Source of the DNA: Seonamhaeicola algicola
GTDB taxonomy: Bacteria; Bacteroidota; Bacteroidia; Flavobacteriales; Flavobacteriaceae
Length of the DNA stretch: 64,000 nt
Assembly (NCBI RefSeq): GCF_007997385.1
Contig: NZ_VOSC01000033.1
Location: 62,775 to 126,774 of the forward strand
Direction of reading: 5' to 3'
How positions within the stretch are numbered: the first letter of the stretch is position 1; each line of letters begins with the position of its first letter. The notes beneath the pieces were generated by a model. It ran no database searches, was not told the DNA's origin, and saw only the letters and a list, made by a program, of their open reading frames with translations. The position numbers and the translations under genes are program-made. Positions 1 through 64,000 of this stretch are shown here, one piece after another.

Positions 1-235
1 CCCAATTACCTTCGCTTTGCGCTATAATCTCCCAAGGTTGGTTAGAACGTACCACATAGCTTTGGGTTACCCCATTAATATCAACCGTTAGGCCTGTTGG
101 ATTTTCTTCTATTGAAAAATAAGGTGCTTCGGTAGCTGTTTCGTCTTCACTACAAGCAACTAAGCCAACCATTAACAACAATAATGCCCATAATTTTGAC
201 ACATTACTTACATGTATTTTATAAATTGTTTTCAT
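1..235 (-). CDS. BACON-like outer-surface lipoprotein, partial (N-terminus only)
   Basis: An open frame starts at an ATG (233-235, minus) and runs off the window edge, giving about 78 residues. The N-terminus is a lipoprotein signal: a hydrophobic stretch ending in the lipobox LVAC, then acidic residues (SEDET), a common pattern for surface-exposed lipoproteins in Bacteroidota. What follows (YVVRSNQPWEI near residues 58-68) resembles a BACON domain, a beta-sandwich often found beside SusC/SusD pairs. It lies 18 bp downstream of the SusD-like gene and is probably the third structural gene of that uptake operon, perhaps a surface enzyme or binding protein. The rest of the protein, and so its enzymatic class, lies outside the window. 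Confidence 0.7.
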   Translation of the reverse strand, partial: MKTIYKIHVSNVSKLWALLLLMVGLVACSEDETATEAPYFSIEENPTGLTVDINGVTQSYVVRSNQPWEIIAQSEGNW

Positions 236-253
236 CTGTTTTAGTATTATGTT

Positions 254-1822
254 TTAGTTATCGCTTTCTATAGCTTGTTTACTCCACCAAACTGGTGTTT
301 TCATATCATTTTCACCATTCATACGCGTTAAAGCCTCTTGCGCGTTAGCATTATTAGTTGCCATTGTTGTATTTGGATATGCAAAACGTGTTGGTAAAAT
401 GTAATCGTTAAACACAGCCCCACGACCAATAGTTAACTCTGGATATCCTGTACGACGGTATTCATGGTAAGCTTCCATACCTATCCAGAACAATGCTAAA
501 TATTTTTGGTTTGCAATAAGTGCTTCTTTATTTGTTGCCGCATCCCATGAGGCTAACTCTGAAGTTAAAAATGTGTTTATTTGTTCTTCTGAAATTTCAA
601 CAGGCACTTCACTAAACACACCTAATTCTGCCCATTTTTCAATAGAAGCTGTAACGGCACTTTCATAATATTGCTTAGCTTGAGCCTCACCACCAGGAAT
701 AGTGCCTTTTAAAGCCGCTTCGGCCAAAATAAACTGTACTTCAGCAAAATCCATATAGCTTGCCGGCATTTCAGCTCTACAAAATACAGCTGTGTTTAAC
801 CACGATGTTCCAGCATCAACTTCGCTTTGCTCTGCTTCTGTACAACCTGCAACAGTACCTTTCCAAACATTTTCGCCATTTACTAAATAATTCGGATTTT
901 TTTTACCATAAATGGCCAATCGTGGATCTTCGTAAGTTTGATTTCCAAAATCGTCGGCTATAACCGTCATTTTAATAAGCTGTTCTGTTAATTTTCTTCC
1001 AGAACTTGTAAAACCATTTTCGTTAGTGTTAGCAAACTCACTACGATATGGGTCTGCTCCAGAAAACTGAACCGTAGCGTTGTCTGCATTCGATTCGAAT
1101 ATTGGATATTCACTTGGGTTATTAATTATCTTAGTTATTAAAGTTGCGGTATTCATTTCTGCTCTGCCACTTACACGACATAATAAACGCAGGTATAAGG
1201 CATTGTTAAATTTTTTCCATTGCTCCATGCTACCACCATACATACCATCTAAAGCAGGTTTAATAAACACAGGATTTTCGGCATATAAACTATTAGCGGT
1301 TTCTAAATCATTAAACATTTGAAGATAAACCTCTTTTTGAGCATCAAACTTGGGTTCGGCAGTTCCACCTTCACGCACTTTAAATGCCTCAGAGTAAGGC
1401 ACATCACCATACATATCGGTTAAATTAGACATATACAACACCTTTAATGTTAAGGCTATTGCTTGTAAAGATTTGTCGTTTTCGGCCACACTTAAATCGT
1501 ACATATGCAGCGCATTGTTGGTATAGCGGGCATAGGTATTCCAAACATTTTGCCAGTTTTGGTCGCCTATAAAATAGCGGTGTTCTTGTCTTGTTGTTCC
1601 ACCGGTAAAGGCTGTAAACTGTATTAATTCGTTATTCCAAAACCACGTGTAGTATTGCCAAGCATTAATACCGTTGTACAATAATGGTTCAAACATGCCG
1701 CTAGCTTTAATATCGCCAACATTTGTGCGGTTTGGGTTGGTATTTGTTTCTTCAAAATCTGATGTACAAGACAGTATAACACCAATTAAACCAAGGGTTA
1801 TTATTTTTTTTAAATAATTCAT
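254..1822 (-). CDS. SusD/RagB-family outer-membrane nutrient-binding lipoprotein
   Basis: The 522-residue product starts with a lipoprotein signal peptide and the lipobox ILSC at about residue 19, followed by CTSDFEETNTNPN, a typical SusD-like N-terminus. Later segments fit the helical TPR-like core of the family: DMYGDVPYSEAF near residue 140, YMDFAEVQFILAEAAL near 360, and a C-terminal part with LFWIGMEAYHEYRRTGYPEL. The sequence looks closer to the SusD-like_2 branch, often tied to peptide or unknown substrates, than to glycan-type SusD. It lies 10 bp downstream of the SusC gene. The pair would form a lidded outer-membrane importer, with SusD capturing substrate over the SusC barrel. The substrate cannot be told from sequence. 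Confidence 0.93.
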   Translation of the reverse strand: MNYLKKIITLGLIGVILSCTSDFEETNTNPNRTNVGDIKASGMFEPLLYNGINAWQYYTWFWNNELIQFTAFTGGTTRQEHRYFIGDQNWQNVWNTYARYTNNALHMYDLSVAENDKSLQAIALTLKVLYMSNLTDMYGDVPYSEAFKVREGGTAEPKFDAQKEVYLQMFNDLETANSLYAENPVFIKPALDGMYGGSMEQWKKFNNALYLRLLCRVSGRAEMNTATLITKIINNPSEYPIFESNADNATVQFSGADPYRSEFANTNENGFTSSGRKLTEQLIKMTVIADDFGNQTYEDPRLAIYGKKNPNYLVNGENVWKGTVAGCTEAEQSEVDAGTSWLNTAVFCRAEMPASYMDFAEVQFILAEAALKGTIPGGEAQAKQYYESAVTASIEKWAELGVFSEVPVEISEEQINTFLTSELASWDAATNKEALIANQKYLALFWIGMEAYHEYRRTGYPELTIGRGAVFNDYILPTRFAYPNTTMATNNANAQEALTRMNGENDMKTPVWWSKQAIESDN

Positions 1823-1832
1823 AACTTATTTT

Positions 1833-4800
1833 TTAGAATGAAAGTTTAACGTTAAGTCCGTAAGTTCTTGTCATTGGAAACGTCATTGATTCAATACCTT
1901 TATATATATTAGAGCCATTTAGCATACCTGTATCAGGGTCATACTGCGGAAAATCTGTAATCATAAACACATTTGTGGCGTATGCACCAAAACTTATATC
2001 TTTAAAAACCCCTATTTTACTTAGCAATTTTGCAGGTAATTGATAATCTAAACGTAGTTCTCTTAGTTTTAAATAAGACGTATCAAAGGTGTTCATTTCG
2101 GTATTATTACGGTTCCAAACGTATGTATTGTAATAAGTTTGAATGCTGTTTGTAACTGTATTATTTTTTGTGTACGTAATAGAACCGTCGGTATTTTCAA
2201 TAGCATTAACACCAGGATGCACAATACCATCATAACGCCCCTCAATTGAATTATTAAGTTTACCTTGATATGATAAAGCAAAGTTTGTTACCGAAAATGC
2301 ATTACCGCCTAATTGCCCCGCAAATGTGGCAGATAACATTAAGTTTTTGTACTTAAAACGCTGTACCATACCAGCACGCCAATCTGGATTAACACTACCA
2401 ATTCTAGTTTCGGGAGCATTATCTAACACCGGATACCCTTCAGAATTCACAATATGCATACCCGATGCATCTTGAGTTTCACCATTTTCATCTACATAAG
2501 TTGCACCTTCTGGAGCTCTTTGAAAACCACGCCCGTATAAAACATGCATTTCTTCGCCAACATAAGAGTACACATACGTTCTACTTCCAATAGTTGTTCC
2601 CATATCAGTTTGTAATGGCACTGAAGCATCCCAACCATCCTGCAAACGCTCTAGTTTATTTATGTTTTTAGACCACGTAACATCAAAATCCCACTTAAAA
2701 TTGTTAGTTCTAACAGGTACAAAATTTGCAGAAACCTCAATACCTTTATTTGAAATTTCTCCTGCATTAATGGTCATTCCAGTAGCACCAGTAATTTGAT
2801 CTACATCTACCGAAACGATTTGATTTGTGGTTGAAGAATGATATGCTGTAACATCAAAAGACACTCTATTTTTAAATAGTTTAGCTTCAATTCCTGCTTC
2901 CCAACTCTCAACGTTTTCTGGTTGAATTAATGGATTTGGAATATTTCCTGGCAATACATAGCCACCCGGAAATGAGGTTGTACTATACACCTGATCTAAA
3001 GTATAGGGCGATGTATCATTACCCACATTTGCCCAAGATACGCGTGCTTTTAACATATCTACCCAAGGTGCATGTTTTTTTAAGTTGAAGGTTTTATCTA
3101 ATAATGCACTGGCTGAAACCGATGGATAAAAATACGACCAATTATCTCTTGCCAACGTACTAGACCAATCATTACGTCCTGTAATATCTAAAAAATAGGC
3201 ATCGTCCCAACTTAATGACACTAACCCGTATAAACTGTTAACCACTTTCTCACTTCTGTAGCTATATGGATCTGGATTTACGCCTGTTGGTACGTTTGTT
3301 GTGTGATAAATATCTTCTTCACCTAACTCACTTAAGGTAATTTTGTTGTTATAATACTCATTAATACGGTTATTACCACCAACCATGGCAGAAAAACCAA
3401 AACGCCCGTTACTAAAAGTGTTATTGTAACGCAGCATAAAATCATTGTTGTTTTCTAATACTCTAACGGTTTGCTCTCTATAAAATCCGTTTTGGTATCC
3501 TGCTGTGTAGTGTGGTTTTCTTTGGGTTCTAAACTCATCAGACCAATCTAATCCCGAACGTAAATCTAGTGTTAAGCCTTCTAAAATATTAAATGTTAAC
3601 CCAATGCTTCCAAACACGCGATTCTTATCTTGTGTGTTTAAGGCTTCGTAAAGCGTACGGTATGGATTAAATGAATTTGCTGATGGAAACACAAGTCCCA
3701 TGCCGTTTTCGCCACCAGCATTCCAGTTAGCGTAATTATATCTGCCATTAAAATATTCGTCTTTCCAATCTTTAATACTGTTTACGTTAAAACCCCAAAC
3801 AAGTGCATACATTGGGTTAGTTTCATCATAACCACTTACCGGCATGTTATCACTTGTTTTTTTATTGTAATTTACCTTTGCAGTTAACTTAATATGATCT
3901 GAAACAGGTGTGTTAATAGCCAGTGAAACTGTATTACGCTTAAAACCTGTATTTGGTAAAATCCATTCATTATTAAAATCGGTTACTGAAAAGCGGGTTG
4001 ATGTACCTTTACCATTGTTACCATTAATACTAACGGTATTACTTCTGGTTACACCGGTTTGAAACAAGCCTGTGTACCAATCATCTTGATATACCCATGG
4101 TAATTTTGTATACGTATTATCATCCCAGTTTTTTGATGCGTATAAATACCGTAACTCGTTAGCATTAAAAGCCTCTCCGAACGTATAGCGCGAATAATGC
4201 CTTGGCTGCTCTATACCATCTGGAGCCATTTCAGAGGTAAGTTCCCAAAGTGAATATTCTCTAGCGCCCATATCAGATCCATTACCAAACTGTGTTTGAA
4301 AATCTGGAAAAAACCCTGCTTGCTCAAAAGTTACAGATGAGTTTACTGTAATACCTAACCCTTTGTTTTTTCGGCCAGATTTTGTAGTAATCATAATAGC
4401 GCCATTAGCCGCACGCGAGCCATATAGGGCCGCAGCTGCTGGTCCTTTTAAAACCGATACAGATTCAATATCTTCTGGATTTATATCACTCATACCATCA
4501 CCATAATCTACCGGAGCATCGGCTTGGGCATAATTACTAACACTTCGGGTAGCTGTTGTTCCTGAGTTTACAGGCACACCATCAATAACAAATAGCGCCT
4601 CGTTGTTACCATAATTTAAAGATTGATCGCCTCTTAAAGACACACGTATAGAGCTACTTGGGCCAGAATTAGCCGTTGTAAATGTTAAACCAGCTACCTT
4701 ACCATTTAAACTATTTAACCAGTTACCAGAAACTGTTTTAGTTATTTCTTCACTTTCAATTTTAGCTACAGAATATCCTAATGATTTTTCTTCGCGGGTA

Positions 4801-5420
4801 ATATTCAATGCTGTTACCACAACTTCATCAATAGCTACTATATCTTCCTGCATAGTGATGTTAAAAAGGCCGCCATTTAAAATTATTTTTTCAACCGTAA
4901 GCATGCCCATAAATGAAAATACCAGTGTACTTTTTTCTGGTACGTTTAATGTATAATTACCATCAAAATCAGTTAAAACTCCAGTATTAGTACCTTTTAA
5001 AATTACGTTTACACCCGCCAAAGGCATACCTTGCTCATCTGTAACCTTACCATAAACCTTTGCTTTTGTAATACCACTTAAAGTAATATTGGTTCCGTTA
5101 ACTAAGTAGCTTATTTGAGCATCTTTACATATTTTATCTAAAATTGTTTGTAATTTTTGATTTGTAAAATTATAGGTGAAACTATTTTTGTTATTCAAAA
5201 TAGCATCAGAATAATTAAACTGATAAGGTGTATTTTGCTCTAATTGATTAAATATTTGATTGAGCGTAATATTTTTTACTTTTAATGTGGTTGTTGTTTC
5301 TAAGTTGGTTTGAGCTATAATACGTTGTGTGGTTAAACCAAAACACGTAATTGTTAAAATAAATAGCACCAAAAACCGTGTGGGAAATAATTTTCTTTTT
5401 TGGTATAAATTTAATTTCAT
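1833..5420 (-). CDS. SusC/RagA-type TonB-dependent outer-membrane receptor with STN signalling domain
   Basis: This 1195-residue protein has the order expected for a regulated SusC: signal sequence (about 1-36), STN (secretin/TonB N-terminal) domain at about 45-115, a carboxypeptidase-D-like regulatory domain at about 120-205 (VYGKVTDEQGMPLAGVNV), a plug domain with the SusC hallmark AAALYGSRAANGAI near 330, then a large beta-barrel ending in the aromatic LNVKLSF. The STN domain is the usual contact point for a FecR anti-sigma factor, and a FecR and an ECF sigma gene lie just upstream in the same direction. The protein therefore probably both imports substrate and reports its presence. The partner SusD gene follows after 10 bp. 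Confidence 0.96.
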   Translation of the reverse strand: MKLNLYQKRKLFPTRFLVLFILTITCFGLTTQRIIAQTNLETTTTLKVKNITLNQIFNQLEQNTPYQFNYSDAILNNKNSFTYNFTNQKLQTILDKICKDAQISYLVNGTNITLSGITKAKVYGKVTDEQGMPLAGVNVILKGTNTGVLTDFDGNYTLNVPEKSTLVFSFMGMLTVEKIILNGGLFNITMQEDIVAIDEVVVTALNITREEKSLGYSVAKIESEEITKTVSGNWLNSLNGKVAGLTFTTANSGPSSSIRVSLRGDQSLNYGNNEALFVIDGVPVNSGTTATRSVSNYAQADAPVDYGDGMSDINPEDIESVSVLKGPAAAALYGSRAANGAIMITTKSGRKNKGLGITVNSSVTFEQAGFFPDFQTQFGNGSDMGAREYSLWELTSEMAPDGIEQPRHYSRYTFGEAFNANELRYLYASKNWDDNTYTKLPWVYQDDWYTGLFQTGVTRSNTVSINGNNGKGTSTRFSVTDFNNEWILPNTGFKRNTVSLAINTPVSDHIKLTAKVNYNKKTSDNMPVSGYDETNPMYALVWGFNVNSIKDWKDEYFNGRYNYANWNAGGENGMGLVFPSANSFNPYRTLYEALNTQDKNRVFGSIGLTFNILEGLTLDLRSGLDWSDEFRTQRKPHYTAGYQNGFYREQTVRVLENNNDFMLRYNNTFSNGRFGFSAMVGGNNRINEYYNNKITLSELGEEDIYHTTNVPTGVNPDPYSYRSEKVVNSLYGLVSLSWDDAYFLDITGRNDWSSTLARDNWSYFYPSVSASALLDKTFNLKKHAPWVDMLKARVSWANVGNDTSPYTLDQVYSTTSFPGGYVLPGNIPNPLIQPENVESWEAGIEAKLFKNRVSFDVTAYHSSTTNQIVSVDVDQITGATGMTINAGEISNKGIEVSANFVPVRTNNFKWDFDVTWSKNINKLERLQDGWDASVPLQTDMGTTIGSRTYVYSYVGEEMHVLYGRGFQRAPEGATYVDENGETQDASGMHIVNSEGYPVLDNAPETRIGSVNPDWRAGMVQRFKYKNLMLSATFAGQLGGNAFSVTNFALSYQGKLNNSIEGRYDGIVHPGVNAIENTDGSITYTKNNTVTNSIQTYYNTYVWNRNNTEMNTFDTSYLKLRELRLDYQLPAKLLSKIGVFKDISFGAYATNVFMITDFPQYDPDTGMLNGSNIYKGIESMTFPMTRTYGLNVKLSF

Positions 5421-5471
5421 AATTTAGTAATTACTTTTATTAGTAAATAAGATTTTAAAAGATCTAATAGG

Positions 5472-5503
5472 CTGGAGTTGGTGACGCAACTCCAGTTTTT
5501 TTT
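5472..5503. repeat. Perfect 9-bp stem-loop between fecR and susC
   Basis: CTGGAGTTG, a six-base loop, then CAACTCCAG form a perfect hairpin followed on the plus strand by eight T residues. The flanking genes run on the minus strand, where the run becomes a string of A before the stem. As read by the operon it is therefore not a standard terminator. It sits about 52 bp before the susC start and could be an attenuator, an RNA-stability element, or a terminator for antisense transcription. Confidence 0.6.
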
Positions 5504-5525
5504 GGTTTTTTGTTTACTCTTATAG

Positions 5526-6497
5526 TTATTTAATTATTATGGTGTTGTTTTCTAAGTTATATTGAATACCTAACATAAACTCTAAATTTTTAAGTACTTT
5601 ATCTATAGGTTCATTATTATAAACTGCTTTGATTTTTTTACTTAGTAAAGCTTCAGATTCACATTGAATTTTAACATTATACCATGCTTCAATTTTACTA
5701 AAGGCTTCTTTTACAGTAATTGCATCAAAACGAAGTATATTTTCATGCCAGCTGCATATATAATTGGCATTAACGTTAGATTTCTCTAAAACATTTAACT
5801 CTTTATTAAAAGCAACTTGGGTGTTTTTTATTAAGATAAATTGGTTTTTTGTACTGCTATTTTCAACCTTAACTTTACCAGTTTTTACAGCAACACTAAA
5901 ATTAGCTTGAGAGGTATTATTTACGTTAAACGAAGTACCTAATACCGTAGTTTTAAAATTACCAGAGTTTACAACAAAAGGCTTGTGCTCATTTCGTTTT
6001 ACTTTAAAAAAGGCTTCTCCTTTTAAAAATACAGTTCTACTGTTATTTGTAAACTTTTCTGGGTAGCGTAACGTTGTACCAGCATTTAAATAAACCGTAG
6101 AACTATCGGGCAATACAACTTTTGTTCTTTGCCCTTGTAAACTAGTTGCTAACACATAATTAACCGAAGTTTTTGATCCGCTTACATTATTTAACAACAA
6201 GCCAACACTTAAAAATAGCACCAATGAAGCTGCAATAGCCATAGCTTTTTTACTTATGAAAAGTTTACGTTTTTCTTCTTGGTGTATTTTATAACGTAGC
6301 TTTTCTAGTCCGCGCTTAAGGTCAAACTCTTTGTAAACACTAGAAGATGCATCATGCGATAAGGTTTCAACCAGCTCATCATATTTGTATTTATACTCGG
6401 GGTTTTCCAAGTATTGCCCTAGCAATTCTAAATCTTTTACAGAAGCTTCATTTGCTATTTCTTTTAGTGCTAGCTCGTAAAAAACGGCATCGTTCAT
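5526..6497 (-). CDS. FecR-family anti-sigma factor
   Basis: The product is about 323 residues from the ATG at 6497; a longer reading from a GTG at 6536 is possible but adds only a weak N-terminus. An N-terminal cytoplasmic region, which would bind the sigma factor, precedes one membrane segment (AMAIAASLVLFLSVGLLL). The periplasmic FecR domain follows (VVLPDSSTVYLNAGTTLRYP, FKVKRNEHKPFVV, VLGTSFNVN) and then a C-terminal DUF4974-like part (VKEAFSKIEAWYNVKI) that resembles an STN fold. It lies between the ECF sigma gene and the STN-bearing SusC gene, so it should relay the outer-membrane signal across the inner membrane. Confidence 0.94.
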   Translation of the reverse strand: MNDAVFYELALKEIANEASVKDLELLGQYLENPEYKYKYDELVETLSHDASSSVYKEFDLKRGLEKLRYKIHQEEKRKLFISKKAMAIAASLVLFLSVGLLLNNVSGSKTSVNYVLATSLQGQRTKVVLPDSSTVYLNAGTTLRYPEKFTNNSRTVFLKGEAFFKVKRNEHKPFVVNSGNFKTTVLGTSFNVNNTSQANFSVAVKTGKVKVENSSTKNQFILIKNTQVAFNKELNVLEKSNVNANYICSWHENILRFDAITVKEAFSKIEAWYNVKIQCESEALLSKKIKAVYNNEPIDKVLKNLEFMLGIQYNLENNTIIIK

Positions 6498-6572
6498 ATC
6501 TTTTGATCTTTTACTACTAAGACCAAATTTGAACACTTAATCTACCATTGAGGGTTGTTAACAAATAGTTAT

Positions 6573-7151
6573 CTAAACGTGAATAAAACTAAAACAGAAA
6601 AAAATTATAAATGTGATGAATTGCGATTCAAATTGTGAAACATACTTAATAGCTTCAAGCATTTGTTTTTGTACCGTACTTACAGAAATACCTAACTTAT
6701 CGGCAATTTCTTTATACTTTAAACCATCAATTCTATTAAGTTTAAATATAATTTTTCGTTGTGGTGGTAAAGCTTCTATAATTTGGTCTATTTGAATTTT
6801 AACCTCATTATAGCGTAACGTTTCATCGGTATTTAAATGTGAATAATTACTGTTTACATCCGTAATCTGTTGCTTTAAAACATCTACTTTTGTTTTATGT
6901 ACTACATTAATAGCCAGATTTTTAGTAGCAACGTACAAATAAGATTTTAATGATGTGGTAATGCATAGTGTTTTACGGTTTTGCCAAATTTTAAAAAAAA
7001 CATCGGCAACTACCTCTTCTGCTAAATCTGAACTTCCAACATAATTTTTTGCGTATAAACATAAGTTGAAATAATACTTTTGAAACAACTGCTCTAAAGC
7101 TTGTTGGTTATCTTTTTTAACACATTCAAAAAGTATTTCATCTTTATTCAT
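6573..7151 (-). CDS. ECF-type RNA polymerase sigma-70 factor of the SusCD-associated family
   Basis: The 192-residue protein has region 2 at about residues 20-90 (ELAEEVVADVFFKIWQNR is the core of regions 2.1-2.2) and region 4 at about 120-175 (LPPQRKIIFKLNRIDGLKYKEIADKLGISVSTVQKQM, a helix-turn-helix that reads the -35 element). It ends in a hydrophobic tail (FITFIIFFCFSFI), which is common in Bacteroidota sigma factors paired with FecR. It heads the sigma-fecR-susC-susD set and should activate that operon when FecR releases it. The mobile island begins about 150 bp upstream of its start, so the island edge now forms part of its upstream region. Confidence 0.95.
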   Translation of the reverse strand: MNKDEILFECVKKDNQQALEQLFQKYYFNLCLYAKNYVGSSDLAEEVVADVFFKIWQNRKTLCITTSLKSYLYVATKNLAINVVHKTKVDVLKQQITDVNSNYSHLNTDETLRYNEVKIQIDQIIEALPPQRKIIFKLNRIDGLKYKEIADKLGISVSTVQKQMLEAIKYVSQFESQFITFIIFFCFSFIHV

Positions 7152-7272
7152 TACGCAGAGAGAATAGCTTAAAAATTGAGTTGCTAAATTATTGCTTTGA
7201 AAAAAGAGAGTAGGTTACTAAAAAATTAAGTTAATATTATGTTTTGCTTAGTAGAAGATTTGATTTATAAAA

Positions 7273-7300
7273 AAAGCCCTCAACTTTTGTTGAAGGCTTT
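7273..7300 (-). terminator. Probable ancestral terminator of the tRNA-Met gene, left behind at the island's left edge
   Basis: AAAGCCCTCAAC, a TTTT loop and GTTGAAGGCTTT form a 12-bp stem with one mismatch. On the minus strand it is followed by a run of T, the standard intrinsic terminator form. It abuts the left att core (7302). Joining the two island edges puts it directly after the tRNA-Met 3' end, so it was probably that gene's terminator before integration. Confidence 0.75.
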
Positions 7301-7301
7301 G

Positions 7302-7318
7302 TTTAGTAGCGGGAACTG
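7302..7318. repeat. attL core: left copy of the 17-bp direct repeat
   Basis: The 17 bases from TTTAGTAGCGGG through AACTG match 22350-22366 exactly. The match breaks on both sides (a G precedes it here, an A at the right copy; CTCTC follows here, GACTC there). It reproduces the last 12 bases of the tRNA-Met gene plus 5 bases beyond. Confidence 0.93.
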
Positions 7319-7330
7319 CTCTCTAACAAG

Positions 7331-7357
7331 TTAAACAGCCTTAAACACAATTAAACA
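7331..7357. repeat. Three TTAAACA direct repeats at exact 10-bp spacing
   Basis: TTAAACA occurs at 7331, 7341 and 7351. The 10-bp step places all three on nearly the same face of the helix, 13 bp inside attL. This suggests cooperative binding of a small protein such as the island's own HTH/excisionase. The binding protein is not known. Confidence 0.6.
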
Positions 7358-7454
7358 AAACTCATCAAAACATCATAATTTACAAGGGTTTAAAAGAAAT
7401 ATACTTTAATCGACTATTTAATGAAATTTATCTATTTTTAGCACTATTCAGTCT

Positions 7455-7480
7455 TTTTTGGGAAGATTTTGGGAAGATTT
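7455..7480. repeat. Left arm-type repeat: two tandem TTTTGGGAAGAT units
   Basis: Two tandem copies of TTTTGGGAAGAT lie between attL and the integrase start. The same block, in the same orientation and with one mismatch over 25 bp (7455-7479), sits at 22274-22298 inside the right end. Tyrosine integrases use arm-type sites of this kind, so these are probably integrase arm sites. This copy also overlaps the integrase promoter region, so binding could repress the gene. Confidence 0.7.
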
Positions 7481-7512
7481 TTTGTATATTGAAATCTCTT
7501 AAAACCCTTTGT

Positions 7513-8829
7513 ATGGCTAGTATTACACTCTTATCAAAAACAAAAAAAGACCCTATAAACCTATATGTGAGGTTCAATTATAGTGATAACGGCAAAACCA
7601 TTGACTTATTTGAGAAGTCAAACATATTAGTTAAGAACAAGTGGTGGTCTAACAAAAAACAAGCATTTAATGCAGTTTCTGAACCATTCCCAAAAGAAAA
7701 ATTAAGAGAGCAAATCAATGGCTTAAAAGACTTTATCTTAAATGAGTTTAATGAAGCTTACGGAAATGGAGAAACAATTGACAGAATATGGTTAAAAGCA
7801 GTAATAAGCAAATACAATAATCGCCCAAAAGATTCAAACGAAAACTATACTGTTTACTTTGTCCCATTTGTAGAGAAGTTCATAAAAGAATCAGAAGGCA
7901 GAATCAATTTAAGTACAGGTAAAAAAATAAGCACTAAAACCATTCAAAAATACAACACAACCCTTGAAAGACTGAAAGAGTTTGAAGAAAAACACACAAC
8001 TAGATTAAGGCACAGAGATATTGGATTAGATTTTCATAAAAATTTCGTCAGTTATCTATCTATCGATTGTAATTATGGGAATACTACTATTGAAAAATAC
8101 ATAGGACAAATAAAAACGTTTTGCAGAGAAGCAGAAGTGTCTAAATACGACATTAACCCAGAGTTTAAAAGTCCTAAATTCAGTTTTAGAAGGCAAAAGC
8201 CTTTAGACCCATATTTATCAGTAGAGGAAATTGAAAAGATTTATAATTTAGAAATTGAAGACGACAGATTAGACAATATTCGAGATTTATTTATTATCGG
8301 ACTATGGTCTGGATTAAGAGTAAGCGATTTTAAGCAGCTTAAAAGAATGAATATTGTAAATGACACTATTATAGTGTCTAGCACAAAAAAGACCCATGCT
8401 CCTGCTAAAATACCCATACATTCTCATGTAAGAGATATTTTAAAGAAACGAAATGGGGCTTTACCCAAAATTGATATTGGCGAGAAATCTTGGGAAAATC
8501 TCTTTAACAAGAAAATTAAAGAAATATGTCAAATGGCTAAAATAGACCAAGTGATACTTGGAGACAAAAGAGACCCAAATACAAATAGAAATGTTCGTGG
8601 TTTATATCCAAAGTATGAGCTTGTTAGTTCGCATATATGTCGTAGGTCATTCTGTTCAAATCACTATGGTAAGCTTCCAAATCAAGCAATCATGGCAGTT
8701 ACTACTCACGCTTCAGAAAAGCAGCTACTAGACTACGTCAAAATAGGCAATGACCAATACATAGAAATGATAAGAGATTATTGGGAACAAGAAGAAAATA
8801 AAAACTCTAAAATGAAGGTCGTTTCATAA
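7513..8829 (+). CDS. Tyrosine recombinase / integrase of the island
   Basis: The product is about 438 residues from the ATG at 7513. A TTG at 7489 would extend it by 8, but MASITLLSKTKKDPINLYVRF is the usual start of Bacteroidota integrases (an Arm-DNA-binding domain). A SAM-like core-binding domain follows (about 110-215), then the catalytic domain: GLWSGLRVSDFKQL carries the first catalytic Arg, HICRRSFCSN carries the H-x-x-R pair, and the late segment TTHASEKQLLDYVKIG carries the second His (TTHAS) and the probable catalytic Tyr (LLDYV). It lies next to attL and should catalyse integration and excision at the tRNA-Met site. The gene appears intact. Confidence 0.95.
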   Translation: MASITLLSKTKKDPINLYVRFNYSDNGKTIDLFEKSNILVKNKWWSNKKQAFNAVSEPFPKEKLREQINGLKDFILNEFNEAYGNGETIDRIWLKAVISKYNNRPKDSNENYTVYFVPFVEKFIKESEGRINLSTGKKISTKTIQKYNTTLERLKEFEEKHTTRLRHRDIGLDFHKNFVSYLSIDCNYGNTTIEKYIGQIKTFCREAEVSKYDINPEFKSPKFSFRRQKPLDPYLSVEEIEKIYNLEIEDDRLDNIRDLFIIGLWSGLRVSDFKQLKRMNIVNDTIIVSSTKKTHAPAKIPIHSHVRDILKKRNGALPKIDIGEKSWENLFNKKIKEICQMAKIDQVILGDKRDPNTNRNVRGLYPKYELVSSHICRRSFCSNHYGKLPNQAIMAVTTHASEKQLLDYVKIGNDQYIEMIRDYWEQEENKNSKMKVVS

Positions 8830-8903
8830 ATAAAATGTGGCACGATACTTGTGTTATTCTTTACAACAACAATATAACCTTATCCTAGTTTTCATTAGGA
8901 AAC

Positions 8904-8930
8904 AAAATCAGTCGCTAGATTGATTTTTTT
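8904..8930 (+). terminator. Probable terminator after the integrase gene
   Basis: AAAATCA, a 10-base loop and TGATTTT, followed by further T residues, form an intrinsic-terminator-like hairpin 74 bp after the integrase stop codon. Confidence 0.55.
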
Positions 8931-8933
8931 ATT

Positions 8934-8967
8934 GAAACCCAATATCCATAAGATATTTTTGGGTTTC
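8934..8967. repeat. Long two-part stem-loop downstream of the integrase
   Basis: GAAACCCA pairs with TGGGTTTC, and inside it ATATC pairs with GATAT around a five-base loop, with a three-T bulge on one side. It directly follows a terminator-like hairpin and precedes the HTH/polymerase-like operon. It may be a second terminator, or a structured site such as a replication origin for the excised circle. Sequence alone does not decide. Confidence 0.5.
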
Positions 8968-9069
8968 ACACCACTAAAATAAACAACATATAACACAAAG
9001 GTGGCTTATCAAAGAATTTGGTAGGCTTGATTTATTAATGGCATTTTTTATGCCCTAAATATTAGTTAT

Positions 9070-9432
9070 ATGGAAAACGCACCAGTAATTATTGAAAGGT
9101 CTCAAATTGACCTAAACCAAATCGCAAGTCAGATGATTAAACAATTATCTGATAGCATTGCAAACAAACTATTAGAAGGCTTTAAACATATTTTAGAAAG
9201 CCACAACCCCATTAAACCTGAACAGCCAAAAGAGTACTTCTCAATAGAGGAAACTTGTAAAAAGCTTGATGTTTGCAGAACTACTCTACACAATTGGAAC
9301 AAAAAACAAGAACTTGTCCCTGATGCCAAATGTGGCAATAGACCTTTATATTCTAATGTATTAATTGATGAGTATTTAAGCAGAACTACTGACTCATTAG
9401 AGGATTTTGAATTTACTAACACTAAAAACTAA
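9070..9432 (+). CDS. Helix-turn-helix protein, excisionase-like
   Basis: The 120-residue protein has a variable N-terminal part (about 1-55) and then a MerR/excisionase-type helix-turn-helix: YFSIEETCKKLDVCRTTLHNW at about 57-77, followed by a short wing. This form, usually called HTH_17, is frequent in Bacteroidota mobile elements as an excisionase or as a regulator of the replication gene. The next gene starts 5 bp downstream, so the two are almost surely co-transcribed. The role in excision is inferred from family and position only. Confidence 0.8.
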   Translation: MENAPVIIERSQIDLNQIASQMIKQLSDSIANKLLEGFKHILESHNPIKPEQPKEYFSIEETCKKLDVCRTTLHNWNKKQELVPDAKCGNRPLYSNVLIDEYLSRTTDSLEDFEFTNTKN

Positions 9433-9437
9433 ATCCT

Positions 9438-10757
9438 ATGAGAATTTTATTAAATGAATGCCTCATTGACAAAGTCAAAGAATTGGCTACACTAGATAAT
9501 GGTTTCAAATTTAAAGAAGACAAAGCATTATATCTACTAAACTTAATATTATGTGGCACAAATGATGATGATGAATTTGAAGAAACTGGTTGGGTTTCTT
9601 TATGCTCCAATATTTTAAGAGAAATAGTATCTAAAGACCATAACAAGTACCTAGATTTATTTGTAAAACACACAATTATAAGCAAAATCAACTATTGCAA
9701 ACAATGTAATAAGTGTAATCAATTTTATCTTATTCCACATTGGATAGACGATTCTAAGCTAATCGAATATGAAATTACAGATTGGAATTTAAAAAAGAAG
9801 CAAAAATCAAGAATTATGCCTTCCGCTGTAAAAAGATATAAATGTCTTTGGAAATGGTTTGATAGTGATGATTTAACACTAGATGTGGACTCCGCATTGC
9901 AAGAAATAGAAAACCTCCATTTTAACCAAAGAAAAGTATTGGCTATTAAAAATGGTATATCCAACTTCATAAATGGAAACAAATGGTTCATTAGACACAA
10001 TGGAGACAAAAGGCTACACACCAACTTGACCAATATGAAAAGTGAAGTGAGAAAACATCTCAAATTCAAGGGAGAGCCACTTGTCAATATCGACATCAAC
10101 AGCTCCCAAATCTTCTTCTTGTTAGTTCTTCTTGATAAAATCAATAAGAATAAAACTAAAGATATAACAGAGGACATACACATAATCTCGGCACTTCCTC
10201 CTGAAAGCCTTGACCAGAGCGAGTTTCAAAGGTTTAAGAAATTAGTTCTTACAGGGACTTTTTATGAGGTACTTGGCAATAAATTGATTTCAGATTTAGG
10301 TAATTGTGGTATTTACGAAAAATGCAAATACAACCATAAAACAAATAAAGCAAACTACACCCTTTACGATAAACCTAAATCTCTTATGAAACCAGTAGCT
10401 TTTGAAGTTATCTTCTCAAAGAATAACCAATATACAAAAGAGAAAAGTTGGTTTAAAAAAGAGTTTCCAACTATATACTCTATAATTGAAAAAATTAAAG
10501 AGAAGAAGTATCAAAAACTAGCTTTACTATTGCAGAATATAGAAGCTACGGCAATATTAGATAAGTGCATTAAAAGCATTAATAGATTCGACAATAACAT
10601 TCCTTTGTTTACTATACATGATTCTATTATGACGACTGCTGAATATGTTGATATTGTTAAAAACATTATGGAAAAAGAAATTTTCAACTATACTGGCTTT
10701 ACCCCATCTATTTCTATTGAAGTATACCAAAATATTTCATTATCTAATGTTGCTTAA
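9438..10757 (+). CDS. Compact polymerase-like protein with family A (Pol I/T7-like) palm motifs; probable element replication protein
   Basis: I do not recognise a named family for this 439-residue protein, but its C-terminal 250 residues carry the family A nucleic-acid polymerase motifs in order and at plausible spacing. RLHTNLTNM (192-200) mirrors the RLSS..NLQNIP segment of Pol I. VNIDINSSQI (216-225) is motif A with D219. K314-x3-K318-x3-F322-x3-F326 matches the O-helix pattern R-x3-K-x3-F-x3-Y of motif B. FTIHDSI (391-397) is motif C with H394-D395. No 3'-5' or 5' nuclease domain is visible. The first 180 residues are unassigned and include a possible zinc cluster (C87, C90, C93). It follows the HTH gene by 5 bp. 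The likely role is replication or priming of the excised island; an RNA polymerase-like activity is the alternative. Confidence 0.68.
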   Translation: MRILLNECLIDKVKELATLDNGFKFKEDKALYLLNLILCGTNDDDEFEETGWVSLCSNILREIVSKDHNKYLDLFVKHTIISKINYCKQCNKCNQFYLIPHWIDDSKLIEYEITDWNLKKKQKSRIMPSAVKRYKCLWKWFDSDDLTLDVDSALQEIENLHFNQRKVLAIKNGISNFINGNKWFIRHNGDKRLHTNLTNMKSEVRKHLKFKGEPLVNIDINSSQIFFLLVLLDKINKNKTKDITEDIHIISALPPESLDQSEFQRFKKLVLTGTFYEVLGNKLISDLGNCGIYEKCKYNHKTNKANYTLYDKPKSLMKPVAFEVIFSKNNQYTKEKSWFKKEFPTIYSIIEKIKEKKYQKLALLLQNIEATAILDKCIKSINRFDNNIPLFTIHDSIMTTAEYVDIVKNIMEKEIFNYTGFTPSISIEVYQNISLSNVA

Positions 10758-10773
10758 AATAGTAAAGATTAGG

Positions 10774-10796
10774 TTTGCTTTTATAAAGCCTTTTTT
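10774..10796 (+). terminator. Weak terminator-like hairpin after the polymerase-like gene
   Basis: GCTTT, a three-base loop and AAAGC are followed by CC and a run of six T, 20 bp past the stop codon. The stem is short. It lies between two convergent genes. Confidence 0.4.
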
Positions 10797-10835
10797 CACA
10801 ACAATATAAGCAGAGTTTGAAAAAATGCCCCATCA

Positions 10836-11402
10836 CTATTGTAAAACAAATTCTGTTGTGCTTCCTGTATAACTACCATTTATTTGTCCCAAAGCAGTAA
10901 CAAAATTGAAGTTAAAGTTATAATTTCCATCACTCAACTTTGCAATTATTATTCTGCCTTCATTTGCTACAATATCAGATTGGTTAAAAACATTGTTGTA
11001 TGACACAGCCAAATTGTTTTCCATAACATACTGGTTTTTGATATTTGTAGAATTGAAAACCCCATTGCCATCATATTCATAAGTCCCTATAGGAAGTTCA
11101 CTTAAAATTCCATTGTTGTATTGGAATCCAAAGCTAAAAGAGTGTGAAAAGTCATTTGAATAGGTTGTTTCGTTTTGTCCGTTTCCCATTGTTAGAACCT
11201 CTCCTTTGGTTAAAGCAATGGCATATATAGTATTATTATTTAATTCGGTCTTTATGATATAAGCATTCTCCAACTCATAGTTAGTGCCATTAATATTAAA
11301 CGAATTGGTTTGATTTGGTTCATTGTTGCTGTCATCGTTGGATGAACAAGAACAAGCAAAAAGAGTAATAATTAATAGTCGAAAATAGATTGTTGTTTTC
11401 AT
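10836..11402 (-). CDS. Small lipoprotein of unknown function
   Basis: The 188-residue product has a clear lipoprotein signal (hydrophobic stretch then LFACSC at about 14-19), a low-complexity Asn/Asp/Ser linker (SSNDDSNNEPNQTN), and a mature part rich in beta-strand-like sequence with a repeated N-G-T/N pattern. No family is recognised. It is last in a tightly packed set of three minus-strand genes (3 bp after the previous gene). Its position in the island suggests a surface-modifying cargo function such as exclusion of other elements or phages, but nothing in the sequence proves that. Confidence 0.75.
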   Translation of the reverse strand: MKTTIYFRLLIITLFACSCSSNDDSNNEPNQTNSFNINGTNYELENAYIIKTELNNNTIYAIALTKGEVLTMGNGQNETTYSNDFSHSFSFGFQYNNGILSELPIGTYEYDGNGVFNSTNIKNQYVMENNLAVSYNNVFNQSDIVANEGRIIIAKLSDGNYNFNFNFVTALGQINGSYTGSTTEFVLQ

Positions 11403-11405
11403 AAG

Positions 11406-11759
11406 TTATAGGTTAAATTCTTGTTTTAGATATTCTTGTATATTAGGGCTATCTACTCGCTTTAAATAGTTCATTAGTTTTGGAAATATCTTCACTCCTG
11501 TTCTTCCGACTACTGTGTTTTTATCTTTAATCATCTCCGATTTCAAAACAACCTCTAAAGTTTGAGGGTTGTCGAGATATGGTTTTATAAGGCTTTTGAA
11601 AACAGTATTATAATGAGTTCCCCAATTGCATCTTATGAAGTGTCTAAGAATATGCTCCATTTGATATTTAATTTCATTGACAATAACTTCCCTCTCTTTA
11701 ATAGACTTACTATCTAAGGAATTAATTAAAGGCATAAAGTCATTATTTATCAAATCCAT
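11406..11759 (-). CDS. Hypothetical cytoplasmic protein, 117 aa
   Basis: Not recognised. The protein has no signal peptide or membrane segment and looks mostly helical, with many Lys, Asp and Glu. It contains the stretch MEHILRHFIRCNWGTHYNTVF, whose His and Cys residues could be ligands, but no known motif fits. It lies 2 bp downstream of the two-membrane-segment gene and 3 bp upstream of the lipoprotein gene, so the three form one transcription unit. Confidence 0.65.
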   Translation of the reverse strand: MDLINNDFMPLINSLDSKSIKEREVIVNEIKYQMEHILRHFIRCNWGTHYNTVFKSLIKPYLDNPQTLEVVLKSEMIKDKNTVVGRTGVKIFPKLMNYLKRVDSPNIQEYLKQEFNL

Positions 11760-11761
11760 AT

Positions 11762-12175
11762 CTAATTGAATTTTAGCTTAAAATTTTTTGATAAGTAAAC
11801 TATCACAGTCAATATTAAGCCAACTAATAAAACATACTTGAAATCCATAAAAGTAGCTTTAAAGTAATATGAAATTCTATTGGTATAAGGTTTAAAATCT
11901 CCACCAACAAACTTCATATCTCCTATTGTTAAATTGTTACCATCAAAGATGAATCTTGAACCAAAAGGTGTATCGAGATAGATGCTTTCTAAAGGCGTTT
12001 TAGGCGAAACATAATCAACTAGGTTAATCTTTCCTCCAGTATATGTGTTTTCTACATTGGCAACGTATGAGAAGTCCCCAAAATGCTCTATTACAAACAC
12101 CAATATTATACTTAATAATAGTCCAATTATGATTGATTTTGGTATATCTTTATTTATAGTAATTGTTTTTTTCAT
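11762..12175 (-). CDS. Small membrane protein with two transmembrane segments
   Basis: The 137-residue protein has a membrane segment near residues 14-30 (SIIIGLLLSIILVFVIEHF) and another near 112-128 (YVLLVGLILTVIVYL), joined by an about 80-residue loop that is probably periplasmic. The C-terminus is basic. No family is recognised. It is first in the three-gene minus-strand unit and faces the XRE regulator across a 64-bp divergent promoter region. A function at the cell envelope is likely, but its nature is unknown. Confidence 0.7.
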   Translation of the reverse strand: MKKTITINKDIPKSIIIGLLLSIILVFVIEHFGDFSYVANVENTYTGGKINLVDYVSPKTPLESIYLDTPFGSRFIFDGNNLTIGDMKFVGGDFKPYTNRISYYFKATFMDFKYVLLVGLILTVIVYLSKNFKLKFN

Positions 12176-12220
12176 AGTTTTTCACTGTTGACATATACGC
12201 TTACCGAGTACGCTAATATA

Positions 12221-12239
12221 AGAAGTAATATTGACTTCT
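12221..12239. promoter_or_regulatory. Inverted repeat abutting the XRE start codon: probable operator
   Basis: AGAAGT, a seven-base spacer and ACTTCT form a perfect inverted repeat ending one base before the ATG of the XRE gene. The position suggests self-repression by the XRE protein and control of the divergent three-gene unit. Confidence 0.55.
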
Positions 12240-12512
12240 ATGTCAACAGAAGAGCAAAAAACTAACGAGATTGAACTTACTCCCCAACAGCTTAAAATTT
12301 ATAAAAAAGCATTTGGAGAAAGGTTGCAGGAAATCCGATTAAAAAAAGGCATGTCTCAAACTGCTTTAGCTTCTTTAATTGGCTTTGAAAAAACAACTAT
12401 TTCTCGAATTGAAAATGGCAGAACAAATTTTACATTTTCCACAATCGTTAAAATTTGTCTCGCATTGGAAGTTGAAATGAAAGAAGTTTACGATTTCAAA
12501 TTTCTTAAATAA
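12240..12512 (+). CDS. XRE-family helix-turn-helix transcriptional regulator
   Basis: The product is 90 residues from the ATG at 12240; a TTG nine bases upstream is possible but lies inside the inverted repeat. It is a single HTH_3 domain: FGERLQEIRLKKGMSQTALASLIGFEKTTISRIENGRTNFTFSTIVKICLALEV, with the usual recognition helix KTTISRIE. No other domain is present, so it is probably a dimeric repressor of phage or island type. It is divergent from the three small minus-strand genes and lies 355 bp upstream of the defence-like operon, and could control either one. Confidence 0.9.
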   Translation: MSTEEQKTNEIELTPQQLKIYKKAFGERLQEIRLKKGMSQTALASLIGFEKTTISRIENGRTNFTFSTIVKICLALEVEMKEVYDFKFLK

Positions 12513-12867
12513 ATCACAAAAGACCTATATGTCTTAACCCCATTTTTGAGCCTATTTTGGGTTATTTTTTTCCAAAGGCAATCAACTAGTTAAATTTCTT
12601 TATCATCAAAGATGAAAAATCTCAAGTATATTTTTACAGTAAAATAATATGAAATAATGAAGTAAACTCGATTAGGTTACGATTACCACTATATATTTAC
12701 TTTATAACCTAAAAAAGACTTAAATTTTACCAACTTAATCATCAAAAGCTGAAAAGTAGCTCATCCGTAATTCACTTATCCAATAAATTTTCATATTTAA
12801 CAATCATTAGTTTTTATCAGTTTTTCTTAACTCAATAAATATTAAATTTGGTAACACATTAATTACT
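12513..12867. other. 355-bp non-coding gap upstream of the STAND NTPase gene
   Basis: I see no credible gene here. It holds a possible terminator for the XRE gene near 12536-12568 (AACCC pairing with GGGTT, then a T run) and a -7-type element TAAATTTG at 12843-12850. The rest is very AT-rich and could hold operator sites I cannot identify. Confidence 0.6.
12843..12850 (+). promoter_or_regulatory. Candidate -7 element of the NTPase/HEPN operon
   Basis: TAAATTTG fits the Bacteroidota consensus TAnnTTTG and lies 17 bp before the NTPase start codon. No good TTTG -33 element is seen at the usual distance. Confidence 0.42.
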
Positions 12868-15800
12868 ATGTTAACACAAATTGAACAAGCTTTAATCAGA
12901 TGCAATTCTGACAAATATGCAAACCTCTGTCGATTATATTTATCATACAGGTATAACAATGTAATTCCTACAGGGTTTGTTTTGGGAAAAGAAAAATCAA
13001 AAAAAGGAACTCCTGACAATTTTATTCCGATAGAAGATTATTATATTTTTAATGAAGTTACTACTCAAAAAGAAAGACTAAAAAGTAAACTTAAAAAGGA
13101 TATTGAGCATTGTTTTAAACAAGAAGACATACCTAAACAAAAGATTGTCAAAATTATTTTGATGTGTAATAGTGAGGTTAGTGCTTCATTATTTAATGAA
13201 TTATCAGAATATAAAAATACATTTCAAAATTCAACAAAATTGGAGGTCATTGATTTAGCTGACTTTTCCAATCACATACATAGAGATTACCCTTCAATAG
13301 CAAGAGAACTTAATATACCAATTGACACAGGTCAAATTTTAGAAGTCAAATCCTTTATTAATCAATATGAAAAATCAAAATTTGCAACCACGTTATCTAA
13401 TGATTTTTTTAATAGAAAAGAAGATTTAGATGATGGAATTCAGTACCTAAAGGATTCTGATATTCTTTTGATTTCTGGAATTGCTGGAATTGGCAAGACT
13501 AAATTCTCATTGGAGTTATCTAAAAGGTTTAAAGATGAGTTTCCAGAATTTCATTTAAAGTATATCATCAATAATGGTTGTTTGGATATATGGGAGGATT
13601 TAAAAGTTCAATTAATAAAAGATAGAAATTATCTCATAGTTCTTGATGATGCAAATAAACTTAAAGCAAACCTTGAACTAATTCTAAATTTTATTAAAAA
13701 TGAAGAAAGAAAAGGTAAAATTAAATTAATACTTACGGTAAGAAACTATGTCAAGGAATATGTCCAGCAGTTTTTAAAACACTATAAGCATATTGAATTA
13801 AAAGAGTTTGAAAAATCTGAACTGGCACAAATTCTTCAAAGCCCCGATTTTAAGATCACTAATTATTATGTTGATAGGATTTACTCAATTTCTAAGGGTA
13901 ATCCAAGAATAGCTATAATGGCTGCAATTGCAGGTATTAATAAAGAAATTGAAAAGTTAAATAACGCATCTGAAATATATGAAGAGTATTTTTCATCTGT
14001 AAAAGACAATATAGAAACATTTGGAAATGAAAATTTACTCAAAACAGCAGGAATAATATCGCTTTTTAGAGTTATAGATTTTGATAATGAAAGTACTATT
14101 AATGAAATAGAGGAATATTTTGAAATCTCGAAAAATGAGTTAATTGAAAATTTAAGGGCACTATACAAGCTAGAAATCACAAATGAATTTAAAAATGCTT
14201 ACAAAATTGCCGACCAAATACTGGGAGAATATATTTTCTATCTAGTTTTTATTAATGAACAAAAAATACCTTTCTATAAATTACTTAAAGTTTATGTGGA
14301 AAAAAGATTTTTCCCATTAAGTAGAATTTTAGTTCCAATTGTTAGCAATTATGGATTTGAATCAGTTAAAAATCAAATCGTTAAGGATATTAAAACCGTA
14401 TGGAATGAAATTTACAAAGAGGAGGTTGCAATTCGTTTTTTGGATGACTTTTGGTATTACCTTACTACAGAAGCATTGATATATCTCAACAAGTTTGAAC
14501 GTTTAAAATTTCCCAAACAAATAAATGAATACCCTTTTAAAGTCTATGATGAAAACCATTTAAACTCATATAAAGACAAAAGAATTGACATACTAGTCAA
14601 GTTTGAAAACTTTCATGATGACTTCAATCATGCACTAGCTATTTTACATGATTATGGATTGTCAAATGAAACACTTTTCACAAAACTTCTTAAAGTATAT
14701 ACACAAAGTTTTACATACGGTCAATTTAGTTACGAATACAAATACAGAACCCAAATTAACTTATTTGATTTCCTATACTCCAAAATCGATGAGAACCCTT
14801 TATTTTACTCAAGATTAATACTATTTATTGCACCAAGTTATTTAATTGATAGTTATCGATGTACGGTTAATTATGGTAATAAATTTGCTATAAGCATGAA
14901 ACCTATATGTTTAACAGAAGAGCAAAAAAGATTTAGAACTAAGCTTTGGGAATTTATTTTTAACTGTTACAAAAACATCAAAATAAAAAATGAAAGTAGG
15001 AACGCCTTAATTAAGTATGTTTCTAAATTATCTTATCACGATAGAGTAAATGATGTTATTGAGTTTGATATGAATATTTTAATACCATTCATTGAGGACA
15101 ATTTCAACAAAGATGATTATACCGATAATTCTATAGTTGATAGATACACTTCCAAATTGAGACTTTATAAGATTAAATACAAAAAAGGGTTAGAAGATTT
15201 ACACTGTGGAGATTTATATAATACTTTTCTATTATTAAGTGAAGACAAGCTTAAACGCAAAGATTTTAATGGAGATTATGATAAATATGAAGAGTACAAA
15301 GAAAAAGAGGTTGAAAAGTTTATTGCTGATTTTTCATTAAAGGAATATTATAAACTTTTAGACGATATTGATTTTATCTATAAGCAAGAGACTAAAGGAT
15401 TAAGGGGTTATTTTGGTGTAAACCATTCCTTTGAAGCCATTTTAAAATATTTACACAAAAAGGATTTTCATTTATTTCTTAAAGTCTTAAAGAAAACACT
15501 CCAGTATGATTTCTGTAAAGAGATTGCTTTTGGCAGGGTTTTTTCAAAAATTGAATTCGACAATCAAAAAATTAAGGGTTTAAGAAACTTGTTAAAAAGC
15601 AATAGTGTAGGGCAATTATATTTAAATCTCTTTTGGAATGGTTTGTCTGATAACGAGCTGACAGATGAAGACTATCTACTATGCTTAAACTATATAAAAA
15701 GAAATGATGTAAAATATATATGGTTTTTGCCTAATTTTCTTGAAAAGGCTAGTAATGTTTTTAATGATTTTAAAATCAAATTATATGAAATATTTGATAT

Positions 15801-16575
15801 AGTTATTGAGAGAATTAACAATGACAAGGTAAATGTAGAAAAAGACTTTTTCTTATATCTTCATAAAAATCATTTTGAACTGTTTAATAGCAAAATTGAA
15901 CAAATTAAACACTCTTATCTTATTCTTGACGAGAAAGACAGGCATTTTGATTATGACCTAAAGTTGTTAAAGTTAATATTAAATGACTATCCAAGTTTTA
16001 TAACTGATCTACTGAAAAACAGTTATGATTACAAAGATTATTTATCCAGACGAGAATTAAGTCAAAATGATTTTACAAAATTATTGGATTTAAGTAATTA
16101 TGAAGTTGTAATGTATAAGATGTTAGAATACTTTAAAAAGTTTGATAGATTCTCATGGTCAGATGATATTTCAACCGTTTTTAAAGGGAATAATCAAAGG
16201 GAGGAAAATGTACTTAAAGAGTATTTAATCTCATCAAACGATGAATCTAGTATAGCAATGATTTATAATATAGTGGTTAACAAGTACAGAGATAAGAAGT
16301 TTGATTTTTTAAAGCTAATAATTGATAAAAATATAAGCACTTCACAATTTAACAGGCTTGGTTTTTATCCTGAAGGCATGATTTCCACAGGCAGTAGAAT
16401 TCCAAAAATTAGAAATCAAATAACCGAACTACAAAAAGTAATTGATTATTTAAAAAGCTTAAATGATTTAAATCTTTTGGAGTTTGTGAATATTTTAGAT
16501 GAAAAAGTAATTAGGAAGAAATCTGAAATCGAGAGAGAAATCAAGGAAGAATTTATAAGAGACTGGGGGCTTTAA
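12868..16575 (+). CDS. Large STAND-type NTPase with possible N-terminal nuclease-like domain; candidate anti-phage sensor
   Basis: The 1235-residue protein has three parts. Residues about 1-165 contain GTPD (47-50) and NEVTTQK (62-68), a D-x12-E-x-T pattern that recalls a PD-(D/E)XK nuclease core with the Lys replaced or shifted. Residues about 180-450 are a P-loop NTPase: Walker A GIAGIGKT (204-211), Walker B YLIVLDD (255-261), a possible sensor Arg in LTVRNY, and a GNP motif (344-346) like the GxP motif of STAND proteins. The remaining about 780 residues are helix-rich without a recognised domain, as expected for the ligand-sensing repeat arm of STAND defence proteins such as Avs. The HEPN gene follows after 10 bp. 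A role in sensing phage and triggering an effector is inferred, not shown. Confidence 0.78.
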   Translation: MLTQIEQALIRCNSDKYANLCRLYLSYRYNNVIPTGFVLGKEKSKKGTPDNFIPIEDYYIFNEVTTQKERLKSKLKKDIEHCFKQEDIPKQKIVKIILMCNSEVSASLFNELSEYKNTFQNSTKLEVIDLADFSNHIHRDYPSIARELNIPIDTGQILEVKSFINQYEKSKFATTLSNDFFNRKEDLDDGIQYLKDSDILLISGIAGIGKTKFSLELSKRFKDEFPEFHLKYIINNGCLDIWEDLKVQLIKDRNYLIVLDDANKLKANLELILNFIKNEERKGKIKLILTVRNYVKEYVQQFLKHYKHIELKEFEKSELAQILQSPDFKITNYYVDRIYSISKGNPRIAIMAAIAGINKEIEKLNNASEIYEEYFSSVKDNIETFGNENLLKTAGIISLFRVIDFDNESTINEIEEYFEISKNELIENLRALYKLEITNEFKNAYKIADQILGEYIFYLVFINEQKIPFYKLLKVYVEKRFFPLSRILVPIVSNYGFESVKNQIVKDIKTVWNEIYKEEVAIRFLDDFWYYLTTEALIYLNKFERLKFPKQINEYPFKVYDENHLNSYKDKRIDILVKFENFHDDFNHALAILHDYGLSNETLFTKLLKVYTQSFTYGQFSYEYKYRTQINLFDFLYSKIDENPLFYSRLILFIAPSYLIDSYRCTVNYGNKFAISMKPICLTEEQKRFRTKLWEFIFNCYKNIKIKNESRNALIKYVSKLSYHDRVNDVIEFDMNILIPFIEDNFNKDDYTDNSIVDRYTSKLRLYKIKYKKGLEDLHCGDLYNTFLLLSEDKLKRKDFNGDYDKYEEYKEKEVEKFIADFSLKEYYKLLDDIDFIYKQETKGLRGYFGVNHSFEAILKYLHKKDFHLFLKVLKKTLQYDFCKEIAFGRVFSKIEFDNQKIKGLRNLLKSNSVGQLYLNLFWNGLSDNELTDEDYLLCLNYIKRNDVKYIWFLPNFLEKASNVFNDFKIKLYEIFDIVIERINNDKVNVEKDFFLYLHKNHFELFNSKIEQIKHSYLILDEKDRHFDYDLKLLKLILNDYPSFITDLLKNSYDYKDYLSRRELSQNDFTKLLDLSNYEVVMYKMLEYFKKFDRFSWSDDISTVFKGNNQREENVLKEYLISSNDESSIAMIYNIVVNKYRDKKFDFLKLIIDKNISTSQFNRLGFYPEGMISTGSRIPKIRNQITELQKVIDYLKSLNDLNLLEFVNILDEKVIRKKSEIEREIKEEFIRDWGL

Positions 16576-16585
16576 AAAATAATAC

Positions 16586-18373
16586 ATGAATGAAATTATT
16601 AAATGGATTGACATTGCAAAAAGCGATGTTAAATCTTCAAAAATACTATTGAAAAATGACTGTTTCAGTCAATCATATTTTTATTTCCAACAAGCCTCAG
16701 AAAAGGCGAACAAAGCCAATTGGATGCTAAATGGTCTATTAAAAGAAAGTGAGCTTAAAAATGTTGGACATGACCAATTTAAACCTTTAAGGAAGAACTT
16801 AATTAGTCAAAAAGACAATATCAATTACATCAATTCCTTAGAGGATAAAATCAGTTTCATTTCTGAAAACCCATTACTTAAAAGTATTGATATTACTGAA
16901 TATAAAGATAACTTAACTACCAGTTTAAAATTTATTGACAGTATTAAAAACCAAGAAGCAACTGATTTTGAAGAATCTGATTTAAAAAAACTATTGGAAT
17001 CACTTCAAGAAATTAAAGAATCTAAACTTGAATTCCCTACAAACCTTTCTGAAATACTTAAAACAAGTTTACATGATTATGCAATTTGGCTCAAAAAGTT
17101 TAATTCTGAAAAAACAAATCAAGAAGCTGATGAATTATTAGAAATACTCTCTAACGAAGAACATTTTGTTGATTATATTAAATTAGTTAAGAACCTGCTT
17201 GACATTACATTAAGCTTAGCTTATGCTTCAAATGTATTTTTATTTTGTTCAATACTGACTGCCAAACATAGTAATTCAACCAGATACCCTCAAGAATTAA
17301 ATGGCAATAGTCCTTTGAATGTTTATAATAAGAGTTTGGAAATAATTAAAAAGCAAGAGTGTTTTTTAAATCATCTTGATGATGCTCTTGATAGACTAAA
17401 GGGAATAAGCGAAAACTATAATTACAAAAATGATGAAGAAATAACAGCTATTGAACAATCAATAAAAATCAATTACACTCCTGATTCTACTTGGGAGGTT
17501 TTTAGCATAAAAAGTAAAAATGATTTTCATAATCAATTTCTAATCAAAAAAAATGTTCATTCTGATGTCCCTGAAAAAATTGTCAAAGAAATGGCTATTG
17601 CAGAACAGTTACAGTCATTAAGTTACTTTCATTATCCAGTTTACGGAGATGCTTTTTCAAGGCTAACTCGAATTTTTGAAATGGCAGTTAAATCTAAAGC
17701 TGTCGAGTTAAATGTTGAAATAAAAAATAAATCATTATTCAATCTTATAAAGATAATATCTAATGGGCATTCTGAAATTTATAAACAAAGATTGGATTGG
17801 GGTAGGAAAATGCGAAATATGAATGCACATCCTAATGCAGGAACTTTATATGGTAGTATGTTAAAATTACCCTTAATTCGTTTAACCAATATCATTAACG
17901 ATATTTTTAGAGATAACGATTTTTTTAAAAACGAGGATACATACTTGAAATTACTTCAAAACGAATACAAGCATCTTTTAAATGGTTTATGGAAGCTTGA
18001 CAATGTACTGATTCATTCTGTTGAAATTTTGGCAGCAAGAGGCAAAGCTTCTCTTTGGGCTTTTTATCCTGTTAGGCAGAATTACCCTCAAGATGACAAT
18101 GACAAATTATATAATCTTGAGCCTATATGTGCAATTTTAACCAATCATACAATAGACAATGGTTCATTGATAAGTAAGACAATTAATAATGCTGTGATTG
18201 AGCTTAAAATTGATAACACCAATGAAAATTTAGAGAAGCTTAAATTTTATAAGGATTTAATTAGAACAGCCAATAAAAGCCGAAAACAAGCCATGGAAAT
18301 GATTACAAGCCAAGCTATTGATTATCAAATTGAAAACTTTTATAACGTCATTGGTTCTTATATCAAATTATAG
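16586..18373 (+). CDS. Two-HEPN-domain protein, candidate RNase effector
   Basis: The 595-residue protein starts with a HEPN-type helical bundle: KWIDIAKSDVKSSKILL and FYFQQASEKANKA (about 6-45), GHD at 61-63, and STRYP at 231-235, as at the end of the classic HEPN domain. That first domain lacks a clear R-x4-6-H. A second helical region (about 330-430) contains RNMNAHP, an R410-x4-H415 motif of the form used by HEPN ribonucleases. A helical linker joins them. It is co-transcribed with the STAND NTPase (10 bp apart), and its stop overlaps the convergent nuclease gene by 11 bp. The likely role is RNA cleavage on infection. The catalytic pair is visible, but activity is inferred. Confidence 0.75.
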   Translation: MNEIIKWIDIAKSDVKSSKILLKNDCFSQSYFYFQQASEKANKANWMLNGLLKESELKNVGHDQFKPLRKNLISQKDNINYINSLEDKISFISENPLLKSIDITEYKDNLTTSLKFIDSIKNQEATDFEESDLKKLLESLQEIKESKLEFPTNLSEILKTSLHDYAIWLKKFNSEKTNQEADELLEILSNEEHFVDYIKLVKNLLDITLSLAYASNVFLFCSILTAKHSNSTRYPQELNGNSPLNVYNKSLEIIKKQECFLNHLDDALDRLKGISENYNYKNDEEITAIEQSIKINYTPDSTWEVFSIKSKNDFHNQFLIKKNVHSDVPEKIVKEMAIAEQLQSLSYFHYPVYGDAFSRLTRIFEMAVKSKAVELNVEIKNKSLFNLIKIISNGHSEIYKQRLDWGRKMRNMNAHPNAGTLYGSMLKLPLIRLTNIINDIFRDNDFFKNEDTYLKLLQNEYKHLLNGLWKLDNVLIHSVEILAARGKASLWAFYPVRQNYPQDDNDKLYNLEPICAILTNHTIDNGSLISKTINNAVIELKIDNTNENLEKLKFYKDLIRTANKSRKQAMEMITSQAIDYQIENFYNVIGSYIKL

Positions 18374-21300
18374 CATTCATCTTAATCTCGTTAAGAGAAT
18401 AAATTGGAATTTTTGTTTTCTCCATAAACTTAATTGGTAGTTGATATGATGATATGACCATTGATTTAACTTTATATCCCTTGTCTTCTATTTTAAAAAC
18501 TTGTAGCACATCACCAATATTTTTCTTTAACCAAAATTCTCTATTCAAATGCTTTGGAAGTTGCTTTTCAATGTAATTTTTTAAGTCATTTTGAAAGTCA
18601 TACATGATTTTCGCCTGTTTGGTATTCTTACACTCTATTGAATAAAGTATTTTCCTTCTAATATCAAATGCCATAATATCGACATCACCATAGTTTCTAT
18701 CAGCATTAAATAGCCCATTTTCTTTTATTTTAACTTCATAAGGAATAACTTTTAGGTTTGGTTTTTTTATCAACCACTCAAAAACTTCTTCTCTAAATTC
18801 CCTCCCTTTTATATTATTTCTCTCAGCTAATAACTTATTAATTGCCTTACAATCATCCTCAACCTTTAAAGAGCCGTTGTGAAAAAGAGCTAATAAATTA
18901 TCTGATGCCATATCAATATGTCTAGCACTCCAATAAAAAATAAAACCATTACTACCGTTTTTTACTTTTAATAAAGGTCTTCTTATATATGAATATTTTC
19001 GATTGTATCTCCATGGGAATATCTCTGGATAATCATTTAAAACTTTTGGCTTATCCATTTTACCCCTAGTTTCAAGACCCATGTTTTCTATATATGAATT
19101 TATATTTTTCTCATTCATATTTGTTCTGCTTTTTAACATAGATTTAAGTTCTTCATCTGTACAGGAATAATAAGATTTTTGATTTTCAAAGCAATAATCT
19201 GATAAGAGGTTATTTGTCGCTATAATCATAGGCAAAGTTATTCCCCAATCAGCTAAAAAAGCTTCATCAACCTTATCATAGTAGGCATCAATCTTTTTTT
19301 GCTTATCAGAAGTAATACCATTCTTTGTTTTGAATTTATTAGCAAAAGATTCATCATAATCCAAAATTTCGTCTTTTGTAACTGATTCCCTATAATTAGT
19401 TAGAACGTTATCATAAAAGTCATGAGATATACCAATTCTTCCAGAAGGCAAAAGCCCCATTTTAGGGTTATCAATCTTAAACTTAATTGAATCTTTAACT
19501 GCTCCGTAATTGATTATTTCAGTCATAATTGCTAGTAGAAAATCCACATCATCATCATTTACAGTCTTATCACCAAAAAACGGTTCGGCTACAACAAACT
19601 CAATCAAGCATCTTATTGAATGTGATGCCTTTACTAGTTTTCCATTATACTCTTGATAAGACTCAACAACATCTTCATACTTACCAAAGCATTCTATTCT
19701 TGCAGTAACAGATAAATCTCTTCTACCAAGACTATGGGATAATGCTTCATGCCTTAACATTAAAAAAGGCAATAATGATTCAAAATTAAATTCTTTTAAT
19801 CTATTCCTTAATTGCTTAATCAGAGAGTCTATTAATTTAAGGCATAGGGATTCTTTTTCTTTTTCAGTTTTTATAACCTCAGGAATTTTTGATTTTTCAG
19901 GCAACCAACTTACATTATCTTCTAATACAATAGCTATATCAGCATCATAAACAAATCTTATTCTAGGTATATGACTCCCATTCATTTTAATATTGTCAAC
20001 AGAATGTGCGGTTAAAATCATTTTTGCTCTACTCAAAGGCATATAATCATTTAAAATCTGCTCAATTTGACCTTCCTCAATTCTATCGCAATCATAAATA
20101 GTAAGTAAATTGTTAATTCCTCGGATTACTGCATCCATCAAAATTCTTTCCCCATGATTATCAACTCTATGAAGTGCTCCAAAAATACTTTTCGGTATTG
20201 TTAGTTCAATTTTTCTCAACTTTGGATTTATGTTGAAACCAATATTAATTTTCCCTGTACTGGGGTTATTATCTTCGGTAATTTCCAAAAGCCCCTTTTC
20301 AAATGTCAGCTCTATTTCTAAAGGGTATTTATCAAAAGGAATTAGTATGTTCGTCAACGGTTTTTCAAGCTCGTTTAACCAATAAAGAATTGCTTCCACA
20401 AAATTTCTACCAACAACATCGTATCTTTTTTTACAGGTAACCCAAATAGGGCAATTATACTTCTCTAAAGCAACTTTTAAATATCCATCAAAAATTTCTT
20501 CAGAAGTATATATAGGTGCAAAAGTCTCTGTCTTAATAACAGGTATGTACCCCAAACCATTACTTTCATTTATATAATAAATAAAATGTTTATCTTCCTT
20601 TTTATTCGTTTCCACAACAACTTCACCTTGCATTGCAAAATCAAAACTTATCCAATTAGGCGATTCATCATCAGTTAAGAAAAAAGAATCTTTATTTCTT
20701 TTGTACCACTTAAAATAAGTTAGTATTGAAAAAAATGGTGTTATTTCAACTCGTTTTTTGTCAGCTCTTTCCTTTGCTTTTGCATATTTCCACAGTGTAA
20801 GCTTGTCAATATCCCAATGCGACCCCAGTCTACCCAAATCAAAAACATTTACTGCAAGTTGGTATCTTGCTTCTTTTATCAAGTTAAAGCCTATTGCGGT
20901 CATTTCCTTAATCGAAAATTGAGAAAAAACATGAAGAGCTAAAAATTCTACATCATCATTATTTATCTCTCTTTTTATGCTCTTAATAATATTATTAGCT
21001 CTTTTTTCTAAATTAGGTTTAGCTGAATTAGATAAATAACATACATACGCATATTTATTATTATCAAATTGCCAAATAGATTCGTCACAATTTAATTCAG
21101 TTTCAAAATGAACCTTATTCCAATAAGGAGTAAGGTATTTAGTAAGTTCATTTTTAATAATTTTATCATAACTCTCTTCCAATAAACCAAGCTCACCATT
21201 TTCTTCAGCAACTCTTATTATAAATTGATTAAGAGAATACATTTCTGCACTCGGAAGGACAAGTAAATATTCATCTTCTATTTTAACAAAAGGCTTATTG

Positions 21301-22046
21301 ATTAAAACTGTTTCTTCTCCTTTGTTGCTTTTAACTTCTTCAATAGTAGAAGTAAACTGCTGAATGATGTTTGATTTTATTTTGTATTTCCTATAAACCT
21401 TTTTAATAGTATCTTCTGAAAAAGCAAATAGCTCTTTGTGTTTCTGGAGAAAAGACTTTTCTGGAAATGTAATCTTATTTCGATAATCATCTTCAAATAA
21501 ATATCTAGTATAACCTAATTTTAAAGCTATTTCATGTAAAAGAGACAAAAGAAAAACAGTACCCTCTTTAATTTTATCTTTTGTTGATTCTGATAAATCA
21601 TTCTCAATGAAAAAAACCGAATGGAGAATACATTGGTTTACGTTTGTAGATTCGTGAGCTATACCAGGGAACACAACATTATTTCCATTAAAAAAAGTTA
21701 TATTTTCTGTAAATGAAGATTCGCTTGGGTCTTCACGATAATCAGTTTCATAATTAACATGAACAGTATTTTGTAAATCCATATAATTAATAGGTTTGCT
21801 TATACTATTCAAATTTGATATGATTGTATCTTGTATTGTTTCTAACCTAATAAGCTTAGAGTGGTTTTTAGGAATTAGTTGAAGTACTGAAAATATTTTT
21901 AGAAGTTCAAATGAGTTATTATTTCTTATGTAGTTTAAAAAATCATTTTCATTTATATTTTCTTCAATTAACTTTCCGATACAGCATTTTTTGTATTTCT
22001 TTCCACTTCCACAAGGACACAATTCATTTCTCCCAATTTTAGCCAT
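18363..22046 (-). CDS. Large protein with N-terminal SEC-C zinc motif and C-terminal PD-(D/E)XK nuclease domain
   Basis: The 1227-residue protein opens with NELCPCGSGKKYKKCC, a full SEC-C motif (Cys 10, 12, 21, 22), a small zinc-binding module. The C-terminal end holds a restriction-like nuclease core: GDVDIMAF (D1121, D1123) and YSIECKN (E1138-x-K1140) separated by a beta turn. The about 1000 residues between have no family I can name and contain no Walker motif. It is convergent with the HEPN gene and overlaps it by 11 bp. It is the last gene before the right end of the island. The domain pair suggests a nucleic-acid-degrading defence protein, either part of the same system as the NTPase/HEPN operon or an independent one. 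Confidence 0.75.
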   Translation of the reverse strand: MAKIGRNELCPCGSGKKYKKCCIGKLIEENINENDFLNYIRNNNSFELLKIFSVLQLIPKNHSKLIRLETIQDTIISNLNSISKPINYMDLQNTVHVNYETDYREDPSESSFTENITFFNGNNVVFPGIAHESTNVNQCILHSVFFIENDLSESTKDKIKEGTVFLLSLLHEIALKLGYTRYLFEDDYRNKITFPEKSFLQKHKELFAFSEDTIKKVYRKYKIKSNIIQQFTSTIEEVKSNKGEETVLINKPFVKIEDEYLLVLPSAEMYSLNQFIIRVAEENGELGLLEESYDKIIKNELTKYLTPYWNKVHFETELNCDESIWQFDNNKYAYVCYLSNSAKPNLEKRANNIIKSIKREINNDDVEFLALHVFSQFSIKEMTAIGFNLIKEARYQLAVNVFDLGRLGSHWDIDKLTLWKYAKAKERADKKRVEITPFFSILTYFKWYKRNKDSFFLTDDESPNWISFDFAMQGEVVVETNKKEDKHFIYYINESNGLGYIPVIKTETFAPIYTSEEIFDGYLKVALEKYNCPIWVTCKKRYDVVGRNFVEAILYWLNELEKPLTNILIPFDKYPLEIELTFEKGLLEITEDNNPSTGKINIGFNINPKLRKIELTIPKSIFGALHRVDNHGERILMDAVIRGINNLLTIYDCDRIEEGQIEQILNDYMPLSRAKMILTAHSVDNIKMNGSHIPRIRFVYDADIAIVLEDNVSWLPEKSKIPEVIKTEKEKESLCLKLIDSLIKQLRNRLKEFNFESLLPFLMLRHEALSHSLGRRDLSVTARIECFGKYEDVVESYQEYNGKLVKASHSIRCLIEFVVAEPFFGDKTVNDDDVDFLLAIMTEIINYGAVKDSIKFKIDNPKMGLLPSGRIGISHDFYDNVLTNYRESVTKDEILDYDESFANKFKTKNGITSDKQKKIDAYYDKVDEAFLADWGITLPMIIATNNLLSDYCFENQKSYYSCTDEELKSMLKSRTNMNEKNINSYIENMGLETRGKMDKPKVLNDYPEIFPWRYNRKYSYIRRPLLKVKNGSNGFIFYWSARHIDMASDNLLALFHNGSLKVEDDCKAINKLLAERNNIKGREFREEVFEWLIKKPNLKVIPYEVKIKENGLFNADRNYGDVDIMAFDIRRKILYSIECKNTKQAKIMYDFQNDLKNYIEKQLPKHLNREFWLKKNIGDVLQVFKIEDKGYKVKSMVISSYQLPIKFMEKTKIPIYSLNEIKMNAII

Positions 22047-22308
22047 AAATTTTGTTTAATCATAAATTTAGGCAAAAAAAGCCTTTAATTTATTATTTAT
22101 ATCAGATTAGAAACCACCATCATGTTTAGCCCCTGTATGTGAAGCTTTTTCTCCCCCAACCCTCCATATTTGCAAAAATTTAAATAGTATATACTTATAA
22201 AATGTTAGGAGTCCCAAAGAATAAAATTTTCTTTTACCTATAAAATATTTTATGATTTTACTGTACCATTTGGTTTTTGGGTAGATTTTGGGAAGATTAA
22301 GGCATTAA
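22047..22308. other. Non-coding right end of the island
   Basis: There is no gene between the SEC-C nuclease start and the terminator at 22309. It should contain the nuclease gene's promoter, which I could not place with confidence. It also holds a short AGGC/GCCT hairpin near 22072-22086 and the right arm-type repeat at 22274-22298. Confidence 0.6.
22274..22298. repeat. Right arm-type repeat
   Basis: This block matches 7455-7479 at 24 of 25 positions in the same orientation, with an A to T change in the first unit. It lies 51 bp inside attR. Similar blocks near both ends are expected for integrase arm sites. Confidence 0.7.
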
Positions 22309-22347
22309 AAAACCCTAATCATTTGATTGTGAAATGATTAGGGTTTT
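22309..22347 (-). terminator. Island-borne terminator placed after the tRNA-Met gene
   Basis: A perfect 16-bp stem (AAAACCCTAATCATTT with its complement) around a seven-base loop is followed on the minus strand by T residues. It lies just inside the island, 8 bp past the tRNA 3' end, and so replaces the terminator lost to the far side of the insertion. Confidence 0.85.
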
Positions 22348-22354
22348 AATTTAG

Positions 22355-22427
<73 letters not shown>

Positions 22428-22438
22428 ATATTGGACTG

Positions 22439-22469
22439 CAAATATACAACCCTTTTTACATTTAACAAG
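22439..22469 (-). promoter_or_regulatory. Promoter of tRNA-Met
   Basis: On the minus strand TATATTTG (22439-22446) matches TAnnTTTG exactly, and CTTG, one base off TTTG, lies 19 bp upstream. The implied start is a few bases before the tRNA 5' end. Confidence 0.65.
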
Positions 22470-22564
22470 CAATAATTTAAAAATATTTTCGCAATAATTT
22501 TTAGTTACTGAATATTAAGGCTTTATTAATTATTAAAATTTGTTCATTCAGTTAAAACATAAAA

Positions 22565-22589
22565 AAAGCAGCCTTTAAAAGACTGCTTT
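22565..22589 (-). terminator. Terminator of the LRR-protein gene
   Basis: AAAGCAG and CTGCTTT pair around an 11-base loop. On the minus strand the stem is followed by a T run, 35 bp after the stop codon. Confidence 0.75.
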
Positions 22590-22623
22590 AAACTAACAAT
22601 ATAAAAACTTTACTCTAAAAAAA

Positions 22624-23448
22624 TTATTCTTTTTCAATGTCTAAAACGGCTGTTGCGTTTGTATTTATTGTCATCATTCCAGGTGGATTTTTACCTGAAA
22701 GACTTATGTATTCTTCGTTTAAATTATTATCGCTTACCATTACTGTGCTTAACTTTTTTAAGTTAATTAATTCAATTGGTAAATCGCCTGTAAGGTTATT
22801 AGTAGATAATAATAATTCTTCTAAATTATTTAAGTTACCTATTTGAACTGGTATTTCGCCCTCTAATTTGTTATCCATTAAACTTAATTTTTTAAGTTTA
22901 GATAAGGCATCAATGTTGGTTGGTATTGTTCCTGTTAAAAAGTTGCTACCTAACAACAATTCTTCAAGGTTAGTTAATTGCATTAAGCTTGCAGGAATTT
23001 TGCCCGTTAGCTTATTGCTGTATAATTTTAACGACTGTAAATTCTTTAAACTTCCTAGCTCTGATGGAATATCACCTTCAAAAGCATTCATAAATAACTC
23101 TAAAGATGTTAAATCTTGCAAATCACTTAATGATGCTGGTATATTACCTGAAATTTTATTAAAGCCTAAATTTAATTTTTTAAGACTTGTTAAATTTGCT
23201 ATTTCTTGTGGCAACTCACCTTGTAAGTTATTGAAAGGTAAATTAATTTCGGTTACTTGATTATTTTCTAAAGTAATACCGTACCAAGTGCTAACATCGG
23301 CAGATAAATCCCACTTTGTATTCCAATTACTACCGTTTGTGGCATTGTAAAATGCTATTAATGCATCTTTTTGAATTGATGAAACGTTAGCAGCAAAAGC
23401 ATATGCTGTTGTAAATAAACAAAGGGCTATAAGTTTTAAAGTTTTCAT
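22624..23448 (-). CDS. Exported leucine-rich-repeat protein
   Basis: The 274-residue product has a signal peptide (about 1-19, ending AFA-A) and an N-terminal cap (ALIAFYNATNGSNWNTKWDL) typical of plant-type LRR proteins. About eight LRR units of 24 residues follow, with the pattern L-x-L-x-x-N-x-L-x-G-x-I/L-P (for example LKLYSNKLTGKIPASL). The end is short and has no clear type IX secretion C-terminal domain, so it may stay in the periplasm or on the surface by other means. Such repeats usually bind proteins or glycans; its partner is unknown. It is a single gene with its own terminator. Confidence 0.88.
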   Translation of the reverse strand: MKTLKLIALCLFTTAYAFAANVSSIQKDALIAFYNATNGSNWNTKWDLSADVSTWYGITLENNQVTEINLPFNNLQGELPQEIANLTSLKKLNLGFNKISGNIPASLSDLQDLTSLELFMNAFEGDIPSELGSLKNLQSLKLYSNKLTGKIPASLMQLTNLEELLLGSNFLTGTIPTNIDALSKLKKLSLMDNKLEGEIPVQIGNLNNLEELLLSTNNLTGDLPIELINLKKLSTVMVSDNNLNEEYISLSGKNPPGMMTINTNATAVLDIEKE

Positions 23449-23591
23449 TGTAGAACTAGTTTTGGGGTTAATTCTATTACGAAACTAAGTTAAAACAGGA
23501 TAAAAAACCATTTTAATCGATTAAATACACGAAACTTTAACACTTAATCCGGATAAACATGTATTTCATCCGAAAACATAGCTTTTAATGG

Positions 23592-24914
23592 CTAAAAATT
23601 GATGTTTAAAATTTCGCCACTTATTTTTAAAAGTTCTAATTCAGCTATTTTAGCAGCATATTTAGCTTGGTTTTTTGTTAACTCTGCATTGAGCAAGTTT
23701 ATTTGTGCTTGCCTAAACTCAATAGAGTTTAATTGCCCTAGCTTAAACTTTTCGGCAGTTCTATCAAAGTTGTTTTGAGTTGTAACTATATTTTTTTCTT
23801 GTAGTTTATAAATGTTCAGCTTGTTTTGGTAATCATCCCAAGCATTATTAAAATCGCGTTCTAAGGTTATTAAAAATTCTTCTTTTTGAAGGTTTTGATT
23901 TTCTAAATTAATTTTAGCATTTTTTACACGCGTTATAGTACTGCCGCCATCAAATAAATTCCAACTTAAATTAACACCTCCTGAAAAGCCTGTGTTTGTT
24001 GATACTGCTAAAAATGATGCTGCATTGTTATCATTTTTATTCCAACCGTAACTACCTGTTAAACCAATTGTTGGTAAATAAGCTGCTTTTTCAGATTTTA
24101 CAATGAGTGTATTTATTTCAATATTTTTATTTATTTGAAGTAAACTAGCGTTGTAAGCTTTTGCTTTACTTAACAAATCTGATTTATTTAATAGGTTTGT
24201 AAAAGTAACGTTAGTTTCAACATCAAAAGCATTGGTAACGGCATTTCCTAAAACTAGGTTTAAATCTCTTTTTGCACTTTGTAATTGCTGTTGGGCATTC
24301 ATTAAGTTAATACTGTCATTATTAATATCAACTTCAGCATTTAAAATTTCAAGTTTAGTAGATTGCCCATAGTCAAATTGATACTCTGCTCTAGTAAGTC
24401 TATCGTTTGAAATTTCAAGGGTTTGTGCTAATGCTGCTGTATTTTCTTTAAATTCAGCTACATTATAATATACTGTGAAAAGTTGTAAAATGGTATTTTC
24501 AATAGTTTCTCTGGCCTGCAGCGCAGTTAATTGTTGCGTTTCTTTTAGTTGTTTGTAATTGTATGAACGCCCTAAACCATCAAAAATAGTATACCCTAAT
24601 TCTACTGATGCATTATAGCGAGAGCTTTCAGCACCTGTTAGGGTTGTAACATCGCCATTTGAAAATTCAGCCTCGGTATTATCAATATTATAAGTTGCTC
24701 CGGCTACACCTCGTAATGTTGGTAAATAGCCTGCATTTAATATACTGGCATTATTTTTAGCTACTTCAACTTGGTTTTCTGCTAATTTTATACCGTAATT
24801 ATTATCTAAAGCTAAAGACACAGCATCTTTAGGTGTTATTTTTTGTTGTGCTAATAAAGCAGTTGTAAAAAATAATAGGCTTACAAAACTAATTTTCATG
24901 TTCTTGTTCTTCAT
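23592..24914 (-). CDS. TolC-family outer-membrane efflux protein
   Basis: The 440-residue protein starts with a signal peptide (MKISFVSLLFFTTALLAQ). It then shows the TolC duplicated layout of long helices and short strands: ITPKDAVSLALDNNYGIKLAENQVEVAKNN at the start of the first repeat, LQLFTVYYNVAEFKENTAAL, and a second half starting near residue 230 with LSWNLFDGGSTITRVKNAKINLENQ. Two ATGs are possible (24914 and 24899). Either overlaps the end of the RND gene (23592-24914 against 24889), showing tight co-transcription. It should form the outer-membrane duct for the RND pump encoded upstream. Confidence 0.93.
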   Translation of the reverse strand: MKNKNMKISFVSLLFFTTALLAQQKITPKDAVSLALDNNYGIKLAENQVEVAKNNASILNAGYLPTLRGVAGATYNIDNTEAEFSNGDVTTLTGAESSRYNASVELGYTIFDGLGRSYNYKQLKETQQLTALQARETIENTILQLFTVYYNVAEFKENTAALAQTLEISNDRLTRAEYQFDYGQSTKLEILNAEVDINNDSINLMNAQQQLQSAKRDLNLVLGNAVTNAFDVETNVTFTNLLNKSDLLSKAKAYNASLLQINKNIEINTLIVKSEKAAYLPTIGLTGSYGWNKNDNNAASFLAVSTNTGFSGGVNLSWNLFDGGSTITRVKNAKINLENQNLQKEEFLITLERDFNNAWDDYQNKLNIYKLQEKNIVTTQNNFDRTAEKFKLGQLNSIEFRQAQINLLNAELTKNQAKYAAKIAELELLKISGEILNINF

Positions 24915-27900
24915 TTTGCTCTATAATAGCGCGTTCTACTTCTTCTTTTGTAACTTTTTCTCCTGTAATTAGCCATTTTACCCCTTGCTTTATGCTATTA
25001 CTAAATGATAAAAACAGAGGCAAAACTAACAGTGTTAATATAGTTGCATAACCAATACCATATGAAATGGATATAGCCATTGGTTTTAAAAATTGTGCTT
25101 GCCTACTTTTTTCTAACAATAATGGCGCTAAACCTGCTATGGTTGTTAATGATGTTAAGAAAATAGCCCTAAAACGTGATTTTCCTGCTTCAGATAGCGC
25201 TTCTTCAAACTTCATGCCTTCTCTTAAATTACTATTAAATTTTCCTATTAAAACTAATCCATCATTTACCATAATACCTATTAATGCTATAATACCTAAT
25301 AAGGATAAAATATTTACAGGAAAACCAGATAGCCAATGCCCCCAAGCTACGGCTGTTAAACTAAATGGTATTAAAAGAATTAACAATAATGGTTGCGAAT
25401 AGCTTCTAAAAGTAAAAGCTATAGTAATGTATATTAACAGTAATATTATTGAACCTGATAAACCTAATGAGCTTGTTAATTTATTGGCCTCTCTATTTTG
25501 CCCCTCAAAAGATGCACTTAACGATGGATATTTAATTTGCAATTGTGGTATAAAATTTTCTTTTATATCATTTAAAATATCTGTTGGGCTATTACTTGGA
25601 TCTTTTAAATCGGCATACACTTGTATTTCGCGTTTGCCTTCTAAATGATTTATAGCAACATCACCTCTTACAATGTTATAATTTGCAATGTCTTTCAGTG
25701 TAACGCGGGCACCTGTTGGGGTTACAATGCGCATATTATCTAAATTATTTATAGAGCTTCGGTTGGCTTTATCATAACGTACCCAAACTTTTATTTCGTC
25801 TTGTCCGCGTTGAAAACGTTGTGCTTGAGCACCAAAAAAGCCTGAGCGAACTTGAGACATTACGGTTCTTAAATCTAACCCCAATAAATAGGCGTTTTCT
25901 TTAAGTTGAAGGCGAATTTCTTTTATTCCTGCAGGATCATTATCTCCAATATCTTTTAATAATGGGTTTGTTTGCAAGTGTTTCTTTAAGGCAACTTTTG
26001 ATGCTTTTAACTCTTCAATATTATTACTTAATAAGGAAACCGATACTGGGTTACCTCCAAAATTACCTCCAGAACCATAAATTAATCGTTCAGTACCAAT
26101 TACAGGCCCCACAAGCTCCTCTAGCCTATTGGTTACTAAAAACGATTGAATTTCATCAGGACGTTCTTCTCCTGGTAAAAGGTTGATTTTAAGTGTTGCA
26201 CTTGATGAACTACTAATATCTACAATAGTATTTTCAAACAACTCTTTACCTGTACCTTTTAAAAATTTTTCGGTAAGTTCTTTATTTACTATGAATGATT
26301 TTTCTTCAATCATAGAAATAATAGAATCTGTAATTTTAACATTGGTTCCGGCAGGCATTTCTAATTCAATAGTTGCAGTATCACTAGCTATTCTTGGAAA
26401 AAAAGCTGTTTTAACAATACCGCCGCCAATTGAGCCAATAGTTAAAACCAACAGCATTATAAATATACCTAATGCTAAAATTTTATATGCCAACACAAAG
26501 TTTAATACTGGTGTGTAAACTTTATCTCTTAAAAACACCATAAACGTATCGCCACTTTTATTTAAGCCTCGCATAAATGCAAAAAAACCGTTTGAAGATT
26601 TGGTATTATGAAGTGTTTCTTTTTTAACTCTTAGTGCTTTTGAATGTGCTAAATGTGCTGGTAAAATTATTAAAGCCTCTATTAATGAAACTGCCAACGT
26701 TAATATTACAATTACCGATACTTCGCCAAAAAATTCGCCAATTCTACTATCTAAAAAGAAGAACAATGAAAACGCTAAAAGTGTTGTAATAATAGCCGAT
26801 ACTACTGGCGGAATAACTTCTAAAGTACCATCAATAGCTGCTTGAATTGGTTTTTTACCTTTTTCGTAATGTTGATAAATGTTTTCGGCAATTACAATAC
26901 CGTCATCAACTAAAATACCAATTACAATAATCATCCCAAATAAAGACAATACATTTATTGTTACATCAAACTGGCCTGCAAAAATAAACATACCTAAAAA
27001 CGAAATTGGCAAACCAAAAGCAACCCAAAGCGCTAAACGTGTATTTAAAAATATAGATAGAAATACTAAAACCAAAATCATACCTACAATGGCATTTTCA
27101 GCTAATAACTGAGTACGTTGGTTTAAGGTTATTGATAAATCTCTTACTACATCTAACTTTAAATTGGTGTATTTTTGGTTGTATTCTTCAATGTATTCTT
27201 TAACCTTATCTGCCGATGAAATTAAATCTTCATTATTAGTACTAGTAACTGAAACATTTACTGCTAATTCTTTATTAAAGTAGGTAGCTTTTGGGGTTTC
27301 AGAAAACACATCACGAATTTCGGCAACATCTTTTAGCCTTATTATTTTACCATCATTACTGGCTCTTACAACAATATTTGAAAGCTCGCTACCGTAATAT
27401 TCTCTGTTATTGGCCCTTATTAAATATTCTTCTGTAACTGTTTTTACGTTACCACCTGTTACTAAAATATTAGCATTACTAACGGCTTGTGCTACTTCAT
27501 TAAACGTTAAATTATAAGCTAATAGGCTGGTTTCATTTACTGCAATTTCAATTTCCTCATCTGGGAAACCAGAAATTTCAATTTGCGAGATCCCATCAAT
27601 AGCGCGCAAATCGGTTTCTATTTGGCGTGCAATTTGTTTAAGAGTTACTAACGGAATGTCTTTACCACTTACTGCAAATGATATGGTTTCTCTTACTGCT
27701 TCTTGTTTTGAAACCACCAAGGGCTCCATACCCGTTGGAAAAGAAGGCACTCTATCAACCGCATTTTTAACCTCTAAAAGCATAAAATCTAAGTTTTCAC
27801 CTTTTTCAATTTCAACAGTTATACTTCCGCTGTTTTCTCGTGAAACCGATGTAACTCTATCAATACCTTTTAGGCCTTTTAAATTATCTTCTATTTGAAG

Positions 27901-28095
27901 CACAATACCTTCTTCTATTTCTTGTGGTGATGCACCAGGATAGGTAATGGCTACTGTAATTATTTTTGATTCTACTAACGGAAAAAAAGACGATTTTAAC
28001 GATAGCATACCAATAATACCAAACACAAAAAAGGCTAAAATTACCACATTAACAGCAACGTGATAGCGTATAAAATATTCAATTATCTTTTTCAT
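24889..28095 (-). CDS. RND-family efflux pump, inner-membrane permease (AcrB/MexB-like)
   Basis: The 1068-residue protein has the AcrB plan: TM1 near residue 12-32, a large periplasmic porter domain, TM2-6 (about 335-480), a second periplasmic domain, and TM7-12. GILVDDGIVIAENIYQHYEKGKKPIQAA in TM4 holds the paired Asp residues of the proton relay. GIMVNDGLVLIGKFN is the equivalent in the second half. This is proton-driven export of drugs or other hydrophobic compounds; the heavy-metal (CzcA) motifs are not evident. Its start overlaps the stop of the adaptor gene by one base (TAATG), so the two are translationally linked. Confidence 0.95.
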   Translation of the reverse strand: MKKIIEYFIRYHVAVNVVILAFFVFGIIGMLSLKSSFFPLVESKIITVAITYPGASPQEIEEGIVLQIEDNLKGLKGIDRVTSVSRENSGSITVEIEKGENLDFMLLEVKNAVDRVPSFPTGMEPLVVSKQEAVRETISFAVSGKDIPLVTLKQIARQIETDLRAIDGISQIEISGFPDEEIEIAVNETSLLAYNLTFNEVAQAVSNANILVTGGNVKTVTEEYLIRANNREYYGSELSNIVVRASNDGKIIRLKDVAEIRDVFSETPKATYFNKELAVNVSVTSTNNEDLISSADKVKEYIEEYNQKYTNLKLDVVRDLSITLNQRTQLLAENAIVGMILVLVFLSIFLNTRLALWVAFGLPISFLGMFIFAGQFDVTINVLSLFGMIIVIGILVDDGIVIAENIYQHYEKGKKPIQAAIDGTLEVIPPVVSAIITTLLAFSLFFFLDSRIGEFFGEVSVIVILTLAVSLIEALIILPAHLAHSKALRVKKETLHNTKSSNGFFAFMRGLNKSGDTFMVFLRDKVYTPVLNFVLAYKILALGIFIMLLVLTIGSIGGGIVKTAFFPRIASDTATIELEMPAGTNVKITDSIISMIEEKSFIVNKELTEKFLKGTGKELFENTIVDISSSSSATLKINLLPGEERPDEIQSFLVTNRLEELVGPVIGTERLIYGSGGNFGGNPVSVSLLSNNIEELKASKVALKKHLQTNPLLKDIGDNDPAGIKEIRLQLKENAYLLGLDLRTVMSQVRSGFFGAQAQRFQRGQDEIKVWVRYDKANRSSINNLDNMRIVTPTGARVTLKDIANYNIVRGDVAINHLEGKREIQVYADLKDPSNSPTDILNDIKENFIPQLQIKYPSLSASFEGQNREANKLTSSLGLSGSIILLLIYITIAFTFRSYSQPLLLILLIPFSLTAVAWGHWLSGFPVNILSLLGIIALIGIMVNDGLVLIGKFNSNLREGMKFEEALSEAGKSRFRAIFLTSLTTIAGLAPLLLEKSRQAQFLKPMAISISYGIGYATILTLLVLPLFLSFSNSIKQGVKWLITGEKVTKEEVERAIIEQNEEQEHEN

Positions 28096-29225
28096 TATTC
28101 TTGTGTTGTTGCTAGTTTTGTTATAGCTGGTTTTGCCAGCATACCTTTATAGGCTCCTGGCACAGGTTGACTTACGTAAACAACACCATCTTTAACACCT
28201 TTTAAAACTACTTTAGTATCTGTAAAATACACTGGTTTTACGGGTACAACATCTAAAACACTATCTTTTAAAATAAAAATGGTGTTATCATCTGTTAATA
28301 ACGATCTGTTAATTTCAATAGCATTTTCTTCATCTTTAGCATCTAATTCTGCCTCTAAATAAACGCCTTCTTTTAAATCTGGGTGGTTAACTTCAATAAA
28401 AGCTGTAACGGTTTGTGTGGTTAAATCTACACTACCATTAACCCTTACTACCGTACCGTTGTATGTTGTGTTACCATCTAATGTTTTTAATACTACCTTT
28501 TTGCCTGTTTTTAAAAACGTTGCATAGGTTTTGCTTATGGCTACTTCAATTTCATATTCTGAAGTATCAATAAATTCACCTAGTTTTTGCCCATTTCTTA
28601 CTAAAGTACCTTCGGTTACTAAAGCCTCTGTAAGCACACCTGTAAATGGTGCATTTATTGCATATTTTGCTAAACGTTGTTCTAAGTTTTTAACATTGTA
28701 ATAGCTAGACACTATACCTCTACCTGTAATGAAAAAGTTTTCTTTTTCAGAAGTCATTTCAGGTAATTTTGGTGTTGCTTTTTCAATATTAAACCCTGAA
28801 AGATATTGTTGCCATTTGCTATAAACCTCAGGAAAATCTAACCTTAAATCTGGCATAATTGCAGCAATATCATTATACAAATTACTTTTAGCCGATTGTA
28901 CACTTGCGTAATACTCTGCTGCATCAATTCTTATTAAAGGTTGCCCCTTTTTATAAATTTGTCCTGGTTTAAAAAGTTTTCCTGTTTGTTTAAAAACACC
29001 TTGTACTTCGGCATAGAGTTCTACCCTACGTTTTGCTACAGTATTGCCACTTGCTGTAACAACTATAGGAATGGTGGTATTTTTAACGGTATCAACAAAA
29101 ACCGTTTTTACAACTTTACCTTTTACTGGCTTAGGTTTGTTTTTGCTTTCAATTAAACTTTTGGCAATAAAAAAAGAAACTGCTATTAGTAAAACGCCAA
29201 TAACGGACAGTATAATTTTACGCAT
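28095..29225 (-). CDS. RND efflux periplasmic adaptor subunit (HlyD/AcrA family)
   Basis: The 376-residue protein has an N-terminal membrane anchor (IILSVIGVLLIAVSFFIAKSL), then the membrane-fusion layout: a beta/lipoyl half (VVTASGNTVAKRRVELYAEVQGVFKQ at about 60-85), a helical hairpin region around 110-165, the second lipoyl half (INAPFTGVLTEALVTEGTLVRNGQKLGEFI) and a beta-barrel domain with VVRVNGSVDLTTQTVTAFIEV. It is the first gene of the adaptor-permease-TolC operon and links the inner-membrane pump to the outer-membrane duct. No regulator gene is adjacent. Confidence 0.94.
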   Translation of the reverse strand: MRKIILSVIGVLLIAVSFFIAKSLIESKNKPKPVKGKVVKTVFVDTVKNTTIPIVVTASGNTVAKRRVELYAEVQGVFKQTGKLFKPGQIYKKGQPLIRIDAAEYYASVQSAKSNLYNDIAAIMPDLRLDFPEVYSKWQQYLSGFNIEKATPKLPEMTSEKENFFITGRGIVSSYYNVKNLEQRLAKYAINAPFTGVLTEALVTEGTLVRNGQKLGEFIDTSEYEIEVAISKTYATFLKTGKKVVLKTLDGNTTYNGTVVRVNGSVDLTTQTVTAFIEVNHPDLKEGVYLEAELDAKDEENAIEINRSLLTDDNTIFILKDSVLDVVPVKPVYFTDTKVVLKGVKDGVVYVSQPVPGAYKGMLAKPAITKLATTQE

Positions 29226-29316
29226 TTAGTACAATTTTGATGGTGTATACGCGCAAAATTACCTAAACCCCTAAGTGATTAAAGTTAAAAAAAACATAAA
29301 ATAAAGAATGGGCTCC

Positions 29317-31227
29317 TTAATTTTCTAGCATTTCTATTTCTTCTTGCAATAATTCCCATTTATCCATGAATTGTTGCAAATCTTTTTTCTTTTTTTGGTA
29401 GTTATCAAAAAAATTGGGTTGTGATGTTACCTGCTCATAATTAACCTCTAAATCTGCATCAATAGCTTTAATGGCACGTTCTAAATCGCTTATTTTGGCC
29501 TCAATATTACTAAGCTTGTTGTTTAAAGATTTGAGTTTTTTTTGTTCTTCGTAGGTTTGTTGTTTTTTTACTTTTGGAGTTTCTTTTACAACAGTGCGTT
29601 TTTCAACTTCTCTTAAATTATCAACTCTACGTTGCTCTAAATAATAATCAATATCGCCTAAATATTCTTTTAGTTTTTGATCTTTAAACTCATAAACTTT
29701 ATTGGTTAAGCCTTGAAGAAAATCACGATCATGCGATACTAAAATTAAAGTGCCTTCAAATTTTGTTAAGGCATCTTTTAATACGTTTTTAGATTTTATA
29801 TCTAGGTGATTTGTAGGCTCATCCATTACCAATACATTAAATGGCTGAAGCATTAATTTAGCCAACGCTAAGCGGTTACGCTCACCACCTGAAAGCACAC
29901 GCACATATTTTTCAACCTCATCTCCTCTAAATAAAAACGAGCCTAAAATATCACGTACTTTGCTTCTATTAGTTTCATTAGCAGCATCAATCATGGTGTT
30001 TAAAACGGTTTTGTTACCATCTAAATATTCTGCTTGATTTTGGGCAAAATACCCAATTTGCACATTGTGCCCTAGTTTTAAGTGGCCGTTATATTTTAAA
30101 TCGCCTACAATAATTTTGGCTAAAGTAGATTTACCTTGACCATTTTGACCCACAAAAGCCGTTTTACTATCACGTTCAATAAGCAAACTAACTTCACTTA
30201 AAACTTGGTTGTCTCCATAGTTTTTTGATACTTTTTCGGCTTCAACAACAACTTTTCCTGGGGTTATAGATACGGGAAAGTTTAGCGTCATTACACTATT
30301 ATCATCTTCATCAACTTCAATTCTATCAATTTTATCAAGCTTTTTAATTAAAGATTGTGCCATGGTTGCTTTTGATGCTTTGGCTCTAAACTTTTCAATT
30401 AATTTTTCAGTTTGTTCTATTTGTTTTTGCTGATTTTTTTGTGATGCTAATTGTTGTTCTCTCAGCTCTTTTCTTAAAACTAAATATTTTGAATACGGTT
30501 TAGGATAATCGTAAATTCTACCTAGTGAAATTTCAATGGTACGGTTGGTAACATTATCTAAAAACATTTTATCATGCGATACTATTACAACGGCGCCAGT
30601 GTAGCTTTTTAAAAAGCCTTCTAACCAAATGATAGATTCAATATCTAAATGGTTTGTTGGCTCATCTAAAAGTAAAATATCATTGTTTTGTAACAGTAGC
30701 TTTGCCAACTCTATACGCATACGCCACCCACCTGAAAAGGTATCGGTTAGTTTATTAAAATCTTCGCGCTTAAAACCTAAACCTTGTAATATTTTCTCGG
30801 TATCGCCTTGGTAATTATAACCGCCTAAAATTTCGTAATGGTGTTGTAAATCGTTGATATCTATCATTAACTGATTATAAGCTTCACTTTCATAATCGGT
30901 ACGTTCGGCTAACTGCGTGTTAACAGCTTCCATTTTAGCCTCTAAACTTTTAATTTCTGTAAAGGCTTCATAGGCTTCTTCTAAAACAGTTCTACCAAAA
31001 ACAAAATCTATATCTTGTTTTAAAAAACCAATTTTTAAAGCTTTATCTGTAGCTATTTGGCCTGAATCGGGCTCTAAATCTTTTGATAAAATTTTTAGCA
31101 TGGTAGATTTTCCCGCACCATTTTTACCAATAAGCCCCACACTATCGCCACCACTTAGCTTAAATGTAATATCTTCAAAAAGATATTCGCCTTGAAAGGA
31201 AATTGAAAGATTATGTATATTAAGCAT
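29317..31227 (-). CDS. ABC-F family ATPase (ribosome-associated type)
   Basis: The 636-residue protein has two ABC domains and no membrane segment. The first has Walker A GKNGAGKST (about 35-43), signature FSGGWRMRIELAKLLL and Walker B LLLDEPTNHLD. The second has GQNGQGKST, LSGGERNRLALAKLML and VLVMDEPTNHLD. The linker between them (about 240-310) is the charged helical P-site tRNA-interaction motif of ABC-F proteins. The C-terminal about 100 residues form a coiled coil (YEEQKKLKSLNNKLSNIEAKISDLE), as in Uup-type members. It probably acts on translating ribosomes. The exact subfamily is not certain. Confidence 0.92.
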   Translation of the reverse strand: MLNIHNLSISFQGEYLFEDITFKLSGGDSVGLIGKNGAGKSTMLKILSKDLEPDSGQIATDKALKIGFLKQDIDFVFGRTVLEEAYEAFTEIKSLEAKMEAVNTQLAERTDYESEAYNQLMIDINDLQHHYEILGGYNYQGDTEKILQGLGFKREDFNKLTDTFSGGWRMRIELAKLLLQNNDILLLDEPTNHLDIESIIWLEGFLKSYTGAVVIVSHDKMFLDNVTNRTIEISLGRIYDYPKPYSKYLVLRKELREQQLASQKNQQKQIEQTEKLIEKFRAKASKATMAQSLIKKLDKIDRIEVDEDDNSVMTLNFPVSITPGKVVVEAEKVSKNYGDNQVLSEVSLLIERDSKTAFVGQNGQGKSTLAKIIVGDLKYNGHLKLGHNVQIGYFAQNQAEYLDGNKTVLNTMIDAANETNRSKVRDILGSFLFRGDEVEKYVRVLSGGERNRLALAKLMLQPFNVLVMDEPTNHLDIKSKNVLKDALTKFEGTLILVSHDRDFLQGLTNKVYEFKDQKLKEYLGDIDYYLEQRRVDNLREVEKRTVVKETPKVKKQQTYEEQKKLKSLNNKLSNIEAKISDLERAIKAIDADLEVNYEQVTSQPNFFDNYQKKKKDLQQFMDKWELLQEEIEMLEN

Positions 31228-31311
31228 AGATATGTGACTTTTGTTACAGTTATTAAAACTATTAGATTTATTTTTGTAAAGTAAAACGCGTACAAAAATA
31301 CACTAAAATAA

Positions 31312-31695
31312 ATGTTTACAAAAGGAACCAAATTATATAGCATTTTTACTGGTAGTTGCCCAAAATGCCACCAAGAATCTATGTACACTAACAAAAATGC
31401 CTACAACCTTACTGAAACTTTAAAAATTAACGAACGTTGCTCTCACTGTAATACAAAATACCGCATTGAACCTTCGTTTTTTTACGGCGCAATGTATGTT
31501 AGTTATGCTGTTGGTGTTGCTTTTGCCGTTGCTGCTTTTGTAATTAGTAACTTAATTTTTAACGCTAATTTAAAAGTTACTTTTATTTCTATTGTTGGCA
31601 CATTGGTTGTTTTTATGCCTGTAATTATGCGTTTATCTAGAAATATTTGGATTAACTTTTTTATGAGTTATGATAAAGATTTAGTTAAAAAATAA
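31312..31695 (+). CDS. DUF983-family membrane protein
   Basis: The 127-residue protein has two CxxC knuckles, CPKC (about 16-19) and CSHC (43-46), followed by IEPSFFYGAMYVSYAVGVAFAVAAFV and LKVTFISIVGTLVVFMPVIMRLSRNIWI, i.e. two membrane segments. This is the DUF983 layout of small zinc-ribbon membrane proteins of unknown function. It is divergent from the ABC-F gene. A TATTTTTG element at 31269-31276 may be its -7 promoter box. Confidence 0.88.
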   Translation: MFTKGTKLYSIFTGSCPKCHQESMYTNKNAYNLTETLKINERCSHCNTKYRIEPSFFYGAMYVSYAVGVAFAVAAFVISNLIFNANLKVTFISIVGTLVVFMPVIMRLSRNIWINFFMSYDKDLVKK

Positions 31696-31697
31696 TT

Positions 31698-31850
31698 TGG
31701 GCGTTACCCTAAAGGGTCAGGCTATACGCTATATCTTTTTAAAACGCACCCACACTTTGTTTAATACTATTATAATTACTAGAATTTAGTATTTTAAATA
31801 ACACACTACACAACACGTTTTAAAAAGGATGCCGCTTCCATCCTTAACGC
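31698..31850 (+). repeat. REP-like intergenic repeat, copy 1
   Basis: This about 153-bp unit starts GGGCGTTACCCTAAAGGGTC (hairpin ACCCT/AGGGT) and continues with CTATATCTTTTTAAAAC. It has a variable AT-rich middle, then TTTTAAAAAGGATGCCG, a GGATG/CATCC hairpin and a final TAACGC complementary to the leading GCGTTA. The same order recurs, inverted, at 57879-58029. It fills the gap between two convergent genes. Confidence 0.82.
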
Positions 31851-31857
31851 AACGGCG

Positions 31858-32901
31858 TTATACTTTAAACCTTGTTATATCAATTTCAGGATCTAAAGGC
31901 ACTCCGTTTTCAATAAAATTGTAAAGCTTTTGGGCAACATATGGCCCAATCATTACACCGCGTGTGCCCAAACCATTTAAAACATATAAGTTTTTATAGT
32001 TTTCATGTTGGCCTACTAAAGGTCTCCGGTCTTTTACTGTTGGCCGTATGCCCGCTACCTGATTAACAACTGTAAAATTGCAGTTAAGTAAATTTTTAAG
32101 CTTTTCTAACAATGTTACTTTAGCTTTATTTGTAGTTTTATTACTTAAATCTTTCCACTCATAAGTAGCTCCAACAATATAATTATCATTACCAAGTGGA
32201 ATTAAAAAAGCGGCCGATTTTAGTACAAAATCTATTTTTAAATCTGGGGCATGTATTATAAGTAACTCCCCCTTTGCCGGCACTAAAGGCAAGTTATTAA
32301 AATAGTGGTTTTTAGTTAACCCGTAACCCTCAGCAAACACAATGTGTTTAGCTTCTATTTTATTATAAATTACATTTGAAGTTGTTACTTGTAGCACATC
32401 ATAATCAAAACCTTTTTCTTGTAATTGATTATTATTTTTCAAGTCTTTTTTATAGGCTTCAATTAAGGTTTTAACATCAATTCTACCAGTATTTAAAACC
32501 TTACCAAAGCCAAAAGGCGCATTAATAGCCGTATTTGTATTTTTTATTATTTCTTCAGAAAGAAAATTTGCAAGCATAGCATTATCTGATGCTGCAAACC
32601 AATTATTTTGCTCTTCGGTTGATGCAAATTTTCTAAAAACTGGTATTTTATAATCTATTGTAATATTAAGCCTGCTTTCAATGGTTTTATACATTGGTAA
32701 GGCCATATTTAACTGCTCAGTACTTTTCCAAACGGCTGTAAAGCGTTTTAACACCACCGGATTATATAAACCTCCTGCTACCATTGATGATTGCTGCGAA
32801 CCATCATCAAAAACAATAAAACTTTTGTTATTAGCCTTTAATTGCTCACAAAAACTAATACCTGCTAAACCGGTACCTACAATAATATAATCTACTTGCA
32901 T
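31858..32901 (-). CDS. FAD-dependent oxidoreductase of the DAO (glycine/D-amino acid oxidase) family
   Basis: The 347-residue protein opens with a Rossmann FAD-binding motif, IVGTGLAGISFCEQL (about 7-21), then a second glycine-rich segment SMVAGGLYNPVVLKRF (about 39-54). A substrate-domain segment VGATYEWKD lies near 240. The C-terminal FAD-contacting stretch is VAGIRPTVKDRRPLVGQ followed by NLYVLNGLGTRGVMIGPYVAQ. This matches the DAO family, which oxidises amines or amino acids, or modifies tRNA bases in MnmC-type proteins. The substrate is not evident. It is a single gene. Confidence 0.87.
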   Translation of the reverse strand: MQVDYIIVGTGLAGISFCEQLKANNKSFIVFDDGSQQSSMVAGGLYNPVVLKRFTAVWKSTEQLNMALPMYKTIESRLNITIDYKIPVFRKFASTEEQNNWFAASDNAMLANFLSEEIIKNTNTAINAPFGFGKVLNTGRIDVKTLIEAYKKDLKNNNQLQEKGFDYDVLQVTTSNVIYNKIEAKHIVFAEGYGLTKNHYFNNLPLVPAKGELLIIHAPDLKIDFVLKSAAFLIPLGNDNYIVGATYEWKDLSNKTTNKAKVTLLEKLKNLLNCNFTVVNQVAGIRPTVKDRRPLVGQHENYKNLYVLNGLGTRGVMIGPYVAQKLYNFIENGVPLDPEIDITRFKV

Positions 32902-32949
32902 ACTGCGAAGATATAAAATGGATGTTTTTCTTTTTTATGAAATACAAAA

Positions 32950-32979
32950 AAAGCGCTCACTTGAATTAGTGAGCGCTTT
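32950..32979 (-). terminator. Terminator of the gldKLMN operon
   Basis: AAAGCGCTCAC and GTGAGCGCTTT form a perfect 11-bp stem with an eight-base loop, followed on the minus strand by seven T. It lies 30 bp after gldN. Confidence 0.88.
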
Positions 32980-33008
32980 ACTATTTTTTGATTTTTTGGT
33001 ATTTCAAA

Positions 33009-33899
33009 TTAATATGTCCACATATCTAATTCAAAATCTCTAATCTTATCTTTAATTCTTTCAGATTCTAGCAACTGCATAAGTGCGTTGTCTGATACGT
33101 ACTCTGTAATTTTTCTGTCTCCATAAACATTTTCTTCTTTGTAAATGTATCCATGAAAACGTCTGGAGTTTAGCACATGATCAAAAGAGAATGGTTGCGA
33201 ACTGTTTTCATTGTTAAACGCTTTAGCCTCATGTAACACCTGTCTGGCATCTGGAAAAAATATCCAAAATAATGGCACTAAATCTGGGTTATCAGAGTCT
33301 ATAAAATTAACATCGGGTGCTACCGGCGCTATTGCCAACAACCTGTATTTCATTTCAGATTGTCTTTTATCAAAATACCATAAACCTTTAATACGGTATT
33401 CAACAATATCAGCAGCAGTAATTTCTCTTCTATCAATGTACTCTGCAGATAAAGTTTCACCTGCATTTAACTGCTCAATACCAAGTTCAGTGGTATCAAC
33501 TTTAGTTAATGCGGCTTCAATATCTTTTAAAGTACGTTTTGTTGAAAAGTATGAATCATCGTAGATGTTTTCTATTTTACCGTTTTTAATGTTTTTCATT
33601 AAAACATCATATAAACTACGTCTGTCTTTACCAATGTTATTAGTATCAATTGGGTAGTACAACGGAAAGTTAGAGCGCTCATTAAGCACTACGCGTTCCC
33701 ACGTCATTTTAGCAAATAAGATATCTCTATCATCAACATAACCGTATTCTAAGGGCTTGTCATTATCTACTACTTTTTGTTCATCTGTTCGTACCCCAAT
33801 ATCTTCAGGACTTTTAGCATTTAAAATATTTGCTTGAGCAAACATGGTAGTTGCTGTACAAACAGTTGCTACGGTTAATAAAAAACTTCTTAAATTCAT
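33009..33899 (-). CDS. gldN: Gliding motility / type IX secretion protein GldN
   Basis: The 296-residue exported protein has a signal peptide (about 1-22, ending MFA-Q). A conserved core contains YVDDRDILFAKMTWERVVLNERSNFPLYYP, WYFDKRQSEMKYRLLAIAPVAPDV and PLFWIFFPDARQVLHEA, characteristic of GldN/PorN. GldN is a periplasmic component that forms a ring with the lipoprotein GldK and is needed for type IX secretion and gliding. It is last in the gldK-L-M-N order, 38 bp after gldM. Confidence 0.96.
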   Translation of the reverse strand: MNLRSFLLTVATVCTATTMFAQANILNAKSPEDIGVRTDEQKVVDNDKPLEYGYVDDRDILFAKMTWERVVLNERSNFPLYYPIDTNNIGKDRRSLYDVLMKNIKNGKIENIYDDSYFSTKRTLKDIEAALTKVDTTELGIEQLNAGETLSAEYIDRREITAADIVEYRIKGLWYFDKRQSEMKYRLLAIAPVAPDVNFIDSDNPDLVPLFWIFFPDARQVLHEAKAFNNENSSQPFSFDHVLNSRRFHGYIYKEENVYGDRKITEYVSDNALMQLLESERIKDKIRDFELDMWTY

Positions 33900-33937
33900 T
33901 GTCTTTTCTTTTTATTTATTAGGTATTACCTATGGTA

Positions 33938-35500
33938 CTAGTTAGTAAGCTCAATAAATACTGGCGATACTTTTTTAAGCCTTACGCTAACACCGCTAGC
34001 TTTAGCTTCAATATCAAATATTTGAACGCCCGAACCTCTTTTTGCTTTACGTAAAGCTGCTTTTGCTCTACTATCTAACTTATTACCGTTTACAGTTATT
34101 GTAGGCTGCCCTGGTACTTTAAATTTAAATCCTGTTACACGTAATGGTAATTCAAAATCAAAATCATCAAACTTAGCACCAACAGTAGAAATTTCTAAAG
34201 AGTTTCTTTGCATTTTTAAAGCACCATCTTCTCCTCTAACTGTACCTGTTGGTTTTGGTAAATCTTTAATTCTGAAAGTAGCTCTGTCTGAAACTTTACC
34301 ACCATCAGGTAATGTACCTGTTACATTAATTGTTACTTCTCTACCTTTTACTGATGTAGCATCCATTATGTATTTGCTTCCGCCTGATCTTGATAAACCT
34401 TGAGCACTTGCAGATACTTTATTATCTGGCACACCAGCAAATGAAATAGTCATAGGGTTTTTAACACCACGGTAAACTACATTCATTTTATCTGCTGAAA
34501 TAGTTGCAGAATTTGGTTTTGATACAGTTGCAAATGATGAACTTACAGGAACTTCAATTTCTTCGCCATCTTGAGCAAAAATTAATTTTCCTTCAATTTT
34601 GTGTTCACCAACACCACCTGTACCTATTTTTAATTTTACTTTACCGTCTTCAATTGAATATTGATTTTCAGTAAGCTTTCTTCCATCTAATGTTAATTCA
34701 ACTCTTGATGGTTTTGTTGAAGCATCTTTTCTACCTAAAACAATTTGCCCATCAAACTGCTCGCCATTGAAATAAGCAGATTTTGAAGTTTCCATTAAAG
34801 TTGTATAGTTTGTCATAGACACCTCACTAGAAAGTGTTCCTTGTAACATAGCCGATAACACTTGAGACTCTGTAGTTTTAATATCAGCTTGCAACTGCGT
34901 CATTTTGGTTAATGATGCCACTAAAGGGAAACCTTTGTAATGATAATCTAACCAATCAACAGGTCTGTTATCTCTATTAATTACTTGGTCTGTGCTAAAG
35001 TTTTTCTGTACATCTTTAACAATATCTTGCATTCCTTTTTCATCTTTTAAAATTTCAGAAACGCCATCTCTAAATGTAGCAATTTGATTTAAAAACTCTT
35101 TTCCTTCAGGCTTAATAACATCGCCTTTAAAGAAATTTTGGTCTAAATAATCTCCTTTATCCATAATTTCATAATCCGTAGGATCATCAATTTTTGCAAC
35201 CATTTTACCTTTTAAATCTTCAAGATAATTGTTGAAGTTTGTAGCTAAAACGTCTATTTGATGAGCTTTAGCTTTTAAAGGTTCATATTTTTCAGGTTGA
35301 TCTGCAGCTTTTTGGTCTAAACTTGCTACAAACGATTCATTACGTTCTGAAGCTGCTTTGTTAGACTGTGTAAGCTTTTCGTTCATTAATCCGAAGGCTG
35401 AAAGCACTTCTTTAGACATATTTAATGCTAACATTGCAATGAAGATTAAATACATCAGATTAATCATCTTCTGTCTTGGTGATAAATTATTTCCTGCCAT
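33938..35500 (-). CDS. gldM: Gliding motility / type IX secretion motor protein GldM
   Basis: The 520-residue protein has one N-terminal membrane helix (MINLMYLIFIAMLALNMSKEVL at about 12-33, preceded by LSPRQK). A helical periplasmic domain follows (about 40-215), then several immunoglobulin-like beta domains with TISADKMNVVYRGVKNPMTISFAGV near 330. This is the GldM layout. With GldL it forms the proton-driven inner-membrane motor that powers type IX secretion. The gene lies between gldL and gldN. Confidence 0.96.
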   Translation of the reverse strand: MAGNNLSPRQKMINLMYLIFIAMLALNMSKEVLSAFGLMNEKLTQSNKAASERNESFVASLDQKAADQPEKYEPLKAKAHQIDVLATNFNNYLEDLKGKMVAKIDDPTDYEIMDKGDYLDQNFFKGDVIKPEGKEFLNQIATFRDGVSEILKDEKGMQDIVKDVQKNFSTDQVINRDNRPVDWLDYHYKGFPLVASLTKMTQLQADIKTTESQVLSAMLQGTLSSEVSMTNYTTLMETSKSAYFNGEQFDGQIVLGRKDASTKPSRVELTLDGRKLTENQYSIEDGKVKLKIGTGGVGEHKIEGKLIFAQDGEEIEVPVSSSFATVSKPNSATISADKMNVVYRGVKNPMTISFAGVPDNKVSASAQGLSRSGGSKYIMDATSVKGREVTINVTGTLPDGGKVSDRATFRIKDLPKPTGTVRGEDGALKMQRNSLEISTVGAKFDDFDFELPLRVTGFKFKVPGQPTITVNGNKLDSRAKAALRKAKRGSGVQIFDIEAKASGVSVRLKKVSPVFIELTN

Positions 35501-35541
35501 TTTAAATTAGGTTTTGGGTTAATACTTTAGGTATTACCTAA

Positions 35542-36180
35542 TTATTTATTCATTGCAGATAACATACCACCATATACACCATTTAATGAAGAAAGGTTAG
35601 ATGCTAATGATTGCATTTGCTCTTTTAATTTTGCTGCGTTTTCAACAGACTCTTCGTTAATTGACGTTTGTTTGTTAATGCTTTCTAACTGTACTTTGTA
35701 TAAGCTGTTTAATGATTCCATTTGAGCTGCAGCTAATGATAGCTCTTCACCGTACTTTTTAGTAGCCTCAATAGAATCTACAGTAGATGACATGTTTTTT
35801 GCAGCACCTTCAAAATTCTTAATGCTTTCACCTAAGCTTGAAATTAATTCTCCATCAATTTTAGCTTCTTTTAATAAGTTATCTAACTTTTGAGATAATA
35901 ATCCTTGAGGGTTTTCATCTGAAGTTGCTCTTTCTTTTTTAGCACCACCAGCTAATTCTGGGTATACTAAAGACCAATCTAATTCGTTTTCAACTGGTTC
36001 AAATGCTGAAATAGCAAATATAATAGCCTCGGTTACAAGACCAATTGTTAACATTACATTACCTGTTAACGGACCAATTTCAAAGTGAATAATTTTGAAT
36101 AATGCTCCAACAATTACAATTGCTGCTCCTAATCCATAAGCCATGTTCATGAATCTTTTACTTGCTTTTGACTGTGCCAT
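35542..36180 (-). CDS. gldL: Gliding motility / type IX secretion motor protein GldL
   Basis: The 212-residue protein has two N-terminal membrane helices (MAYGLGAAIVIVGALFKIIHF at about 13-33 and LTGNVMLTIGLVTEAIIFAISAFEP at about 38-62). The second carries the Glu typical of GldL proton handling. A cytoplasmic helical tail follows. GldL wraps a GldM dimer in the inner membrane as the other half of the motor. It lies 80 bp downstream of gldK. Confidence 0.96.
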   Translation of the reverse strand: MAQSKASKRFMNMAYGLGAAIVIVGALFKIIHFEIGPLTGNVMLTIGLVTEAIIFAISAFEPVENELDWSLVYPELAGGAKKERATSDENPQGLLSQKLDNLLKEAKIDGELISSLGESIKNFEGAAKNMSSTVDSIEATKKYGEELSLAAAQMESLNSLYKVQLESINKQTSINEESVENAAKLKEQMQSLASNLSSLNGVYGGMLSAMNK

Positions 36181-36260
36181 AATTTTCGGTTTTTAAAATT
36201 TAAGTACGCTAGTACTTAAGTAGGTTAATTAATAGTATTTAAATTTGATTTGTTACGTTG

Positions 36261-37628
36261 TTAGTTGCTTCCGTTACTAGTTACTTTGGTTCCCATGTAA
36301 TCTTGCACGGTTCTAAAGCCTATATAACTTCTTGCAGAATCTGCATACTCATAGTCTCTTGAGCTTACTTGTAAAAAGTATGCTACATCTTTCCAAGAGC
36401 CACCTCTTATTACTTTTCTGGTATTATCCTCGTCATTAACGTTAGGGTTAATAGTTGATGTGTACTCATATGAGTTAGGATCATAAGATGCATTTACCCA
36501 TTCTGAGACGTTACCAGCCATGTTATATAAATTATAATCATTTGGCTCATATGACTTTGCTTCAACAGTATATAAAGCTTGGTCTGCGGCATAATCACCC
36601 CTTACTGGTTTAAAGTTAGCCATAAAACAACCTCTATCACTTTTTGTGTATGGGCCTCCCCAAGGGTATGTTGCTGCTTGTAGGCCACCTCTTGCGGCAT
36701 ATTCCCATTCTGCTTCAGATGGTAATCTAAATCTGTTAACTAAAGCTGCGCCTTTTTTAGATTTTTGATATGTGTTTTTATTTATAGTACGCCACTCACA
36801 AAATGCTTTTGCTTGTTTCCAGGTAACACCTACTACAGGGTAATCTCCGTAAGCATCATGCCAAAAGTAATCATTGTGCATTGGTTCATTGTATGAGTAA
36901 GCAAAATCTCTAATCCATACTGTGGTATCAGGATAAATTTCTACTTCTTCTTTTTTAATAACATCTTTACGAGCTATACCTCTGTTTTTGGCAGCTTCTT
37001 TAATGTCCATGTAATTATACTGGAACTTAAATTTTTTCACATCCCAAGTACGTTGCCCATTGTATGATTCTTCTAATGGTAAATACATAGTATCCATTAC
37101 TTCGGCATAATACTCATCGATATACTCTGATGTATCAAAAATTAAATCAATGTCTTTGTTTATTTTTCGGCCTTCGTAACCAGTAGGCCCTAAACCTGTG
37201 TAGTTTTCAAACATATACTTTTCGTAAACAGTCATGTTTGAAGTGTCTGCGTCTTTAAATGCAAATTCACCTATTGTACCTTCATCTTCTTGAGTTAATC
37301 CAACCTCATCAGCTAAAACTGCTAAGCGCATTCTAACAATAGAGTCTCTAACCCAATGAACAAATTGACGGTACTCACTATTTGTAATTTCAGTAGCATC
37401 CATATAAAATGCTCTTACTGTTACTGTTTTTGCTGGCGCGTCATTAATACCAGCTAAATCATCATCAGCTTTACCCATAATATAAGCGCCTCCAGGAATA
37501 AGCTCCATTCCGTAAGGTTTTTCTGGGTGCCATTTTTTACCTTTAACACCCACTAGTTCTCCTCTATCTTTAGAGCCACAACTAGCTAGTATTGTTATTA
37601 CTGCGGTTAATAAAATAAACTTCTTCAT
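36261..37628 (-). CDS. gldK: Gliding motility / type IX secretion lipoprotein GldK
   Basis: The 455-residue protein starts with a lipoprotein signal (LLTAVITILASC, Cys near residue 17). It then has a formylglycine-generating-enzyme/sulfatase-modifying fold: GMELIPGGAYIMG at about 40-52, FYMDATEITNSEYRQFVHWV, FRLPSEAEWEYAARGG, YNLYNMAGNVSEWV and VIRGGSWKD. In GldK this fold is used structurally. GldK forms the outer-membrane-attached ring with GldN. It heads the gldKLMN operon. Confidence 0.96.
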   Translation of the reverse strand: MKKFILLTAVITILASCGSKDRGELVGVKGKKWHPEKPYGMELIPGGAYIMGKADDDLAGINDAPAKTVTVRAFYMDATEITNSEYRQFVHWVRDSIVRMRLAVLADEVGLTQEDEGTIGEFAFKDADTSNMTVYEKYMFENYTGLGPTGYEGRKINKDIDLIFDTSEYIDEYYAEVMDTMYLPLEESYNGQRTWDVKKFKFQYNYMDIKEAAKNRGIARKDVIKKEEVEIYPDTTVWIRDFAYSYNEPMHNDYFWHDAYGDYPVVGVTWKQAKAFCEWRTINKNTYQKSKKGAALVNRFRLPSEAEWEYAARGGLQAATYPWGGPYTKSDRGCFMANFKPVRGDYAADQALYTVEAKSYEPNDYNLYNMAGNVSEWVNASYDPNSYEYTSTINPNVNDEDNTRKVIRGGSWKDVAYFLQVSSRDYEYADSARSYIGFRTVQDYMGTKVTSNGSN

Positions 37629-37791
37629 ATCTATAGTAAACTCGAGGTTAATTAATTCAGCTTCTTAATTTGTGGCGTAAACATATCTATATATTTTTAA
37701 ATAACCAACTTTTTTTAAAAAAAAATTACGTTTCATCGTAAAAATTTGGCATTTCACCGATGAAATTACCTTTTCAACCCTAACAGCTATT

Positions 37792-38958
37792 TTACACGCA
37801 ATTTTTCCTAAAGGCTTTATACCAGCGCTCTGGCACTTTATTATTACATGCATCAAGGTAATCTTCGTGGGTGCAAGGTAATAACGTATGTCTCTTTAAT
37901 TTATTATTTACTTCGGTTATAAATGGTATTTCAATCCACCATCTTCCTGTTTTGGTGCTCTTGTAAAAAATAAGCTCATCATCATCAACTAACGCTATGA
38001 ATTTCTGATAGTTATTATCATTAGTAAAATCATCATCTTTTACTCTGTAGTTTACACCTTCTACAAAATACCATAGCATTTGAGCAACCAACATAGCTGT
38101 AATTTCATCATCTTTTGAAGGTTTATACTCATAAATACCAAATGACGATACTTTGTTACTTATACCTGCATACCGTGCAATGGCGCAAATTTCTTTACCA
38201 TTTAATCCGTTAGGAGAGAATTTTTGTTTTAAACTTACTTCTGAACTTTTTACCGAAGTTAAATCTACACTCACAATATTAGCATCTCTTAAAACGGGTT
38301 CTACTAAAGAAATATTGTGAGACACCTCACCTAACCTGTACGACTCAAAATACAGTTGATTCATCAAATCTATTTCTTCTTGAGAATTGAAGTAAGTTTG
38401 ATAGCCTACAGTTGCGTAGTTAAATAAATTGTATGGTTGGTTAAGAATTATTTTACCCACAAAACTGTTATTTTTTATGGGTTTTGAAGAATCACCTAAA
38501 TCAAACTTACTATCTACATTAACCACATTTACCATGGGGATTAAATTATCATAAGCTCTGTAATTTGCGTATGTTAAATCTTGCGAGCCTCCTAAAATTA
38601 TGGGTATAATATTTTTTTTAACAAGTAAGTTTATAGCTGTTTTTACAGCAAAATAGGTGTCTTCAACAGTTTCACCTTTGTGAATATCGCCTAAATCGGC
38701 CATGGTGGTATTCCAAGTACCTGGAAAAAGGCTATAAAAAGCTTTTCTAATTTCATCTAAACCAAATGTTTCTCCTATATAATTAACATCGTTTCTGTTT
38801 TCTAAAACGCCAATTATAGCAATGTTTACATCATCTAGATTTGGAATACCATTTTTTTCTGAATGTATTTTAAGTTTTCTTCCTAATGCTTGAGCAGATA
38901 ACAACTCATTGTGAGCCAACACTAAATCTGATACCGGAGAAAGAAAGTTAAAATTCAT
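37792..38958 (-). CDS. Arginase/formiminoglutamase-fold protein with degenerate metal site
   Basis: The 388-residue protein aligns with the ureohydrolase family: IAIIGVLENRNDVN near 47-59, IIPIILGGSQDLTYANY (117-133), VVNVDSKFDLG (145-155) and IVSVDLTSVKSSE (228-240). In active members these motifs read GGDH, DAHxD and SxDxD. Here the His of GGDH is Q126, the middle His is K151 and the last Asp is T234, so about half of the dimanganese ligands are missing. It is therefore unlikely to be a standard hydrolase. It lies between topA (5 bp upstream) and gldK, a position that suggests a link to the secretion system, though none is shown. Confidence 0.8.
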   Translation of the reverse strand: MNFNFLSPVSDLVLAHNELLSAQALGRKLKIHSEKNGIPNLDDVNIAIIGVLENRNDVNYIGETFGLDEIRKAFYSLFPGTWNTTMADLGDIHKGETVEDTYFAVKTAINLLVKKNIIPIILGGSQDLTYANYRAYDNLIPMVNVVNVDSKFDLGDSSKPIKNNSFVGKIILNQPYNLFNYATVGYQTYFNSQEEIDLMNQLYFESYRLGEVSHNISLVEPVLRDANIVSVDLTSVKSSEVSLKQKFSPNGLNGKEICAIARYAGISNKVSSFGIYEYKPSKDDEITAMLVAQMLWYFVEGVNYRVKDDDFTNDNNYQKFIALVDDDELIFYKSTKTGRWWIEIPFITEVNNKLKRHTLLPCTHEDYLDACNNKVPERWYKAFRKNCV

Positions 38959-38963
38959 TTATG

Positions 38964-41453
38964 TTATTTCTTTTTTGTTGTAGTTTTTTTTCTGGTTGTT
39001 TTTTTCTTTGGTGCATTGGCTTCAATAATTGCTTTAGCTTCATCTAGTGTCATTTTGGTAACATCAACCGTTTTAGCTAATTCAACTTTTACTTTGCCTT
39101 GTATTACATTGTGTCTTCCCCAACGTGCTTTTTCAACACGAATACCTTCGTCTTCCCAATTATGTACAACTTTATCAATTTCTTTTTGAATTTTGGTTTC
39201 AATAAGCTCTACAATATCTTCTTCCGATAGGTTATCCCAGTCGTATTTTTTATTCACATTAATAAACATGTTGTTCCATTTAATAAATGGCCCGAAACGT
39301 CCTTTTCCTTTTTGCACAGGTAAATCTTTATAAACGTATATTGGTGCATCGGCTTTTTGTTTTTCTTTTATTAAAACAATAGCATCATCTAAATCTACAC
39401 TTAAAGGATCGGTGCCTTTTGGCAATGACACGTATGCTTTGCCAAACTTAACATAAGGACCAAAACGGCCGTTATTAACCTGTACTTCTTCGCCTTCGTA
39501 TTCTCCTAAAGTTTTAGGCAATTGAAACAAATCCATAGCCTCTTCATAGGTTATGGTTGTTAATTGTTGGTCTGGGCTAAGACTAGCAAATTGTGGTTTT
39601 TCTTCTTCATCAACAGTTCCTATTTGTACCATTGGCCCAAATTTACCCAAACGCACACTTACTTGCCTGCCTGTTTTAGGATCTGTTCCTAAAATACGCT
39701 CACCAGATTCTCTATCAGCATTTTCTTTTACATCTTCAACTTTAGGATGGAAATCTTTCCAAAATGATTTCATCATTTTTTGCCAATCTTCTTTTCCTTC
39801 AGCAATATCATCAAAATCTTCTTCAACTTTAGCGGTGAAATTATAATCTAATATTTGGTTGAAATGATTCACCAAAAAATCTGTTACAATCATACCAATA
39901 TCTGTTGGAACAAGTTTTCCTTTATCTGAGCCTACTTTTTCGGTTAAAGTTTTATCTGTAACTGTACCGCCTTGTAAAGTAAGTTGCGAGTAATTGCGCT
40001 CTACACCATCAACCGTTCCTTTTTCAACATAATTTCTATTTTGAATAGTTGAAATTGTTGGTGCATAAGTTGATGGACGCCCAATACCTAACTCTTCTAA
40101 CTTTTTTACTAATGAAGCCTCGGTATATCGTGCTGGCGGACGCGTATAACGCTCTGTTGCTGTAATGTAATTATTTAGAAGCGTTTCACCTGTTTTCATT
40201 GCTGGCAGCATACCTTCTTGCTCAACATCTTCATCATCTGTACCTTCTAAATATACTTTTAAAAACCCATCAAACGTGATAACCTCTCCGTTAGCTGTAA
40301 AAGTTTCATTATGTGTAGAGGCTTCAATTTTAACATTGGTACGCTCTAATTCTGCTTCACTCATTTGTGATGCAATGGCGCGTTTCCAAATTAACTCATA
40401 TAAACGCGCTTGATCTCTATCTATATTTACAGTATGCCTTGAAAAATCTGTAGGCCTAATAGCCTCATGTGCTTCTTGAGCGCCTTTGGTTTTTCCTGTA
40501 TAATTACGTGGTTTACTGTAATTGTTTCCGTAAGCTTTTTCTATTTCGGCTTGCGCACCTTGGCGTGCCTCATCAGATAAATTAGTACTATCGGTTCTCA
40601 TGTAGGTAATTAAACCTGCTTCATATAAGCGTTGCGCCATAGTCATGGTTTTACTTACTGAAAAATACAATTTACGTGATGCTTCTTGCTGTAATGTTGA
40701 TGTTGTAAATGGTGCTGCAGGCGATTTTTTTGCCGGTTTTTTTTGTAAATCGGCTACCTTAAAATTGGCAGAAGCATTTTTTTGTAAAAACGCTTGAGCT
40801 TCTTTTTTGTTTGTAAGGTTTTTTGGGAGTTTAGCTTTGAAAGATTGCCCGTCTTCATTAGAAAATTCGGCATCAATTCTGTAAGATGCTTCAGGTGTAA
40901 AATCTTGAATTTCGCGTTCTTTCTCAACAATTAAACGTACTGAAACCGACTGTACTCTACCTGCCGACAAACCTCCTTTTACTTTTCGCCATAAAACTGG
41001 AGACAACTCATACCCCACAATTCTATCTAAAACGCGGCGTGCTTGTTGTGCATCAACTAAATCATAATCAATACCTCGCGGATTTTCAATAGCCTTTTTT
41101 ATGGCTGCCTTGGTAATTTCATGAAAAACAATACGTTTTGTTTTGTCCTTATCAAGTTTTAAAGCCTCGGCCAAATGCCATGCAATAGCTTCTCCTTCGC
41201 GGTCTTCATCACTTGCTAACCAAACAGTTTCTGCTTTTTTTGCAAGTTCTTTAAGTTTTTTTACTACTGCTTTTTTATCTTTTGATACTTCGTATTTTGG
41301 TTTAAAATCACCTTCTACATCAACCCCAAGTTCTTTTGAAGGAAGATCTGATATATGCCCAAAGCTAGATTCTACTTTGAATTCTTTTCCTAAAAATTTC
41401 TCTATAGTTTTTGCTTTTGCAGGTGACTCTACAATCACTAAATTCTTCGCCAT
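38964..41453 (-). CDS. topA: DNA topoisomerase I (type IA)
   Basis: The 829-residue enzyme has the N-terminal TOPRIM domain (LVIVESPAKAKTIEKFLG at about 4-21 and WLASDEDREGEAIAWHLAEAL with the acidic DxDxE metal site). The gate domains follow with the catalytic Tyr in GLITYMRTDSTNLS (about residue 293). The four-Cys zinc fingers of E. coli TopA are absent. The C-terminus instead has beta-type repeats (GRFGPYVKFG, GRFGPFIKWN) and a Lys-rich tail (TTRKKTTTKKK), as in other Bacteroidota. It relaxes negative supercoils. It is upstream of the arginase-fold gene, probably in the same transcript. Confidence 0.97.
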   Translation of the reverse strand: MAKNLVIVESPAKAKTIEKFLGKEFKVESSFGHISDLPSKELGVDVEGDFKPKYEVSKDKKAVVKKLKELAKKAETVWLASDEDREGEAIAWHLAEALKLDKDKTKRIVFHEITKAAIKKAIENPRGIDYDLVDAQQARRVLDRIVGYELSPVLWRKVKGGLSAGRVQSVSVRLIVEKEREIQDFTPEASYRIDAEFSNEDGQSFKAKLPKNLTNKKEAQAFLQKNASANFKVADLQKKPAKKSPAAPFTTSTLQQEASRKLYFSVSKTMTMAQRLYEAGLITYMRTDSTNLSDEARQGAQAEIEKAYGNNYSKPRNYTGKTKGAQEAHEAIRPTDFSRHTVNIDRDQARLYELIWKRAIASQMSEAELERTNVKIEASTHNETFTANGEVITFDGFLKVYLEGTDDEDVEQEGMLPAMKTGETLLNNYITATERYTRPPARYTEASLVKKLEELGIGRPSTYAPTISTIQNRNYVEKGTVDGVERNYSQLTLQGGTVTDKTLTEKVGSDKGKLVPTDIGMIVTDFLVNHFNQILDYNFTAKVEEDFDDIAEGKEDWQKMMKSFWKDFHPKVEDVKENADRESGERILGTDPKTGRQVSVRLGKFGPMVQIGTVDEEEKPQFASLSPDQQLTTITYEEAMDLFQLPKTLGEYEGEEVQVNNGRFGPYVKFGKAYVSLPKGTDPLSVDLDDAIVLIKEKQKADAPIYVYKDLPVQKGKGRFGPFIKWNNMFINVNKKYDWDNLSEEDIVELIETKIQKEIDKVVHNWEDEGIRVEKARWGRHNVIQGKVKVELAKTVDVTKMTLDEAKAIIEANAPKKKTTRKKTTTKKK

Positions 41454-41537
41454 ACTTCCGTTTTTGAAGCTACAAATGTATATGAAAAAAAGTTTATGTG
41501 CCCCATTTTATGGATTAACCCTGTAATATTTTTAAAA

Positions 41538-41573
41538 AAAAGCCCATATTTCAATGAGGAAATATGGGCTTTT
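41538..41573 (-). terminator. Terminator of the membrane-protein gene
   Basis: A perfect 15-bp stem (AAAAGCCCATATTTC with its complement) around a six-base loop has a T run on the minus strand. It lies 8 bp past the stop codon of the gene ending at 41581. Confidence 0.9.
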
Positions 41574-41580
41574 GAAGTGT

Positions 41581-42363
41581 TTATTCTTCTATTAATCCTA
41601 TTTGATTAATATCATCATTATCTTTAAAACCAATAACATTTTTATACACTAAATATGTTGTGTGATACGGAAATGCTCCTGTAAAAAGTACACCTATACC
41701 ACATAAAAGCATACCTACTATTTGCGATAATAAACTAGCAACTATTAATAAACCTAGGGTAATTCCCCATTTTTTTGTTCCTAGTTTAAAGCTTACTTTA
41801 ACTACTTCTCCTACTGATAAGTCTGGATTAAAAGCCATTACTATTGCAAAAAAGCTTATAGGTACAATTACATATAATAAAGGTATGTAACATAATAACG
41901 CAGATGGTATTGCTATTAGCATTGAAATTAACATTAACATAAAGAACTTGGTTAAATATTTCACTTTTACAAAATGAAAAAAATCAGAGGTTGTTACCTG
42001 CTCATTATAATCAAACTTCTTAATAATTCTGTAAAAACCAGCATTAAGCGCCACAGATACGGCCCCCAAAACAAACACACCAACAAATACTACAAGTATA
42101 TATAACAATGACATGCCTGCAAAAAAGTTACCTATAGCTTGGTCATTTCCATAACCACCTTCTTGTTGAGCAAGAATTAAACCTAAAAAAGGCACATAAA
42201 ATATAATTATAAGCGGCAGCATTATTAATATGGTAAAAAGCTGCAGTAAAAAACCGTGCAACCATGTTTTTTTAAAAAGTTCTATGGCTTCGCCAAATAT
42301 GGTTCCGAAATCTAAAGTTTTGGCATTTTGAATTTTCTCTAATAAATTTGATAAGGTATTCAT
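41581..42363 (-). CDS. Multi-pass membrane protein of unknown function
   Basis: The 260-residue protein has an N-terminal amphipathic region, FGTIFGEAIELFKKTW, then about six hydrophobic segments (near 35-60, 82-108, 130-150, 155-178, 200-220 and 222-235). The shape fits a DUF4013-like or glycerophosphoryl-diester-like membrane family found widely in bacteria, but I cannot name it with confidence. There is no catalytic motif or signal peptide. It has its own terminator. Confidence 0.75.
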   Translation of the reverse strand: MNTLSNLLEKIQNAKTLDFGTIFGEAIELFKKTWLHGFLLQLFTILIMLPLIIIFYVPFLGLILAQQEGGYGNDQAIGNFFAGMSLLYILVVFVGVFVLGAVSVALNAGFYRIIKKFDYNEQVTTSDFFHFVKVKYLTKFFMLMLISMLIAIPSALLCYIPLLYVIVPISFFAIVMAFNPDLSVGEVVKVSFKLGTKKWGITLGLLIVASLLSQIVGMLLCGIGVLFTGAFPYHTTYLVYKNVIGFKDNDDINQIGLIEE

Positions 42364-42440
42364 TATGTTTGGGTTAGTTATTTAATACCGAATAAAGGTA
42401 TATTTTTTTCAATTACAAACAAAAACCCATAAAAAAAGTG

Positions 42441-42884
42441 TTAATAATTGTAAGTTAAGGGTGCGTTTACCCCTTCCAAATGTAGTTGTATTTTATGGCT
42501 ACCTTTCACTCTTATTGGTAGTAAATTAAATGATACCGTACGCTCAAAATATGCCAAACAAGCTTCGTTATTTTTAAAATTTAATTTCATATAACGTTGT
42601 TCGGGTAATGACTCTGCAACCGTACCAGAATCTATTAACTGAAACTCCCAACTTGTACCACTACAACCCGATGCTCCAAATGTAACCTGCAAACAATCTG
42701 CTTCAATACTAGCATCTAAAATATTTAAACCTTCAAAATTACCTTTAGTGTATGCCTCTTCATCAACTAGTATTGTAAAATCACATGTATTACTTTCAAT
42801 ACTATCGTCTTCTTTACATTGTGTATTAAAAAAACCCACCATTAACACCACTAAAAATAAAAGTTGCTTCATAATTTTAAACAT
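42441..42884 (-). CDS. Small lipoprotein of unknown function
   Basis: The 147-residue product has a short signal (MKQLLFLVVLMVGFFNTQC) ending in a lipobox-like NTQC, then acidic residues. The ATG at 42872 would give the neater signal peptide; the ATG at 42884 adds four residues. Cys-containing segments (ASIEADCLQVTFGASGCSGTSWEF) recur in small periplasmic Bacteroidota proteins. No named family is recognised. It is divergent from miaB. Confidence 0.75.
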   Translation of the reverse strand: MFKIMKQLLFLVVLMVGFFNTQCKEDDSIESNTCDFTILVDEEAYTKGNFEGLNILDASIEADCLQVTFGASGCSGTSWEFQLIDSGTVAESLPEQRYMKLNFKNNEACLAYFERTVSFNLLPIRVKGSHKIQLHLEGVNAPLTYNY

Positions 42885-42982
42885 TTATGCTTTTTTTTTA
42901 AAAGATGAACTAAACACCAAATGGTTGCGTTTTTACGCATTTAAAAAGCTTATAAATTTTAACTAAAAATAGCATATGACAC

Positions 42983-43015
42983 TTTGTCACAAAACCCAAA
43001 TTAATTGTATCTTTG
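42983..43015 (+). promoter_or_regulatory. Promoter of miaB
   Basis: TTTG (42983-42986), 21 bp, then TATCTTTG (43008-43015) matches the Bacteroidota housekeeping promoter with an exact -7 box. The start codon chosen for miaB is 57 bp downstream. Confidence 0.7.
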
Positions 43016-43072
43016 CAACTGCCTAAATTAATAGAGGCATAAATATTGACCGTAATTTGGTTGAATTATATT

Positions 43073-44521
43073 ATGGAAAAGATTATAGACGAAAAAAAAC
43101 AAGGCGAATCTTTAGTTTTAGCACAAAAGGAAGGCAATAAACGCAAACTTTTTATTGAAAGTTATGGTTGCCAAATGAATTTTTCTGATAGTGAAATTGT
43201 AGCTTCAATATTAAACGAACAAGGCTACAACACCACACAAATTTTAGAAGAAGCCGATTTAGTTTTAGTTAACACCTGCTCTATTAGGGATAAGGCTGAA
43301 CAAACCGTACGCAAACGCCTAGAAAAATACAACGCTGTAAAACAAGAAAGCAACCCAAACATGAAAGTTGGGGTTTTAGGCTGTATGGCAGAACGCCTTA
43401 AAAGCAAATTTCTTGAAGAAGAAAAAATTGTAGACCTTGTAGTTGGCCCCGATGCTTACAAAGATTTACCAAATCTTTTAGCTGAAGTTGATGAAGGTAG
43501 AGATGCTATTAATGTAATTCTTTCAAAAGAAGAAACCTATGGTGATATTGCCCCAGTACGCTTAAACAGCAATGGTGTAACTGCTTTTGTTTCTATTACC
43601 CGCGGTTGCGACAACATGTGTACCTTTTGCGTTGTACCTTTTACACGTGGGCGTGAGCGTAGTAGAGACCCACAAAGTATTTTAGAAGAAGTTAATGATT
43701 TATGGAACAAAGGCTATAAAGAAGTAACGCTTTTAGGCCAAAATGTAGATAGCTATCTTTGGTATGGCGGCGGCCTTAAAAAAGATTTTGATAAAGCTTC
43801 TGATTTACAAAAAGCTACAGCAACCAATTTTTCTAAATTATTAGAATTATGTGCCCAAGCGCAGCCAAAAATGCGTTTTAGGTTTTCTACATCTAACCCA
43901 CAAGACATGACCTTAGATGTTATTGAAACCATGGGTAAATACAAAAACATTTGTAAATATATACACTTACCTGTGCAAAGTGGCAGTAACCGCATTTTAA
44001 AAGAAATGAACCGCCAACATACCCGCGAAGCGTATTTTGAACTCATTGATAATATAAAACGCATTATACCAGATTGTGCTATTAGTCAAGATATGATTGC
44101 TGGTTTCCCTACCGAAACCGAACAAGATCATCAAGATACATTAAGCCTTATGGAATACGTAAAATATGATTTTGGTTTTATGTTTGCCTACTCTGAAAGA
44201 CCAGGCACATTGGCTGAACGTAAAATGGAAGACGATATTCCTTTAGATGTAAAAAAACGACGTTTAAACGAAATTATAGCACTGCAACAAAAACATGGTT
44301 TAATGCGTACCCAAGAGCATGTTGGTAAAATTGAAGAGGTTTTAATTGAAAAAACTTCAAAACGATCAGATGCTCATTGGTCTGGAAGAAACAGCCAAAA
44401 CACCATGGTAGTTTTTCCTAAAGAAAACTATAAAATAGGCGATTTTGTAAACGTTAAAATTACCAATTGCACCAGCGCCACCTTAATGGGTGAAGCCGTT
44501 GGTTATTCTGAAAACAATTAA
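43073..44521 (+). CDS. miaB: tRNA-2-methylthio-N6-dimethylallyladenosine synthase MiaB
   Basis: The product is 482 residues from the ATG at 43073; an upstream TTG at 43046 is unlikely. An N-terminal MTTase domain holds three Fe-S Cys residues ([21 protein letters not shown]). The radical-SAM core holds the second cluster (CDNMCTFC, a CxxxCxxC) and SAM-binding segments such as [12 protein letters not shown]-terminal TRAM domain (about 410-480) contacts tRNA. MiaB adds a methylthio group to i6A37 of tRNAs reading codons that start with U. Confidence 0.96.
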
Positions 44522-44594
44522 AAAAACATACAGACTAAAGGTGAATAAAAAGCGTTTGTTATGCTTCTCTTTCATCTAAATCTTAATAAATTAA

Positions 44595-45863
44595 ATGGAA
44601 TCTGTTCAAGCTATAAAACAACGTTTTGGTATTATTGGCAATACGCCAGCACTAAACCGCGCTATTGAAAAAACCATACAAGTAGCACCTACAGATATTT
44701 CGGTATTGGTAACCGGTGAAAGCGGGGTTGGTAAAGAAAGTATACCAAAAATAATACACCAATTATCGCACCGAAAACACAACAAATACATTGCAGTTAA
44801 CTGTGGCGCCATACCCGAAGGCACTATTGATAGTGAACTTTTTGGCCATGAAAAAGGCGCTTTTACAGGTGCCACCCAAACCCGTAGCGGATACTTTGAA
44901 GTAGCCGATGGCGGCACTATTTTTTTAGATGAAGTTGGCGAGCTTCCATTAACCACGCAAGTTAGGTTATTACGTGTTTTAGAAAATGGCGAGTTTATAA
45001 AAGTAGGCTCTAGTAAGGTACAAAAAACCAATGTTCGTATTGTGGCTGCTACAAACGTAAATATGTTTGAAGCCATTGAAAAAGAAAAGTTTAGAGAAGA
45101 TTTATACTACCGCCTAAGCACTGTTGAAATTCACTTACCGCCTCTTCGTGAAAGACAAAGTGATATTCATTTATTATTCAGAAAATTTGCCAGTGATTTT
45201 GCATTAAAATATAAAATGCCAACCGTTAAATTAACCGATGGCGCTATTGATATACTTGTAAAATACCGATGGAACGGTAATATTAGGCAGTTACGAAACA
45301 TTGCCGAACAATTATCAGTTTTAGAACAAGACAGAAACATATCTGCCGAAACCCTACGCTCATATTTACCAAGCGCTAACACCAATTTGCCCGCGGTAAT
45401 AAAAACATCAAAATCTGAAAGCGATTTTAGTAGCGAACGCGAAATTCTTTATAAAGTTTTATGGGACATGAAGAGTGATTTAAACGATTTAAAAAAACTC
45501 ACCATGGAACTCATGAAAAATGGTAATACCAAAGATGTTGAAAAAGACAACGAACATTTAATTCAGAAAATTTACGGTAATAACACTGATGATGATGCGC
45601 TTTATGAAGAGCCTGTACAAGAAACCGAGGTATTATCAATACCAGAGCATACCAGCAACTCTGAAACTATTGATAATTCACAAGACAAATATCATTTTGC
45701 CGAAGAAATAGAGGAAGAAGAAACCTTGTCATTACAAGATAAAGAACTAGAATTAATTAAAAAATCACTTGAACGTCATAACGGAAAACGTAAATTAGCC
45801 GCGGCAGAACTAGGTATAAGCGAACGCACATTATATAGAAAAATTAAACAATATGATTTGTAA
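44595..45863 (+). CDS. Sigma-54-dependent transcriptional activator (AAA+ with Fis-type HTH, no receiver domain)
   Basis: The 422-residue protein starts almost directly with the AAA+ sigma-54 interaction domain (about 10-240): Walker A GESGVGKE (41-48), GAFTGA (88-93) for sigma-54 contact, Walker B TIFLDEVGEL (about 109-117). A linker region follows. The last about 40 residues form a Fis-type DNA-binding domain (KKSLERHNGKRKLAAAELGISERTLYRKIKQYDL). It has no N-terminal sensory or phosphoacceptor domain, so control is probably by expression or by a partner. It heads a plus-strand row with the LptE-like gene 34 bp downstream. A sigma-54-like site is seen upstream of groES in this window. Confidence 0.95.
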   Translation: MESVQAIKQRFGIIGNTPALNRAIEKTIQVAPTDISVLVTGESGVGKESIPKIIHQLSHRKHNKYIAVNCGAIPEGTIDSELFGHEKGAFTGATQTRSGYFEVADGGTIFLDEVGELPLTTQVRLLRVLENGEFIKVGSSKVQKTNVRIVAATNVNMFEAIEKEKFREDLYYRLSTVEIHLPPLRERQSDIHLLFRKFASDFALKYKMPTVKLTDGAIDILVKYRWNGNIRQLRNIAEQLSVLEQDRNISAETLRSYLPSANTNLPAVIKTSKSESDFSSEREILYKVLWDMKSDLNDLKKLTMELMKNGNTKDVEKDNEHLIQKIYGNNTDDDALYEEPVQETEVLSIPEHTSNSETIDNSQDKYHFAEEIEEEETLSLQDKELELIKKSLERHNGKRKLAAAELGISERTLYRKIKQYDL

Positions 45864-45897
45864 TTTTTAGTTCTTTCTATAAACAAGTTCAAAAAAA

Positions 45898-46407
45898 ATG
45901 AAACACACTACATATTTATTTTTATTAGTTTTCTTGGCAGTATTAATTACCAATTGCAAAGTTCAATATGGGTTTTCGCCACCAACATCAATAAAAGCAG
46001 ACACGTATCAGGTTAACAGGTTTGAAAACACATCACTACTATTTGAACCCGGTTTAGATAGAGATTTTAAATTAGCGTTAGAAGATTTAATACAAAATCA
46101 AACCAATTACAGACTAGAACCCTCGGGTGCTGATTTAATTTACGAAGGCGAAATAACCAATTACACCATTGCCCCTACAACATCAACAGCACAAAATACA
46201 GCAGCACAAAACCGGTTAACTATTACCGTTAAGGTTAGGTTTTTTAACACTAATAATAGCGAAGACGATTTAGAACAAAGCTTCTCATTCTTTTATGATT
46301 TTCCTGCAAGCTCACAATTAGTAGGCTCTGTAAAAGATACAGCTCATGAAGAAATTCTAGACCGCTTAACACAAGATATTTTTAATGCCACTTTAGCCAG
46401 ATGGTAG
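45898..46407 (+). CDS. LptE-family lipoprotein (LPS assembly)
   Basis: The 169-residue product has a lipoprotein signal ending in LITNC (Cys near residue 20), then KVQYGFSPPTSIKADTYQVNRFEN, LEDLIQNQTNYRLEPSGADLIYEGEITNY and a C-terminal helix EEILDRLTQDIFNATLARW. This matches the LptE-like proteins of Bacteroidota, which plug the LptD barrel and help lipopolysaccharide reach the outer leaflet. lptD itself is not in this window. It lies between the activator gene and a TPR-like gene. Confidence 0.85.
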   Translation: MKHTTYLFLLVFLAVLITNCKVQYGFSPPTSIKADTYQVNRFENTSLLFEPGLDRDFKLALEDLIQNQTNYRLEPSGADLIYEGEITNYTIAPTTSTAQNTAAQNRLTITVKVRFFNTNNSEDDLEQSFSFFYDFPASSQLVGSVKDTAHEEILDRLTQDIFNATLARW

Positions 46408-46463
46408 CCTAAAATACAAAAAACAACAACATTTATTTATAATATGTAAATTTGGCTAAATCA

Positions 46464-47426
46464 ATGAATTCGTCTCAATTAACAAACATATTGCAAAATC
46501 CGCAGCAAGTAACGCACCAACAAACCGATGCTTTACAAAATATTGTTAATGAATTTCCGTATTTTCAAGCAGCACGCGCCATTTACCTTAAAGGCTTAAA
46601 AAACCAAAGCAGCTTAAAATACAACCAAGCCTTAAAAACCACAGCAGCTTACACTACAGACCGTAGTATACTTTTTGATTTTATTACTTCTGAAGCATTT
46701 TCGCAAAATGAAATATCACAAATCATAAAAAGAAACAGCGTATATTTAAATAATATTGATGTTGATTCTGAAAATATTAATGTAAACAGAAGGGTTATTG
46801 AAGATGAAATTTTAAAACAACACATTAATGATACTAAAGATGTTTTAGACCCCGCACTGTTTCAACCCAAAGAACCTCAAAAAAAAGCCGTAAACTTTAG
46901 TTTAGACACATCAGAAAGCATTTCAAATGTCACAAAAAATGACAAAGAGACAACACCCTCACCTTCCGAAATTTTAAACTTAGGCCAACCGCTTCAATTT
47001 AACAAAAATGAAAAACACTCTTTTAATGAATGGTTAAAATTAACACGTTTTAAACCAATTGAAAGAAAAAACATAAATAATAAAACTGCCCAAAAACAAG
47101 AAGAAGCACCACAAAAAAGCATACAAAAAATTGATTCTGAAAAGGCTAAAAAGTTTGAGCTTATAGATAAATTTATAACCAACACCCCAAAAATAACACC
47201 CAGCGCAACACCTAGTAAAAAAGGGAATTTAGCCAAAGCTCAAATGGTAAAACCCGAGGCGTTAATGACGGAAACTTTGGCACGAATTTATGTGGAACAA
47301 AAAAACTTTAAAAAGGCAATTCAATCTTATAAAATTTTAAGTTTGAAATATCCAGAAAAAAGTAGTTTCTTTGCAAACCAAATTAAGGCAGTAGAACAAT
47401 TACAAAAACAAAACAATAAAGAATAA
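46464..47426 (+). CDS. Tetratricopeptide-like protein of unknown function
   Basis: The product is about 320 residues from the ATG at 46464; a TTG at 46452 is the longer option. The N-terminal about 100 residues are helical (LQNIVNEFPYFQAARAIYLKGLK). The middle is long, polar and probably disordered. The last 55 residues form one TPR-like helix pair (ALMTETLARIYVEQKNFKKAIQSYKILSLKYPEKSSFFANQI). There is no signal peptide. It overlaps the secG start by one base (TAATG), so the two are translationally linked. Function unknown. Confidence 0.8.
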   Translation: MNSSQLTNILQNPQQVTHQQTDALQNIVNEFPYFQAARAIYLKGLKNQSSLKYNQALKTTAAYTTDRSILFDFITSEAFSQNEISQIIKRNSVYLNNIDVDSENINVNRRVIEDEILKQHINDTKDVLDPALFQPKEPQKKAVNFSLDTSESISNVTKNDKETTPSPSEILNLGQPLQFNKNEKHSFNEWLKLTRFKPIERKNINNKTAQKQEEAPQKSIQKIDSEKAKKFELIDKFITNTPKITPSATPSKKGNLAKAQMVKPEALMTETLARIYVEQKNFKKAIQSYKILSLKYPEKSSFFANQIKAVEQLQKQNNKE

Positions 47427-47779
47427 TGAGTTTTACAATATTTTTAGGTTTAATTGTTGTAGTAGCTTTTTTACTAATAGTTGTTATTATGGTACAAAAC
47501 CCTAAAGGAGGTGGTTTATCATCGTCTTTTGGTGGTGGCGGTACTCAACAATTAGGAGGCGTAAAAAAAACTACAGACTTTTTAGATAAAAGTACTTGGT
47601 ATTTAGCAACCTTTTTATTGGTGTTAATTTTAGCATCAAACATAGCTATAAAAGGTGGTAATGAGTCTGCAGACTCAAAAGCGTTAGACACTGATGCGGT
47701 AAATGAAATTGAATTACCAACACAGGCTACAGAACCAACAAATAATGGTGCTGCGGCAGATTCTACAGCAACCAACTAA
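47426..47779 (+). CDS. secG: Preprotein translocase subunit SecG
   Basis: The 117-residue protein has two membrane helices (about 2-22 and 54-74) joined by the conserved SecG loop VQNPKGGGLSSSFGGGGTQQLGG, then a polar, Thr/Ala-rich tail longer than in E. coli. It is the small subunit of SecYEG that aids membrane cycling during protein export. It ends at a strong terminator. Confidence 0.95.
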   Translation: MSFTIFLGLIVVVAFLLIVVIMVQNPKGGGLSSSFGGGGTQQLGGVKKTTDFLDKSTWYLATFLLVLILASNIAIKGGNESADSKALDTDAVNEIELPTQATEPTNNGAAADSTATN

Positions 47780-47796
47780 ACCAATTAGAAAAATTT

Positions 47797-47824
47797 AAAA
47801 GCCAGCTAAATTAGCTGGCTTTTT
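47797..47824 (+). terminator. Terminator after secG
   Basis: AAAAGCCAGCTAA pairs perfectly with TTAGCTGGCTTTT around one or two bases, followed by a T run, 18 bp past the stop codon. Confidence 0.93.
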
Positions 47825-47879
47825 TTATGCCTTATAATTTCAAAGACAGTTAATCTGAAAGTTTGTCAGTTAAATGGCA

Positions 47880-47896
47880 TTGGCACATTTTTAGCT
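47880..47896 (+). promoter_or_regulatory. Candidate sigma-54-type promoter of groESL
   Basis: TTGGCACATTTTTAGCT has the -24 GG and the -12 GC separated by exactly 10 bases, the fixed sigma-54 spacing, with TTGGCAC identical to the consensus. The -12 half is TAGC instead of TTGC. It lies 49 bp before the groES ATG. No CIRCE inverted repeat is present. The match may be chance. Confidence 0.5.
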
Positions 47897-47945
47897 TAAT
47901 GGTAAGGCGTTAAACAATATTAATTTTATAAAAACTATATACAAA

Positions 47946-48221
47946 ATGGGCTTAAACATTAAACCTTTAGCAGACAGAGTTGTTATTGAACCTGCTGCAG
48001 CTGAAACTAAAACAGCATCGGGTATTATCATTCCTGATAATGCAAAAGAAAAACCACAGAAAGGAACTGTTGTGGCTGCCGGACCTGGCACCAAAGACGA
48101 ACCTATTACTGTTAAGGTTGGTGATACCGTTTTATATGGTAAATACGCCGGAACAGAATTAAAATTAGAAGGTACAGATTACCTAATTATGCGCGAAAGT
48201 GACATACTTGCAATTGTATAA
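47946..48221 (+). CDS. groES: Co-chaperonin GroES
   Basis: The 91-residue protein matches GroES throughout: [44 protein letters not shown], including the mobile loop (about 16-32) that binds GroEL, and the C-terminal ESDILAIV. It forms the seven-membered lid of the GroEL folding chamber. It lies 107 bp before groEL, so the pair is the usual operon. Confidence 0.98.
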
Positions 48222-48319
48222 ATAATTGCTTGTTAGTTTCCGCAAAAACAAAAAACCTATAAAATAAAACGATATTAACTTTAAAAAAATTTCTGCACAA
48301 ACAGGAATTATAAAAATAG

Positions 48320-49963
<1,644 letters not shown>

Positions 49964-50017
49964 TAACTAATGGTATTAACACATATCTCACTAAAGCTTT
50001 ACAGTGAGGTGATAAAT

Positions 50018-50055
50018 AAAAAAACGCTTTTCTATTTCTAGAAAAGCGTTTTTTT
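50018..50055. terminator. Bidirectional terminator between groEL and the photolyase gene
   Basis: A 17-bp stem built on ACGCTTTTCTA and its complement, with a TTTC loop, is flanked by A and T runs, so it works in both directions between convergent genes. Confidence 0.93.
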
Positions 50056-50076
50056 ATGAAAATAAATTGTTTTTTT

Positions 50077-51354
50077 CTAATCTAAACCAGCCTTATAAAC
50101 ATCTAAAGCGCGTTGTCTGGCATACTTATGTTCAACCATAGGCTCTGGATATTTTGATGTTTCAAACTCAGGAATCCATTGTTTTACATATTTCAAATCT
50201 TTATCAAACTTTTTAAGCTGTTCAATAGGATTAAAAATCCTGAAATAAGGCGCAGCATCACAACCAGTTCCTGCTGCCCACTGCCAGTTACCATTATTGG
50301 CTGCTAACTCATAATCTAATAACTTTTTGGCAAAATAGGCTTCACCCCATTTCCAATCTATCAATAAGTGTTTACATAAAAATCCAGCAGTTATCATTCT
50401 TACACGGTTGTGCATATAGCCTGTTTCATTTAATTGCCGCATACCAGCATCAACCATTGGGTAACCTGTTTTTCCTTCACACCACTTTTTAAAATCTGCT
50501 TTATCATTACGCCATTGCACACCATCGTACTTTTGTTTGAAATTTTCAGTAACCACCTTAGGAAAATGATATAATATTTGCATAAAAAATTCTCGCCAAA
50601 TTAATTCACTTAAAAAAACGCTATTCTTATCATTCAATTTGCTAATTATTTCTCTTACGCTTACCGTACCAAAACGTAAATGCGGACTTAAATAACTTGT
50701 AATATCGGCATCTGGGAAATCGCGTTTTTCTTTATAAACATCCAAATTATCAAGGCTATAAGCCTTCACCTTTATGCCTGATTCTTTGAAACCAATTGCA
50801 CTTAAATCAGGAAAACTGTGTGTTTTATTTAAAAAATTATTGGTGTTTGTTAGTGCTTCAGGGTTTTGAGCTTTATACACCGCTAACCATTTATTTTTAT
50901 AGGGCGTATAAACCGTGTATGGTTTGCCATCATTTTTTAAAACATCATTTTCTTCATGTATTACTTGATCTTTATAAGTATTGAATGTTATTTGATTATC
51001 ACTTAAAAACTTAGCTACTTCAGCATCTCTATTTTGGGCATAAGGTTCATAATCTTTATTGGTATAAACGGTTTTAATTTGATAATTCTCAGTTAATTGT
51101 TTCCAAACATCAAGTGGTTTGCCTTTTAATACTAATAATGAGGTGTTATGTTTTTTTAACTGATTGTTTATACCCTTCAATTGATCATAAATAAAATTAA
51201 CTCTGGCATCATCTTCTGGTAATTCATTTAAAATTTGCTCATCAAAAATGAAAACACAAAGCACCTTCTGTGTTCCAGAAAGTGCTTTATTTAATGCCGT
51301 ATTATCGTGTAATCTTAAATCTCTTCTAAACCAAAATACCGAAATACTATCCAT
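50077..51354 (-). CDS. phrB: Cryptochrome/photolyase family protein, probably CPD photolyase
   Basis: The 425-residue protein opens with the photolyase N-terminal Rossmann-like domain (VFWFRRDLRLHDNTALNKAL) for the antenna cofactor. The C-terminal FAD domain carries LIWREFFMQILYHFP, WCEGKTGYPMVDAGMRQLNETGYMHNRVRM, KWGEAYFAKKLLDYELAANNGNWQWAAGTGCDAAPYFRIFNP. The conserved Trp residues and the N-x-Q-W segment for CPD repair are kept. It should repair UV pyrimidine dimers using light. It is convergent with groEL. Confidence 0.93.
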   Translation of the reverse strand: MDSISVFWFRRDLRLHDNTALNKALSGTQKVLCVFIFDEQILNELPEDDARVNFIYDQLKGINNQLKKHNTSLLVLKGKPLDVWKQLTENYQIKTVYTNKDYEPYAQNRDAEVAKFLSDNQITFNTYKDQVIHEENDVLKNDGKPYTVYTPYKNKWLAVYKAQNPEALTNTNNFLNKTHSFPDLSAIGFKESGIKVKAYSLDNLDVYKEKRDFPDADITSYLSPHLRFGTVSVREIISKLNDKNSVFLSELIWREFFMQILYHFPKVVTENFKQKYDGVQWRNDKADFKKWCEGKTGYPMVDAGMRQLNETGYMHNRVRMITAGFLCKHLLIDWKWGEAYFAKKLLDYELAANNGNWQWAAGTGCDAAPYFRIFNPIEQLKKFDKDLKYVKQWIPEFETSKYPEPMVEHKYARQRALDVYKAGLD

Positions 51355-51382
51355 AAAAATTTGTTGTGTTTTTAATTTATAA

Positions 51383-51730
51383 TTAATGAGCGTCTTTTAC
51401 TTCTTCATCTCGATATTTACAACAGGGATGTACTGAATTGTAAGCCTCATCTGTAGCTTTTTTATCTTTAACATCATGTCCAACAGCTAAAATATTTGCC
51501 TGAATAGTATCTAGATTGGTTTTTCGTTCGTCAAAAATTAATTTAAGTTCGTGCGTTTTCACATTCCATAAAGCAGATTTTACACCTTTTGTGTTTAAAC
51601 TTGCTTTTTCTATGCGGCTTTTACACATCATACAAACGCCATCAACCTCTAAACTGGCTCTTGCATTTTTATTTTGTGAAAATGTTATTGTTGCGGTTAG
51701 CATTAATGCTAGTGTTAATATTTTTTTCAT
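51383..51730 (-). CDS. Exported heavy-metal-associated (HMA) domain protein
   Basis: The 115-residue protein has a signal peptide (about 1-19, ending TFSQ) and an HMA-type ferredoxin-like domain with the metal motif GVCMMCKSRIEK (CxxC at about residues 33-36). The C-terminal HPCCKYRDEE adds another possible metal site. It probably binds Cu(I) in the periplasm. It lies 91 bp downstream of the TonB receptor, and the HYC_CC_PP gene is next beyond that receptor, together suggesting copper handling. Confidence 0.85.
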   Translation of the reverse strand: MKKILTLALMLTATITFSQNKNARASLEVDGVCMMCKSRIEKASLNTKGVKSALWNVKTHELKLIFDERKTNLDTIQANILAVGHDVKDKKATDEAYNSVHPCCKYRDEEVKDAH

Positions 51731-51821
51731 GATTATTTTATTTTTTTCATTTCCGCGGAAGCGAAAATCTATTTAAATTATTTATTTTATTTAATTCACT
51801 CCTTCATTAGAATGATAGCTA

Positions 51822-54068
51822 CTATTTAATTTTAAACCTCAACCCAGCATAATACATGCTTCCAAAAATTGGGCCGTATACAAATGTGGTATCAAAATTT
51901 GCTCCAAAAGGGTCATTAGCTCCTAAAACAGGATTTGATTGCCTTACATTTGTTATGTTTTCGCCACCTAAATATACTTCAAATTTAGGAGAAAACACTT
52001 TTGTTACCTGCGCATTTAAGGTTGCCAAAGTTGGTGTGCTTTCTGGTAATTGGTATTGAGATGGATTACCTAATGTTGATGCAAACCTTTGGCTACTTAG
52101 CCAGTTAAATGTGGCATCAAACTTCCAACGGCTACGTGCCCCTTCTTCTCTATTAGTTGCATATCCTAAATTTGCAAAAAACCTGTGTTTAGGTGTTAGT
52201 GGTTTTTCTAATGTTCCTGATTTATAATCTGTTTTAACATCATAATATTTATAGGCCGTTCTAAAATCAACACCTTCAAACGGGTTATAATTTACTTCTA
52301 TTTGAAAGCTATTAGCGTAACTATTGCCTTCAAGATTATAAAAACTAATTTCTTGAGGATTTTCAAAATCTACAACAATTTGATTTTTAAAATCGGTTTT
52401 ATAGAAATCAAAAGTAACATCGGCTTTTCTTCCAAAGAGATTAAAACCTTGTAAATACGATACGCCGTAATTCCATGCAATTTCGGGGTTTAAACCATAA
52501 ATTTCACCAGTTGTATTTACTATATTAATGCTTCTTGATGTTGAAAATATATTTTGATTTTCGGCAAAAATATTAGCACTGCGCTTGCCACGCCCAACCG
52601 AAGCCCTAAATGCCGATTTGCTCCAAGGCGAATATCTTGCATGTAGCCTAGGCGTAATAAAAGTACCTAGTAAGTTATGATGATCTATACGCAGGCCCGC
52701 TGTAACATTAAATAATTCTAAATTATCATAATTATATTCAAAAAATGCACCTACAGATTGCTCTGTGCGTTCATAATCTGTTGTATTAACAAGCTCGTCA
52801 TAATCATCATACGTATAACTAATGCCTGTTTTTATTTTATGTCTGGAATCTGAAATTATAGAATTATAAATAGCATTTGCATACAAACTGTTATGGGTTA
52901 TATCATAGGTATTCAATCCGAAATATGATTGTTGCTCATGGCTACTAAAAGCGGTTTGCACTCCAATGCTTTGCCATGGAATTTCAGGATTCACATAGCC
53001 TAATTTTGCTGAAACTTCGTAGCGCTTGGTATCTATTTCGCTTCCCCAATGGTTTGTAGTAAGCTTGTCGTTATTAGGATTAAAGTCTAATTCACCAGCT
53101 TGTTTGTCGTCATTTAAAAACTTCAAATTAATAAAACTAACAAAACCTTTTTCGGCATTGGTGTATTGCCAGCGGTTCATAATATTTATTTGGTTGTAAA
53201 TTGGCATATCTAAAAAACCATCGTCATTTACATCATGTTTAGCTTGGTGGCTGTTACCATGCACATACAAACCGGTATGCCATTTACTTGAAACCTTAGT
53301 GTTTATGTGCGTATTAAGCTCCATACGTTCACTACTTGCTCCGTATAAATTAACAAACAATTTATTATCTGTAGATGGTTTTACAAGTTCTGTATTTATT
53401 TGCCCCGCAATACTTTCAAACCCATTAACAACGCTACCCGCTCCTTTGGTTACCTGAATACTTTCTACCCAAGTACCTGGTATAAAACTCAACCCAAACG
53501 CTTGTGAAGCCCCACGGATAGAAGGAATATTTTCAGTAGCTATTAATATATACGGACTTGTTAAACCCAACATTTTTATTTGCCTTGTTCCTGTTACAGC
53601 ATCGGCAAAATTTACATCAATTGATGGATTGGTTTCAAAACTTTCAGATAAGTTACAACAGGCTGCTTTTAGCAACTCATCACTACTTACGGTAAAGGTA
53701 TTGGTTGCTTGCATATACGATTTAGCTGTTGCTTGTTTTCTTGAAGTTACAGTTACAGCCTCTAAATTATCTGTTGGCTGTAAATAATGTTTAATAGGTT
53801 TTGGTGCCGTTACTGTTAAAGTATCTGTTTTGTAACCTACATAACTTATAATTAATTGGCTGTATTCTTTTTTATATTGAAGGGTAAATTTACCATCAAT
53901 ATCGGCCACAGTACCAACATCAGTATGTAACCAATATACATTTGCGCCGGCTAGCCTTATATTTTTATTTTGTGTATTTGCTTCTAAAACTACACCCCTA
54001 ATTTGCTCTTGTGAGCTAACTAATAACGGTAGTAGAAACAATACATATAATATTTGTTTCATTTTCAA
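51822..54068 (-). CDS. TonB-dependent outer-membrane receptor, probably metal-related
   Basis: The 748-residue protein has a signal peptide, a carboxypeptidase-D-like regulatory domain (about 20-105, VVLEANTQNKNIRLAGANVYW), and a plug domain containing AACCNLSESFETNPSIDV (about 135-152) and VTKGAGSVVNGFESIAGQINTEL. A beta-barrel follows, ending in YYAGLRFKIK. Unlike the SusC gene in this window it has no SusD partner and no STN domain. The CC pair in the plug and the neighbouring HMA and HYC_CC_PP genes point to transport of copper or another soft metal or its chelate. The substrate is inferred only from context. Confidence 0.9.
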   Translation of the reverse strand: MKMKQILYVLFLLPLLVSSQEQIRGVVLEANTQNKNIRLAGANVYWLHTDVGTVADIDGKFTLQYKKEYSQLIISYVGYKTDTLTVTAPKPIKHYLQPTDNLEAVTVTSRKQATAKSYMQATNTFTVSSDELLKAACCNLSESFETNPSIDVNFADAVTGTRQIKMLGLTSPYILIATENIPSIRGASQAFGLSFIPGTWVESIQVTKGAGSVVNGFESIAGQINTELVKPSTDNKLFVNLYGASSERMELNTHINTKVSSKWHTGLYVHGNSHQAKHDVNDDGFLDMPIYNQINIMNRWQYTNAEKGFVSFINLKFLNDDKQAGELDFNPNNDKLTTNHWGSEIDTKRYEVSAKLGYVNPEIPWQSIGVQTAFSSHEQQSYFGLNTYDITHNSLYANAIYNSIISDSRHKIKTGISYTYDDYDELVNTTDYERTEQSVGAFFEYNYDNLELFNVTAGLRIDHHNLLGTFITPRLHARYSPWSKSAFRASVGRGKRSANIFAENQNIFSTSRSINIVNTTGEIYGLNPEIAWNYGVSYLQGFNLFGRKADVTFDFYKTDFKNQIVVDFENPQEISFYNLEGNSYANSFQIEVNYNPFEGVDFRTAYKYYDVKTDYKSGTLEKPLTPKHRFFANLGYATNREEGARSRWKFDATFNWLSSQRFASTLGNPSQYQLPESTPTLATLNAQVTKVFSPKFEVYLGGENITNVRQSNPVLGANDPFGANFDTTFVYGPIFGSMYYAGLRFKIK

Positions 54069-54131
54069 TTTAATTTAAGAATAGTTTTTTACTGGTATTT
54101 CTGTTTTATAGAAATAAAAAACGCTATTAAA

Positions 54132-54542
54132 TCAAATCAAAAAAACTTGGTCTAAAACTAAAATATTGGTTGTTAATTTTGGTGGAGAATAATCTTTATG
54201 CGGTATGGTTTGCTTTGGTAAACTTTCAAAAAGATTATAAAAAGTATAAACAAATGATGTTATGAATAATTGCTGTTGAAACTCTAAATTGTTTGACGAT
54301 TTTAAAAGTTTATCTTGCCCTTCAACTACATGAACTTCATCTTTACAACACGATTTTTTGGTGGTTTTTTCTAAATCTTGCCCTTGTGTTTCCATGCCAC
54401 ATTTATTGGCATCGGCAAATAAAGACACATCAATTAAAACATCGCCGCAATAATGTTTTTCAACAGTAAAAGATACTGTAGAAATCAACACTAACAATGC
54501 TAAAACTGCACAAAAACCTTTATGTAAAAACTGTTTTACCAT
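54132..54542 (-). CDS. HYC_CC_PP family protein (small exported Cys-rich protein)
   Basis: The 136-residue product carries the three signature segments the family is named after: KHYCGD near 29-34, KKSCCKDE near 67-74 and DYSPPKL near 117-123. An N-terminal hydrophobic segment (AVLALLVLISTVSF) acts as signal or anchor. Members occur beside TonB receptors and HMA proteins in Bacteroidota. The conserved His/Cys residues suggest metal binding, most likely copper, but activity is not established. It lies 63 bp before the TonB receptor gene on the same strand. Confidence 0.88.
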   Translation of the reverse strand: MVKQFLHKGFCAVLALLVLISTVSFTVEKHYCGDVLIDVSLFADANKCGMETQGQDLEKTTKKSCCKDEVHVVEGQDKLLKSSNNLEFQQQLFITSFVYTFYNLFESLPKQTIPHKDYSPPKLTTNILVLDQVFLI

Positions 54543-54597
54543 ATACTATCACAAAAATACAAAACAATACTGATACCGTTTTGTTTTTATTAAATGA

Positions 54598-55041
54598 TTA
54601 ACATTTTAAAGTCTGCTTTTTAAGCTTGTTATAGTAAAATGCGGGTAGTAGAAGTATTAAAAAAATAGGCTGAATTAAAAAACGGCGTATGTTGAAAAAC
54701 ATATAATAATCTTCTTGCTTGGGGTTAATTACAAAGTAACTGTACAACAGCATAAGCACTAAAAAGGCTACAGCGTATACCAAACCAGAAAATTTAACCA
54801 CATTTATATCTTTAAAAATCACATATAAAATGGCTATTGATATCGTGGTATTAATAGTGTACCGCAATGCTGTAAATATTAAAAGCTTTGCAATTTCACG
54901 CCTGGGGCTATCAATGTACAAATAATCGTTTTGAAAAAACTGTAAATACGGATCGTAAAACAACGTTTCTTCAAAAGCTCTTACTAAAATAAGCAACGTA
55001 AAGAGCATAAATAACATCAAATATTTTGCAATTTTATACAT
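54598..55041 (-). CDS. Exosortase F system-associated protein
   Basis: The 147-residue protein has about four membrane segments and the conserved hallmark NDYLYIDSPRREIAKLLIFTALRYTINT and YYMFFNIRRFLIQPIFLILLLPAFYY. This family is found only next to XrtF, the exosortase of Flavobacteria. It overlaps the xrtF stop by 8 bp, so the two are translationally coupled. It probably acts with XrtF in processing or anchoring exported proteins with a C-terminal sorting signal; its exact role is unknown. Confidence 0.9.
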   Translation of the reverse strand: MYKIAKYLMLFMLFTLLILVRAFEETLFYDPYLQFFQNDYLYIDSPRREIAKLLIFTALRYTINTTISIAILYVIFKDINVVKFSGLVYAVAFLVLMLLYSYFVINPKQEDYYMFFNIRRFLIQPIFLILLLPAFYYNKLKKQTLKC

Positions 55042-55582
55042 GCGTGTTTGTTTTTGAAAAACGGTTTACCCAAAACACCCATAGCAAAAACACCATACCA
55101 TAAATAATAGCCGGAAATATTACGGTGTGTAACACATGCTCATATTCAGGATAATGATACAAACCTATGCTTAACAACACAATTCTTAACAAATTAACTA
55201 TATAAATTAAAACGCTACCAGCTAATAAAAACACTAGCGTTGTTTTTAATTTTCCTGAAAACGCAATAACAAAACTAACAAACAAAATTATAACACTTAT
55301 AGCATTGCAACCTTCTATAATACGTGCTAAATACCTACCATTTAAAATAACTTTAATTGATAGCTCATTGGGGTGTGGTAACATTTGCACATTATAACCT
55401 AAAGTAGCTAATAATTGCTCGGTTTGTTTTGCTACTAAATGTGTAATGTAGTCTGGGTAATAATTTAAAGTTTCTGAAACGCTTAAATACCAATTATATA
55501 AAAATGAAAACCCTACATATACCATTAAAAACGTAAGGATGAATATAATAACCGACTTGTATTTTAACAAAAGTGTTTTCAC
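55034..55582 (-). CDS. xrtF: Exosortase family protein XrtF
   Basis: The 182-residue membrane protein carries the exosortase catalytic triad: C92 in IIEGCNAIS, R133 in VNLLRIVLL and H152 in VLHTVIFP, each at a predicted membrane edge. The start is a GTG at 55582, as no ATG occurs before residue 20. Exosortases cut and transfer proteins bearing a C-terminal sorting tail. No target with such a tail is seen in this window. It is divergent from the GAF gene. Confidence 0.93.
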   Translation of the reverse strand: MKTLLLKYKSVIIFILTFLMVYVGFSFLYNWYLSVSETLNYYPDYITHLVAKQTEQLLATLGYNVQMLPHPNELSIKVILNGRYLARIIEGCNAISVIILFVSFVIAFSGKLKTTLVFLLAGSVLIYIVNLLRIVLLSIGLYHYPEYEHVLHTVIFPAIIYGMVFLLWVFWVNRFSKTNTHV

Positions 55583-55625
55583 AAAAAATTACGAATACTA
55601 AATACCGAAATTACGCCTTTTTAAA

Positions 55626-55633
55626 TACTTTTG
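55626..55633 (+). promoter_or_regulatory. Candidate -7 element of the GAF gene
   Basis: TACTTTTG matches TAnnTTTG and lies 17 bp before the chosen start codon. A -33 TTTG is not clear. Confidence 0.5.
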
Positions 55634-55650
55634 CCAAAACTTTTTTATTT

Positions 55651-56106
55651 ATGATTTTTGAAACTTTAAAACCACAAGTAGACGCTATAATTTCTAACAC
55701 TGAAAAAACAACAGACCAACGTTTATTAAACATTTGCGAATTACTTGAAAAACACATAACATATTACAATTGGGTTGGTTTTTATTTTGCAAAAGCCGAT
55801 AAAAAAGAACTGCATTTGGGCCCATACGTAGGTGCACCAACAGACCATACAGTAATTCCGTTTGGCAAAGGCATTTGCGGGCAAGTAGCTGTTAGCAATC
55901 AAAACTTTGTAGTGCCCGATGTAATGGCGCAAGATAATTATATAGCATGTAGTATAACCGTAAAAGCAGAAATAGTAGTACCTATTTTTGTTAACGGTGA
56001 AAATATAGGGCAAATAGACATAGACTCTAACACTGCCGACCCTTTTACAGAAGCAGATGAACGCTTTTTAGAATATGTTTGCCAAAAAGTAGCTACGCTT
56101 TTTTAA
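55651..56106 (+). CDS. GAF-domain protein resembling free methionine-(R)-sulfoxide reductase
   Basis: The product is about 151 residues from the ATG at 55651. A GTG-started extension to 55573 would overlap xrtF and is unlikely. It is a single GAF domain with YNWVGFYFAKADKKELHLGPYVGAPTDHTVIPFGKGICGQVAV, then NYIACSITVKAEIVVPIFVNGENIGQIDIDS. The Cys in KGICG and the Cys in YIACS match the reactive Cys residues of fRMsr (YebR-type) enzymes, which reduce free methionine sulfoxide; the third Cys of E. coli YebR is not obvious. A TACTTTTG box lies just upstream. Confidence 0.82.
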   Translation: MIFETLKPQVDAIISNTEKTTDQRLLNICELLEKHITYYNWVGFYFAKADKKELHLGPYVGAPTDHTVIPFGKGICGQVAVSNQNFVVPDVMAQDNYIACSITVKAEIVVPIFVNGENIGQIDIDSNTADPFTEADERFLEYVCQKVATLF

Positions 56107-56210
56107 AAAACAACAGCTAAACCTTATTAAAAAGTCAATTTATTAAAATTTTAAATTTCAGTAATTAATACGTTACAACTGTTAACAACTTGTTGTTTTA
56201 GTTAAGAAAT

Positions 56211-56232
56211 AAGCCTATTTTAAATTAGGCTT
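56211..56232. terminator. Weak hairpin between the GAF gene and purH
   Basis: AAGCCTA and TAGGCTT pair around eight bases. The T tail is poor and the purH -33 box follows within 4 bp, so it may be a weak terminator of the GAF gene. Confidence 0.45.
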
Positions 56233-56235
56233 TAG

Positions 56236-56265
56236 TTTGTTATTTAATGATTTTGAGTACTTTTG
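56236..56265 (+). promoter_or_regulatory. Promoter of purH
   Basis: TTTG (56236-56239), 18 bp, TACTTTTG (56258-56265): both boxes and the spacing match the Bacteroidota consensus. The ATG is 57 bp downstream. Confidence 0.75.
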
Positions 56266-56322
56266 CAATTTATTACAAAAACTAACTAAAAACACTCAAT
56301 TTTTTTAAACAACACAACACAA

Positions 56323-57855
56323 ATGAGCAACGAAAAAACAATCAAGTCTGCCTTAATTTCTGTATTTAGTAAAGACGGTTTAGAGCCAATTGTAAAAAAA
56401 TTAAACGAGCAAGGTGTAACCATTTACTCTACAGGTGGTACTGAAAAATTTATTAATGACTTAGGAATAAATGTTGTTCCTGTTGAAGATGTAACATCGT
56501 ACCCATCAATACTTGGCGGACGTGTAAAAACACTACACCCAAAGGTTTTTGGCGGTATTTTAAACAGACAAAACAACGACTCTGATGTTGCTGAATTAGC
56601 TGAATATGATATTCCGCAAATTGATGTTGTAATTGTAGATTTATACCCTTTTGAAAAAACTGTAGCCTCGGGTGCTAGCAACCAAGATATTATTGAAAAA
56701 ATTGATATAGGTGGTATTTCTTTAATTAGAGCTGCCGCAAAAAATTATGCAGATGTAATTTGTGTATCTTCGGTTGATGATTATGCTGAATTTTTAGAAT
56801 TAATTACTGAGAAAAACGGCACACTAACCGAAGCAAACAGAAAACGTTTTGCAGCCAAAGCTTTTAACGTGTCTTCGCACTATGATTCTGCTATTTTCAA
56901 TTACTTTAACCAAGACCATGAAATAGCTGCTTTAAAAGTAAGCGAAACTAAAGGTAAAGTATTACGCTACGGCGAAAACCCACACCAAAAAGGCTTTTTC
57001 TTTGGCAATTTTGATGAGCTTTTCACAAAACTACACGGTAAAGAATTAAGCTACAATAACCTTTTAGATGTCGATGCTGCCGTAAACTTAATGTTAGAAT
57101 TTAAAAATGACGCTCCTACATTTGCTATTTTAAAGCACAATAATGCCTGTGGTTTAGCACAACGCAACACCATAAAACAAGCCTACGTTGATGCTTTAGC
57201 CGGCGATCCTGTTTCAGCATTTGGTGGTGTTTTAATTAGCAATACTGAAATTGATTTAGCTACTGCCGAAGAAATTCATAAATTATTTTGCGAGGTTGTT
57301 ATTGCCCCTTCATTTAACGCTGAAGCTTTAGAATTATTAAAAGGAAAGAAAAACAGAATTTTACTTGAAATTCATGACATAGACATGCCAAAAATGAATG
57401 TAAGAAGCTGTTTAAATGGCGTTTTATTACAAGATAGAAATAACATAACTGATACGGCCGAAGATTTAAAAAACGTAACAAACCTTGCGCCTACAGATGC
57501 TCAGATTGAAGATTTATTATTTGCTTCAAAAATTTGTAAGCACACAAAATCTAATACCATAGTACTTGTTAAAGGTAAACAGTTATGCGCTAGTGGCACT
57601 GGGCAAACAAGTCGTGTTGATGCATTACAACAAGCCATTCATAAAGCCAACTCTTTTGAGTTTGACTTAAATGGTGCTGCTATGGCTAGTGATGCGTTTT
57701 TTCCGTTTCCTGATTGTGTAGAAATTGCTAAAAATGCTGGTATTACATCGGTTATTCAACCTGGTGGATCTATTAAAGACCAATTGAGTATTGATTATTG
57801 TAATGATAATGATGTTGCTATGGTTATGACGGGTACACGCCATTTTAAACACTAA
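56323..57855 (+). CDS. purH: Bifunctional AICAR formyltransferase / IMP cyclohydrolase PurH
   Basis: The 510-residue enzyme has the N-terminal IMP cyclohydrolase domain (about 1-195; STGGTEKFINDLGI, GGRVKTLHPKVFGGIL, IDVVIVDLYPFEKTV, IDIGGISLIRAAAKNY). The C-terminal AICAR transformylase domain (about 200-510) has LRYGENPHQKGFFFG, FAILKHNNACGLAQ with the catalytic Lys-His, QTSRVDALQQAI and SDAFFPFPDCVEIA. It performs the last two steps of IMP synthesis in the cytoplasm. Full length and ordinary. It has its own promoter. Confidence 0.98.
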   Translation: MSNEKTIKSALISVFSKDGLEPIVKKLNEQGVTIYSTGGTEKFINDLGINVVPVEDVTSYPSILGGRVKTLHPKVFGGILNRQNNDSDVAELAEYDIPQIDVVIVDLYPFEKTVASGASNQDIIEKIDIGGISLIRAAAKNYADVICVSSVDDYAEFLELITEKNGTLTEANRKRFAAKAFNVSSHYDSAIFNYFNQDHEIAALKVSETKGKVLRYGENPHQKGFFFGNFDELFTKLHGKELSYNNLLDVDAAVNLMLEFKNDAPTFAILKHNNACGLAQRNTIKQAYVDALAGDPVSAFGGVLISNTEIDLATAEEIHKLFCEVVIAPSFNAEALELLKGKKNRILLEIHDIDMPKMNVRSCLNGVLLQDRNNITDTAEDLKNVTNLAPTDAQIEDLLFASKICKHTKSNTIVLVKGKQLCASGTGQTSRVDALQQAIHKANSFEFDLNGAAMASDAFFPFPDCVEIAKNAGITSVIQPGGSIKDQLSIDYCNDNDVAMVMTGTRHFKH

Positions 57856-57878
57856 GCACAAACCACTGCAAATACACC

Positions 57879-58029
57879 GCGTTAGGGATTGCAACGGCAT
57901 CCTTTTTAAAACCTTTGCATTGTGTTACTTTTTTACATGTTAAAGTTTGCTTTTGTATGTAAAAAGCACTTAACAATAAGGTGTTTTAAAAAGATATAGT
58001 GAAAAGCCCGACCTTTAGGTAACGCCCAA
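57879..58029 (-). repeat. REP-like intergenic repeat, copy 2
   Basis: Read on the minus strand this 151-bp unit has the same order as 31698-31850: GGGCGTTACC, a CCT/AGG hairpin, CTATATCTTTTTAAAAC, a variable middle, GTTTTAAAAAGGATGCCG, and TAACGC. Only the middle about 75 bp differ. It lies in the 335-bp gap between purH and mreB, which otherwise holds the hairpin at 58081-58110. Confidence 0.82.
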
Positions 58030-58080
58030 TTTATACACACAATAAAACCTGAAAACAGATTATATACGTATAACAATCAT

Positions 58081-58110
58081 GTGCCTAAAAATATTATTAT
58101 TTTTAGGCAC
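58081..58110. terminator. Perfect hairpin upstream of mreB
   Basis: GTGCCTAAAAATA pairs fully with TATTTTTAGGCAC around a four-base loop. The T tail after it is short, so it could be a terminator of purH or a 5' regulatory hairpin of mreB. The stem is AT-rich. Confidence 0.65.
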
Positions 58111-58190
58111 TTAACTAATGCAATCTTTTATCAACTTTTAGTACATTTACAAGATTTCATATACTAACTCAATAAAACTACAGAAAATAC

Positions 58191-59219
58191 ATGGGATTTT
58201 TTGATTTCTTAACCGAAGAAATTGCTATAGACTTAGGTACCGCAAATACGCTTATTATTCACAATGACAAGGTTGTTGTTGATGCACCATCTATTGTTGC
58301 AAGAGATAGGGTTAATAACAAAATAATAGCGGTTGGGCAAGAGGCTAATTTAATGCAAGGTAAAACCCATGAAAACATTAAAACTATAAGACCGTTGAAA
58401 GATGGTGTTATTGCAGATTTTGATGCTTCGGAACAAATGATTAGTATGTTTATTAAAAACATACCGGCTTTAAAAAAGAAGTTTTTTACCCCAGCGCTTA
58501 GAATGGTTATTTGTATTCCTTCGGGCATTACAGAAGTGGAAATGCGCGCGGTTAAAGAAAGTGCTGAACGCGTTAATGGTAAAGAGGTATACTTAATACA
58601 CGAGCCTATGGCCGCTGCTATTGGTATTGGTGTTGATATTATGCAACCTAAAGGTAATATGGTGGTTGATATAGGTGGTGGTACTACCGAAATTGCGGTT
58701 ATTGCTTTGGGCGGTATTGTGTGTGATAAGTCTGTTAAAATTGCAGGTGATGTATTTACCAATGATATTGTTTACTACATGCGTACACAACACAACCTTT
58801 ATGTTGGTGAGCGTACTGCTGAAAAAATTAAAATTCAAATTGGTGCTGCTACCGAAGATTTAGAATTGCCTCCTGAAGATATGAGCGTTCAAGGACGTGA
58901 TTTATTAACTGGTAAACCTAAACAGGTATCAATTTCATATAGAGAAATTGCTAAGGCTTTAGATAAATCTATTTTAAGAATTGAAGATGCCGTTATGGAA
59001 ACACTTGGGCAAACACCGCCTGAGTTGGCTGCAGATATTTATAATACTGGTATTTATTTAGCCGGTGGTGGCTCTATGCTACGCGGGTTAGATAAACGCT
59101 TATCACAAAAAACAGATTTACCTGTTTATATTGCTGAAGACCCTTTACGTGCTGTAGTTAGAGGTACTGGTATTACACTAAAAAACTTACCTAAATACAA
59201 AAGTGTATTGATAAAATAG
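58191..59219 (+). CDS. mreB: Rod-shape-determining actin-like protein MreB
   Basis: The 342-residue protein has the actin-fold nucleotide motifs in order: phosphate 1 IAIDLGTANTLI (about 11-22), connect 1 and phosphate 2 (MVVDIGGGTTEIAVIAL, about 158-174), and the adenosine motif GIYLAGGGSMLRGLDKRL (about 285-302). MreB filaments guide side-wall peptidoglycan synthesis together with MreC, MreD, PBP2 and RodA, all encoded next in the same direction. Confidence 0.97.
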   Translation: MGFFDFLTEEIAIDLGTANTLIIHNDKVVVDAPSIVARDRVNNKIIAVGQEANLMQGKTHENIKTIRPLKDGVIADFDASEQMISMFIKNIPALKKKFFTPALRMVICIPSGITEVEMRAVKESAERVNGKEVYLIHEPMAAAIGIGVDIMQPKGNMVVDIGGGTTEIAVIALGGIVCDKSVKIAGDVFTNDIVYYMRTQHNLYVGERTAEKIKIQIGAATEDLELPPEDMSVQGRDLLTGKPKQVSISYREIAKALDKSILRIEDAVMETLGQTPPELAADIYNTGIYLAGGGSMLRGLDKRLSQKTDLPVYIAEDPLRAVVRGTGITLKNLPKYKSVLIK

Positions 59220-59224
59220 GAGGT
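59218..59224 (+). promoter_or_regulatory. Strong Shine-Dalgarno before mreC
   Basis: AGGAGGT overlaps the mreB stop and lies 6 bp before the mreC ATG. Such a full anti-SD match is unusual in Bacteroidota, where most genes use A-rich leaders. Confidence 0.8.
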
Positions 59225-59230
59225 TAACAC

Positions 59231-60043
59231 ATGCAACAAATTATAAATTTTATAATACGGAACAAAAACTTTCTGTTGTTCTTGTTGCTATTTTTGTTAG
59301 CTTTGGTGTTTACAATTCAATCACACTCTTACCATAAAAGTAAGTTTGTAAATTCTGCTAATTTTGTTAGCGGAGGCGTTTATAATTCAGTTAATAACAT
59401 TAGCGAATATTTACATTTAAAATCGCAAAACCAACTGTTAACCGAAGAAAATAACCGCCTTAGAAATTTGCTTTTTAATAGTAATGTAAATGCAGATTCT
59501 ACCTTTATTGATACCACAAAGTTTGGCTTAGCTTATAAGTTTTATTCTGCTAGTATTATAAAAAATAGTTACACTACAAAAGATAATATTTTACTTATTA
59601 ATAAAGGTGAAAAAGATAGTATTAAACAAGATTACGGTGTTATAAGCTCAAAGGGCGTTATTGGTATAATTGACAAAACCAGTAATAGGTTTGCAACAGT
59701 TATTTCTATTTTAAACACTACAAACAAAATAAGTGCTCAGTTAAAAAAATCTAACCACTTTGGTACATTAACTTGGAACGGGCAAAACCCTGCAACTGTT
59801 CAATTAATTGATATTCCTGTAAACGCAAAAGTAACAGTTGGTGATACTATAATTACATCGGGGCGTTCATCAATATTTCCAAAAAACATAGGCATTGGAG
59901 TTGTAAAAGATTTTGAAAAAGATGTTGCCGAAAACTTTTATGAAATAAATATTAGCTTGTTTAATGACATGACCAACCTTGAGCATGTTTATATTATTGA
60001 AAACGTACACAAACAAGAAATTAATAACCTGTTAGATGAATAG
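59231..60043 (+). CDS. mreC: Rod-shape-determining protein MreC
   Basis: The 270-residue protein has one N-terminal membrane helix (LLFLLLFLLALVFTIQ, about 14-30), a short coiled coil (LHLKSQNQLLTEENNRLRNLLF, about 61-82), and periplasmic beta domains (IKNSYTTKDNILLINKGEKDSIKQDYGVISSKGVIG; TVGDTIITSGRSSIFPKNIGIG). This is MreC, the periplasmic scaffold of the elongasome. It follows mreB by 11 bp and overlaps mreD by 8 bp. Confidence 0.95.
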   Translation: MQQIINFIIRNKNFLLFLLLFLLALVFTIQSHSYHKSKFVNSANFVSGGVYNSVNNISEYLHLKSQNQLLTEENNRLRNLLFNSNVNADSTFIDTTKFGLAYKFYSASIIKNSYTTKDNILLINKGEKDSIKQDYGVISSKGVIGIIDKTSNRFATVISILNTTNKISAQLKKSNHFGTLTWNGQNPATVQLIDIPVNAKVTVGDTIITSGRSSIFPKNIGIGVVKDFEKDVAENFYEINISLFNDMTNLEHVYIIENVHKQEINNLLDE

Positions 60044-60542
60044 CTCTTTAATACTAAATATAAGCAGGTTTATTATGTTGGTGCTAGCCCAAGTAATTAT
60101 TTTTAACAATGTAAATTTTTACGGCTACATAAACCCGTACATTTATATATTATTTATAGCATTTTTTCCTGTAAGAGATAATAGATTAACACTTATTTTT
60201 GTAAGTTTTTTAATAGGCTTAACTATTGATATGTTTTTAGATTCTGGTGGAATGCATGCAGCAGCCAGTGTGTTTATAGCCTACATGAGGCCCTTGCTTT
60301 TAAGGTGGTCATTTGGCACACTCTATGAGCACCAAACCATACGGTTTACCACTATAGATTTTGGTCCAAAAATTAGTTATTTAATACTTTTAACATTTGC
60401 ACACCACTTAGTTTTATTTACTTTAGAATTTTTTAGCATATCTAAAACAATTTTAATACTTCAAAAAACGTTATTCTGTGGTATATTTACTGTAATTTTA
60501 AGTATAATTTTATCTATCATTTTTAGTAGAAAAACTAAATGA
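60036..60542 (+). CDS. mreD: Rod-shape-determining protein MreD
   Basis: The 168-residue protein has about five membrane segments and fits MreD by size, polarity of ends and position. YINPYIYILFIAFFPVRDNRLTLIFVSFLIGLTIDMFLDSGGMHAAASVFIAYMRPLLLR is the conserved central part (about 31-90). MreD is a small integral part of the elongasome. It overlaps mreC by 8 bp and the PBP2 gene by 4 bp (ATGA). Confidence 0.92.
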   Translation: MNSSLILNISRFIMLVLAQVIIFNNVNFYGYINPYIYILFIAFFPVRDNRLTLIFVSFLIGLTIDMFLDSGGMHAAASVFIAYMRPLLLRWSFGTLYEHQTIRFTTIDFGPKISYLILLTFAHHLVLFTLEFFSISKTILILQKTLFCGIFTVILSIILSIIFSRKTK

Positions 60543-62476
60543 GGCAATTTTTACTCTTTGGATCTGTAATTCTTGTTGGGTTAGTATTTATTTCAAGGCT
60601 GTTTTATTTACAAATTTATTCCTTTAATGGTCAAGATTTGTATAGTGACAACGCCATTAGAAAAGTATACGATTACCCCAAGAGAGGCTTTGTATATGAT
60701 AGAAACGGTGAACTTCTAGTTTCAAACCAACCCTCTTATGACGTTATGGTTATACCCAGAGAGGTAAAACCATTAGATACTACAGAATTTTGCAAACTTT
60801 TAAAAATTGATAAAGAACGCTTTTTAAAAACATTTGAAAAAGCAAGAAACTATTCTCCACGTTTGCCATCGGTATTTTTATCGCATTTATCAAAAGAAGA
60901 CTATGCCGTTTTACAAGAAAAAATGCGCAAGTTTGAAGGTTTTTATATTCAGAAACGTTTTTTACGCCACTACCAACGTTCTATAGGTGCTAACGTTTTA
61001 GGTGATATTGGCGAAGTTAACCAACGTATTATAGAACAACAACCCTACTACAAAATGGGCGACCTTATTGGTAAACAAGGTGTTGAAGCTTCATACGAAG
61101 AAATTTTAAGAGGCGTAAAAGGCATCAAGTTTATTCAAAAAGACCGGTTTAACCGTAACATAGGCCCGTATAAAGATGGTAAGTTTGATACACTACCAAA
61201 ACAAGGTAAAGACATACACATTACCATTGATGCTAAACTGCAAGAGTACGGAGAACTTCTTATGCAAAACAAACGCGGTGGTGTTATTGCTATTGAACCT
61301 GCATCGGGTGAAATTTTGGCCATGGTTGCAGCACCAACCTACAACCCCAACATGCTAGTTGGCAGAAAACGCTCAAAAAATTTCACAAAACTATATAACG
61401 ACTCTATAGCAAAACCTCTATTTAATAGAAGTTTACAAGGTGTATATGAACCTGGTTCGCCATTCAAACTCATGAATGCTTTAATTGGCCTACAAGAAGG
61501 GGTTATAACACCTCATGACAAAGTAACTTGTTATGCAGGTTATAGGTACGGTAACAGGTTTATGAAATGCCACTGCTATAGCGGAAGAAGGAACGATTTA
61601 ATTTCTGGTATACAAGAATCTTGCAACGCCTATTTTGCAACAACCTATAGGAAAATTTTAGATAAAAACAATAACGCTTCTGAAGGTATAGACAGATGGA
61701 GCAACCATGCTAAAAGCTTTGGTTTAGGTAATTTTTTAAATAACGATTTGTATGTTGGGCAAAAAGGACGTATTCCAGATAGAGACTATTACAAATACAT
61801 ATATCCTAAAACATTTTATTCAACATATACCATTTCAAATGCCATTGGCCAAGGCGAAGTTGCCACTACGCCCATACAACTAGCAAATATGGCAGCAGCC
61901 ATTGCTAACCGCGGTTATTATTACACACCACATATTATAAAATCTATTAAAGGTGAAGATGTACCAAACCGTTTTACTGAGCGAAAATATACCACCATTG
62001 ATAAACAACATTTTGAACCTGTTATTGAAGGTATGTTGCAAGTTTACAAAAACGGTACAGCTAAATCATTACAAATAAAAGATATTGATATTTGTGGTAA
62101 AACTGGTACTGTTGAAAATTTTGCAATAATTGACAGTACAAAAACACAGTTAACAGACCACTCAATTTTTGTGGCATTTGCGCCTAAAGACAATCCTAAA
62201 ATTGCCATAGCTGTATTTGTTGAAAACGGTTATTGGGGAAGCAGGTTTGCTGGTAAAGTAGCCAGTTTAATGATTGAAAAACACATTAAAGGCTATACCA
62301 CAAGAAAAGATTTAGAAGAATGGCTTTTAAAACACACCTTGAAAAATGAATATGCAAAACCATACTCTGGAGAGCCTTTTAAAATTAATGGTCAAACATC
62401 ATTTCAATTAGTTGATGATAATGAGTACAAACGCTTAAAACAACATTTAAACCATATAGAAAGTAACACCCAATAA
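60539..62476 (+). CDS. mrdA: Penicillin-binding protein 2 (elongasome transpeptidase)
   Basis: The 645-residue class B PBP has an N-terminal membrane anchor (about 3-27), a dimerisation/pedestal domain (about 40-210; YPKRGFVYDRNGELLVSNQPSYDV) and the transpeptidase domain with S307-x-x-K310 (PGSPFKL), SCN (QESCNAYF) and KTG (CGKTGTVENF). It cross-links side-wall peptidoglycan with RodA, whose gene overlaps its stop by one base. A full-length beta-lactam target. Confidence 0.96.
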   Translation: MRQFLLFGSVILVGLVFISRLFYLQIYSFNGQDLYSDNAIRKVYDYPKRGFVYDRNGELLVSNQPSYDVMVIPREVKPLDTTEFCKLLKIDKERFLKTFEKARNYSPRLPSVFLSHLSKEDYAVLQEKMRKFEGFYIQKRFLRHYQRSIGANVLGDIGEVNQRIIEQQPYYKMGDLIGKQGVEASYEEILRGVKGIKFIQKDRFNRNIGPYKDGKFDTLPKQGKDIHITIDAKLQEYGELLMQNKRGGVIAIEPASGEILAMVAAPTYNPNMLVGRKRSKNFTKLYNDSIAKPLFNRSLQGVYEPGSPFKLMNALIGLQEGVITPHDKVTCYAGYRYGNRFMKCHCYSGRRNDLISGIQESCNAYFATTYRKILDKNNNASEGIDRWSNHAKSFGLGNFLNNDLYVGQKGRIPDRDYYKYIYPKTFYSTYTISNAIGQGEVATTPIQLANMAAAIANRGYYYTPHIIKSIKGEDVPNRFTERKYTTIDKQHFEPVIEGMLQVYKNGTAKSLQIKDIDICGKTGTVENFAIIDSTKTQLTDHSIFVAFAPKDNPKIAIAVFVENGYWGSRFAGKVASLMIEKHIKGYTTRKDLEEWLLKHTLKNEYAKPYSGEPFKINGQTSFQLVDDNEYKRLKQHLNHIESNTQ

Positions 62477-63753
62477 TGGTAAGAGACACTAACAGGCATT
62501 TTAAATTTGATTGGATAACTATTATTCTGTTTTTATTACTAGTTGGTTTTGGTTGGTTAAACATTTTTTCAGCCTCACATATTGGCGAAACCATAAACTA
62601 TTTTGATTTTACACAACCTTTTGGCAAACAACTGGCTTTTATATTTTTAACCTTTATTTTAATTATTTTACTACTAGCTATTGATGCTAAATTTTATGAA
62701 CGCTTTTCTAGTGTTATTTATATTTTTTCAATGATATCATTACTAGGTTTATTCCTGTTTGGTAAAAATGTAAATGGAGCCACATCATGGTATGGTATTG
62801 GTGGCATGACACTACAACCCAGTGAATTTGCAAAAGCCGCCACAGCCTTAGCTGTTGCCAAATACATTAGCGATTTAAATACTGATATTAAAAGGTTTAA
62901 AGACCAACTTAGAACATTTGCTATTATTATTACACCTGCTATTTTGGTGTTGCTTCAAAATGACACAGGTAGTACTATAGTTTACGGTGCATTCTTTTTT
63001 GTTTTATATCGTGAAGGTTTACCTAAATTTTATTTAGCTATTGGCCTTTCGGTTATTATTTTGGCAATTTTAGCTTTAAAATTTGGCGCCGTGGCAACTA
63101 TAGTAATTGCTACTATTTTAATTTTAATCTATTACTTTTTTAACAAAAAAACCTTCAACTTAATACAAACATTATTCATATTACTTTTAGCATCTGGTTT
63201 AAGTTTGGGTATTAATTTTTTCTACAAAAGTATATTAAAACCACATCAGCAAGACAGAATAAGCTTATGGCTTAGATTAGAAAAAGATCCTGCCAAGTTA
63301 GAAGCTATGAAAAAAACATTTGCATACAACTTAAACGAATCTGAAAAAGCCATACGCTCTGGCGGATTTAAAGGTAAAGGTTTTCTTGAAGGCACCAGAA
63401 CTACAGGAAAATTTGTACCTGAACAGCATACCGATTATATTTTTAGTACCGTTGGTGAAGAATGGGGGTTTTTAGGCACATCATTTGTAGTTATTGTTTT
63501 TGTATTACTACTACTTAGAATATTACACCTAGCCGAATTACAAAAATCTCAATTTAGCCGCGTTTACGGTTATAGCGTAGCATCTATTATTTTCATTCAC
63601 TTTTTTATAAATGTTGGCATGGTTATGGGCTTAATACCTACCATTGGTATTCCACTACCCATGTTTAGTTATGGTGGCTCTGGGCTATGGGCCTTCACAA
63701 TTCTAATTTTTATATTTATAAAACTAGATTCTAACAGAATTAATGAGTGGTAG
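62476..63753 (+). CDS. rodA: Rod-shape-determining protein RodA (SEDS glycosyltransferase)
   Basis: The 425-residue protein has about ten membrane segments and the SEDS motifs: ATSWYGIGGMTLQPSEFAKAATALAVAKY (about 96-124), DRISLWLRLEKDP and a large periplasmic loop (about 260-330) ending EQHTDYIFSTVGEEWGF, then IPTIGIPLPMFSYGGSGLW near the end. RodA polymerises lipid II into glycan strands for cell elongation together with PBP2. Confidence 0.96.
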   Translation: MVRDTNRHFKFDWITIILFLLLVGFGWLNIFSASHIGETINYFDFTQPFGKQLAFIFLTFILIILLLAIDAKFYERFSSVIYIFSMISLLGLFLFGKNVNGATSWYGIGGMTLQPSEFAKAATALAVAKYISDLNTDIKRFKDQLRTFAIIITPAILVLLQNDTGSTIVYGAFFFVLYREGLPKFYLAIGLSVIILAILALKFGAVATIVIATILILIYYFFNKKTFNLIQTLFILLLASGLSLGINFFYKSILKPHQQDRISLWLRLEKDPAKLEAMKKTFAYNLNESEKAIRSGGFKGKGFLEGTRTTGKFVPEQHTDYIFSTVGEEWGFLGTSFVVIVFVLLLLRILHLAELQKSQFSRVYGYSVASIIFIHFFINVGMVMGLIPTIGIPLPMFSYGGSGLWAFTILIFIFIKLDSNRINEW

Positions 63754-63771
63754 CCAAAAACACATTTTAAA

Positions 63772-64000
63772 ATGAAACAACTTTTCCTACTATGTTTAGT
63801 TATATTGTTAATTTTTAGTTGCACTACAACTAAAAACACATTTAGTAAAAGTGACATATACTTAATTAACCAAAATAGCAGCTCAACACCAATGCGTGTT
63901 TATAAAATTACCAATAAAAATGATTCTATTGTATTACGTACAAAAAGCACCTATATAAAACCTAACCCAAAAGACAGCTTACAACAAAAGTTTATAAAAA
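63772..64000 (+). CDS. Lipoprotein, possibly peptide deformylase-like, partial (C-terminus cut off)
   Basis: An ATG at 63772, 18 bp after rodA, opens a frame that runs off the window. The first 19 residues are a lipoprotein signal ending in LLIFSC. From residue about 42 on, MRVYKITNKNDSIVLRTKSTYIKPNPKDSL resembles the start of peptide deformylases, where a similar stretch (PDPVLRKKA) precedes the first motif. The catalytic motifs lie beyond the window. The lipoprotein reading is firm; the deformylase one is a guess. Confidence 0.62.
   Translation, partial: MKQLFLLCLVILLIFSCTTTKNTFSKSDIYLINQNSSSTPMRVYKITNKNDSIVLRTKSTYIKPNPKDSLQQKFIK

Follow-up and report, generated by a model that had tools for sequence, protein, structure and literature searches.

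A probable TV-Pol-type polymerase on a tRNA-inserted island of Seonamhaeicola algicola

An integrative island of 15 kb in Seonamhaeicola algicola encodes a protein of 439 residues whose palm and fingers, as modelled, have the fold of a family A polymerase. The protein is probably of the TV-Pol type, and on balance we favour the reading that it is a TV-Pol-type primase-polymerase serving as the replication protein of the island. TV-Pols are predicted prim-pols of transposons and viruses, known since 2008 (Iyer, Abhiman and Aravind; PMC2579912). An initial annotation of the window, which is the whole stretch of 64,000 nucleotides analysed here, had described a compact family A polymerase-like protein on a mobile island, and both the fold matches and the ends of the island support that description.

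The polymerase gene and its conserved motifs

The gene and the features assigned within it are as follows.

9438..10757, + strand: TV-Pol-like polymerase gene, an intact open reading frame with an ATG start encoding 439 aa (63-sequence alignment; AlphaFold2 model)
9438..9803, + strand: predicted winged-helix N-terminal domain, residues 1-122 (AlphaFold2 model of the domain alone, pLDDT 85.1, pTM 0.80)
9804..10742, + strand: predicted family A polymerase domain with short thumb, palm and fingers, residues 123-435 (VIA and Foldseek on the predicted model)
10011..10013, + strand: R192, the hairpin Arg ahead of motif A, within RLHTNLTNM (invariant, 63/63; strands 184-186 and 193-195)
10092..10109, + strand: motif A, D219-I-N-S-S-Q224 (D219, S223 and Q224 in 63/63)
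10377..10415, + strand: motif B helix, K314-x3-K318-x3-F322-x3-F326 (K318 in 63/63; R or K at 314 in 60/63; helix 313-326)
10617..10625, + strand: motif C, H394-D395-S396, at the palm hairpin turn (H394 and D395 in 63/63; strands 391-393 and 396-400)

The alignment, A4, comprises the window protein and 62 relatives which share 17-31% identity with it. Seventy-four related loci yielded 66 unique polymerase ORFs (410-619 aa), of which 62 were kept, L065, L085, L112 and L121 being omitted. R192, D219, S223, Q224, Y276, K318, E369, H394 and D395 are invariant in A4 (63/63 each), and identity at these nine positions in every sequence places the conservation of the motifs far beyond chance. The initial annotation had read three palm motifs in order, at D219, K314-x3-K318-x3-F322-x3-F326 and H394-D395, and had judged the RLHTNLTNM segment to fit; the motifs are confirmed at these residues and conserved in A4, and the segment contains the invariant R192. 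Position 314 is Arg in 57 sequences, Lys in three, Val in two and Met in one (n = 63), the window protein itself having KxxxK. Position 322 is occupied by F (35), L (21), M (5) or Y (2) and position 326 by F (42) or Y (21), again among 63 sequences. In a set of 33 unique ORFs gathered separately by genome search, the window included, R192, D219, S223, Y276, K318, E369 and D395 are present in 33/33 and H394 in 31/33.

A cluster of cysteines had also been reported at the N-terminus. C87, C90 and C93 do exist, but they are not a feature of the family: C87 and C90 are Cys in the window protein alone and C93 is Cys in 12/63, so that a Cys/zinc site was dropped. The claim that the protein has no nuclease domain fares better, as no nuclease family of Pfam, NCBIfam, PHROG or PADLOC is matched.

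The window protein matches no family of Pfam, NCBIfam or PADLOC at E <= 1, DNA_pol_A (PF00476) of Pfam included, and has a single PHROG match at E 0.13. The sole PF00476 match in the genome lies elsewhere, on contig 24, and is presumed to be the host PolA. No hit came from searching PDB sequences with profiles of A4 or of A1, an alignment of 31 of the 33 genome-search ORFs (L036 and L038 omitted), and phmmer with the window protein as the single query gave four matches, none better than E 0.65. No Pfam family is consistent among the 31 A1 members, any one being matched by two members at most, and three of them match phrog_4756, which is of unknown function.

The predicted polymerase fold

AlphaFold2, run with A4, gave a model of the whole protein with a pLDDT of 88.8 and a pTM of 0.87, and the palm fold proposed from the motifs was found on structure prediction by AlphaFold2, Foldseek and VIA. 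The best VIA match is the apicoplast polymerase 5dkt (Z 14.7, rmsd 4.1, 255 aligned), which covers residues ~123-435; further matches include Pol theta (Z 14.3), T7 DNA polymerase (13.8) and yeast mitochondrial RNA polymerase (13.2). The best 50 Foldseek matches are all PolA-type DNA polymerases, the top one at E 4.1e-5. In the model, strand 213-220 has D219 close to its end, and the turn joining strands 391-393 and 396-400 holds H394-D395, a palm-like arrangement. Helices 150-159 and 164-178, as assigned by DSSP in the predicted model, precede the hairpin and could correspond to the two-helix thumb module of TV-Pols. Among predicted viral proteins, the top two structural matches are also short (409 and 403 aa), and that of 403 aa carries the name putative DNA polymerase I, from an uncultured marine phage; TM is 0.64-0.71 for the top matches.

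The initial annotation had raised the possibility of a T7-type RNA polymerase. A T7-like single-subunit enzyme would transcribe the genes of the element, with the winged helix recognising the promoter. The yeast mitochondrial RNA polymerase (8att) is indeed matched with an rmsd of 3.2 over 224 aligned residues, 1.5 Z under the best match, motif C reads H-D-S as in T7 RNAP, and a weak hit (E 0.016) links one of the 31 A1 members to a PHROG labelled RNA polymerase. Profile comparison by hhalign is no worse with T7-like RNA polymerases (E 0.007, probability 5.5%, over 34 columns around motif C only) than with PolA (E 0.016, probability 2.8%). On the other hand, DNA polymerases make up all of the best 50 Foldseek matches and 49 of the best 50 VIA matches, and the protein, at 439 residues, has roughly half the length of T7 RNAP (883). 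The residue five positions beyond D219, which by motif counting corresponds to Klenow E710, is Gln in 63/63, whereas T7 RNAP has Gly there, at what we take to be G542. With Gln at this steric gate and mostly F or L at the position of Klenow F762, the RNA polymerase reading is not favoured and appears unlikely. In Klenow, E710 is a residue which discriminates against ribonucleotides (PMC7581432). Gln at D219+5, together with F 35, L 21, M 5 and Y 2 at the F762 position, leans towards dNTPs as the substrate, whilst leaving the matter unsettled.

The island, its ends and its cargo

A 17-nt direct repeat bounds 15,048 bp, the 15.05-kb island, and its right copy overlaps the 3' end of a tRNA-Met gene. 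The ends and the remaining genes assigned are listed below.

7302..7318, + strand: left att repeat, TTTAGTAGCGGGAACTG (direct repeat D10)
22350..22366, + strand: right att repeat, overlapping the tRNA-Met 3' end (direct repeat D10)
22354..22427, - strand: tRNA-Met (cat), the integration target (ARAGORN; tRNA sequence kept in 6/6 congeners)
7455..7490, + strand: candidate integrase arm sites, TTTTGGGAAGATT-like repeats at the left end (repeat family D1)
22274..22298, + strand: candidate integrase arm site at the right end (repeat family D1, 96%)
7489..8829, + strand: tyrosine recombinase, 446 aa (Phage_int_SAM_5 2.2e-9; phrog_1 integrase 4.1e-23)
9070..9432, + strand: HTH_17-like small protein, 120 aa, directly 5' of the polymerase (HTH_17 E 2e-4, under the curated cut-off; phrog_66 'excisionase and transcriptional regulator' E 1.3e-4)
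12231..12512, + strand: cargo, Cro/C1-type HTH regulator (HTH_3 1.5e-14)
12868..16575, + strand: cargo, nSTAND3 NTPase, 1235 aa (nSTAND3 3.1e-8; no PADLOC match)
16586..18373, + strand: cargo, HEPN-domain protein, 595 aa (HEPN 6.3e-6)
18363..22046, - strand: cargo, SEC-C / Upx-like anti-phage protein, 1227 aa (SEC-C 2e-9; PDLC02221 2.2e-43)

The TTTTGGGAAGATT repeats lie just inside both ends of the island, placed as integrase arm sites would be, and are thus candidates for that role. The HTH_17-like protein is probably an excisionase or regulator, and the nSTAND3 NTPase is probably a defence gene product. The 1227-aa cargo protein matches the Upx model NF042954 at 2.6e-53 with 180.6 bits, short of the 1900 bits that this model requires. 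Ten island proteins scanned with Pfam included no recognisable transfer gene, and no helicase family was found above cut-off in the nine scanned island proteins other than the polymerase, DnaB_C appearing only at E 0.096.

The integrase, the polymerase and three cargo proteins are missing beside tRNA-Met in all six congeners (tblastn E <= 1e-5, over 13-16 kb on the 3' side of the tRNA). The left flank of the island has short, weak DNA matches in just two of the six, and it is therefore the tRNA side that supports an empty site. By eye, a hairpin resembling a terminator can be made out beyond the left repeat, and some congeners have one next to the tRNA as well. The genome of one congener, G213, encodes at another location a different polymerase relative (28% identity). 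To the left of tRNA-Met in another, G632 (L180), there is a further, imperfect copy of the 3' end of tRNA-Met immediately beyond the tRNA, which resembles a leftover att site of another insertion.

Relatives and their gene neighbourhoods

Relatives of the polymerase at E <= 0.001 were found in 20/249 genomes of the same family and 12/395 of the phylum, the own genome being counted in both, and a profile search with A4 found them in 13/247 genomes, own included. Scans for related loci with the window protein as a single sequence found nothing. The related-locus search was run with an alignment of eight rows, A2, and gave 68 genome loci, 67 of them with a polymerase ORF; their record titles are those of Bacteroidota, by name or by knowledge. 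An integrase-like ORF lies 5' of the polymerase, on the same strand and within 3.2 kb, in 41/67 loci (36/67 with the HTH gene too), 3' of it in 5/67 and anywhere in the stretch in 50/67, but these loci were found through one motif A pattern, so that the synteny counts lean to that clade and are not independent. The HTH and polymerase genes often have no gap between them in relatives, and a tRNA-Ser(TGA) precedes the integrase in 19 of the 33 loci scanned. The window-type polymerase also occurs in six IMG/VR contigs, in six huge-phage records (two of equal length) and on one Hymenobacter plasmid. No E. coli genome gave a match in a DNA search at near identity.

The genes 3' of the polymerase vary between loci. 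In a scan of 59 of 150 listed downstream proteins, the families most frequent among the matches listed were ResIII (7), Eco57I (4), N6_N4_Mtase (4) and N6_Mtase (3), pointing to restriction-modification, with which PADLOC agrees. Nine loci from several genera (L061, L064, L066, L067, L070, L072, L085, L091 and L092) have in common a cargo block of 105/106-, 728- and 137-aa ORFs 3' of the polymerase; the block appears by eye to be metal-related (L064) and suggests that one type of island has spread recently. A further 34 loci, some of them viral, supplied 131 neighbours, and the matches listed for these include integrase (6), resolvase (4), AAA_24 (7) and DUF3871 (7). AAA_24 and DUF3871 genes form a second context of the polymerase (L084, L086 and others, with L093 and L094 by eye), each having at least 7 members in the 131 neighbours. 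Small RNase H-like proteins are encoded near the polymerase gene at L076 (11461-11871; RVT_3 E 0.0036, under cut-off) and, by eye, at L052 (2491-2916), a hint of RNA-DNA hybrids.

These neighbourhoods bear on two further readings of the polymerase. In the first, it would be a gap-filling enzyme which aids integration or excision and has no role in replication, as might suit a small polymerase without a nuclease that adjoins an integrase and an HTH gene. Tyrosine recombinases, however, need no gap repair, and eight of nine viral loci have no integrase in the stretch covered, making this reading improbable. A similarly low probability attaches to the second, in which an anti-phage or counter-defence polymerase would be part of the cargo and not of the core. 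The islands are certainly rich in defence genes, yet the polymerase stays with the integrase and the HTH gene while the downstream genes change, and it has no PADLOC match.

Two patterns recur in the gap between the integrase and HTH genes of relatives (loci L058-L092). The palindrome AGGT-N5..8-ACCT is present in 14/25 loci (shuffle mean 0.08) and the tandem decamer GTTWATAACT-GTTWATAA in 10/25 (shuffle mean 0), the patterns having been written after viewing the alignment and many of the 25 loci being closely related. Both are candidate operator, iteron or origin sites. The integrase-HTH gap of the window has neither the palindrome nor the tandem decamer. DnaA-box-like sites occur in the gap in 5/25 loci, where shuffling gave 0.77 on average and 4 at most, a signal too weak to rely on.

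Membership of the TV-Pol family

Pol I-like enzymes had been thought seldom to occur on small elements. This does not hold, as TV-Pols have been described since 2008, flavobacterial members included, and the legend of the TV-Pol alignment lists Polaribacter dokdonensis, Psychroflexus torquis, Cytophaga hutchinsonii and a Flavobacteriales bacterium (PMC2579912). The first members described have 400-600 aa and a minimal family A core with a hairpin Arg, two Asp and RxxxK; they have no link to a nuclease and lie beside lambda-type integrases or resolvases, near restriction-modification genes (PMC2579912). The family represented in A4 likewise has the hairpin Arg, the palm Asp pair and RxxxK, together with linkage to a lambda-type integrase or resolvase and no nuclease fusion. 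D219 and D395 are the only invariant Asp in A4 (n = 63); a conserved Asp in the fingers is a TV-Pol trait.

There are also differences. The N-terminal domain of the integrase-linked subset of TV-Pols was predicted to be all-helical (PMC2579912), whereas that of the window protein is predicted to be a winged helix with strands. D5 helicase partners, which are frequent among TV-Pols (PMC2579912), are found neither in the scanned proteins of the window island nor among the matches listed for relatives. The window protein is nevertheless probably TV-Pol-type.

A possible phage counterpart comes from Ma-LMM01, a Microcystis phage named in the TV-Pol paper (PMC2579912). MAP_030 of this phage is the best of its 61 ORFs of at least 250 aa for A4 (unfiltered hmmsearch, E 9.4e-4), mainly through the N-terminal domain; a separate search of the phage using A4 gave no hits. 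At Z = 1000, the E values obtained with the A4 model are 0.015 for MAP_030, 0.062 for a Calothrix ORF and 1.9 for a Polaromonas ORF. A profile combining MAP_030 with five near copies from viruses and two relatives from plasmids was aligned with A4 by hhalign over two collinear segments, residues 4-106 (E 0.0075, probability 5.2%) and residues 189-234 (E 0.0037, probability 8.9%), and in hmmsearch the palm segment scores negative against MAP_030. We infer that MAP_030 is the TV-Pol of Ma-LMM01. If so, both domains would be common to MAP_030 and the window family. The Calothrix (AP018296) and Polaromonas (NZ_MG869621) plasmids, of 13.7 and 11.2 kb, carry distant relatives of MAP_030, and both list a resolvase/recombinase-family protein.

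The N-terminal domain

Residues 1-122, modelled alone with an alignment of 52 of the 63 A4 rows chosen by length, show the helix-strand order of a winged helix. The top VIA matches of this domain are 4pql (Z 7.8), 4pt7, 'Structure of initiator' (7.6), and 5kbj, 'Structure of Rep-DNA complex' (7.0). We take all three to be plasmid RepA proteins, 4pql being presumably an initiator. The domain thus resembles the winged-helix N-terminal domains of plasmid initiators at Z 7.0-7.8, a likeness which is tied with that to unrelated winged helices, namely Fur (7.4) and ORC and TFIIE (7.2), and which, as with all matches of the domain, lies below Z 8, where a shared arrangement only may be reflected. Foldseek with the domain gave no match at E <= 0.001, the best being 0.08. 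As modelled, the N-terminal domain of the polymerase looks like a DNA-binding winged helix. These plasmid initiators are not known to include a polymerase. No winged-helix TV-Pol is described in the titles and abstract openings searched, a body of literature from which subscription journals are mostly absent. The winged-helix reading of the domain may accordingly be new, as may a core apparently devoid of helicase and SSB.

Some mobile elements encode small RRM-only Pol proteins that are perhaps inactive vestiges (PMC10061031). That the window protein is likewise a DNA-binding replication initiator whose palm is no longer catalytic is highly improbable, given that all 63 aligned sequences retain the two catalytic Asp, the Lys of motif B and the Arg of the hairpin.

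A possible role in island replication

If the polymerase is, as we favour, the replication protein of the island, the integrase and the HTH protein would excise the island as a circle and the winged-helix N-terminal domain would bind a site on the element. There, the minimal family A palm and fingers would lay down a primer or the first stretch of DNA, starting independently of any existing primer and probably from dNTPs. The host replisome would then take over replication of the circle. In favour of this reading stand the nine invariant positions, among them the Asp pair that would bind metal, the predicted family A fold, the initiator structures near the top of the winged-helix matches, the recurrent integrase-HTH-polymerase order, the ends of the island with its absence beside the tRNA in congeners, and the weak profile link to MAP_030.

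Parallels can be drawn with known systems. CCPol of SCCmec, which others class with the TV-Pols, synthesises DNA primers in concert with the protein MP (PMC7581432), and the PolA-SSB primases are Bacillota relatives of CCPol (PMC10061031). The SCCmec CCPol-MP and PolA-SSB systems share with the window a family A polymerase on an integrative island, a proposed replication module and defence-type cargo (PMC7581432, PMC10061031). CCPol has Glu at the steric gate, however, and is annotated PolA, whereas the window family has Gln in 63/63 and the window protein leaves PF00476 unmatched. Moreover, CCPol works with MP, which has a predicted OB fold, and with a helicase, whereas the constant partner of the window family is the upstream HTH protein. 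The helicase gene which adjoins the polymerase in PolA-SSB primases is not seen among the nine other island proteins scanned. Pipolins are a further example of integrative elements encoding their own DNA polymerase, although theirs (piPolB) belongs to family B (PMC7385651) and the window protein has a family A fold.

Several observations weaken the replication reading, namely the unmatched PF00476, the weak PolA profile, the tied winged-helix matches, the low hhalign probabilities and, unlike in SCCmec, the lack of a helicase above cut-off among the island proteins scanned. The ICETh2 precedent also counts against it: deletion of a primase-polymerase of that element is reported to have left its replication unaffected (PMC7693054). 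A role as sole plasmid Rep was considered and dropped. The Hymenobacter plasmid encodes a separate 'replication initiation protein', as does the Polaromonas plasmid with the MAP_030 relative, so that on these two plasmids the polymerase, or its distant relative, is not the sole replication protein.

A bolder proposal is that a single chain, joining an initiator-like winged helix to a primer-independent family A polymerase, might combine origin recognition, priming and the start of synthesis without a dedicated helicase or SSB, and might do so on anti-phage integrase-HTH-polymerase islands widespread among Bacteroidota. This we regard as possible, though rather doubtful.

Few TV-Pols have been assayed, and CCPol was the only characterised member known to the authors of PMC7581432 in 2020. 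The present analysis places a small family A polymerase on a Bacteroidota island that has defined ends, sits at a tRNA gene and carries interchangeable defence genes, and it offers a testable proposal as to the nature of the N-terminal domain of the polymerase. It bears on the ability of a minimal PolA palm, in the same chain as a DNA-binding domain, to initiate DNA synthesis, and on how islands in which no transfer gene is recognised keep and copy themselves.
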